Origin: an uncultured Meiothermus sp.
GTDB lineage: Bacteria; Deinococcota; Deinococci; Deinococcales; Thermaceae
Length of the DNA: 32,655 nucleotides
Assembly (NCBI RefSeq): GCF_937863175.1
Contig: NZ_CALMCQ010000205.1
Coordinates: 1-32,655 of the forward strand
Reading direction: 5' to 3'
Below the pieces are notes generated by a model that was not told the origin of the DNA, made no database searches, and worked only from the letters and a program-made list of their open reading frames with translations. Of this stretch, positions 1-32,655 are shown piece by piece. Each line of letters begins with the position of its first letter. Within the stretch, counting starts at the first letter, position 1. A program made the position numbers and the translations under genes.

Positions 1-246
1 CTGCGCTCTTTGGGCTGGCTGGACATCCCGCAGTTGCTAAGGATTAGCGCACCGGCCCTCGAGTATGGAGCCCTGGCTCTGGCCGTCATCGCTCTGGTCA
101 GTTATCTGCTCTTCCCCATCCGGGTGCTCTTTCTCTACGACGGCAACGCCACCCCGCTTCTGGTGGTGGGCAACAAAAAAGCCATCGAGGAGATGGAATA
201 CGCCATCTGGGCCTTTCTCGAGGCCCTGCACAAGAAGCAACCTTGA
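1..246 (+). CDS. C-terminal part of a small membrane protein of unknown function
   Basis: The frame is open from the first base of the window, so the true start may lie upstream; an in-window TTG at 10 would give 78 residues. The visible protein has one strong hydrophobic segment (about residues 15-40, rich in Ala, Leu, Val and Ile), followed by a charged soluble tail of about 35 residues (motif LLVVGNKKAIEEMEYAIWAF). I do not recognise the family. It converges with the minus-strand operon that ends at 383. An inverted repeat at 278-310 lies just after its stop and could end transcription from one or both sides. The coding call rests on the transmembrane pattern and codon use; the function is unknown. 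Confidence 0.55.
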   Translation: MRSLGWLDIPQLLRISAPALEYGALALAVIALVSYLLFPIRVLFLYDGNATPLLVVGNKKAIEEMEYAIWAFLEALHKKQP

Positions 247-277
247 ACGCTCGAGCGCTCCGCTACAACTCGCTCAA

Positions 278-310
278 GGCAGCCCTGCGCCGGGCTGGGC
301 CAGGGCTGCC
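278..310. terminator. Hairpin between convergent genes, possible terminator
   Basis: A perfect 10-base inverted repeat (GGCAGCCCTG at 278-287 and CAGGGCTGCC at 301-310) with a 13-base loop lies between the convergent genes ending at 246 and 383. There is no T-run after it on either strand, so intrinsic termination is only a guess based on position and stem strength. Confidence 0.4.
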
Positions 311-382
311 AACAACCAGAACTAGAATTCTTCTATAACCTCCTCGGCCAGCGTGGTTTTCCAAAGCCCGGACACGACTAGG

Positions 383-2248
383 CTACAGCGTCAGGGTAAT
401 GGTAATGGGGTTGACCGGCTGGATGCTGTAAATCTGGCCCTGCATCCCCACCCCAGTGATGTTGTCGCTAATGTTCAGGTTTCCACCGCTAAAAGCGCCG
501 CAAAATGCGTTGAGCGTGACCGTGTAGGTTCCCGGCGCAAGCGGGGTGGGAGGATCGGTCTGGGCTCGAGGTTGGAAGGTGCGCTCCGAGCCAAGGTAGA
601 AGGCCATATCGGAGACCCCCGAACCGCCGTTGCGCTGGAACGAGACCTGGTACAAAGCATTGTAGCCGGGCTGGGCCGAGGCGCTGTCGCTCCAGGTGGC
701 AGTCAGGCTGGCCGCGCTATAGCTGCCGCCGTTGCTGAGGTTGCTCCAGGCCACGTTGCCGAGTGCGAAGGCCGAGCCACTGCCATCTATGCTGCCGTTG
801 CCGTCGGCGTCAATGTTCAGGGTGTAGCGCTTGCCGGGTTCGACATCGAAGTTGTTGGCAAAGTAGGTTCCCGGCGCCAGCTCACTAAGCGTCGCGGTTT
901 TGCCCGCATTATCGCTGATGGTGATCTTGGCCCCGGCGGCAGGCTCGGCGTTATCCAGATCGCCGTCGGCGTTGGGGATACCCTTCTCGAGCTGCATGAA
1001 GGCTACCCCGCCGGGCTGCAACAGTGCGTTGGCCCTGAAGAAGCCCTCGGGGGCGGGGGCCACGCGAATCGGGAGGGGGTTGGTGGCGGCAGGCCGTACC
1101 AACTGAACCGAACTGCCCGGACACGGCCCCGGGGTGCGGCTGTAGTTCTTGCCGTCGAGGCCGATCAGGTCGTCCTCGTAGACTCTGCCGATATCTATAA
1201 CCTTCGCGCCCGGTTTGGGAATCAGATTGCCATGGTTATCTACAAAGGTGTCGGTGTAGGTCTTGGTGGCCGTGAAGTTGACCGGCACGCCTTTTTCTAC
1301 AGTGATTTCGGCTTGTCCAAGGCGGTTGGTTACCGCCCGCAACCCTGGACGCGCCGTAACCACTGCGTCTGCCAGCGGCCCAAAGCGGTTGCGCACCTCG
1401 ACCAACACACACTCCTGATCCTGCACTGCCGGGGCCCCGCCATACCAGGAGAAGTGGCGGATGCTGGCCCGCAGCACCGGGGTGGTGCCGTCCACGCTCG
1501 AGCGCTCCACCGTGCCTTCTACAAAGTCTTCCCAGCGCCCGGTCTGGGGGTTGTAGGCGTAGCAGTGAATTTTGTCACCGATTTTGTAGCGGCTGCGCAG
1601 CTCGGGCGGGATAGGCAGTTCGACAATCGCGCTCGAGCCGGGCTTGAGGTTGATGCGGCGGTTCTGCGAATCCAGGATGCTGAACTCGGCAAAGGTTACT
1701 GCCGCTAGTGGGGTGGGGCTGGCGCCCCCCGCAATCAGATCGCCGGGCAGGGCTGAGTCTTCCTTGGTCGGATCGAGCGGGGTCACCACCACCCGCAGGT
1801 TGGTATCAGCAGTGTTCAGGCTGTTCGGCTGGAAGATCACCGCGTAGGGGCCAGCCTCGGTGCGCTGGAAGAGGGTGCGAGCCTGGGTGGGGTTGTAGCC
1901 CTGTTCGGTTCCTTCTTTTTTCAGCGCTACCACGATGGCCTGTGCGCTGCTGGTGGACTCGGCCAGCCCATGCCCAGGTGCGTAGCCCGCTTTTTCCAGG
2001 TCGACCTTGACCAGTCCCGGCGGCAGGTTCTGCAAAATGAACTCACCCCGGCTGTCGGTGGTGGTGGTCTGACTGCTCCCCACCACCGTGACCTTCACGC
2101 CGCTAAGCCGTGCCCCGGTGCCGATATCGGTGACCAGCCCGGCAACGGTATTGGGAGCGCTGGAGCCGTTATTTCCACCGCCACCGTTGTTGCCGCCACA
2201 AGCAGCCAGCAAACCCAACAAAGCAGCCATCCATAGGGTCTTCCTCAT
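383..2248 (-). CDS. Large exported lipoprotein with a carboxypeptidase-regulatory-like domain
   Basis: A 621-residue lipoprotein. The N-terminus is a type II signal with lipobox LLAAC (lipidated Cys17), then a Gly/Asn linker. Residues about 33-110 look like a carboxypeptidase D regulatory-like beta-sandwich (VAGLVTDIGTGARLSGVKV, then DSRGEFILQNLPPG). A middle domain (about 115-275) reads like a ZU5/FAM171-type beta domain (ELPIPPELRSRYKIGDKI, then HFSWYGG). The C-terminal half is beta-rich with Asp/Asn-rich turns (NIDADGNGSIDG) that could bind calcium. It probably sits on the outer face of the envelope. It is the last gene of the operon, 12 bases after the preceding stop. The start is set by an ideal AGGAGG ribosome site six bases upstream. 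The domain names come from pattern memory and the substrate is unknown. Confidence 0.8.
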   Translation of the reverse strand: MRKTLWMAALLGLLAACGGNNGGGGNNGSSAPNTVAGLVTDIGTGARLSGVKVTVVGSSQTTTTDSRGEFILQNLPPGLVKVDLEKAGYAPGHGLAESTSSAQAIVVALKKEGTEQGYNPTQARTLFQRTEAGPYAVIFQPNSLNTADTNLRVVVTPLDPTKEDSALPGDLIAGGASPTPLAAVTFAEFSILDSQNRRINLKPGSSAIVELPIPPELRSRYKIGDKIHCYAYNPQTGRWEDFVEGTVERSSVDGTTPVLRASIRHFSWYGGAPAVQDQECVLVEVRNRFGPLADAVVTARPGLRAVTNRLGQAEITVEKGVPVNFTATKTYTDTFVDNHGNLIPKPGAKVIDIGRVYEDDLIGLDGKNYSRTPGPCPGSSVQLVRPAATNPLPIRVAPAPEGFFRANALLQPGGVAFMQLEKGIPNADGDLDNAEPAAGAKITISDNAGKTATLSELAPGTYFANNFDVEPGKRYTLNIDADGNGSIDGSGSAFALGNVAWSNLSNGGSYSAASLTATWSDSASAQPGYNALYQVSFQRNGGSGVSDMAFYLGSERTFQPRAQTDPPTPLAPGTYTVTLNAFCGAFSGGNLNISDNITGVGMQGQIYSIQPVNPITITLTL

Positions 2249-2260
2249 AGTTTCCTCCTG

Positions 2261-3382
2261 TTACCTGCGCACCACCACCACATCAAACGAAAGGCCATCT
2301 ATCGGAATCGCCCGTGTCACCCCCTTGCGCTCCAGGTCGAAGACCACCAGATGCCCCTCGGTACCGCTGCTGACGATATAGGCCAGCCTGCCATCAGGAG
2401 ACAGGGCGGCATGGGTGGGATTGACAAAAATTCTGCTCCCGAGCTCGAGTTGGTGGTTCTGAACCTGGCCCGAAACCAAATCCACCAGCGAGACCGCATT
2501 GGAGTAGTAGTTGAGCGACAAAACCCTTCCCTCCGCTACCTTTAGCATCCCCAATGGCCCTGGGGTGACGGTGAAGCTTTTGGGGCTCGAGGCGGGCGCG
2601 TGCAGGCTGAGGGTGTTGGACTCAAAGTTGGAAACCAGCGCGTTTTCCTCCAACGGCAACACGAAGGCAGGGTCGGAGCCGGTGGGGGCCTCGGACAGGG
2701 TTTGCCAGGTCTGCTCGTCGAGCCAGCGCACCGCGCTGGCCTCGGTGCTGGGCTGGCGGGGGCGCATCGCCACCACCAATCTGGAGCCCACCCGGGCCAC
2801 GTCCACCGCTTCGCTCGCCGCACCGGAAGGCGGCAGATTCCGTGCCCGCACCACCTGAGCACTCAAGAGATCAATCTCGCTCAAACGCCCCTGGCGGATA
2901 TGGGAGACGTAGAGTTTGTTTAAGTCGCTCGAGAACGCAATGCCCACAGGCCGCTCGCCCACGATAAAAGGCTTGGCACCGCCGGGGTTGTGGCAGGCAA
3001 AACAACTCGTTTTTGAGAAGGCGTCCTGGTCAAAGTGCGGCTGGATCAGCGTACCGTCACTGCGCCGCTCGGGCACCGGTGCGGTCAGGAAGGTGCGGAA
3101 AACCTCGAGGCTCCGCACATCCACCTCGGCTACGGCCTGCGAGCCCACCAGCACCACGTAGACCTTGCTGCCATCCGGGTTCAGAATCATCCGGTGGGGC
3201 AGCCCACCCACCGTGATGCGCTTGACGGTGCGGCCCTGCACCGGGTCAATTACCGCGACAGTGCTCGAGCCCGCCTGGCTCACCAGCACCAGGTGTGAAG
3301 CCTGCTGGGACGAGGAACAACCCACCAGTTGAAGCAGCCCGAAAAGAGCGGGCGGGAGGTATCGGATAACAGTCCAGACCAT
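2261..3382 (-). CDS. YncE-like beta-propeller lipoprotein with a haem c site
   Basis: A 373-residue exported protein. A hydrophobic leader ends in lipobox LVGC (Cys22). The rest resembles the YVTN/YncE beta-propeller family, with repeated blades such as VAVIDPVQGRTVKRITVGG and LPHRMILNPDGSKVYVV, and again near the end with AALSPDGRLAYIVSSG. A single CxxCH motif (Cys127, Cys130, His131, in the context SCFACHNPGG) sits in an insertion between early blades and should attach one haem c covalently. Propellers of this kind with a c-type haem are known in other bacteria, so an electron-transfer or redox-sensing role is plausible but not shown. It lies 18 bases after the upstream gene and 12 bases before the downstream lipoprotein, so it is cotranscribed. 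Confidence 0.8.
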   Translation of the reverse strand: MVWTVIRYLPPALFGLLQLVGCSSSQQASHLVLVSQAGSSTVAVIDPVQGRTVKRITVGGLPHRMILNPDGSKVYVVLVGSQAVAEVDVRSLEVFRTFLTAPVPERRSDGTLIQPHFDQDAFSKTSCFACHNPGGAKPFIVGERPVGIAFSSDLNKLYVSHIRQGRLSEIDLLSAQVVRARNLPPSGAASEAVDVARVGSRLVVAMRPRQPSTEASAVRWLDEQTWQTLSEAPTGSDPAFVLPLEENALVSNFESNTLSLHAPASSPKSFTVTPGPLGMLKVAEGRVLSLNYYSNAVSLVDLVSGQVQNHQLELGSRIFVNPTHAALSPDGRLAYIVSSGTEGHLVVFDLERKGVTRAIPIDGLSFDVVVVRR

Positions 3383-3400
3383 GATCTTCTCTCTGGGGGT

Positions 3401-4483
3401 TCACGGCCGCTTGCGGAAGCTGTTCCAGCCCACCCGGTTGGTGCAGGCGGCAAACTGCCACTCGTGCCCGGGCCATACACAGCCCAGGGTGAGCCCCACG
3501 CTGGCGGTGTACTGGAACTTGTAGTAGCTGGTGAGGGGCTGCAGGGTGTAGCGACTGACCCCATCGTCACCCTCACAGTTGCGGATCTGCACCACTACCC
3601 GGGCTTCCTCGGCCTGAAAGCGCACATCGCCCTCGTAGGTGTCGTTTCGGATCTCCAGCACCTTGAACCAGGCCCTCCCCCGCTCGTAGTAGATCAGGTC
3701 TTTCTTGCAGGCCCCCTCGTGGTTGGCGTTCTCGAAGACCGTAGCCAACTCGTAGCCGCCGGGGACGAAACGCAGCCAGCGGTGCTCGCTGCCGTTGTAC
3801 TCGGGCAGATAGAACGCGCCGGTCTGGATGTTGTAAAAACCCAGGTCGGAGCCCGCCGAGGGCGCCCAGGTTCCCAGAAACTCCTGGTATGGCGGGTCGT
3901 CGCCCAGTTGGAACCCTTGGGGCTGGGCGGGCTGCTGGGGCCTGGCCGAGAGGTCGCGCTGGAGCTGCTTGAGCTTGAGCGGGTAGGGGCCGCCCGAGAG
4001 CTCGAGCTGCAAGGTGGGTTCCTTGATAAGCGTCTCGTACCAGGAGAGCCCAGCATTAAAGACCACCAGGTTGTTGGGTAGGGTGAAGGCGCCCGAACGG
4101 GTGCAGTTGTTCACGACCAGGCGGCGCACTCTGGGGCGCAGGGTCAGGAGGTTGTTCTGGATCTCGAGGGTGCCGCTCATGCGGTCGAGGTAGCTGACCT
4201 GGCGGCAGTGGGAGGCGACGCCCTGCGAGTAGTGGTCGAAGGTGAACTGCCCGTTGGCCCGAATCTTGAGCTGGGCCGAGTAGCCCTGGCTGAGGGTGAA
4301 GGTCTCGCCCGTAAAGGTGTTGGTGTAGTCACCGGCGGAGGCCACGGTCTGCTGCCAGATGCCCACCAGCACCGCCGGGACGCCCACGTTGCCCTGGGCA
4401 AAGCCAGCGATCCCGAGGGCCACCCCGCCCCACGCCGCCAGTGCCAGCAGCCTCCGCCACACGATTGCGTTCCTCGAATGCAT
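3401..4483 (-). CDS. Secreted protein with two tandem copies of one domain
   Basis: A 360-residue protein with a type I signal peptide (positive N-terminus, hydrophobic core, likely cleavage after AGFAQG near residue 31). I do not recognise a named family. Two halves share a pattern: GxW near the start (GIWQQT; GTWAPS), then Tyr and a TG-F turn (YTNTFTGETF; YNIQTGAFYL), a hydrophobic strand ending in an F-x-x-G turn, a Cys followed by a basic residue (HCRQ; ACKK), and an Asn-Cys pair near the end (VNNC; IRNC). This suggests an ancestral lipocalin-like or small beta-barrel domain of about 150 residues that was duplicated. Two further cysteines near the C-terminus (GCVWPG, AACTN) may form disulphides. 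The start has a perfect AAGGAGG site. It sits 34 bases after the 61-residue gene and 18 bases before the propeller gene. Confidence 0.75.
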   Translation of the reverse strand: MHSRNAIVWRRLLALAAWGGVALGIAGFAQGNVGVPAVLVGIWQQTVASAGDYTNTFTGETFTLSQGYSAQLKIRANGQFTFDHYSQGVASHCRQVSYLDRMSGTLEIQNNLLTLRPRVRRLVVNNCTRSGAFTLPNNLVVFNAGLSWYETLIKEPTLQLELSGGPYPLKLKQLQRDLSARPQQPAQPQGFQLGDDPPYQEFLGTWAPSAGSDLGFYNIQTGAFYLPEYNGSEHRWLRFVPGGYELATVFENANHEGACKKDLIYYERGRAWFKVLEIRNDTYEGDVRFQAEEARVVVQIRNCEGDDGVSRYTLQPLTSYYKFQYTASVGLTLGCVWPGHEWQFAACTNRVGWNSFRKRP

Positions 4484-4517
4484 ACGGTTCCTCCTTGCCG
4501 GGCCTTACCGGGCTGGC

Positions 4518-4703
4518 CTAATCCGACCGCCGGGTCAGGTTCAGCCCCTCCATCTCCTCGCTGAGGAAGCGGGCCAGCTCGCGGGGGTCGGCGAAGTAGT
4601 GGCGCTCCTCGCCCCGGCTCACCGAGGCCCGCCAGACCTCGCCCTCCGGGGTGGGCTCGTACCAGACCCGCAGCACGTAGACTTGGCTGGCTTTGGGGCT
4701 CAT
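4518..4703 (-). CDS. Small 61-residue protein, unknown function
   Basis: The 61 residues begin MSPKASQVYVLRVWYEP and include GEVWRASVSRGEERHYFADP and ELARFLSEEM. This reads as a compact beta-beta-beta-alpha fold with a C-terminal amphipathic helix. Short proteins with a similar WRxSV...F(A)D...L..FL pattern exist in Chloroflexota and related groups as I recall, some near BTAD-type regulators, but this is unverified. An ATG at 4739 in the same frame would add 12 residues. The 4703 start is preferred because it has GAGGA about nine bases upstream and because the upstream 41-residue gene stops at 4708, four bases before it, suggesting translational coupling. It has no signal peptide, so it is probably cytoplasmic, unlike its neighbours. 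Confidence 0.65.
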   Translation of the reverse strand: MSPKASQVYVLRVWYEPTPEGEVWRASVSRGEERHYFADPRELARFLSEEMEGLNLTRRSD

Positions 4704-4707
4704 CGCG

Positions 4708-4833
4708 TCAGTTCCTCGGGGCGAAATAAGGGTTGTCATAGGTGTCCTTGAGCGCCAGCGGGTGGTGGACGCCCCCCCAGGCCCCGCCGCCTTGCAGGCG
4801 CTCGAGCCGGGCGGGGAGGATGGCTGGTTTCAT
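4708..4833 (-). CDS. Very small 41-residue peptide gene, Gly-rich core
   Basis: This short frame starts at ATG 4833 with GGGGAAAGG just upstream and ends in TGA at 4708, four bases before the next gene. The product begins MKPAILPARLERLQ, has a glycine and tryptophan core (GGGAWGGVHH) and ends DTYDNPYFAPRN. It has no signal peptide and no transmembrane segment. The layout (basic or amphipathic front, Gly/Trp core, short tail) could fit a modified-peptide precursor or a small regulatory peptide, but no modifying enzyme is visible nearby. The coding call rests on the ribosome site, the tight fit between the genes at 4855 and 4703, and readable composition. The function is unknown. Confidence 0.55.
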   Translation of the reverse strand: MKPAILPARLERLQGGGAWGGVHHPLALKDTYDNPYFAPRN

Positions 4834-4854
4834 GGCGGCCTTTCCCCGACCTCG

Positions 4855-5595
4855 CTAGCGCAGCTCGAGGCCCGTCGCCGTAAACTTCAGCCGATCCGGG
4901 CGCACTCCCAGCGCGGTCTCGAGGGCCACCCCCGCGATCCCACGGTAGGTCTCGAGCAGCTCCGGGTCGTTCTGCTCCACCGCCACGGTGTAACCCAGAA
5001 GGGGCAGGGTCGCCATCAGCACCAGGGCCTCGTAAACCCGCTGGCGCTCCGGGTCGGTAAGCCGCTTAAAGGCCTCCGACCCCCCGAAGGCCGCGTCGGT
5101 GTTGGCCTGAAGGTTCATGAGCGCGGTCTCGCTGGGCTCCTGGCCGTAGTGCACCAGGTAGCACACCCCCACCAGGTAGGTGAAGGCCATCGCCACGTTG
5201 TGGGGGCGGCCCAGCCGCCGGGCCTCGGCCTCGAAGGCTTTGAACCCCTCGTTGAAGGCTGTAACCAGCTCCTGCACTTCGCCCGGCTTGTTGCTCAGGC
5301 TCTGGGCAAACTGCCGCACCAGCAGGCGCTGTGCGCCGGGTCGGAAGGCAGTCTGCGGCGCGGTCTGGGCCCGGACGCGGGCCGCAGCTTGCGCGCTATG
5401 GCTGGCATTATTGCGCTGGTTGACCCGCTCGAGGTTCTGCTGGGCGGTGCGCACCGCCGCCGAGTCGAGCTGAACCCTCAGGAAGGAGTTGACGGCGGTC
5501 ATGTTGACACTGGTGTACCCCGAGAACTGCGCGAGGCCCTGGGACAGGATCAGGCCGGCGGCAATGGCCAGAGTGATCGTGAGCGGGTTTTGCAT
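4855..5595 (-). CDS. Exported DUF6683-like protein
   Basis: A 246-residue protein with a type I signal peptide (MQNPLTITLAIAAGLILSQG, cleavage near residue 22). The mature part is mostly helical. Motifs FRPGAQRLLVRQFAQSLS, FEAEARRLGRPHNVAMAF and TDPERQRVYEALVLMATL match my memory of the DUF6683 family, whose role is not known. The length is usual for that family. The start has AAGGAGC seven bases upstream. It lies 12 bases after the fibre-like gene and 21 bases before the 41-residue peptide gene, so all are likely translated from one message. The family name could not be checked here. Confidence 0.7.
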   Translation of the reverse strand: MQNPLTITLAIAAGLILSQGLAQFSGYTSVNMTAVNSFLRVQLDSAAVRTAQQNLERVNQRNNASHSAQAAARVRAQTAPQTAFRPGAQRLLVRQFAQSLSNKPGEVQELVTAFNEGFKAFEAEARRLGRPHNVAMAFTYLVGVCYLVHYGQEPSETALMNLQANTDAAFGGSEAFKRLTDPERQRVYEALVLMATLPLLGYTVAVEQNDPELLETYRGIAGVALETALGVRPDRLKFTATGLELR

Positions 5596-5607
5596 GGGTT
5601 GCTCCTT

Positions 5608-6447
5608 CTAGAGTCGTGCGCAGGTCAGGCGGATGTACAATCGGGTCAGGGTTGCGGTGTTGTTGACGCCCCTGACAAACCACGAGGTGCCATCAAACGG
5701 GATGAAGCGGGTGATGGTGATGTCGCTGTCGGTGGAGTTGTAGTACCCTGCGCCGAGCACGCGGGTACCTGCCGGACAGGTGGCTGTCTGCTCAAAGGTT
5801 CCGTTGGGCTGAATCAGCGGGCCAGGGATATCAAAGGTATTCACGTAACCGATATCCAGACTTCCGTTGACCGTCAAATTGCCTGTGGCCGTGGTGTTAC
5901 TGCCACTCGCAGTGAGCGCCCCACCCGAGACCCGGGCCAGCGATGCCGCGTCGCTGGCCAGCTTGCCGCTCGACACCGCATTGTCTGCCAGTTTGGCCGA
6001 GGAAACGCTGGCACTGCCCAACTTTCCGCTCGTCACCGCGCCGTCGGCCAGCATCCCGCTGGTGATGCCCTCGAGGGCCACCGAGAAGGTGCTGCTGCTC
6101 AGGGCCAGCCCTGCTCCTGCCAGATACGACGTTCCCCCGCTGCCCTGAAGATCATCGCCCCACACCAGTGCCCCGCCCTGGGCTTTGAGCACCTTGCCGT
6201 CGGCCAACGTTCCACCCGTTGAAAGCTTGGGCAGCGTTACCGCACTGTCCGCAATACGTGCAGTTCCAACCGGGGCTTCCAGGGTTTGAATGGCCGAGCG
6301 CAGGATGGTGAAATTCTGGTTCACATCCGCAGATTTGATGGGCGTGTTGGGCGAAAAAGCAATCAAGTCCCCCACCGCCACAGCTACCAGGCCCCCGGCT
6401 ACCATCGCCCCGCCGAGAACGAACATCTTGACTGCTTGCTTTGGCAT
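5608..6447 (-). CDS. Fibre-like exported protein with low-complexity shaft repeats
   Basis: A 279-residue protein. The start at 6447 is chosen over a possible start at 6531 because AAGGAGC lies just upstream and because the longer form would overlap the preceding lipoprotein gene. Residues about 8-28 form an uncleaved or cleaved hydrophobic leader, then FSPNTPIKSADVNQNF, a motif common in exported fibre-like proteins. The middle (about 130-190) is an imperfect repeat of units like ADGAVTSGKLGSAS, ADNAVSSGKLASDA, typical of shafts in tail-fibre and trimeric surface proteins. The C-terminal domain (about 215-279) has two cysteines (CPAGTRVLGAGYY and LTCARL) that probably pair. A surface adhesin or structural role is inferred. 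Ten bases separate it from the upstream gene. Confidence 0.7.
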   Translation of the reverse strand: MPKQAVKMFVLGGAMVAGGLVAVAVGDLIAFSPNTPIKSADVNQNFTILRSAIQTLEAPVGTARIADSAVTLPKLSTGGTLADGKVLKAQGGALVWGDDLQGSGGTSYLAGAGLALSSSTFSVALEGITSGMLADGAVTSGKLGSASVSSAKLADNAVSSGKLASDAASLARVSGGALTASGSNTTATGNLTVNGSLDIGYVNTFDIPGPLIQPNGTFEQTATCPAGTRVLGAGYYNSTDSDITITRFIPFDGTSWFVRGVNNTATLTRLYIRLTCARL

Positions 6448-6457
6448 AGTTGCTCCT

Positions 6458-6586
6458 TTACTGCCACTGCCCTTGATCCCAATTGCTGCTATCCCAGGTA
6501 CCCTTGCTACCGGCCTGACCGCCACCCCCACATGCAGCCAGCAGCACGGCCAAAAAAATCAGGGCTATCATCCACATACGCTTCAT
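6458..6586 (-). CDS. 42-residue lipoprotein with Trp-rich tail
   Basis: Only 42 residues: a lipoprotein signal (MKRMWMIALIFLAVLLAAC, lipid on Cys19), a Gly4 linker, and a 19-residue polar tail containing three tryptophans (GTWDSSNWDQGQW). The mature peptide would be about 24 residues long on a lipid anchor. The start at 6586 has GGAGG five to nine bases upstream and is preferred to an in-frame start at 6652, whose extra residues look non-coding. It lies between the InlB-repeat gene (75 bases away) and the fibre gene (10 bases away). I know no family for it. It could be a small lysis-type or anchor lipoprotein; this is a guess. Confidence 0.65.
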   Translation of the reverse strand: MKRMWMIALIFLAVLLAACGGGGQAGSKGTWDSSNWDQGQWQ

Positions 6587-6661
6587 CGAATCCTCCAGGG
6601 CTTTTGCAGGTAGGAAGTTGGGTGTCGGCAGGAGGAGGCACTCCACCGACACCCCGAGCTT

Positions 6662-9247
6662 CTACTTCTGCACCGTGATGGTGGCTCCGGTAATGGGCAG
6701 ACCGCTTACGGTGGGGCTCCCTTGTGCGCTCAGCGCGGTCAGGTTGATCTGGTAGGTATGGTTGACCGGGGTGGTGTTCTGATCAGTGCCACCGCAGGCC
6801 GCCAGGGTCAGGGCCAGGCCCAGCGCCAGGAAACCCGTCCGCAGGGAGCGCATCCGCCACGCACCCAGGAGCATCAAGGGCAGCAAGGTAAGCAGCAGGG
6901 GCGTGGGCAGGGCCGGGAGGCTCTGGGCCTTCAGCACCGCCGGACGAACCGCCAGCGAGCTGGCAATATCGGCAGCTACCATGAACTGGCTATTGCCCGG
7001 ACTGAGGGCCAGCGCGGTGGACAGGGTGAGGGTGAGGGTGCCGTTGTCGGCACTGAAGGCTCCAGTGGCGATGGGCGTTTCGCCGCTGTCAATCTGGCCG
7101 TTGGCGTTGGTGTCGCGGATCAGCTTGATGGCCGTGAGGTCGAGGTTGTCGTTGCCGCTGCCACTGGCTTGCAGGGTGATGCTCTGCAACTGGGTGGCCT
7201 GCGAGGGGTTGAGGGCAAAGGCCAGCATCGAGACATTGCTCTGGCCCTTGCTGCGGGTGGCATCGGTGGGCGCGTTGGCCGGTCTGGCTACGGCGATGGT
7301 GAGGCTCGCCGCCGGTGCGGTATTGAAGGTAGCTGTAACCGATCTGGCTGCGTCCATCGTGACCGAGCAGGTTCCGGTGCCGCTACAGGCCCCGCCCCAG
7401 CCAGCGAAGGTCGAGCCTGCATCGGCAACCGGGCTCAGGATTACACTGGCTCCCGAGCTGAAGGTGGCGTTGCAGGTCGCACCGCAGTTGATACCCGCAG
7501 GGCTGCTGCTCACGGTACCGCCGCCGGTACCGCCTTTGTTCACCGTGAGCGCGAAGCTGGCCGCAGGGGCCTGGGTGTAGTTCACGCTGGCGGTGGCGCT
7601 GGCGGTGGTCACGGTAACGTTCTGACTGGCCGGGTTGGGATTGTAGGTGGTGCCGCTCACCAGCACACTGGGGGCGGTGACGGTGTAGCTGCCGGTCACC
7701 ACATCGGAGAGCGACTGGCCGGTTCCGCTGAGGATGGTGCGCTGCTGGTTGAAGCCATCCGGGCCGGTGATGGTGAGGGTGGCGCTGTTGCCACTGGGCA
7801 GGCCCGACACTTGCAGGTTGAGGGTACCGAAGCTCTGGGCCGTGTTGAAGGCGGCGGTCGCGGTTTGGGCCGAATTCATCGTCACCGTACAAGTACCCGT
7901 ACCCGTGCAGGCCCCGCTCCAACCGGCGAAGGTAGAGCCGCTGGCGGCGGCTGCACTGAGGGTAACGGTCGTACCTGCACTGAAGGCCGCAGAGCAGGAA
8001 GTGCCGCAGTTGATGCCAGTGGGGTTGCTGGTGACGGTGCCGCTACCGCTCCCGGTTTTGTTTACAGTGAGGTTGAAAGTAGAGACGGGTGCGGTGTTGA
8101 AGGTCGCGGTGACGCTCTGGGCCACGTTCATCGTCACAGTGCAAGTACCGGTACCGCTACAGCCGCCTCCGCTCCACCCAGCAAACACCGATCCCGACGC
8201 GGGTGCGGCGGTCAGCGTTACCGTGGCGCCCTGGGTAAAGCTGGCCGAACAGGTAGCCCCGCAGTTGATACCGGAGGGACTGCTGGTCACGGTTCCCGAG
8301 CCCGTACCGTTTCTGCTGACCGTGAGGGTAAAGGTGGGGGCTGCCGCGGTGTTGAAGCTCTGGGTAGGGCTGTTGAAAGTGCCCGCATCGGTGACAAAAC
8401 GGTAGCGCCAGAAATAGGTGGTGCTGGGGCTGAGGCCGGTGAGGCTGGTGCTGACGCTGGGAAAGTTAAGGGAGGTGTTGGGCACGGTGGCCGGAGGAGT
8501 GGTTAAACCAAAGGAAGTGGTGGTTCCATAATCCACATAAAGCTGGCCACCCTTGAAATAGCTATAAAGATTCACCCCCAGCGTTGCTGTGGTTGCGCCA
8601 ATCCCACTGCTTTGCAGGTTCTGGAAGCTGGCCTGATAGTAAACGGTCACCGGCACAAACGGTGCAACATTGCTCCAGGCTGTCTGGGCCACCGCAGTCA
8701 AGCGGTGACTGGTCGGGCCGGCCAGCCCCAGCAGTTGTCTGTTGTAACGAACCGGCACACGAATATCCACCTGCCAGCCGGGCGCAATCACCGCATAGCC
8801 AAAAAACAAACCCCCACTGGCTCCGGTAGAGGGCGTTTGCGAGCAACCTCCCTGGAAACCAGGGGGGTTGTCGGTAAACTCGATCACCTGGGTGGGGGTC
8901 GTAAACTTGATGGCGTAGCAGCGCACCCGGTTGGTAGTATCAATCGCCAGGGTAGCCCCATCCGGCAGAAAGAAGTCGAAGCCGATGGTGTCGTTGGTAC
9001 ACGGACTAATGTTGGAGCCCACCGCCCGTACATAGCCCACATCGCCCGTCTTGGGGTAGGACGTACTTGGATCGGTAAAAAAGCCGACTTTGTTCTGTGA
9101 GGCAATAGCACTAATGTTGGTTATGGGGCAAATTTGCCATACTGCCACATCGCTTCCATCCAGGTAGGCAGGGGCTGCAAGCGCAACCGTGCTCATGAAG
9201 CCCAACACCCACAAAACACCAAAAGCCAGCCTTCGCATCCCTTGCAC
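6662..9247 (-). CDS. Large exported protein with three InlB-type repeats and an unusual C-terminal membrane tail
   Basis: An 861-residue protein started by GTG at 9247, chosen because AAGGAGGGAG ends three bases upstream; an ATG at 9238 is possible but badly spaced. Order: signal peptide (1-25); a unique domain with Cys40, 83, 110 and 135; an Fn3-like domain (about 205-298); InlB-type 'divergent repeat' domains at about 305-385, 390-468 and 564-645, each with FAGW(S/G)G and four cysteines (INCGxxC...CxGTGTC); a PEGA-like beta domain between the second and third repeats (474-557); a beta domain with an Asp/Asn-rich turn (RDTNANGQIDSGE, about 711-723). Then comes a sorting-signal-like segment (PALPTPLLLTLLPLMLLGAW, Arg), a second hydrophobic stretch ending LTLAACGG (Cys818), and a 40-residue beta tail. 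First gene of the operon. A surface display role is inferred. Confidence 0.8.
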   Translation of the reverse strand: MQGMRRLAFGVLWVLGFMSTVALAAPAYLDGSDVAVWQICPITNISAIASQNKVGFFTDPSTSYPKTGDVGYVRAVGSNISPCTNDTIGFDFFLPDGATLAIDTTNRVRCYAIKFTTPTQVIEFTDNPPGFQGGCSQTPSTGASGGLFFGYAVIAPGWQVDIRVPVRYNRQLLGLAGPTSHRLTAVAQTAWSNVAPFVPVTVYYQASFQNLQSSGIGATTATLGVNLYSYFKGGQLYVDYGTTTSFGLTTPPATVPNTSLNFPSVSTSLTGLSPSTTYFWRYRFVTDAGTFNSPTQSFNTAAAPTFTLTVSRNGTGSGTVTSSPSGINCGATCSASFTQGATVTLTAAPASGSVFAGWSGGGCSGTGTCTVTMNVAQSVTATFNTAPVSTFNLTVNKTGSGSGTVTSNPTGINCGTSCSAAFSAGTTVTLSAAAASGSTFAGWSGACTGTGTCTVTMNSAQTATAAFNTAQSFGTLNLQVSGLPSGNSATLTITGPDGFNQQRTILSGTGQSLSDVVTGSYTVTAPSVLVSGTTYNPNPASQNVTVTTASATASVNYTQAPAASFALTVNKGGTGGGTVSSSPAGINCGATCNATFSSGASVILSPVADAGSTFAGWGGACSGTGTCSVTMDAARSVTATFNTAPAASLTIAVARPANAPTDATRSKGQSNVSMLAFALNPSQATQLQSITLQASGSGNDNLDLTAIKLIRDTNANGQIDSGETPIATGAFSADNGTLTLTLSTALALSPGNSQFMVAADIASSLAVRPAVLKAQSLPALPTPLLLTLLPLMLLGAWRMRSLRTGFLALGLALTLAACGGTDQNTTPVNHTYQINLTALSAQGSPTVSGLPITGATITVQK

Positions 9248-9249
9248 GA

Positions 9250-9259
9250 CTCCCTCCTT
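9250..9259 (-). promoter_or_regulatory. Strong ribosome site deciding a GTG start
   Basis: The minus strand reads AAGGAGGGAG here, the best Shine-Dalgarno match in the block, at correct spacing from the GTG at 9247 and too far from the ATG at 9238. It lies in the 75-base gap after the regulator gene. The same gap holds an AT-rich stretch (about 9263-9278) that could hold a promoter, though no clear -35/-10 pair stands out. Confidence 0.6.
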
Positions 9260-9322
9260 GCTATACCTTCCGATATACGCGGACAGGGTAGGGCAAGCAG
9301 GATGACTGGAGAATGACTGAGG

Positions 9323-12300
9323 CTAGGGAGGGGTTATACCAGCGGTGCGGGCTGCTTCCAGAATTGCTTTGCTAACGGGGTTGTGGCTCAAAAAAGAGTT
9401 TTTGTGTTGCGGGGGAACATGCCGGTTCGCGATATCCAATAGATAGCCAAGCACCTGCTGGAGTTGGGTCATATCGGCTTTGTGGCTGGCCGCCTGGGCC
9501 TGGTAGTGCACCCACAGCACCTCGAGCCTCGTACAACCAGTGGGCCAGTACGCGGCCATCCGCTCGATGGCAGCCTGGCTGTGGCGCAGGGCATCACTGA
9601 GGTTGCGACTTCTTTTGCCTGGCTGGGCCAGCAAAGCGTTGGCCCAAAGGGTATGAGCGGCTATCTCGAGGGCGGGCCAGTGGTTTTCCTGGGCCAGCGC
9701 AAGGGCTTCCCGGATGCTCTGCAAACCCTGCCCCGGGGAACTCAGGCGGGATTTGGCCAGCAGGAAACGGCCATAGGCCAGCCCACGATAACCGGCAAAT
9801 AGTTCCTCGAGCTGCTCTATCCAGGGGCCTGCCTCCTCCCCGCGCTGGTGGGCCAGCAAGAGCCCCAGAATCCGGTAGGTCGCCGCATCGCGTCGGGGCA
9901 GGTCGGGCTCGCTCAAGGCCCGGCCCAGCCAGTCCGAGGCAGTGGCCCACTCCCCCCAGATCCAGTGCAAACAAGCCATCTGGTACTCACTAAAAGCCCG
10001 CGTCCAGCCCCACTCTTCGGGCACAATTTCGAGGGCCCGCTCCAGGGCTTGCTGGGCTTCGGCGTAGCGCTCCAGGTCGTAGTAGCGCAGGGCCAGGTTG
10101 TTAAGGTGGTGCACCTCGCGGCCCACCACCCCCTGCATGCCCTCGAGCAAACACTGGGCCTGGAGCTGGGCTTCCAGCGCAGCCTCGGCATGGCCCAGCG
10201 CCGCCAGACAGACCGCGCGGTTGTGGTGAAAACCTATCTGCACGATGCGGTTGGCAGAACGCCCCAGGATGGGCTCGGCCTGCTGGTAGTAGGCAAGGGC
10301 CTCGCGGTGGCGCTCGAGCTGGTCGTAGGCAATACCCAGGCGCGATGTGCAGATTGCAGCCTGCAGCTCGTCACCGCGTTGCCGATGAAGCTCTATGAGC
10401 TGCTCCAGGGCCTTGATGAGGTCGTGGGTTTTGCGCTGTACAAAAAGCGCCTGGGCCAGGGCGTCCAGCAGCCGCACGCGCAACTCGGGCCGGTCTTCAT
10501 CGCTTAGGCTTTGTAGCCCTTGCAGGGCCGCCTGCTCGGCCTCGGGCCCGTAGCCGTGTTCGCCCAGACGAATGGCCTCGCGCAGCCAGGCCCGGGCCTG
10601 CTGCTCGGGGGTACTGGCCAGAGCCCGCATCCGCTGAATTAGGGCTTCGTGGCGGGAGCCGGTATCAAAGCGGATCATAACCTCACTGAGGGCTTCGTGC
10701 AGGTCAAAGGCGGCCTGCGGGTCGCCCTGGCGATCCAGCTGCTCAATGGCCAGCTGGTAGAAACTGGCAGCCTCGGTGAGCCGGTAGGCGTCCTGGGCCC
10801 TCTGGGCGGCCTGGATTAGAAACGGAGTCGCCCGAGGGGGCTGGCCCTCGAGCCAGTGACCGGCGATGCGGGCCGGATCGGCCTGCCTGCTTTCCAGATA
10901 CAGTGCAATCTGCTGGTGGAGATAGGTCTTAATGCTGGCCGGAACACCGCTCAGGGTGGCCTCGTAGAGCAGGTCGTGGACAAAAGCATTGCCGCGCAAC
11001 AGTTGGGCCGCCTCGAGTTCGGCCCAGGGCTCGAGTAGCTCCAGTGGGGCAGCTTCGAGCACCCGGGCCGCCAGCTCGGGCGAAAAGTCCGGCCCGGCCA
11101 CGGCTGCGGTGCGAATCAGCCGCTGGGCGCTCAGGGAAAGACGTCCCAGGCGTTGCTGAATCAGGGTGAAGATTTTGCTCGAGACCGGCAGGCGTCCCGG
11201 CTTTTGCTGGTCGAGGCTGCCCGACTCCCACAGGCTGCGCAGGGTCTCGAGCAAGAAGAAAGGGTTGCCTCCGGTATGGCGGCCCAGAGCCTGGGCCAGG
11301 GTCTGGGTGCTATCCAGCGGTACCGGCAGCTCGAGGCTCTCCAGCAGGCCCTGAACGGCGGCAACGTCCAGTGGCTGCAGATCAATTCGCACAGCCAGTC
11401 CGCTCTGTACGGCCTGGCTCAACACCTCCTCCATCCCACTTGAAAGCTCGCCAGCACGAAACGACAGGATGGCCCGCACGGGTTCTGTACGCCCCCAGTA
11501 CTGGCTAAACACAAAATGCAGCACCTCGAGGCTGGCTGCATCTACAAATTGCAGGTCATCCAGGAAGACCTGCGCCATCCCCTGGGCAGCGGCCGCTCGT
11601 ACCAGTTCGGCATTGGCCTGGATAAATCGTAGCTTCTCGGCGCGGGACTGAATGGGGGCCTGGGCCGGGCCAAGTTCGGGAAGGATGCGGGCCAGCTCGT
11701 GCTTCACCCAGTCTGGCAAAGCCAGGCCAGAAAACCGTCCAAGTATCTGGCGGCAGGTGCGGCTCTGGGTGGCGTAGGGAATCCCCGCATCGCCAGGACG
11801 GCCTTCAAAGACCACATACTGGCCCCGGCTTCCCAAAAAATCCTGCGCCAGTCGGCTTTTACCCACACCTGGTTGGCCAGTCACCAGGATCGCCTGTCCC
11901 TGAACCCAGGCAGATTCCATTGCGGCCCATTCGGCCTCACGTCCCATAAGCCGGGGTGGGCGCAACACCGAGAGAGGAATTTCTGCCCGCACTTCGGGAT
12001 CGCTGGGTACAAGTTGTGCTCCCTGCTCGATCAGACCGAGCAGTCCCAGAGTTTCGGGCAGCGGGCGCACCGCCATCTCCCGTTCGAGCACGGTCTCACA
12101 ACGCTGGTAGGCCGCTATCGCCGCGCTCCGGTCGCCCAGCAGATACCATAGCCGCATCACCCGGCGGTGCGCTACCTCCGAAAGCAGGTCGTGCTCCAAC
12201 AGACGTTCGGCGTAGACCAGGGCCTCGCGGTACTGCCCGGCCTGCTCGAGGCCATCGGCCAGGGCCAGGAGCGAGTCGCGCCGCAGGTCGGCCAGACGCT

Positions 12301-12760
12301 CGCGCCGAATCAGCAGCCAGTCGTCGAAGTCGGGGCAGTCATCATAGTCGCAGCCCTCGAGCAGGCGCAGTTCGTGCTGCACCACCTCGGCGTGGCGGCC
12401 CGCAAAGTGGGCTACCTCGAGATCCGCCACATCCACATCCAGACCCTGTAGCTCCAGCACATCCCCGCCCAGCACCAGCTCAGCCCCCACCGCCTGCCGC
12501 AGCCGCCGCAGAGCCTGGGACAGGTTGTTGCGGGCAGTGGTCTCGGAGGATTCGGGCCACAGCCGACCCGCCAGTCTGGAACGGGTGGTAGGGCCTTCCA
12601 GGGTTAGATAGGCCAGCACCCCCGCAATTTTGCGCTCGAGTGGGCGCAGCTGGCGGGTCTGGATATGCAAGGCCGGAACGCCCAACAGTTCGAGTCGGCC
12701 TCGAGCGGGAGCGGCCTCGAGTTTTTCCACTGCCTTCGCAGTGCGATTGCGTTCCGGCAC
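9323..12760 (-). CDS. BTAD/AAA/TPR transcriptional regulator (SARP/LAL-like)
   Basis: A 1145-residue cytoplasmic regulator. Residues about 20-110 form a winged-helix DNA-binding domain (RKIAGVLAYLTLEGPTTRSR, then LWPESSETTARNNLSQALRR), followed by the bacterial transcriptional activator domain (about 115-245; LADGLEQAGQYREALVYAER, YQRCETVLEREMAVRPLPET). A P-loop NTPase follows (MGREAEW at 272-278, Walker A GQPGVGKS at 295-302, Walker B-like VFLDDLQFVD near 405). The C-terminal half is many TPR-like helix pairs (for example YYDLERYAEAQQALERALEI). There is no C-terminal LuxR helix-turn-helix; DNA binding is at the N-terminus. Such proteins are ligand- or partner-sensing activators. The GTG start is forced by an in-frame TGA directly upstream. 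It precedes the exported-protein operon on the same strand and is the obvious candidate to control it. Confidence 0.9.
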   Translation of the reverse strand: MPERNRTAKAVEKLEAAPARGRLELLGVPALHIQTRQLRPLERKIAGVLAYLTLEGPTTRSRLAGRLWPESSETTARNNLSQALRRLRQAVGAELVLGGDVLELQGLDVDVADLEVAHFAGRHAEVVQHELRLLEGCDYDDCPDFDDWLLIRRERLADLRRDSLLALADGLEQAGQYREALVYAERLLEHDLLSEVAHRRVMRLWYLLGDRSAAIAAYQRCETVLEREMAVRPLPETLGLLGLIEQGAQLVPSDPEVRAEIPLSVLRPPRLMGREAEWAAMESAWVQGQAILVTGQPGVGKSRLAQDFLGSRGQYVVFEGRPGDAGIPYATQSRTCRQILGRFSGLALPDWVKHELARILPELGPAQAPIQSRAEKLRFIQANAELVRAAAAQGMAQVFLDDLQFVDAASLEVLHFVFSQYWGRTEPVRAILSFRAGELSSGMEEVLSQAVQSGLAVRIDLQPLDVAAVQGLLESLELPVPLDSTQTLAQALGRHTGGNPFFLLETLRSLWESGSLDQQKPGRLPVSSKIFTLIQQRLGRLSLSAQRLIRTAAVAGPDFSPELAARVLEAAPLELLEPWAELEAAQLLRGNAFVHDLLYEATLSGVPASIKTYLHQQIALYLESRQADPARIAGHWLEGQPPRATPFLIQAAQRAQDAYRLTEAASFYQLAIEQLDRQGDPQAAFDLHEALSEVMIRFDTGSRHEALIQRMRALASTPEQQARAWLREAIRLGEHGYGPEAEQAALQGLQSLSDEDRPELRVRLLDALAQALFVQRKTHDLIKALEQLIELHRQRGDELQAAICTSRLGIAYDQLERHREALAYYQQAEPILGRSANRIVQIGFHHNRAVCLAALGHAEAALEAQLQAQCLLEGMQGVVGREVHHLNNLALRYYDLERYAEAQQALERALEIVPEEWGWTRAFSEYQMACLHWIWGEWATASDWLGRALSEPDLPRRDAATYRILGLLLAHQRGEEAGPWIEQLEELFAGYRGLAYGRFLLAKSRLSSPGQGLQSIREALALAQENHWPALEIAAHTLWANALLAQPGKRSRNLSDALRHSQAAIERMAAYWPTGCTRLEVLWVHYQAQAASHKADMTQLQQVLGYLLDIANRHVPPQHKNSFLSHNPVSKAILEAARTAGITPP

Positions 12761-12766
12761 TCATCC

Positions 12767-12772
12767 ATTGTA
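12767..12772 (-). promoter_or_regulatory. -10 box of a probably leaderless promoter for the regulator gene
   Basis: The minus strand reads TACAAT here, ending six bases before the GTG at 12760. There is no convincing Shine-Dalgarno sequence in between, so transcription probably begins at or next to the start codon. No clear -35 box is seen. Confidence 0.4.
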
Positions 12773-13251
12773 GAAAACCCAAGTCAGGCTTAGTGTTTGT
12801 TTCGCACAAGGCTATCCAGCGCCTCGGTTTGACCGGAGCATTCCGGCACAGCCGGTCGCCGGGGATCCGCTACCCTTTGTAAGTATCTTCATGTCAGGGA
12901 GGTTGAGGTAGCTGGTGCACCCATTCACGGAACCCAGGCGCGACCATGGAGGTTTCCGAGCAACCCAGAATGCAATCCATCCGAAAACACCCTGTGCCGA
13001 AACAGCCCGCATCTGAAGCTACGCACAGGTCTACTGCCTTAGGTTTGCCAGCACGCTTCCGCACCCGGGATGACCACCGCATTACCGCTGTGTTTAAGGG
13101 TGCGTGAGCTGGCTCTTATCACTAAGTGGAACTGGACTCTCGAGCACTTCCAGAATTACCTAAGGGTCATTCTGAGGCCGTCAGACCGAAGAAACGGGTG
13201 CACTTACGTCCACGGCCTTCAGAGCAGTACAGCGCATCAGACCCTTCAGCG
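12773..13251. other. Intergenic stretch of about 480 bases with no supported gene
   Basis: This lies between the stop of the acyl-CoA dehydrogenase gene and the start of the regulator gene. Its base composition is less GC-biased than the flanking genes. The best plus-strand frame (12946-13107, 53 residues beginning MEVSEQPRMQSIRKHPVPKQ) and overlapping minus-strand frames have no recognisable product or ribosome site. I see no tRNA, SRP, tmRNA or 6S signature. It may be a decayed gene or mobile-element remnant; nothing in it decides this. Confidence 0.5.
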
Positions 13252-14997
13252 TTAGGCTCTGGGCTGCGGATAGCCGTCCGCTTCCAGCACCACTGCCGCG
13301 ATCCGGCGGCGCACCTCCACCAGATCGGCGGGGTCGTGCCTGGTCAGACGGCGGGCCGCAGAGGCCATCACCCGCATTTCGTCGCCCTCGGCCAGGCGCG
13401 GCAGAATCGAAAGCGCGGCGGCCTGGGCGCGGTCCAGGGTCTGGTACTGGTAGAGCATGGCCATGTCTGCGTAGGGGCCCCCGCCCAGCTTGCGAGCACG
13501 CAGCAAGGCACTCTCGGCAGCAAAGATGTCGGTCAGGATGTCAGCAGCCACGGCCATGACTTCCTGCTCCTCTTCGATCTTTTTGCCGTATTTGAGCGCA
13601 GCCAGGCCCAGCACTGCCAGGGCCAGCTTTTTGAGGTTCTCGAGCTGGCTCAACTCCTTGTCTTCTGGCTCGTCAAAGGAGGGCTCGAGCAGTTCTTTTT
13701 GCAGCTTCATGGCGGCATCAAAGAGGGGCAACTCGCCCTTCATCGCCCGGCGCAGCAACATACCGGGAATCAGCAGTCGGTTGATCTCGTTGGTGCCCTC
13801 GAAGATACGGTTGATGCGGCTGTCGCGATAGGCTTGCTCGATGGCGTACTCGCCAGAGTAGCCGTAGCCACCATGAATCTGTACGCCTTCGTCTACGGCA
13901 TAGTCGAGGATTTCCGAGCCCAGCACCTTGATGATGCTGGCCTCGATAGCGTACTCCTCGATGCCCGCCAGCACCGCTTCGGCAGCGTTGGCCTTATCCA
14001 GGCTGCTCAGAGCCTCGTCAATCATGCCCATGGTGCGATACACCGCGCTCTCGCCCACAAAGATGCGGGAGGCCATCTCGGCGAGTTTTTGCTGGATCAG
14101 GCCGAAGCTGGCGATGGGTTGACCAAAAGCGACACGCTCCCTGGCATATTTGGCGGAGAGCCCCAGGGCCAGCTTGGCCCCACCAATGGCCCCCGCGCCC
14201 AGCTTGTAGCGCCCTACATTCAGCACGTTAAAGGCGATCTTGTGCCCCTTGCCCAGCTCACCCAGCACATTCTCGACCGGCACTTTCACATCTTCCAGAA
14301 AGACCTGGCGGGTGCTGGAAGCCTTGATGCCCATTTTTTTCTCTTCGCCACCCAGGCGCAGGCCGGGGGTGTCGTGCTCGATCAGGAAAGCGGTAAGGCC
14401 CTCGGAGGTTTTGGCGAAAACCGTGAAAAGGTGGGCGAACCCGGCGTTGGAGATCCACATCTTGGTGCCGTTCAGAATGTAGTGGGTGCCATCGGCACTG
14501 AGTTCGGCGCGGGTCTTGGCGCCCATGGCGTCGGAACCGGACTGGGGTTCGGTCAGGCAGTAAGCCGCAATGAGTTCGCCCGAAACCAGTTTGGCCAGGT
14601 AGTTGTCCTTCTGGGCTTTGGTACCCCAGTAGACCAGCGGCAGCAGGCCGATGCTGGTCTGGACACCGTAAGAAACGCTAAAACCCCCAGTGGGAGAGAG
14701 TCCTTCGGCAATCACGGTGCTGACCGTCTTGGGCAGGTCGAGGCCGCCGTATTCTTCGCTCACCTCCACCCCTAGCAGACCGAGCTCACCGGCCTTCTTG
14801 AGCAGCGGGACATTGTGCTCGAGTTCGCCGTGTTCCATGGCCTGAGCCACCGGCCGATACTCCTTCTCGACAAACTGCCGCACGGTTTCCTGGATCATGC
14901 GGGTGGTCTCGTCGAAGTCTTCTGGGGTAAAAGGCGTCGTGGTTTGTTCCAGTAGCCAGCCACCGCCCTTGGCCGAAAGTTTTTTATCTGCAACCAT
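13252..14997 (-). CDS. fadE: Acyl-CoA dehydrogenase (FadE type)
   Basis: A 581-residue FAD-dependent acyl-CoA dehydrogenase, the first oxidation step of beta-oxidation, making trans-2-enoyl-CoA and passing electrons to ETF. The N-terminal helical domain begins near residue 20 (TPFTPEDFDETTRMIQETVR). The middle domain has AAYCLTEPQSGSDAMGAKTR and GTKMWISNAGFAHLFTVFAK, the classic flavin and substrate signatures. The C-terminal domain carries the catalytic glutamate in IFEGTNEINR (Glu400) and the IHGGYGYSGEYAIEQAYRDS signature. A C-terminal extension of about 160 residues matches the long FadE class of Bacillus (about 590 residues). The start has GGAGGTC six bases upstream. Its promoter and overlapping operator are at 15032-15078. 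It is the last gene of the split fadN-fadA-fadE set. Confidence 0.93.
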   Translation of the reverse strand: MVADKKLSAKGGGWLLEQTTTPFTPEDFDETTRMIQETVRQFVEKEYRPVAQAMEHGELEHNVPLLKKAGELGLLGVEVSEEYGGLDLPKTVSTVIAEGLSPTGGFSVSYGVQTSIGLLPLVYWGTKAQKDNYLAKLVSGELIAAYCLTEPQSGSDAMGAKTRAELSADGTHYILNGTKMWISNAGFAHLFTVFAKTSEGLTAFLIEHDTPGLRLGGEEKKMGIKASSTRQVFLEDVKVPVENVLGELGKGHKIAFNVLNVGRYKLGAGAIGGAKLALGLSAKYARERVAFGQPIASFGLIQQKLAEMASRIFVGESAVYRTMGMIDEALSSLDKANAAEAVLAGIEEYAIEASIIKVLGSEILDYAVDEGVQIHGGYGYSGEYAIEQAYRDSRINRIFEGTNEINRLLIPGMLLRRAMKGELPLFDAAMKLQKELLEPSFDEPEDKELSQLENLKKLALAVLGLAALKYGKKIEEEQEVMAVAADILTDIFAAESALLRARKLGGGPYADMAMLYQYQTLDRAQAAALSILPRLAEGDEMRVMASAARRLTRHDPADLVEVRRRIAAVVLEADGYPQPRA

Positions 14998-15031
14998 AAA
15001 TGACCTCCGTGCTTGAAGTTAGACCTGCTAC

Positions 15032-15054
15032 AAACTTATACCCGGTCTAAGTTT
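15032..15054. promoter_or_regulatory. Operator dyad in front of fadE (copy 1 of 3)
   Basis: The 23-base element is a near-perfect palindrome around the core ACCcGGT, with arms AAACTTATACC and GGTCTAAGTTT. The same element, at the same register, precedes the thiolase gene (17012) and the fadN gene (20527). It overlaps the -10 box (15050-15055), so a bound repressor would block RNA polymerase. A TetR-family FadR is the likely binder because that family controls fatty-acid degradation in Thermus; no fadR gene lies in the window. Confidence 0.75.
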
Positions 15055-15078
15055 AGCCAGAATTTACTCCGTAGTCAA
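15050..15078 (-). promoter_or_regulatory. fadE promoter
   Basis: On the minus strand, -35 TTGACT (15073-15078) and -10 TAAACT (15050-15055) are separated by exactly 17 bases. The -10 box lies inside the operator dyad. Confidence 0.7.
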
Positions 15079-15141
15079 TCGGCCAGCCCCTGCTCCCAGA
15101 CTGGGTGGTAACATCTGCCAACTCAGAGCAGGAAACGGGTT

Positions 15142-15756
15142 CTAGCGTCCAGCGGTCAGAGTAAAGCGACGGTCTTCCTCGGCCAGAAGCCGATCACCTT
15201 CCCAAAGCTGCCAGCGTAGTCGGTAGGTGCCTAGGTTACTCGCATAGCGAGTATGCGCTACGCGCACCCCCTGGGGCGGCACTGCGGGTAGGTCGAAACG
15301 ATAGAGCACCTGAAGCCAGGTGGTGTAGCGCAGCACCTCAAAACCCCGCGAATCTTGCTCGAGCCGGCCACAGTGAAGCCGGTAGCTGGCCTGCTCCAGC
15401 CCCACCCCAAAACCTGGGGGAGCCTCGAGCAGCACCAAGCGCACCAGGGGGGCAGGCTGTTCGTGCTGGGTTGCCCAGCGGCAGCGCTCTACCGGGTCGG
15501 GAAATGGAACCGGTGGTCTGGGGGGAAAGCCGAACTCGAGGGTGATGGAAAACCCCAGTGACCAGCTAGGGCCACGGGCAATGTCTGTCCAGCGCCGTTC
15601 CTCGTAGCGCTGTCGGCCATAAAGCGGTGCTCCGGCTGGACTGGTAAAGACGGGAAAGTCCTCCAGGCTGTAGGGGTGCTGGGGTGTGCTGCCCAGATAG
15701 GTGGGGGCACAGGCTGCCAGCCAGATCGCCAGAACGGCCACAAATCCCCTTCGCAT
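15142..15756 (-). CDS. Lipoprotein of unknown function carrying a dispersed repeat
   Basis: A 204-residue lipoprotein: signal MRRGFVAVLAIWLAAC with lipid on Cys16, then a mature part rich in Pro, Arg and aromatic residues (motifs PLYGRQRYEERRW, GFSITLEFGFPPRPPVPFP, YRLRWQLWEGDRLLAEEDRR). I do not recognise the family. ATG 15756 with GAGGTG just upstream is preferred over a TTG at 15774. The 46-base dispersed repeat (15231-15276) falls inside the frame and encodes about residues 161-176 (PQGVRVAHTRYASNLG) without breaking it. It sits between fadA (72 bases upstream) and the fadE promoter, but has no evident link to fatty-acid metabolism. It may be cotranscribed with fadA. Confidence 0.7.
   Translation of the reverse strand: MRRGFVAVLAIWLAACAPTYLGSTPQHPYSLEDFPVFTSPAGAPLYGRQRYEERRWTDIARGPSWSLGFSITLEFGFPPRPPVPFPDPVERCRWATQHEQPAPLVRLVLLEAPPGFGVGLEQASYRLHCGRLEQDSRGFEVLRYTTWLQVLYRFDLPAVPPQGVRVAHTRYASNLGTYRLRWQLWEGDRLLAEEDRRFTLTAGR
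15231..15276 (+). repeat. 46-base dispersed repeat, copy A (inside a lipoprotein gene)
   Basis: This 46-base segment is the exact reverse complement of 17754-17799. It contains overlapping dyads (ACTCGC-ATA-GCGAGT and CGCATA-GCGAG-TATGCG), so it can fold into alternative small hairpins, like a REP-type element. Flanking bases differ between the copies, which fixes both borders. Confidence 0.85.
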
Positions 15757-15828
15757 CTTTTCCACCTCAGGCAATTGCTAGCAGCATACCTCCATCGCAT
15801 GAAACCTGTGTTCCGGTACCAGACTAAC

Positions 15829-17001
15829 CTACCGCCCGGCATACACCTCGAATACCCCAGCCGCTCCCATCCCGCCACCGATGCACATGGTTACCATGCC
15901 CAGCCCACCCCCGCGCTGGCCAAGTTCGTGAACCAGCTGGGTGGTGAGCTTGGCCCCGGTTGCACCCAGCGGGTGCCCCAGGGCGATTGCCCCGCCGTTG
16001 ACGTTGACCTTCTCGGGGTTCATCTGTAGCTCGCCCATCACAGCCAGCACCTGTGCAGCAAAGGCTTCGTTGAACTCAATCAGTTGCAGGTCATCTACCT
16101 TCATGCCGGCTTTGGCCAGGGCCTTGGGCACGGCTTTGATCGGGCCCACCCCCATGATGTCCGGGTCAACCCCTCCGGTAGCAAAAGTAATGAACTTTGC
16201 CAGCGGCTTCAGACCCAGCTCCCTGGCTTTGTCGCTGCTCATCAGCAGCAGGGCGGCGGCCCCATCGGAGTAGGGCGAGGCATTGCCGGCGGTTACGCTT
16301 CCACCCTCCTTGAAGGCGGGCTTGAGCTTTCCCAGGCGCTCGAGGCTGGTATCGGCGCGGGGCAGCTCGTCCCTGGCAAAGTGAACTTCCTCCACGCTGC
16401 GCTTGCTGCCCTTCCAGCTCACCTTTTTGACCGGAATGGGCACAACCTGGCCAGCGAAGGCCCCGCTTTCCAGCGCTTTGATAGCCTTCTGGTGGCTGGT
16501 ATAAGCCCAGGCGTCCTGGTCGGCGCGGCTTACTCCCCAGCGCTCGGCGACCCGCTCGGCGGTGAAACCCATCCCGATATAGGCCTCGGTCAGTTCGGGG
16601 TGGAGCTGGGTATGAAAGCCCGACATGGGCACCTGGCTCATCATCTCCACCCCGCCGGCCAGCACCACCTCGTTCATGCCGGAGATGATGGCCTGAGCGG
16701 CATAGGCCACGCTCTGCAGTCCCGAAGAGCAGAAGCGGTTGATGGTCGCCGCGGAGACTTCTACTGGAAAGCCCGCCCGCAGCACCGAGAGCCGGGCCAC
16801 ATTCAACCCCTGGCCAGCCTCGGGCATGGCGCAGCCCCACTGCACGTCTTCGATAAGGGCAGGGCTCACCCCGACCTTTTCGACCGCTGCTTTCATGACT
16901 GTTGCCGAAAGGTCAATGGGGTGTACCGAGGCCAACGAACCATCGCTCTTGCCGCGCCCCACGGCGCTCCTAACTGCACTGACAATTACGGCTTCTTTCA
17001 T
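15829..17001 (-). CDS. fadA: Acetyl-CoA C-acyltransferase (3-ketoacyl-CoA thiolase)
   Basis: A 390-residue thiolase, the last step of beta-oxidation, cleaving 3-ketoacyl-CoA with CoA to acetyl-CoA and a shortened acyl-CoA. The full catalytic set is present: nucleophile Cys91 ([11 protein letters not shown]), His343 ([15 protein letters not shown]) and Cys373 ([13 protein letters not shown]). [11 protein letters not shown], the usual NEAFA motif, is also seen. The length is normal. The start at 17001 has CAGGAGC five bases upstream. The operator at 17012-17034 and promoter at 17030-17059 match those of fadE and fadN. Being next to fadN and fadE supports a degradative thiolase rather than a biosynthetic acetoacetyl-CoA thiolase. 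Confidence 0.93.
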
Positions 17002-17011
17002 GGTTGCTCCT

Positions 17012-17034
17012 GAAGTTATACCGAGTCAAAGTTT
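17012..17034. promoter_or_regulatory. Operator dyad in front of fadA (copy 2 of 3)
   Basis: Same 23-base register as copies 1 and 3, with left arm GAAGTTATACC and right arm AGTCAAAGTTT. It is less symmetrical than the fadE copy but keeps the TATACC core and the AAGTTT end. It overlaps the -10 box and lies 11 bases before the start codon. Confidence 0.7.
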
Positions 17035-17059
17035 ATTGCAAAGCGGACCTGGGATTCAA
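17030..17059 (-). promoter_or_regulatory. fadA promoter
   Basis: On the minus strand, -35 TTGAAT (17054-17059) and -10 TAAACT (17030-17035) are separated by 18 bases. The -10 hexamer and its place within the operator are identical to those at fadE and fadN. Confidence 0.6.
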
Positions 17060-17104
17060 GTTAGAAGCCACAGTCGTGCTGGAATATCTTGAGGCGGCTT
17101 GTAT

Positions 17105-17578
17105 TTACCGAAAGACCCGGGAGAGCTCGAGCTTTACCCCTAGGGCGGAGTCCACCAACACCTCATCGTCGCGGAATATCTCATAAGCCGTCGGGCCCGA
17201 GAACACGTAGACGTTCCTCAGGCCTGGAATCACCAGCCAGCAGGATTTGACCCCGTTACTAAAGTATTTCCTGGCCTTGTCTATCAGCTCTTGCAGGCTC
17301 TGGGTGGGCGACAAAATCTCGATGGCGCATAGCGGCGGCTGGGTCATGCGAACTTCGTCCAGAGAGAAATCTATTTCCATCTTGTGGTAGATGGAGATGT
17401 CAGGGACGGACTCCCACTCCCCAAAGCCCAGCTTCAGTTCGGAGAAGAGGGTGAACCGCTCCGGGTAGCTGCTCGCCAACGCCGCAATGAGGTTAGCCTG
17501 AACATAGCCATGAAGTTTGCTGGGCATGGGCTTGCCTCGCTCTAGTTCGTACTGCGAAACTTCAATCACCTTTTGCAT
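17105..17578 (-). CDS. Uma2-family (DUF820) PD-(D/E)xK protein
   Basis: A 157-residue protein of the Uma2/DUF820 family, a restriction-endonuclease-like fold often scattered in many copies in Deinococcota and cyanobacteria, with unproven function. Visible core residues: Glu47 (LFSELKLG), Asp60 (SVPDISIY), Glu87 in AIEILSPTQS, then Lys101/Lys104 in IDKARKYFSNGVKSCWLVIP, the helix and strand typical of the family. It is slightly shorter at the N-terminus than many members (usually about 180-200) but keeps the catalytic core. GAGGG lies seven bases before the ATG, and a TACACT -10-like box lies at 17599-17604. It interrupts the fad genes and is probably a later arrival. Confidence 0.85.
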   Translation of the reverse strand: MQKVIEVSQYELERGKPMPSKLHGYVQANLIAALASSYPERFTLFSELKLGFGEWESVPDISIYHKMEIDFSLDEVRMTQPPLCAIEILSPTQSLQELIDKARKYFSNGVKSCWLVIPGLRNVYVFSGPTAYEIFRDDEVLVDSALGVKLELSRVFR

Positions 17579-17634
17579 GGTGTTCCCTCTTTAGGGCCAG
17601 TGTAGCAGACGGGGGAAGGATGGGCTCGATGTGC

Positions 17635-17650
17635 GGTGCGCAGGCGCACC
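17635..17650. repeat. REP-like palindrome GGTGCG-CAGG-CGCACC
   Basis: A perfect 6-base-stem palindrome with a four-base loop in the gap between the Uma2 and DinB-like genes. The context (TGCGGTGCGC...GCGCACCCTAC) resembles short GC-rich extragenic palindromes seen in many bacteria. Only one copy was noticed in this window. Confidence 0.5.
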
Positions 17651-17753
17651 CTACAACTCTGCGCCGCTAAAGGGCCGCCAACGCCTTCTGTGAAGCGGTC
17701 GTACAGGGTTACGAGGTGCTGCATATCAGTCTGTGCGGGTTAGCGCAATCTGC

Positions 17754-17799
17754 CCCCAGGGGGTGCGCGTAGCGCATACTCGCTATGCGAGTAACCTAG
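17754..17799 (-). repeat. 46-base dispersed repeat, copy B (3' end of the DinB-like gene)
   Basis: Exact reverse complement of copy A at 15231-15276. It supplies the last five codons and the TAG stop (17783-17785) of the minus-strand gene that starts at 18118, so its arrival probably set the present end of that protein. Confidence 0.85.
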
Positions 17800-18118
17800 C
17801 ATGCCAGACCGAATGGCGGCAGCAAAGTCGTATCAAAGCGCTTACGGTCATCGCCTGGCCATAGTGCACAAGTGTTGCTCTGGCCTCGGGGCTCAGGGCC
17901 GCGGTCTGTTCGACCTCGTAAGCCATCAGGGCCTCGAGGTCGTGCGGCGGCGCCCCAAGGTTTAGCTCTTGAGCGATCATGCTCCAGTACATGTGCTTGG
18001 TGTCTCGGATGTGCTGTAGCAGCCGTTCGGCCCGCGACCCCTCGTACCCCAACACGCTTGTCACGGATTCGAAAGGGTAGTAGTTGCTGTCGCGGACCAG
18101 CTCAAGCAGTTCATCCAT
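17783..18118 (-). CDS. Short DinB-like protein, probably truncated by a repeat
   Basis: A 111-residue, mainly helical protein (MDELLELVRDSNYYPFESVT, then LLQHIRDTKHMYWSMIAQEL, then ATLVHYGQAMTVSALIRLCC). It loosely resembles the DinB/YfiT four-helix family, whose members are usually 150-170 residues; the metal-binding His near the C-terminus expected in that family is not seen. The last five residues and the stop lie in the 46-base repeat (17754-17799), so the original C-terminus may be lost. ATG 18118 has GAGGAG nine bases upstream. It starts 40 bases after the fadN stop and may be cotranscribed with it. The family call is tentative; it may be a pseudogene. Confidence 0.5.
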   Translation of the reverse strand: MDELLELVRDSNYYPFESVTSVLGYEGSRAERLLQHIRDTKHMYWSMIAQELNLGAPPHDLEALMAYEVEQTAALSPEARATLVHYGQAMTVSALIRLCCRHSVWHARLLA

Positions 18119-18158
18119 AGGGGGTCTCCTCAAGCAAAAATAAGAACCGCGTCCAGGT

Positions 18159-20450
18159 TCAGTTCCGCAGCGGTTTACCGGTCTTGAGGGTGTGGGCGAT
18201 GCGCTCCTGGGTCTTTTTGGTGCCTAAGAGCTTCAGGAAGCCTTCGCGTTCTAAGTCCAGAATGTCCTGTTCAGTTACCTCCCGCGCGGGCCCGTCACCC
18301 CCACACAGCACATAGGCCACCGCATTCCCCACCAGCACATCGTGTTCACTGGCCTGTTTGGCCTCCTGAAACTGCCACAGGGCATAACGCAAATTCCCGA
18401 TGCCCTCGGCGCCCAGGGCACGAATTTTCATGGGGGGCTCTGGCACGTAGTCGGGGGCCATAAACAGCACCCGTCTCCTGGCATCGGCAATCAGACGGTC
18501 GCGGTTCATAGAGATGCCGTCAGAGGTTCGCAGGAAGCCCATGTTTCGGGCCTCGAGGGCGCTGGTACTGGTCTGGGCCAGCATAATCATCTGGAAAGCC
18601 CGCTTCACCCCCTCGAACAGGTCAACCTCGGGGCCATAGGCGGCAAGCTCGCTGGTAAAGCGGAAGAGCATCTCCTTGGTACCCCCGCCCCCCGGCAGCA
18701 GCCCCACCCCGGCCTCGACCAACCCCATGTAAAGCTCGGCGTGGGCCTGGATAGCGCTGGAATGCAAACTGAACTCGGCCCCGCCGCCCAGGGTCAGGCC
18801 GAAGGGGGCCGAGACCACCGGGAAGGGCGAGCGGCGCAGGCGCATGGCGGTCTGCTGGAAGCGGCGGGTAGCCAGCTCGAGGTCGTCCCAGGCCCCCTCC
18901 TGCACGGCCATAATCACCAGGGCCAGGTTGGCGCCGGCGCTAAAAGTGCGGGGGTCTTCATGGCCGATGACCAGGCCTTCGTAACCATTAGCCTCGACCC
19001 AGTCCAGGGCCTTGTGCAGCCCGGTTAACGGCCCCTCGCCCAGGGTGCCCATCTTGGCCCGGTTCTCGAACAGGGCCACCCCGTCGCCCAGATCGAGCAG
19101 AGCATATTCTTTGGACTCCAGCAGGGTCTTGCCCGTGCTCTTGATCTTGGCCAGGCGGATCACCCCTTCCTCGGCGGGAATAGGGTGGTACTGGCCGTCG
19201 AAGCCCAGATACGTGCCGTTTTTGTAAAAGCTGCCCTGGGCTTTTTTCAGCAGTTCGGGCTCGCTCAGTCCCAGCTCGGCGAAGCCCTGGCGCAGGTTGT
19301 CCAGCCCTACCGCATCCATGTTCTTAAAGGGGCCTTGCTCCCAGGCGAAGCCCCACTCCAGAGCCCGGTCTACCGAGACGATCTCGTGGGCAATTTCCTG
19401 GGCTTTTTCCAGGGCGTAGTGGGCGTTGGTCAAAAACAACTTGCGGACAAAGCTGCCGTACTTGCCGGGCAGGTCGCCCACCCGACGCAGGCGCTCCTCC
19501 AGGGGCAGGTCTTTGATGGCCCCAATCTCGTCGGTGCGAAGCTTTTGCTGGGGTCTGTACTCGCCGGTGACGTAGTCGTAGGTCAGGATGTCCTTGCCGA
19601 CCTTCTGATAGAACCCCGCCCCGGTCTTGTCGCCAAGCTTGTTCTGGGCGATCAGGTTTTCCACCCAGTCGGGCATCGCAAAGTCCTCGCCGGTGGTGTG
19701 CGAGAGCTCGGTGGAGACCAGCTTCAGCACGTCCAGGCCAGAGATGTCGCCGGTGCGGAAGGTGGCGCTCTTGGGGCGGCCCACCAGTGGGCCGGTCAGG
19801 GCGTCTACCTCGTCAATGCTCAGGCCCTCCGAGACCATCAGGCGCATGGCCTGGGACATGCCAAACACCCCCAGGCGGTTGGCGATAAAGCCCGGCGAGT
19901 CCTTACAGATCACCGTGCCCTTGCCCAGAATCCGCTCGCCAAACTTACGCATGGCCTCGAGCACTGCCGGGTCGGTCTCGGGGGTGGGAATCAGCTCCAA
20001 AAGGTGCAGATAGCGTACCGGAGCGAAGAAGTGGGTACCCAGGAAACGCTTGCGGAAAGCCTCTCCCCTGCCCTCGAGCAGGGTCTTCATGGGGATACCC
20101 GAGGTGTTGGAGGAGACAATAGCCCTGGGGGCAGCGGTCTCGAGCCTGGCAAACAATTCCTGCTTGGGCTCAACCTTCTCGATGATCACCTCGACCACCC
20201 AGTCGCAGTCCTTGAGCTTCTCGAGCTGCTCGGTGGTGCCAATTTCGATCAGGCTGGCACGACCCTTGTCCATAAAGCTGGCCGGCCTGGACCTGAGATG
20301 ACGATCTAAGCCTTTCTTGACGAACTCGAGCTTGTCCTCCTGGCCCGGAATATCCAGCATCACCACCGGCACCCCTGCCGAAGCAGCCAGCGAGGCGATT
20401 GCTCCACCCATCGTGCCCGAACCCACCACACCCATCCTCTTGATTCGCAT
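18159..20450 (-). CDS. fadN: Fused 3-hydroxyacyl-CoA dehydrogenase / enoyl-CoA hydratase (FadN type)
   Basis: A 763-residue bifunctional beta-oxidation enzyme with the dehydrogenase first and the hydratase last, the order of Bacillus FadN and opposite to E. coli FadB. N-terminal Rossmann motif GSGTMG (residues 10-15) with VVMLDI acidic strand end; THFFAPVRYLHLLELIP holds the catalytic His and family motif; CKDSPGFIANRLGVFGMSQA marks the C-terminal dehydrogenase domain. The crotonase part (about 440-660) has FSAGANLALVI, an oxyanion hole region FGLTLGGGAEFSLH and the catalytic Glu in VEAGVGLLPGGGGT. It hydrates enoyl-CoA and oxidises the 3-hydroxyacyl-CoA with NAD. GGAGGC lies four bases before the ATG. 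Promoter and operator at 20527-20573. Confidence 0.92.
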   Translation of the reverse strand: MRIKRMGVVGSGTMGGAIASLAASAGVPVVMLDIPGQEDKLEFVKKGLDRHLRSRPASFMDKGRASLIEIGTTEQLEKLKDCDWVVEVIIEKVEPKQELFARLETAAPRAIVSSNTSGIPMKTLLEGRGEAFRKRFLGTHFFAPVRYLHLLELIPTPETDPAVLEAMRKFGERILGKGTVICKDSPGFIANRLGVFGMSQAMRLMVSEGLSIDEVDALTGPLVGRPKSATFRTGDISGLDVLKLVSTELSHTTGEDFAMPDWVENLIAQNKLGDKTGAGFYQKVGKDILTYDYVTGEYRPQQKLRTDEIGAIKDLPLEERLRRVGDLPGKYGSFVRKLFLTNAHYALEKAQEIAHEIVSVDRALEWGFAWEQGPFKNMDAVGLDNLRQGFAELGLSEPELLKKAQGSFYKNGTYLGFDGQYHPIPAEEGVIRLAKIKSTGKTLLESKEYALLDLGDGVALFENRAKMGTLGEGPLTGLHKALDWVEANGYEGLVIGHEDPRTFSAGANLALVIMAVQEGAWDDLELATRRFQQTAMRLRRSPFPVVSAPFGLTLGGGAEFSLHSSAIQAHAELYMGLVEAGVGLLPGGGGTKEMLFRFTSELAAYGPEVDLFEGVKRAFQMIMLAQTSTSALEARNMGFLRTSDGISMNRDRLIADARRRVLFMAPDYVPEPPMKIRALGAEGIGNLRYALWQFQEAKQASEHDVLVGNAVAYVLCGGDGPAREVTEQDILDLEREGFLKLLGTKKTQERIAHTLKTGKPLRN

Positions 20451-20526
20451 TTTTGCCTCCAGACCTGCAAGACCATCGCGGTTAACTCATGGCTTATGGC
20501 TTTTTTTGCTAGACTGCGATCGGCTA

Positions 20527-20549
20527 TTTTTTATACCGAGTATAAGTTT
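20527..20549. promoter_or_regulatory. Operator dyad in front of fadN (copy 3 of 3)
   Basis: Same register as the other two copies: a T-rich left flank, core TTATACCGAGTATAAG (itself a good dyad) and AAGTTT end. It overlaps the -10 box of the fadN promoter. It lies about 77 bases before the fadN start, farther than at fadA and fadE. Confidence 0.75.
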
Positions 20550-20573
20550 ATAACAAGACCACCACTCAGTCTA
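20545..20573 (-). promoter_or_regulatory. fadN promoter
   Basis: On the minus strand, -35-like TAGACT (20568-20573) and -10 TAAACT (20545-20550) are separated by 17 bases. The message would carry an untranslated leader of about 85-90 bases. Confidence 0.6.
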
Positions 20574-20676
20574 GCCACCGATCCCCCAAAGGAAAGAGAG
20601 GGCCTGCAAAATGCGTTCCACACCCAGTTTTCGGCGGCACTCGGTGTCGTGGCTGAGGTAGTTCTCTTTCAGTTCC

Positions 20677-21270
20677 TCAATCCGGTTGCGCTTTGAGCCA
20701 GTCCGCCACCACCTTCGACCACTCCTCGAGCCCTTCATACACGGCCCAGACTTCTTCGAGGCTAACCAGGCGGCCCTCGAGCTTGTGCGTTTCCACCACC
20801 TTTGGCTCTTCCTCGGCATCCACCACAAACACCAGACCTGCATGCACCCTGCTCACCGGAGTATCGTCCATGACAATTAAGCCAGCGGGCTGGGCCGAGT
20901 AATGGCGAACCCCAACTTCCTCCAGAAGCTCCCGCCGCAGCCCGTCCAGCACGGGGCCGGAACCTCGTCCGGGAAACGATTCCAGGGATAGGTCTTCGGG
21001 GTTGATATGCCCTCCCACGCCAAGCGTGTATAGATCGTGCAGGCGGGCCTCGCCTCCACCCCTGGTGCGGCGCAACAGAAAATACCTTTCGCCGTAGCGC
21101 ACCACGCCATAGGGGATAATTTGCCGATGGGCGGGGTCTTGCTCGGCCCTGGCTCGAGGCACAAATAAGCCTTCCCGCTCCACTTTTTGCAGCAGCTCGA
21201 GGTTCATAGGCAGCAGCCGGTTTTGGGCAGCCGGAAATTCCAACGCGGGCAGGACGTACACTTGCTCCAT
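20677..21270 (-). CDS. Nudix-fold hydrolase
   Basis: A 197-residue protein with a recognisable but expanded Nudix box: GVGGHINPEDL (about 84-94), an insertion of about a dozen residues (ESFPGRGSGPVLD), then GLRRELLEEVGV (110-121), which carries the metal-binding glutamates. The strand before it is YGVVRYGERYFLLRRTRGG. Related proteins are often named 'phosphoesterase' in Thermus genomes, as I recall. The substrate is unknown; the position 20 bases after the guanine deaminase stop points to nucleotide clean-up or salvage. The upstream GGTAGGG could be a weak ribosome site. A different reading frame of about 36 codons continues across its stop (20571-20681). Confidence 0.75.
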   Translation of the reverse strand: MEQVYVLPALEFPAAQNRLLPMNLELLQKVEREGLFVPRARAEQDPAHRQIIPYGVVRYGERYFLLRRTRGGGEARLHDLYTLGVGGHINPEDLSLESFPGRGSGPVLDGLRRELLEEVGVRHYSAQPAGLIVMDDTPVSRVHAGLVFVVDAEEEPKVVETHKLEGRLVSLEEVWAVYEGLEEWSKVVADWLKAQPD

Positions 21271-21290
21271 GCGGGCTACCCTACCATCGG

Positions 21291-22583
21291 TCAGTCCAGG
21301 ACAATTTCCCGCCCATCCAGCCAGACCCTGGCAACTCGAGCTTCACCATACAGCGTGAAGAGCGAACCCAAGAGCTGGTCTACCGAGTCGAGGTGGCGGA
21401 AGTGAACTTCCAGGGTGCTCCTGGCCTCGGGCTTGATCCACAACACATCGGCGGCCTTGCCGGGGGCAAAGCTGCCCACCACCGCACCATAGCCCAGAAT
21501 TTCTGCTCCGGCCTGGGTAGCCAGGTAGAGCAGGTGGGCAGGGGTCAGGTTTACGCTATCGGAAGCGTAGCGCTGGGCCATATAGGCCATAAGCCCCTCC
21601 TTCAGCAGGCTGAAGCCGGTGCCGCCCCCCACATCCGAACCCAGCCCAAAGCGAACCCCCTGTCGCAGATGCCGGTTCATGGGGAAGATACCGCTGCCGA
21701 TAAAGGCGTTTGAGCTTGGGCAGTGGGCTACCGCAGCCCTGGTCTCGGCCAGGCGCACCAGTTCGGGCTCGGTCGGGTGGACATTGTGTGCAAACACCGA
21801 ACGCTCGGAGACCAGATGGAACCGGTCGTAGGTATGCAGATAGTGGTGGCTCCAGGGAAACAGTTCGGCCACCGTCCGAATCTCCTCGGTATTTTCGTTG
21901 ATATGGGTGGTGAAATGTAGATCGGGATGCTCCTGGAACAGGGTCTGGCAGACCTCCAGAAGGGCCTCGGAGGCCGAGAGCGAGAAGCGCGGCGTGACCG
22001 CATAGCGCAGTTTGCCGCGCCCATGAAAGCGCTGGATCAACATTTTTTGCTCGGCATAGCTGCGCTGGGGCGTAGTGTGCAGTTCGGGTCGCAACATCCG
22101 ATCCGAGCAGATCTGCCCGGCAATAATGCGCAGGCCTGTATCCTCGGCAGCCCCAAACAGGTTGGCGGTGGCGCCCTGGAAGTGCGAGCCAAATACCAGG
22201 GCGGTGGTGGTTCCATTGCGCAGGAGGAGCTGGACGAACTCCCGGGCCAGTTCGCGGGCCAGCTTGTTATCGGAAAGCTTTGCCTCCAGGGGCAGGGTAC
22301 GCTTTGCTAGCCAGTCCAGGAGCGTGTATCCCATCGCCCCGATTACACGGGTCTGCGGGTAGTGCACATGGGTATCCACAAAACCGGGCAACAGGAGCCC
22401 TTCGCGGTGGTCGTGCACCTGTGCGCCAGGAAATTGCCTGATCAGATCGGTAAAACTGCCCACCGCAGCAATCCTGCCTTCTGCAATCGCCAGGCCCCCC
22501 TCGGAAAAAACTTGCAGGGCTTCCGCCTCGTGGAAGGGATTCTTGGGGGTGTGGACGACCAGGCCACGCAGGATGAGCGTCAT
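21291..22583 (-). CDS. guaD: Guanine deaminase
   Basis: A 430-residue amidohydrolase that turns guanine into xanthine and ammonia. Zinc-binding motif PGFVDTHVHYPQ (His72, His74) with the tyrosine-proline-glutamine tail typical of guanine deaminases, TTHINEN for the second histidine region, VFAHNVHPTEPELVRLAE for the third, and GLGSDVGGGTGFSLLKE holding the catalytic Asp. The C-terminal AEILGYGAVVGSFAPGKAAD motif is standard for the superfamily. The length is normal. No ribosome site precedes ATG 22583; instead a -35/-10 pair (22592-22620) ends eight bases before it, so the message is probably leaderless. It is flanked by adenine deaminase upstream and Nudix downstream. Confidence 0.92.
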   Translation of the reverse strand: MTLILRGLVVHTPKNPFHEAEALQVFSEGGLAIAEGRIAAVGSFTDLIRQFPGAQVHDHREGLLLPGFVDTHVHYPQTRVIGAMGYTLLDWLAKRTLPLEAKLSDNKLARELAREFVQLLLRNGTTTALVFGSHFQGATANLFGAAEDTGLRIIAGQICSDRMLRPELHTTPQRSYAEQKMLIQRFHGRGKLRYAVTPRFSLSASEALLEVCQTLFQEHPDLHFTTHINENTEEIRTVAELFPWSHHYLHTYDRFHLVSERSVFAHNVHPTEPELVRLAETRAAVAHCPSSNAFIGSGIFPMNRHLRQGVRFGLGSDVGGGTGFSLLKEGLMAYMAQRYASDSVNLTPAHLLYLATQAGAEILGYGAVVGSFAPGKAADVLWIKPEARSTLEVHFRHLDSVDQLLGSLFTLYGEARVARVWLDGREIVLD

Positions 22584-22591
22584 GCCGGCCC

Positions 22592-22620
22592 ATTTTACCC
22601 ATCAGACCGCTCGAGTCTAA
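22592..22620 (-). promoter_or_regulatory. guaD promoter, leaderless
   Basis: On the minus strand, -35 TTAGAC (22615-22620) and -10 TAAAAT (22592-22597) are separated by 17 bases, with eight bases from the -10 box to the ATG. It lies in the gap after the adenine deaminase stop, so guaD can be expressed on its own. Confidence 0.6.
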
Positions 22621-22636
22621 TTGGTGGGCCAAACGT

Positions 22637-24382
22637 TCACCCGACCTCGAGCGGCACCAGCGCGCCTTTGTGGACATCCACCAGCCCGTAGTCGGTCAGG
22701 CGCAACTCGGGGATGACGGCCAGGCCCAGAAACGAGAGCACCATGTAGGGGTCGGGAATGGTCACACCGAGCGACTGCGCCGCCTGAGCAAGGGCCTCGA
22801 GCTTGCGGTTCACCGCTTCCAGGGGCTCGTCGGTAATCAGGCCCGCGATCGGGAGGGCCAGCTCGGCCAACACTTCACCCTCACACACCGCGATCATCCC
22901 ACCGCCCAGGGCCTCCAACCGCCTGGCCGCAGTCACGATGTCGGCATCCGAGGCCCCGATCGCCATCAGGTTGTGGTGGTCGTGGCCCACGGTGGAGGCC
23001 AGGGCTCCCTTTTGCAGACCAAAGGCGGTGACCAGACCCCGGCCAATCTGGCCGTTTTTTCCGTAGCGCTCGAGGCAGATCAGCTTGGCCAGGTCGCGCC
23101 CGGGATCGGCGACGATCTCCCCGTTTTGCACGGTGGGCTGGATATGCTCCTCGGCGGTCAAGACCTGATGCGGAATGGCCCGCACCACTCGAGCCTTGCC
23201 GGAGATGGCCGGAATCCGCAGGTCCTGAGGTCGCAGGTTGGGCAGTTTGACCGTCTGGGAAACCACCGGCGAGACTCGGGTTCTGGCCAGCTGAAGGCCC
23301 GGCTGGCCTTGCTCGGCCACCAACCTGCCGCGCTGGTAGACCCTATTTGCCGTGAAATTCTGCAGATCTTCCAGAACCACCAGATCGGCCTGAAAACCGG
23401 GCGCAATGGCTCCCCGCCGCGAGATACGATAGTGGCGGGCCACATTCCAGCTCCCGGCGCGAATGGCATAGACCGGGTCTACCCCCAGCGCGATGGCTTT
23501 GCGAACCAGGAAATCCACCCCGCCTTCCCGCAGCAAATCCGAGGGCAGCCGGTCATCGGTCACCAGCCCGATGCGGTCGCAGTGCTGGGACTGGATGAGC
23601 GGAGCCAGGGCCTCCAGGTTGCGTGTGGTGGAGCCTTCGCGCACCATCAAAAAACAACCCGCCTCGAGCTTGGCCCTCCCCTCCTCAAGCGTGGTGCTCT
23701 CGTGGTCGGAGGTGATGCCGGCGGCCAGATAGCCTTGCAGGAGCCGCCCGGTCAGGGTCGGGGCATGACCTTCAGGCGATTTACGGAAGTGCTCGGCCAG
23801 AATGACCTTGTTCAGTTCGCTGGTATCGGCGGCCAGAATGGCCGGGAAGCTCATCAGCTCGGCCACGCCCACCACACGCGGATGCCCCAGTAGATGTTCA
23901 ATCTCCGCCAGGCCCAGCACCGCGCCACTGGTTTCCAGCGGGGTGGAGGGAACCGAGGATGGCACACAAATCCAGACTTCCAGTGGCAGCCCCTCGCAGG
24001 CCTCCATTAGCCACTCGATCCCCGCTACGCCGGCCACATTGCCGATCTCATGCGGATCGGTCACGACCCCCGTTACGCCCCTGGGCACCACCCCCCGCGC
24101 ATACTCGGCAGGCGAGACCAGCGAGGACTCGAGGTGCACATGCCCATCAATCAGCCCCGGTGCCACATACCGGCCCTGCAAATCCACCGCCTGCACGGCT
24201 TGGGCCCCGGCATACTCCGGGCCTACCGCAGCCACCAGAGGCCCCGCCAACAGGATATGGGTGAGCTGAACCTCGAGGCTAAACACATTCACCAGTTGCA
24301 CATTCTGCAGCAATAGGGTTCCAGGGCGGCGCCCCATCGCTGCGTCCACGGCATATTGAAGTTCGGACAGTTCGGGGCTCAT
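22637..24382 (-). CDS. ade: Adenine deaminase
   Basis: A 581-residue adenine deaminase of the bacterial Ade (amidohydrolase) type, converting adenine to hypoxanthine and ammonia. The metal site motif APGLIDGHVHLESSLVSP (His81, His83, Glu85) and VTDPHEIGNVAGVAGIEWL are diagnostic. ITSDHESTTLEEGRAKL, FLMVREGSTTRNLEALAPLI and RIGLVTDDRLPSDLLREGGV give the other metal ligands, and TVGHDHHNLMAIGASDADI lies in the C-terminal domain. The length matches the family (about 570-600). The start at 24382 has a modest GGTGAAG site. It is the first gene of the ade-guaD-Nudix group; together they feed adenine and guanine to hypoxanthine and xanthine. Confidence 0.94.
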   Translation of the reverse strand: MSPELSELQYAVDAAMGRRPGTLLLQNVQLVNVFSLEVQLTHILLAGPLVAAVGPEYAGAQAVQAVDLQGRYVAPGLIDGHVHLESSLVSPAEYARGVVPRGVTGVVTDPHEIGNVAGVAGIEWLMEACEGLPLEVWICVPSSVPSTPLETSGAVLGLAEIEHLLGHPRVVGVAELMSFPAILAADTSELNKVILAEHFRKSPEGHAPTLTGRLLQGYLAAGITSDHESTTLEEGRAKLEAGCFLMVREGSTTRNLEALAPLIQSQHCDRIGLVTDDRLPSDLLREGGVDFLVRKAIALGVDPVYAIRAGSWNVARHYRISRRGAIAPGFQADLVVLEDLQNFTANRVYQRGRLVAEQGQPGLQLARTRVSPVVSQTVKLPNLRPQDLRIPAISGKARVVRAIPHQVLTAEEHIQPTVQNGEIVADPGRDLAKLICLERYGKNGQIGRGLVTAFGLQKGALASTVGHDHHNLMAIGASDADIVTAARRLEALGGGMIAVCEGEVLAELALPIAGLITDEPLEAVNRKLEALAQAAQSLGVTIPDPYMVLSFLGLAVIPELRLTDYGLVDVHKGALVPLEVG

Positions 24383-24743
24383 GCTTCACCTGTATTCCGA
24401 GCATGGTACTTCAGGGCAATTCACCGTCGCAAGTCGAAGGCCGGTCAAGACTGCGTTATCCAGAAAGTCGGTTGATTCGTGGCCCATATCTGTTTTGCAC
24501 TATAGCCCTTGACCCGTTCCAAACCTGTAGCTTGAGACCTGCCGCAGGGCACCGGCATAGTTGAGACCAACCAAGCGCTGCGGTAAGTGGGTTTGCGACA
24601 TAGACCTGGCCTGTGGAATGGCGGTGTAAGAACCCCTGTGTTCCCTGATAGGCCAGTCAGAACACTCACATACCTCACTTTGACCGCTGTCCGAACCCAG
24701 GGTCTTGCTAAACCGGTATGATATAGGCCAGGGTTTTTGGGCG
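24383..24743. other. Intergenic region between divergent ade and GGDEF genes
   Basis: About 360 bases hold the promoters of two divergent genes. A TATGAT -10-like box at 24717-24722 points right, 21 bases before the ATG at 24744, without a clear -35. For ade, TTGCCC with AATACA 17 bases further is a weak leftward candidate. A 77-codon minus frame (24445-24678) has no ribosome site or recognisable product. No RNA gene signature is visible. Confidence 0.45.
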
Positions 24744-26573
24744 ATGAACCAGAGTCTCCAGGCCCTCGAGGCCCAACTTAACCAGACCCAGACCCATTCG
24801 GAGAAACTGGGGCTGCTGGATCAGCTCTACCAGTTCCTGCGGGTAAGCGATCTGCGCCGGGCCAAAGAGACCGTCGAGGGCATGCTCCTTCTGTCGCAAA
24901 ACACCGCCTATCCGACCGGGCGAGGTCTGGCCCTCAAAAACCTGGGCGATTACCATTTTCGCCAGGGCAGCCTGCCCGCAGCGCAGGGGTGCCTCGAGGA
25001 AGCCCTCTCCATCCTGCGCGGGACGGGCGAGATCAGGGGCGAGGTAGACACCCTCAACGCGCTGGGCAACTTCCACTACTTTCAGGGCAACTTTCCCAGG
25101 GCCCTCGAGTACTACCTGGAGGCCCTGGAGCAAAGCCGCAAGTACGAACACAAAGCGCTGGAATCCAATGCCCTGAACGGGGTTGGCATCATCCAGTACA
25201 CCCTGGGCAACTACCAGGAAGCCACCAAATATTTCCTGCGCAGCCTGGCCCTCAAACGCGAGATCGGCGACCGCCTGACCGAATCGGGCACCCTGAACAA
25301 CCTGGGGCTGGTCTACCTCGAGATGGGCGATTATCCGGGTGCGGTGCAGCTCTACCGCGAAAGCCTGGGTATCAAACAAACCCTGGGCGACCTCCAGGGC
25401 GAGGCCAACGCGCTTTCCAACCTGGGCGTGGTGTTTCAGCGGCTGGGTCGCACCCAGGAGGCCCTCGACTACCACCAGCAGGCCCTGGAGATTGCCGACC
25501 GGCTGGGCAGCCCACAGGTGCGGGCTACCTGCCTGGAAAATCTGGGCCGCTCCCAGGCCATGCTGGGCAACCTGGAACCAGCCCTCGAGCTATTCCAGTC
25601 CTCCAAAGCCCTTCACCGCGAACTGGGCAATCGCCTTGGTGAACTCAGTGTTCTGCTCCAGATTGGCATGGCCTTGGGCCGCCAGGCCCAGACCGATGCG
25701 GCCATCCTGGCCCTGCAGCAGGGGCTCAAGATGGCCGAGGAATTGGGGCCGCAAAAGCCACTGCTCGACTTCCACCAGGCGCTGTCGGGGGTCTTCGAGC
25801 AGATCCAGAAACCAGCACTCGCACTGCACCATCTTAAACAAGCCATCGAAATTGAGCGCAGGCTGCACAAGGAGCAGCAAGCCCAGAGAACCGCTGCTCT
25901 GCTGGCCGGGTTCCAGGTCGAAAAAGCCCGCCAGGAAGCCGAGATTGAGCGCTTGCGCAACACCGAGCTGGCCCGCGCCAACCGCGAACTGGCCCGCGCC
26001 ATCGAAAACCTCAAGGAAGCCGACGCCGAAAAATCGCGCCTGCTGGACAAGCTGCGCCAGCAGTCCCGAGAACTGGAGCGGCTGGCCCGTCAGGATCCCC
26101 TCACCCGGCTTTACAACCGCCGCTATCTGGAGGAAAACCTCGAGCGCGAGTTTGCCGCCTCGAGGCGCTACAAATTCCCCCTCAGCGTGGCCCTGGTGGA
26201 CATTGACCACTTCAAACAGATCAACGACTCTTTCTCGCACCAGATCGGGGATGACGTGTTGCGGCTGGTAGGGCAAATTCTCGAGTCCAGTTGCCGTGGG
26301 GTAGATTTTGCCTCCCGCTATGGCGGCGAAGAATTTGCCCTGGTCTTCCCCCAGACCGACCTGGTAGGCGCCCTGATCGCCTGTGAGCGGGTACGTCAGC
26401 GCATTGCAGGTTATGACTGGAGCGATATTCACCCCCGCCTCGCGGTCACGGTAAGCATCGGCGTGGGCAGCGACCCTACCCTTTCCAATCACGAAAAACT
26501 CCTCTCTGCCGCCGATCAGCAACTCTATGCCGCCAAACGGGCCGGACGAAACCGGGTTTTTCCACCGACATAG
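24744..26573 (+). CDS. TPR-repeat diguanylate cyclase (GGDEF)
   Basis: A 609-residue soluble protein. ATG 24744 is chosen over an upstream TTG at 24705, whose codons overlap the TATGAT box. Residues about 50-390 form some eight TPR repeats (for example ALEYYLEALEQSRKYEHKAL, YQEATKYFLRSLALKREIGD), the Rapsyn/LGN-like type that binds protein partners. A coiled coil (about 395-455, rich in Glu, Arg, Ala) leads into a GGDEF domain (about 455-609): DPLTRLYNRRYLEE, DIDHFKQINDSFSHQIGD, active-site GGEEF (527-531). An inhibitory I-site RGVD (518-521) lies exactly five residues before GGEEF, so both synthesis of cyclic di-GMP and product inhibition are expected. No transmembrane segment is seen; the signal is probably a bound protein. 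Confidence 0.92.
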   Translation: MNQSLQALEAQLNQTQTHSEKLGLLDQLYQFLRVSDLRRAKETVEGMLLLSQNTAYPTGRGLALKNLGDYHFRQGSLPAAQGCLEEALSILRGTGEIRGEVDTLNALGNFHYFQGNFPRALEYYLEALEQSRKYEHKALESNALNGVGIIQYTLGNYQEATKYFLRSLALKREIGDRLTESGTLNNLGLVYLEMGDYPGAVQLYRESLGIKQTLGDLQGEANALSNLGVVFQRLGRTQEALDYHQQALEIADRLGSPQVRATCLENLGRSQAMLGNLEPALELFQSSKALHRELGNRLGELSVLLQIGMALGRQAQTDAAILALQQGLKMAEELGPQKPLLDFHQALSGVFEQIQKPALALHHLKQAIEIERRLHKEQQAQRTAALLAGFQVEKARQEAEIERLRNTELARANRELARAIENLKEADAEKSRLLDKLRQQSRELERLARQDPLTRLYNRRYLEENLEREFAASRRYKFPLSVALVDIDHFKQINDSFSHQIGDDVLRLVGQILESSCRGVDFASRYGGEEFALVFPQTDLVGALIACERVRQRIAGYDWSDIHPRLAVTVSIGVGSDPTLSNHEKLLSAADQQLYAAKRAGRNRVFPPT

Positions 26574-26637
26574 GGCGGCTGCCGTAGAAAGTACCCCCCA
26601 CACTCCGAACCCAGTCGCGGAAAACAGGCGTTTTAAA

Positions 26638-26653
26638 TGCACTCAGGAGTGCA
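26638..26653. repeat. Palindrome TGCACTC-AG-GAGTGCA
   Basis: A perfect 7-base inverted repeat with a two-base centre, 108 bases before the psuG start and 65 bases after the GGDEF stop. It could be a regulator site; it is not followed by a T-run. No second copy was noticed. Confidence 0.35.
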
Positions 26654-26657
26654 ACCC

Positions 26658-26671
26658 GGCGGAAAACCGCC
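26658..26671 (+). terminator. Small hairpin GGCGG-AAAA-CCGCC after the GGDEF gene
   Basis: A five-base GC stem with an AAAA loop lies 85 bases after the GGDEF stop. There is no U-tract, so termination is only possible, not shown. Confidence 0.25.
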
Positions 26672-26748
26672 CTGGATCCATGGTTCAAATGGGCGCAACC
26701 AATCCTGCCGTTCCTTTGCACTTTACTCGACTTTTTTCGCTCCCGCCG

Positions 26749-26760
26749 TATGCTGTTCCC
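26749..26760 (+). promoter_or_regulatory. -10 box of a leaderless psuG promoter
   Basis: TATGCT (26749-26754) ends six bases before ATG 26761 and no Shine-Dalgarno sequence intervenes. A leaderless message is likely. The -35 region is weak. Confidence 0.5.
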
Positions 26761-27645
26761 ATGCGCCTGCATCCAGAAGTGGCCCACGCCCTGCACACCA
26801 GGCAAGCGGTGGTAGCCCTCGAGTCCACCGTCATCACCCACGGCCTGCCACGCCCGCTGAACCTCGAGCTGGCCCGCAAACTCGAGGACACCGTACGGCA
26901 GGTCGGAGCCACCCCCGCCACCATCGCCATCCTGCCGGGTGAAGTGGTGGTGGGTCTGACCCGGGATGAACTCGAGGCCATCGCCGCCGACGACACTGCC
27001 GACAAGGCCAGCTTGTGGAACCTGGGTGCACTGGTAGCCCAGGGCAGAAGCGCAGGCACCACCGTGGCTTCTACCACTTTCCTGGCCCACCAGGCCGGGA
27101 TCCGGGTCTTTGCCACCGGGGGGATTGGCGGCGTACACCCTCATCCCTACGACGAGTCGGCAGATCTGCTCGAGCTCTCCCGCACCCCCATCGTGGTGGT
27201 ATCGGCGGGCCCCAAAAGCATCCTCGACCTGGCTGCCACTTTGGAGCGCCTGGAGTCGCTGGGAGTGGCCCTCTTGGGATACCAGACCCACCACCTGCCA
27301 GCCTTTCACAGCTCCACCAGCCCCTACCCCCTGCCAGCCCGCGTCGAGTCGGCCCGCGAGGCCGCCCAGGCTTTTCATACCGCCAGGGAATTGAGGCTGC
27401 CTGGGGCCACCCTGGTACTCAACCCCATTTCCAAAGGGCTGGACTTCGACCAGGTGCAGCGCTGGGTCGAACAGGCCACCCAGGAGGCCGCCAGGGCCGG
27501 GGTGGGCGGCAAGGCCCTGACCCCCTTCCTGCTGCGGCGCATCTCCGAGTTGAGTGAGGGCCAGACCGATGAGGCCAATCTGCGTCTGCTGGAAGAAAAC
27601 GCTCGTCTGGCTGCGCAAATTGCACTGGCCCTGGCCCAGCTATAG
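26761..27645 (+). CDS. psuG: Pseudouridine-5'-phosphate glycosidase
   Basis: A 294-residue enzyme that reversibly breaks the C-C bond of pseudouridine 5'-phosphate to uracil and ribose 5-phosphate. The catalytic residues known for E. coli PsuG line up by motif and spacing: Glu21 in ALESTVITHGLP, Asp135 in ESADLLEL, Lys152 in SAGPKSILDL (17 residues apart as in E. coli). Other family motifs are TVASTTFLAHQAGIRVFATG and GGVH, and NPISKG near the end. The start at 26761 is chosen over upstream in-frame codons because the -10 box lies just before it and the family begins here. The partner kinase PsuK is not in the window. Confidence 0.95.
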   Translation: MRLHPEVAHALHTRQAVVALESTVITHGLPRPLNLELARKLEDTVRQVGATPATIAILPGEVVVGLTRDELEAIAADDTADKASLWNLGALVAQGRSAGTTVASTTFLAHQAGIRVFATGGIGGVHPHPYDESADLLELSRTPIVVVSAGPKSILDLAATLERLESLGVALLGYQTHHLPAFHSSTSPYPLPARVESAREAAQAFHTARELRLPGATLVLNPISKGLDFDQVQRWVEQATQEAARAGVGGKALTPFLLRRISELSEGQTDEANLRLLEENARLAAQIALALAQL

Positions 27646-27711
27646 CTTGCTGTGGCGCACACTCCTGCGGGCATATACGCAAGCTACATCTGTGGCATAG
27701 AATAAGGCGCC

Positions 27712-28638
27712 ATGTGCGAGCTGGGGAAGCGGCTGAAAGAATCCCGTGAGGCCAAAGGGCTGGAATTGGCCCAGGCAGCGGAGTTTCTTAAGGTTCGACG
27801 GGTCATGCTGGAGGCTCTGGAGAACTGCCGTTTCGACGAACTGCCCGAACCTGCCCTGGCTCGAGGCTACCTCAAGCGCTATGCCCAGTTGCTGGGGCTC
27901 GACCCCGCCCCCTTGCTGGCCCTCTACCCCATCGGCACCCCCGAGTCTGTGGGGCCAGCCGGTACTACCCAGGCCGCTCCCGGCCCCAGAACCCCCCTCT
28001 CCCCCTCAACCCGGGTATGGCCCTGGCTCATTCCGCTGGTTTTGCTGTTGGTGGTACTGGGCTGGCTTGGACTTCGGGCGTTGAGTCCGCCCGGTACACC
28101 TGCTCCGGTACAGTCCATCCCTACTCCCCTCACCCCACCACCCCCCCCGCAAATCAGTCTGCGTATCGCCACCCAGCCCACCGGAGCCCGGGTCTATCTG
28201 GATGGTTTCTTGCTGGGGCAGGCCCCGCTCGAGGCCAGGGTCGAAGCCGGGGAGCGTACCCTCCGCATCGAGGCCGCAGGCTTTCAAAAATACGAACAGG
28301 TGCTCACCCTGCAAAACGACCGCAACCTGAGTTTCGCCCTGACCCCCGTTCCCCCTGCGCCCGCACCCAGCACCCCCGCACCAGCCGCCCCACGAACCAC
28401 ACCCCCCACCGGCCTGGTGCTCAGGCTCGAGGGAACCAGTTGGATTCGCGTCACCGACGGACGCACGGGCCAACAGCTCTACGAGGGAACGGTGTCCAGC
28501 GGAACCCAGCTCAGCTACCCCCTACCCGTGGTGGTACGTGCGGGCAATGCCGGGGTGGTGCGGGTCATCGTCAACGGCCAGGATCGGGGCCGCATGGGCA
28601 GTGTGGGACAGGTAGTAGTGTTGCGCTACGGAGAGTGA
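27712..28638 (+). CDS. RodZ-like protein with an extra PEGA domain
   Basis: A 308-residue membrane protein. An N-terminal helix-turn-helix of the RodZ/HTH_25 type (1-70; GKRLKESREAKGLELAQAAE, PEPALARGYLKRYAQLLGLD) faces the cytoplasm, as in RodZ, which links MreB to the cell-wall elongation machine. A Pro-rich linker leads to one transmembrane helix (104-123, WPWLIPLVLLLVVLGWLGLR). Outside are a Pro-rich stretch, a PEGA domain (147-212; TQPTGARVYLDGFLLGQAPL, GFQKYEQVLTL), another Pro/Ala linker and a C-terminal DUF4115-type domain (233-305; GTSWIRVTDGRTGQQLYEGT). Known RodZ proteins usually lack PEGA, so the periplasmic part is longer here. ATG 27712 has AAGG six bases upstream. Confidence 0.85.
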   Translation: MCELGKRLKESREAKGLELAQAAEFLKVRRVMLEALENCRFDELPEPALARGYLKRYAQLLGLDPAPLLALYPIGTPESVGPAGTTQAAPGPRTPLSPSTRVWPWLIPLVLLLVVLGWLGLRALSPPGTPAPVQSIPTPLTPPPPPQISLRIATQPTGARVYLDGFLLGQAPLEARVEAGERTLRIEAAGFQKYEQVLTLQNDRNLSFALTPVPPAPAPSTPAPAAPRTTPPTGLVLRLEGTSWIRVTDGRTGQQLYEGTVSSGTQLSYPLPVVVRAGNAGVVRVIVNGQDRGRMGSVGQVVVLRYGE

Positions 28639-28678
28639 CGCGGACTTTGACCGTGCAATTGCAGGCTGCGCTACGGTT

Positions 28679-28692
28679 GGTTGAATTCAACC
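28679..28692. repeat. 14-base palindrome between convergent genes
   Basis: GGTTGAATTCAACC is a perfect palindrome lying in the 69-base gap between the rodZ-like and DUF937 genes. It may serve as a weak bidirectional stop or a binding site; no T-run follows. Confidence 0.3.
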
Positions 28693-28707
28693 CGGTGTTC
28701 AGACCCG

Positions 28708-29292
28708 CTACCGTTTGAGGAAATTTCCCAGCATCCGCACCACGTCGTCCACCGCACTGCCATCGCGGTTCTGGTCGAGCAGCATGTTGACCAGGTTGAA
28801 GGCCTGGGGCTGTTGCTGTTGCATCTGCCCGGTGGCTTGTCCCAGCAGCTCCAACAAACCCCCCGCCCCAGCCCCCTCTTGTCGGGTGGTTTTGCCCAAC
28901 GCCCCCATCACCACCGGAGCCAGCATTTCCAACAATCCCCCGATCTGGCCGGGATTAATGCCGGTAGCCTGCCCGATTCCTTGTTGAACCGCCGCCTGTT
29001 GCCCACCCAGTACATGCCGCAGGATTCCGGCCCCCGGCCCTGGCTGAGCATGGCCCCAAAAGCCCATCAGATCGTCCAGTATTCCACCATCGTGATCGCG
29101 TTGCAGCGCATTCGCCAGTGACTCGGCCCCCTGCGGGTCGGCCGCATTGCGCTGCAAGCCCTGCAAAAGGGCAGGCAGTGCCATCCCGATGGCGCCCTGC
29201 ACCTGGGTATCCGAGGCCCCCAACTGGCCCGCCATTTGCTTGACGGTATTTTCGTTAAGGGCCGCACCCAGCAAATCCATGAGTCCTGCCAT
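28708..29292 (-). CDS. DUF937 family protein (YidB-like)
   Basis: A 194-residue soluble protein of the DUF937 family, function unknown. Motifs: MAGLMDLLGAALNENTVKQM at the N-terminus, QVQGAIGMALPALLQGLQRN, a linker with HDGGILDDLMGF, GAGILRHVLGGQQAAVQQGI, and a C-terminal LLDQNRDGSAVDDVVRMLGN that resembles an EF-hand-like Asp-rich loop. ATG 29292 is chosen because GGAGGTC lies just upstream; the open frame extends to 29493 but the added residues look non-coding and would overlap the rimO promoter and start. It is divergent from rimO and convergent with the rodZ-like gene. Confidence 0.85.
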   Translation of the reverse strand: MAGLMDLLGAALNENTVKQMAGQLGASDTQVQGAIGMALPALLQGLQRNAADPQGAESLANALQRDHDGGILDDLMGFWGHAQPGPGAGILRHVLGGQQAAVQQGIGQATGINPGQIGGLLEMLAPVVMGALGKTTRQEGAGAGGLLELLGQATGQMQQQQPQAFNLVNMLLDQNRDGSAVDDVVRMLGNFLKR

Positions 29293-29408
29293 GATGACCT
29301 CCGGTTTCCAAGAAACCTTTGAGATTTTAGCATCCCCGTGTGCAGAACTTTTGCAGGCAAAGCCCCCCGCTTGAATACCGTGCGGAACCGCTAAGGCCCG
29401 ATTCCTGC

Positions 29409-29414
29409 TATACT
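29409..29414 (+). promoter_or_regulatory. -10 box of the rimO promoter
   Basis: TATACT lies 38 bases before ATG 29453, in the gap between the divergent DUF937 gene and rimO. No good -35 is seen at 16-18 bases, so the call is modest. Confidence 0.4.
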
Positions 29415-29452
29415 CGCCCCTGTTGCGCGCCACCGGGCGCACAGGAGATGCA

Positions 29453-30829
29453 ATGGCAGGCAAGGTCGGGTTTGTAAGTCTGGGCTGTCCCAAAGCCCTG
29501 GTAGATTCGGAGCAGATTCTTTCACGCCTGCGGGCCGAGGGGTACCAAACCGCCCCCGCCTATCAGGATGCCGATGTGGTGGTGGTGAATACCTGCGGCT
29601 TTATCACCCCAGCGGTGGAAGAGTCGCTAGCGGCCATTGGCGAGGCCCTTTCGGAAAACGGCAAGGTGATTGTGACTGGCTGTCTGGGTGCCCGACCCGA
29701 GGTCATCAGACAGGCCCATCCCCAGGTGCTGGAAGTCACCGGCCCTGGCGAGGTAGACCGGGTGCTCAGGGCCGTGCGCCAGGTCGTGCCAGCGGACAAG
29801 AACCCCTTCACCGCCCTCATTCCCCCTCAGGTCAAACTGACCCCGCGCCACTACGCCTACCTGAAAATTGCCGAGGGCTGCAACCACCGGTGCAGCTTCT
29901 GCATCATCCCCAGGCTGCGCGGCCTGCAAGACAGCCGCGACGCCGCTGACATCCTGTATGAGGCTACCCGGCTGGTCGGAACCGGCACCAGAGAGCTGCT
30001 GGTGATTGCACAAGACACTTCAGCCTACGGGATGGATATCCGCCACCGCGAATCGGAGTATGCGGGCAAGAAGGTGCGGGCCCATCTGGTGGATCTGGTG
30101 AACGAACTGGCCGGGCTGGGAGCCTGGCTGCGCCTGCACTATGTCTACCCCTACCCCCACGTGCGTCAACTGATCCCGCTGATGGCCGAGGGCAAGCTGC
30201 TGCCCTACCTGGACGTGCCACTGCAACATGCCAGCCCCAAAATCCTGCGGGCCATGCGCCGCCCTGGGGGGGCCGAGAGCCACCTCGAGACCCTTCGGGA
30301 ATGGCGCTCTATCGCCCCCGACCTGGCGATCCGCTCGAGCTTCATCGTGGGTTTCCCTGGCGAGACCGAGCAGGACTTTGAGCTGCTGCTGGATTTTATT
30401 GCCGAGGCCAGGCTGGATCGGGTGGGCTCTTTCACCTACTCCGAGGTGCCGGGGGCCGACGCCAACGCCCTGCCGGGGGCCGTGCCCGAAGAGGTCAAGG
30501 AAGAGCGCAGGGCCCGTTTTATGGAGTTGCAACAGCGGATTAGCCTCGAGAAAAACCGGGCCAAGGTGGGTCAAACCTTGGAAGTCATCATAGACCACTA
30601 CGGCGAGCTGCCCGGACAGGTGGTGGGCCGCTCCAGGTACGATGCTCCGGGCATTGACGGGCTGGTCTATGCCGAGACCGACGGGACGGTCAAAATGGGC
30701 GACATCATCAAAGTAAAGGTGAACCGGGCCGAAGCCTACGACCTGCATGGCGAGATGGTCGGGCTGGTGCCCTGGAAACCGGGAGTGCCGGTGATGGGCA
30801 ACATAGCCATAGAAACCATTCGGGTGTAA
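29453..30829 (+). CDS. rimO: Ribosomal protein S12 methylthiotransferase RimO
   Basis: A 458-residue radical SAM enzyme that adds a methylthio group to the conserved aspartate of ribosomal protein S12. N-terminal UPF0004 domain with its three cluster-binding cysteines ([28 protein letters not shown]). The radical SAM motif C-x3-C-x2-C is at Cys143, Cys147 and Cys150 (CNHRCSFC). RimO-type features such as [32 protein letters not shown] and the C-terminal TRAM domain (about 390-458) are present. The signature [12 protein letters not shown] separates RimO from MiaB. The start has AGGAG six bases upstream. It appears to be a single-gene unit. Confidence 0.95.
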
Positions 30830-30918
30830 GCTGGGCCAAGTTCTGGCTATGGAACCTTTACAAGTCAACCTCGGCTTGGAAACTGGGTTAAGCGCAAGAC
30901 CTGAACGCTCTGTCCATA

Positions 30919-30948
30919 GGGTGCAGAGCGAAAGTTCTTTTTGCACCC
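30919..30948 (+). other. Structured hairpin upstream of trkA
   Basis: An outer stem GGGTGCA/TGCACCC (30919-30925 and 30942-30948) encloses an inner GAGC-GAAA-GTTC stem with a GNRA-type tetraloop and a one-sided TTTT bulge. It could end rimO transcription or shape the trkA leader; it lies 90 bases after the rimO stop and 46 before the trkA start. Confidence 0.4.
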
Positions 30949-30994
30949 AACCTCCCGCACCAGGCCCACTGGACAAGGCGGAGCGGAGCTGGCC

Positions 30995-32332
30995 ATGTTT
31001 ATCGTAATTGCCGGCGGTGGCGAGATCGGCTCGCAGATTGCCAAGGCCCTGCACACCCAGCACGACCTGGTGGTGGTGGATACCAACCCCGAGGCCAAGG
31101 AACGGCTGGGTGGGCTGGATGTGCAGGTAGTGATTGGCAGCGTCACCGACCCCGAAACCTTGCGCGAGTCCAAAGTAGACCTCTGCGACACCTTCCTTGC
31201 GACCACCAACTGGGATGAGGTCAATCTGATTGCCTGCATGCTGGCCAAGGGGCTTGGGGCCAAGGAAACCCTGTGTTTTGTGGGCAAACAATCCTATGTG
31301 GATATCCTGACCGACCCCCGCACGGTGGAGATTCTGGGCACCCGCATTGACCAGGTGTTCTGGCCCCAGCGCTCGCTGGCAAAGGAAATTGTGGAGGTAA
31401 TCCGAATTCCGGGCGCGCTGGACACCGAGGTGCTGGCCGGGGGGCGGCTGCGCTTTGTGGAGTACCAGGTGCGCGAGGGTGGCCCCTATGCGGGCAAGGA
31501 ACTCGCGCTGCTGGACTGGCCCAATGGCAGTTTTATGGCCGGCATCCTGCGCGAGGGAAAGTTCTTCGCCGCTACCGACCCGAACTTCAATCAGCTGGCC
31601 CTCGAGCCCGAAGACCGCATCTTTTTTATGACCACCCCTCCGGGCTTCGATGCCATCCAGGCCTGCTTTGCACCGCGTGAGCGGGTACGGCGGGTGATGG
31701 TGGTGGGAGGCGGCAATGTAGGTTTCATGGTCACCCAGGAATTGCTGCGGCACCGCCTCGAGGTCACCATCATTGACCACAACCCCGACCGTTGCGCCTG
31801 GCTGGCCGAACACCTGCCGGGTGCCCTGGTGCTGGAAGGGGACGGCACCGACCTGGAACTGCTCGAGTCGGAAGGGCTCGATCATGTGGATGTGATGGTG
31901 GCCGTCACCGAAAATGACGAGAAAAACCTGCTGGTCTCGCTCCTGGCCAAGCAGGTCGGCGTGGCCAAGGTCATCACCCGGGTCAACCGGGGGGAAAACC
32001 GCCGCCTCTTCGAACACGTGGGGATTGACATCCCCCTCACCCCCCGCGCCGCCGCAGTGCGGGAGGTGGTGGACTGGATCGCCCCCGACAACGTGGATCA
32101 CCTGGCCCTGATCGAAGACCAGGTGGAGCTGCTGGAGTTCGAGCTACCCGGCGACTTCCGCGAAACGCCCTTCGACAAATTATCTCTGCCCAGGGGCGCG
32201 GTAGCGGTGGCCCTCGAGCGCGGTACCCGGGTCTATCTGCGCGCCCCTATGCTGGCAGTCACGGCTGGCGACAAGCTACTGGTACTGACCGACCGGCAGG
32301 TGGCGGATGAAGTCCTGGCCCAGGTTCGCTAA
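30995..32332 (+). CDS. trkA: Trk potassium uptake regulator TrkA
   Basis: A 445-residue cytoplasmic NAD-binding gating subunit of the Trk K+ transporter. It is a double-length form: two RCK_N Rossmann domains (MFIVIAGGGEIGSQIAKAL with GxGxxG at 7-12; VMVVGGGNVGFMVTQELL near residue 235) each followed by an RCK_C domain. Acidic strand ends VVVDTNPEAKERL and VTIIDHNPDRC favour NAD. The length matches E. coli TrkA (458). ATG 30995 is preferred over an upstream frame start at 30941 because GGAG lies seven bases before it and the family begins with this strand. Its last 26 bases overlap the trkH start, a coupled two-gene operon. Confidence 0.93.
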   Translation: MFIVIAGGGEIGSQIAKALHTQHDLVVVDTNPEAKERLGGLDVQVVIGSVTDPETLRESKVDLCDTFLATTNWDEVNLIACMLAKGLGAKETLCFVGKQSYVDILTDPRTVEILGTRIDQVFWPQRSLAKEIVEVIRIPGALDTEVLAGGRLRFVEYQVREGGPYAGKELALLDWPNGSFMAGILREGKFFAATDPNFNQLALEPEDRIFFMTTPPGFDAIQACFAPRERVRRVMVVGGGNVGFMVTQELLRHRLEVTIIDHNPDRCAWLAEHLPGALVLEGDGTDLELLESEGLDHVDVMVAVTENDEKNLLVSLLAKQVGVAKVITRVNRGENRRLFEHVGIDIPLTPRAAAVREVVDWIAPDNVDHLALIEDQVELLEFELPGDFRETPFDKLSLPRGAVAVALERGTRVYLRAPMLAVTAGDKLLVLTDRQVADEVLAQVR

Positions 32333-32655
32333 GGCCGCCCAGTCCAACCCCATCCCGGTCGCCACCTACATGACCGGCACGGTCTACATTGCCCTGGGCG
32401 CAATAATGGCAGTGCTGGGACTGGCCGACCTGCTCCTGGGGGCAGATGCGCTGGGCTTTTTTGTGGGCGCAGTAACCGGACTGGGGCTGGGCCTGATCCT
32501 GCGCAAACTGGGAAGTCCCCAGGCCGAGCCGCGCCGGGCCGAAGCCCTGCTCACCGTGGCCGGGCTCTGGATTATGGTTCCCATCCTGGGTGCCATTCCA
32601 TTCTGGATTTCGGGGGGTATGCACTACCTGGATGCCCTGTTCGAGGCCACCTCGG
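32307..32655 (+). CDS. trkH: Trk potassium transporter membrane subunit TrkH, N-terminal part
   Basis: The first 116 residues of an integral membrane K+ transporter subunit, cut by the window end. It starts MKSWPRFAKAAQSNPIPVAT, then has three hydrophobic segments (about 23-45, 48-65 and 80-98) and SGGMHYLDALFEATS, the beginning of the first pore-loop region that in TrkH/KtrB leads to the selectivity filter. The ATG overlaps the trkA end by 26 bases in another frame, with AGGTGG upstream. Adjacent trkA supports the identity. Confidence 0.85.
   Translation, partial: MKSWPRFAKAAQSNPIPVATYMTGTVYIALGAIMAVLGLADLLLGADALGFFVGAVTGLGLGLILRKLGSPQAEPRRAEALLTVAGLWIMVPILGAIPFWISGGMHYLDALFEATS

Follow-up and report, generated by a model that had tools for sequence, protein, structure and literature searches.

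SARP activators are known chiefly as antibiotic switches of Streptomyces. Large SARPs share a domain order of BTAD, nucleotide-binding and TPR domains (PMC10972967), and the box of AfsR comprises 22 bp in two 11-bp direct repeats that overlap the −35 region, where a side-by-side dimer recruits RNA polymerase (PMC10936776). The ‘SARP’ described in Deinococcus is a two-component response regulator of another architecture (PMC3564903), and a literature search for BTAD regulators of the genera Meiothermus and Thermus returned nothing relevant. The locus analysed here shares its regulator architecture, its predicted operator layout and a promoter with a weak −35 with the large SARPs AfsR, PolY and RslR3 (PMC10972967, PMC10936776). 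It differs from them in belonging to Deinococcota instead of Actinomycetota, in having exported proteins instead of antibiotic clusters as predicted targets, and in having several operators per locus with an operator sequence that differs by paralogue.

The window, i.e. the whole stretch of 32,655 nucleotides that was analysed, is contig C205 of a 3.55 Mb Meiothermus genome (488 contigs, 92% complete). An operon on the minus strand at 383-12760 comprises a BTAD-AAA-TPR regulator (g1) and eight well-supported downstream genes (Table 1). A preliminary description of this DNA had proposed nine tightly packed, mostly exported genes under one regulator. The location of all genes on a single strand was confirmed, as was the packing: with starts chosen by their ribosome sites, the gaps from g1 to g10 are 75, 75, 10, 12, 21, 4, 34, 18 and 12 nt, i.e. 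4-34 bases apart from the two of 75 that flank g2. Seven downstream products (g2, g3, g4, g5, g8, g9 and g10) are exported as claimed, judging from signal peptides or lipoboxes recognized by eye. The count of nine had to be lowered to eight, in a copy that is reduced relative to its relatives. Two tiny non-exported genes had been reported, of which the 61-residue g7 is real and conserved. The 41-aa reading frame g6 is probably not a gene, because it is without counterpart in any relative and g7 starts there about 10-20 nt past the DUF6683 stop, and it was rejected; the window has about 120 bp extra between g5 and g7. No Pfam or NCBIfam model matched g3, g4, g7 or g8 above cut-off, and no system model covers the set.

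Table 1. Features of the operon and of its predicted promoter (positions in the window)
Feature	Positions	Strand	Remark
g1, BTAD-AAA-TPR (large-SARP/AfsR-like) predicted transcriptional activator, 1145 aa	9323..12760	-	Pfam matches and orthologues
Predicted operator, 11-bp direct repeats CAGTCATTCTC and CAGTCATCCTG	9298..9319	-	core unique in window
Predicted −10 element TACCCT	9285..9290	-	fixed distance from operator; window match to full pattern
g2, exported, divergent InlB repeats, 861 aa	6662..9247	-	PF18998
Hairpin GGGTGTCGG...CCGACACCC	6620..6655	-	directly past g2; in all relatives read
g3, 42-aa Trp-tailed mini-lipoprotein	6458..6586	-	also upstream of g4 in L027; in L115 locus
g4, exported, fibre-like, 279 aa	5608..6447	-	86% relative in L027
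g5, exported DUF6683 protein	4855..5595	-	PF20388, E=2.5e-79
41-aa ORF (g6), probably no gene	4708..4833	-	without counterpart in any relative
g7, cytosolic, 61 aa, conserved as core partner	4518..4703	-	relatives in 27/111 genomes
g8, exported two-domain beta protein, lipocalin-like barrel	3401..4483	-	alignment with conserved cysteines
g9, YncE-like beta-propeller lipoprotein, one CxxCH	2261..3382	-	PF21783, 33.1 bits (cut-off 27.1)
g10, large lipoprotein with CarboxypepD_reg, 621 aa	383..2248	-	PF13620, 7.1e-13

The domain assignment given earlier for the regulator was borne out by Pfam matches above cut-off to BTAD (PF03704, E=1.3e-10) and, in the centre and C-terminus, to AAA_16 (2.9e-14) and TPR_12, and by an intact Walker A motif (GQPGVGKS). 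BTAD combined with a central nucleotide-binding domain and C-terminal TPR is the architecture of a large SARP, and the predicted box described below, with two 11-bp direct repeats overlapping −35 at a fixed −10 offset, has the layout of a large-SARP operator. An antibiotic cluster, typical as a target of SARPs and not an architectural requirement, was not found among the targets, which are exported proteins and lipoproteins. At the N-terminus no separate wHTH domain was matched by Pfam. Orthologues at 60-75% are present in 11/18 Meiothermus genomes. An alignment of regulators contains a conserved putative recognition helix that varies along with the box, reading ARNNL[A/S/V]Q at loci with GTCAT repeats and ARNN[L/M]RQ at loci with GTCAC or CTAAC repeats. 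This correlation is clean, though the sample is small.

Upstream of g2, at 9285-9319, lies the direct repeat CAGTCATNCTC-CAGTCATNCNN, 22 bp long, with TANNNT behind it at a fixed distance, a predicted regulatory box that the preliminary description had overlooked. Its core CAGTCATCCTCCAGTCATGC was spotted by reading upstream regions, where it precedes the genes for a subtilase, a small lipoprotein, g2 and sometimes g8. The window contains one copy (9300-9319; 0 expected in shuffled sequence), and the second 11-bp repeat stops seven bases short of the −10 hexamer. By computational comparison, the operator, its geometry and its pairing with the regulator all recur. Within the genus the exact box occurs in 11/11 genomes with a regulator orthologue and in 0/7 without (Fisher 3e-5). 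Across the order the exact core occurs in 14 of 111 genomes, all 14 with a regulator homologue (E<=1e-150), i.e. in 14/23 genomes with such a homologue versus 0/88 without (Fisher 4e-12); the genomes are mutually related, so these Fisher values overstate independence. The spread of the box over genera and paralogous loci is a stronger argument than the p-values. A reversed control pattern had 0 matches across the 111 genomes. In nine genomes a regulator homologue is present and the exact box absent, as might be expected if paralogues differ. In two other genera (G068 and G078) boxes lie directly behind the respective regulator genes. TANNNT stands exactly nine bases past the box in 49/52 distinct boxes and at none of the adjacent offsets, and the full 33-bp pattern had 45 matches in 18 genomes versus 0 for the control. 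A scan of the operon for sigma-70 −35/−10 elements found no pair, which is consistent with an activator-dependent promoter and also with chance.

For the neighbourhood comparison, 101 genomes of the order were searched for relatives of the window proteins, and the loci of these relatives were compared. The homologues are not scattered: a gene order that runs from the regulator through subtilase lipoprotein, small lipoprotein, g2, a variable slot, g7, g8 and g9 to g10 was found in most of the 11/18 Meiothermus genomes with a regulator orthologue and in a single genome from a sister genus. As the expectation of scattered homologues failed, the unit is real, and on this comparison of sequences its gene order is conserved beyond chance. 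The proposal of an undescribed system with conserved neighbours and one regulator is therefore supported by gene order together with a regulator-linked promoter box. Individual members are absent in places, g8 is present in one or two copies, and the slot between g2 and g7 holds g3 and g4, DUF6683, both, another lipoprotein, or nothing. Between regulator and g2 the relatives have an S8 subtilase lipoprotein and often also a lipoprotein of about 135 aa, both of which are missing from the window. No subtilase orthologue was found in the source genome (92% complete), where the best match is a 51% paralogue. Some relatives have an 11th gene downstream of g10, encoding a 640-aa exported TPR protein; in the window, positions 300-382 on the minus strand encode FWLLAALAQ, tentatively a remnant of the signal peptide of this gene, though the match is short. 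The window copy may be partly decayed, because the subtilase is missing and this possible remnant is present. Two genomes (G094, G101) have a second regulator copy (48%) that heads the operon, the orthologue heading its own subtilase, and in G080 operon and regulator are on separate contigs and the regulator reads in two frames. A TPR-GGDEF gene and a psuG-like gene, which adjoin the regulator in most relatives together with a gene for a 211-aa TM protein (MARWLM...), lie in the window at 24705-26573 (+) and 26527-27645 (+), about 12 kb from the regulator; the operon or the DNA around it has therefore been rearranged.

In Meiothermus, the genes led by a box encode the subtilase, the small lipoprotein, g2, the g8 lipoprotein and two further products, a DUF11 protein and an exported protein of 450 aa. 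The genes for the last two are unlinked to the locus and are found on contigs C193 and C231 of the source genome. Wherever the ORF is clear, the Meiothermus target looks exported. Elsewhere the box marks a few promoters per genome, nearly all driving exported genes and some of them unlinked. A common C-terminal end, comprising a TM segment, a basic stretch, a lipobox and a tail, is shared by g2 and the DUF11 protein. It resembles the lipo-invert model NF058595 at 16-22 bits, below the cut-off (for g2 E=1.5e-4 and 22 bits, under the curated cut-off of 37 bits).

Several calls made earlier on individual products were upheld. The InlB repeats of g2 matched Pfam in divergent form, and g5 is a full-length DUF6683 member far above the gathering score (266.9 bits vs 23.6). 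The g5 model is all-helical (pLDDT 78.9); a fold search gave no PDB match with E<=0.001, the best matches being meaningless, and a literature search on DUF6683 found no relevant paper. A box of this type also lies upstream of a g4 relative in L115 (57% over the N-terminal part). Relatives of g7 often have a regulator paralogue and a subtilase no more than about 10 kb away, so that g7 and the S8 subtilase are recurrent partners beyond Meiothermus. The model of g8 consists of beta barrels, with a Foldseek probability of 1.00 to VtrC (5kew), yet an E-value of 0.03; at about 10% identity this is a weak lipocalin-like signal of the VtrC and ToxS type of periplasmic domain, and the locus differs from those systems in having no VtrA/ToxR partner. 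A search for g8 on plasmids gave no match. The former reading of g9 as a haem propeller stood in part: it is YncE-like and aligns over the propeller with the surface-layer YVTN protein 1l0q (E=2.5e-17), to which it adds a lipobox and one inserted CxxCH that is conserved in relatives, and this motif alone makes no redox complex. In g10, which also matches DUF4249 and is conserved at 80-90% in relatives, a conserved HFSWYG motif is perhaps akin to the HFS motif seen in ZU5-like domains. Two fusions in other genera are a hint of shared function: DUF6683 is joined to a domain resembling the 450-aa box-led protein (L030:923-2527, +), and a g8 homologue is joined to a small-lipoprotein-like domain (L036:2-1465, −). 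The hairpin past g2 is without a T run and carries in its loop CCTCC, which resembles an anti-Shine-Dalgarno sequence; it is possibly an attenuator or a processing site.

The locus is best explained as an exported-protein regulon under a locus-specific large-SARP (AfsR-type) activator, to which we assign a probability of roughly 0.78. From the spacing of repeats and −10, the AfsR layout and the lack of a sigma-70 pair, the regulator is therefore predicted to act like a large SARP. The ATPase/TPR part would be switched on by a ligand, and two N-terminal wHTH-BTAD domains would sit side by side on the two 11-bp repeats, which overlap the −35 region. The bound regulator would then bring RNA polymerase to a promoter with a −10 and no usable −35. 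In the source genome the three predicted promoters would serve g2-g10 and the two unlinked exported genes. The products would be surface lipoproteins and exported proteins, held in place by an N-terminal lipobox or by the C-terminal TM-plus-lipobox tail, with the subtilase lipoprotein as a recurrent member in relatives and g7 as a small cytosolic partner. Binding and activation by the regulator and the envelope location of the products are what we infer in this scheme.

The preliminary description had suggested that the exported proteins act together, as one surface structure or as a redox-linked complex. The co-directional g8-g9-g10, whose order is conserved, and the CxxCH of g9 are in keeping with it, but the variability of the slot between g2 and g7, the many genomes in which genes are missing, paralogous loci with different cargo and the box-bearing targets in trans leave a physical complex unsupported, and no electron-transfer partner was found. 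We consider it unlikely and rejected it as the lead reading, since the cargo varies and some targets lie in trans. That the window operon is a decaying, functionless remnant would fit the missing subtilase, the trace of the 11th gene and the extra DNA between g5 and g7. However, the remaining ORFs are all intact, box and −10 are perfect, g9 and g10 are 77-90% conserved and the genome is merely 92% complete, which makes a remnant quite unlikely.

A locus for inter-bacterial interaction or defence, in which a STAND-type sensor would control variable exported effectors, is suggested by the STAND-like ATPase with TPR, the fast-changing cargo slot and a match of the relatives' subtilase to an anti-phage S8 model. 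This match reaches 22 bits against a cut-off of 900 and is the sole one, so an anti-phage role was rejected; furthermore, no toxin, immunity or nuclease domain was found and the products resemble lipoproteins, and we regard defence as very unlikely. The box might also be bound by a different, unlinked transcription factor, the regulator gene being a mere neighbour. This is highly improbable given that the box tracks the regulator across genera and loci, that its sequence shifts with the putative recognition helix and that its geometry is that of SARP operators. The unit of a SARP-type activator, its predicted operator and its predicted exported-protein regulon is real, conserved and, it appears, undescribed. 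From sequence, SARP architecture and operator layout are predicted to switch exported and surface proteins in a deep-branching thermophile group. Four function-unassigned families (DUF6683, the 61-aa family, g8 and the 450-aa exported protein) are placed in one predicted regulon.

At distant paralogous loci the geometry is retained and the repeat is altered to GTCAC or CTAAC, in step with the putative recognition helix. The relaxed pattern GTCA-N7-GTCA-N12-TANNNT had 21 matches in 477 kb of distant loci, versus 0 or 1 in each of 22 permuted controls. The geometry is kept at Thermus-type loci (the genus labelled ‘g2’) and at loci of family f5, and one locus of another family (L127) has five such promoters, upstream of exported genes and of its own g7. 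When identical 5-mers spaced 11 bp apart were sought at this distance without presetting their sequence, GTCAC came up most often, and CTAAC came up at one pair of loci that look orthologous. Tentatively, at slightly less than even odds, Deinococcales may hold diversified SARP-type activators, each with a private operator, as parallel and mutually insulated switches of cell-surface remodelling. The GTCAT, GTCAC and CTAAC classes would then depend largely on a single position of the recognition helix. Each activator would command a subtilase lipoprotein, a 61-aa partner and variable exported cargo. Such paralogous operator classes might yield portable promoters for thermophiles.

Some box targets at Thermus-type loci are not exported. 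At L115, L117 and L118 the box drives a cupin gene, a gene for an exported protein of about 138 aa and a methyltransferase-like gene, and not the Meiothermus cargo. The CTAAC-class operators, with the same geometry, are located at L121:5361 (+) and L130:6778 (+), near divergent regulator paralogues.
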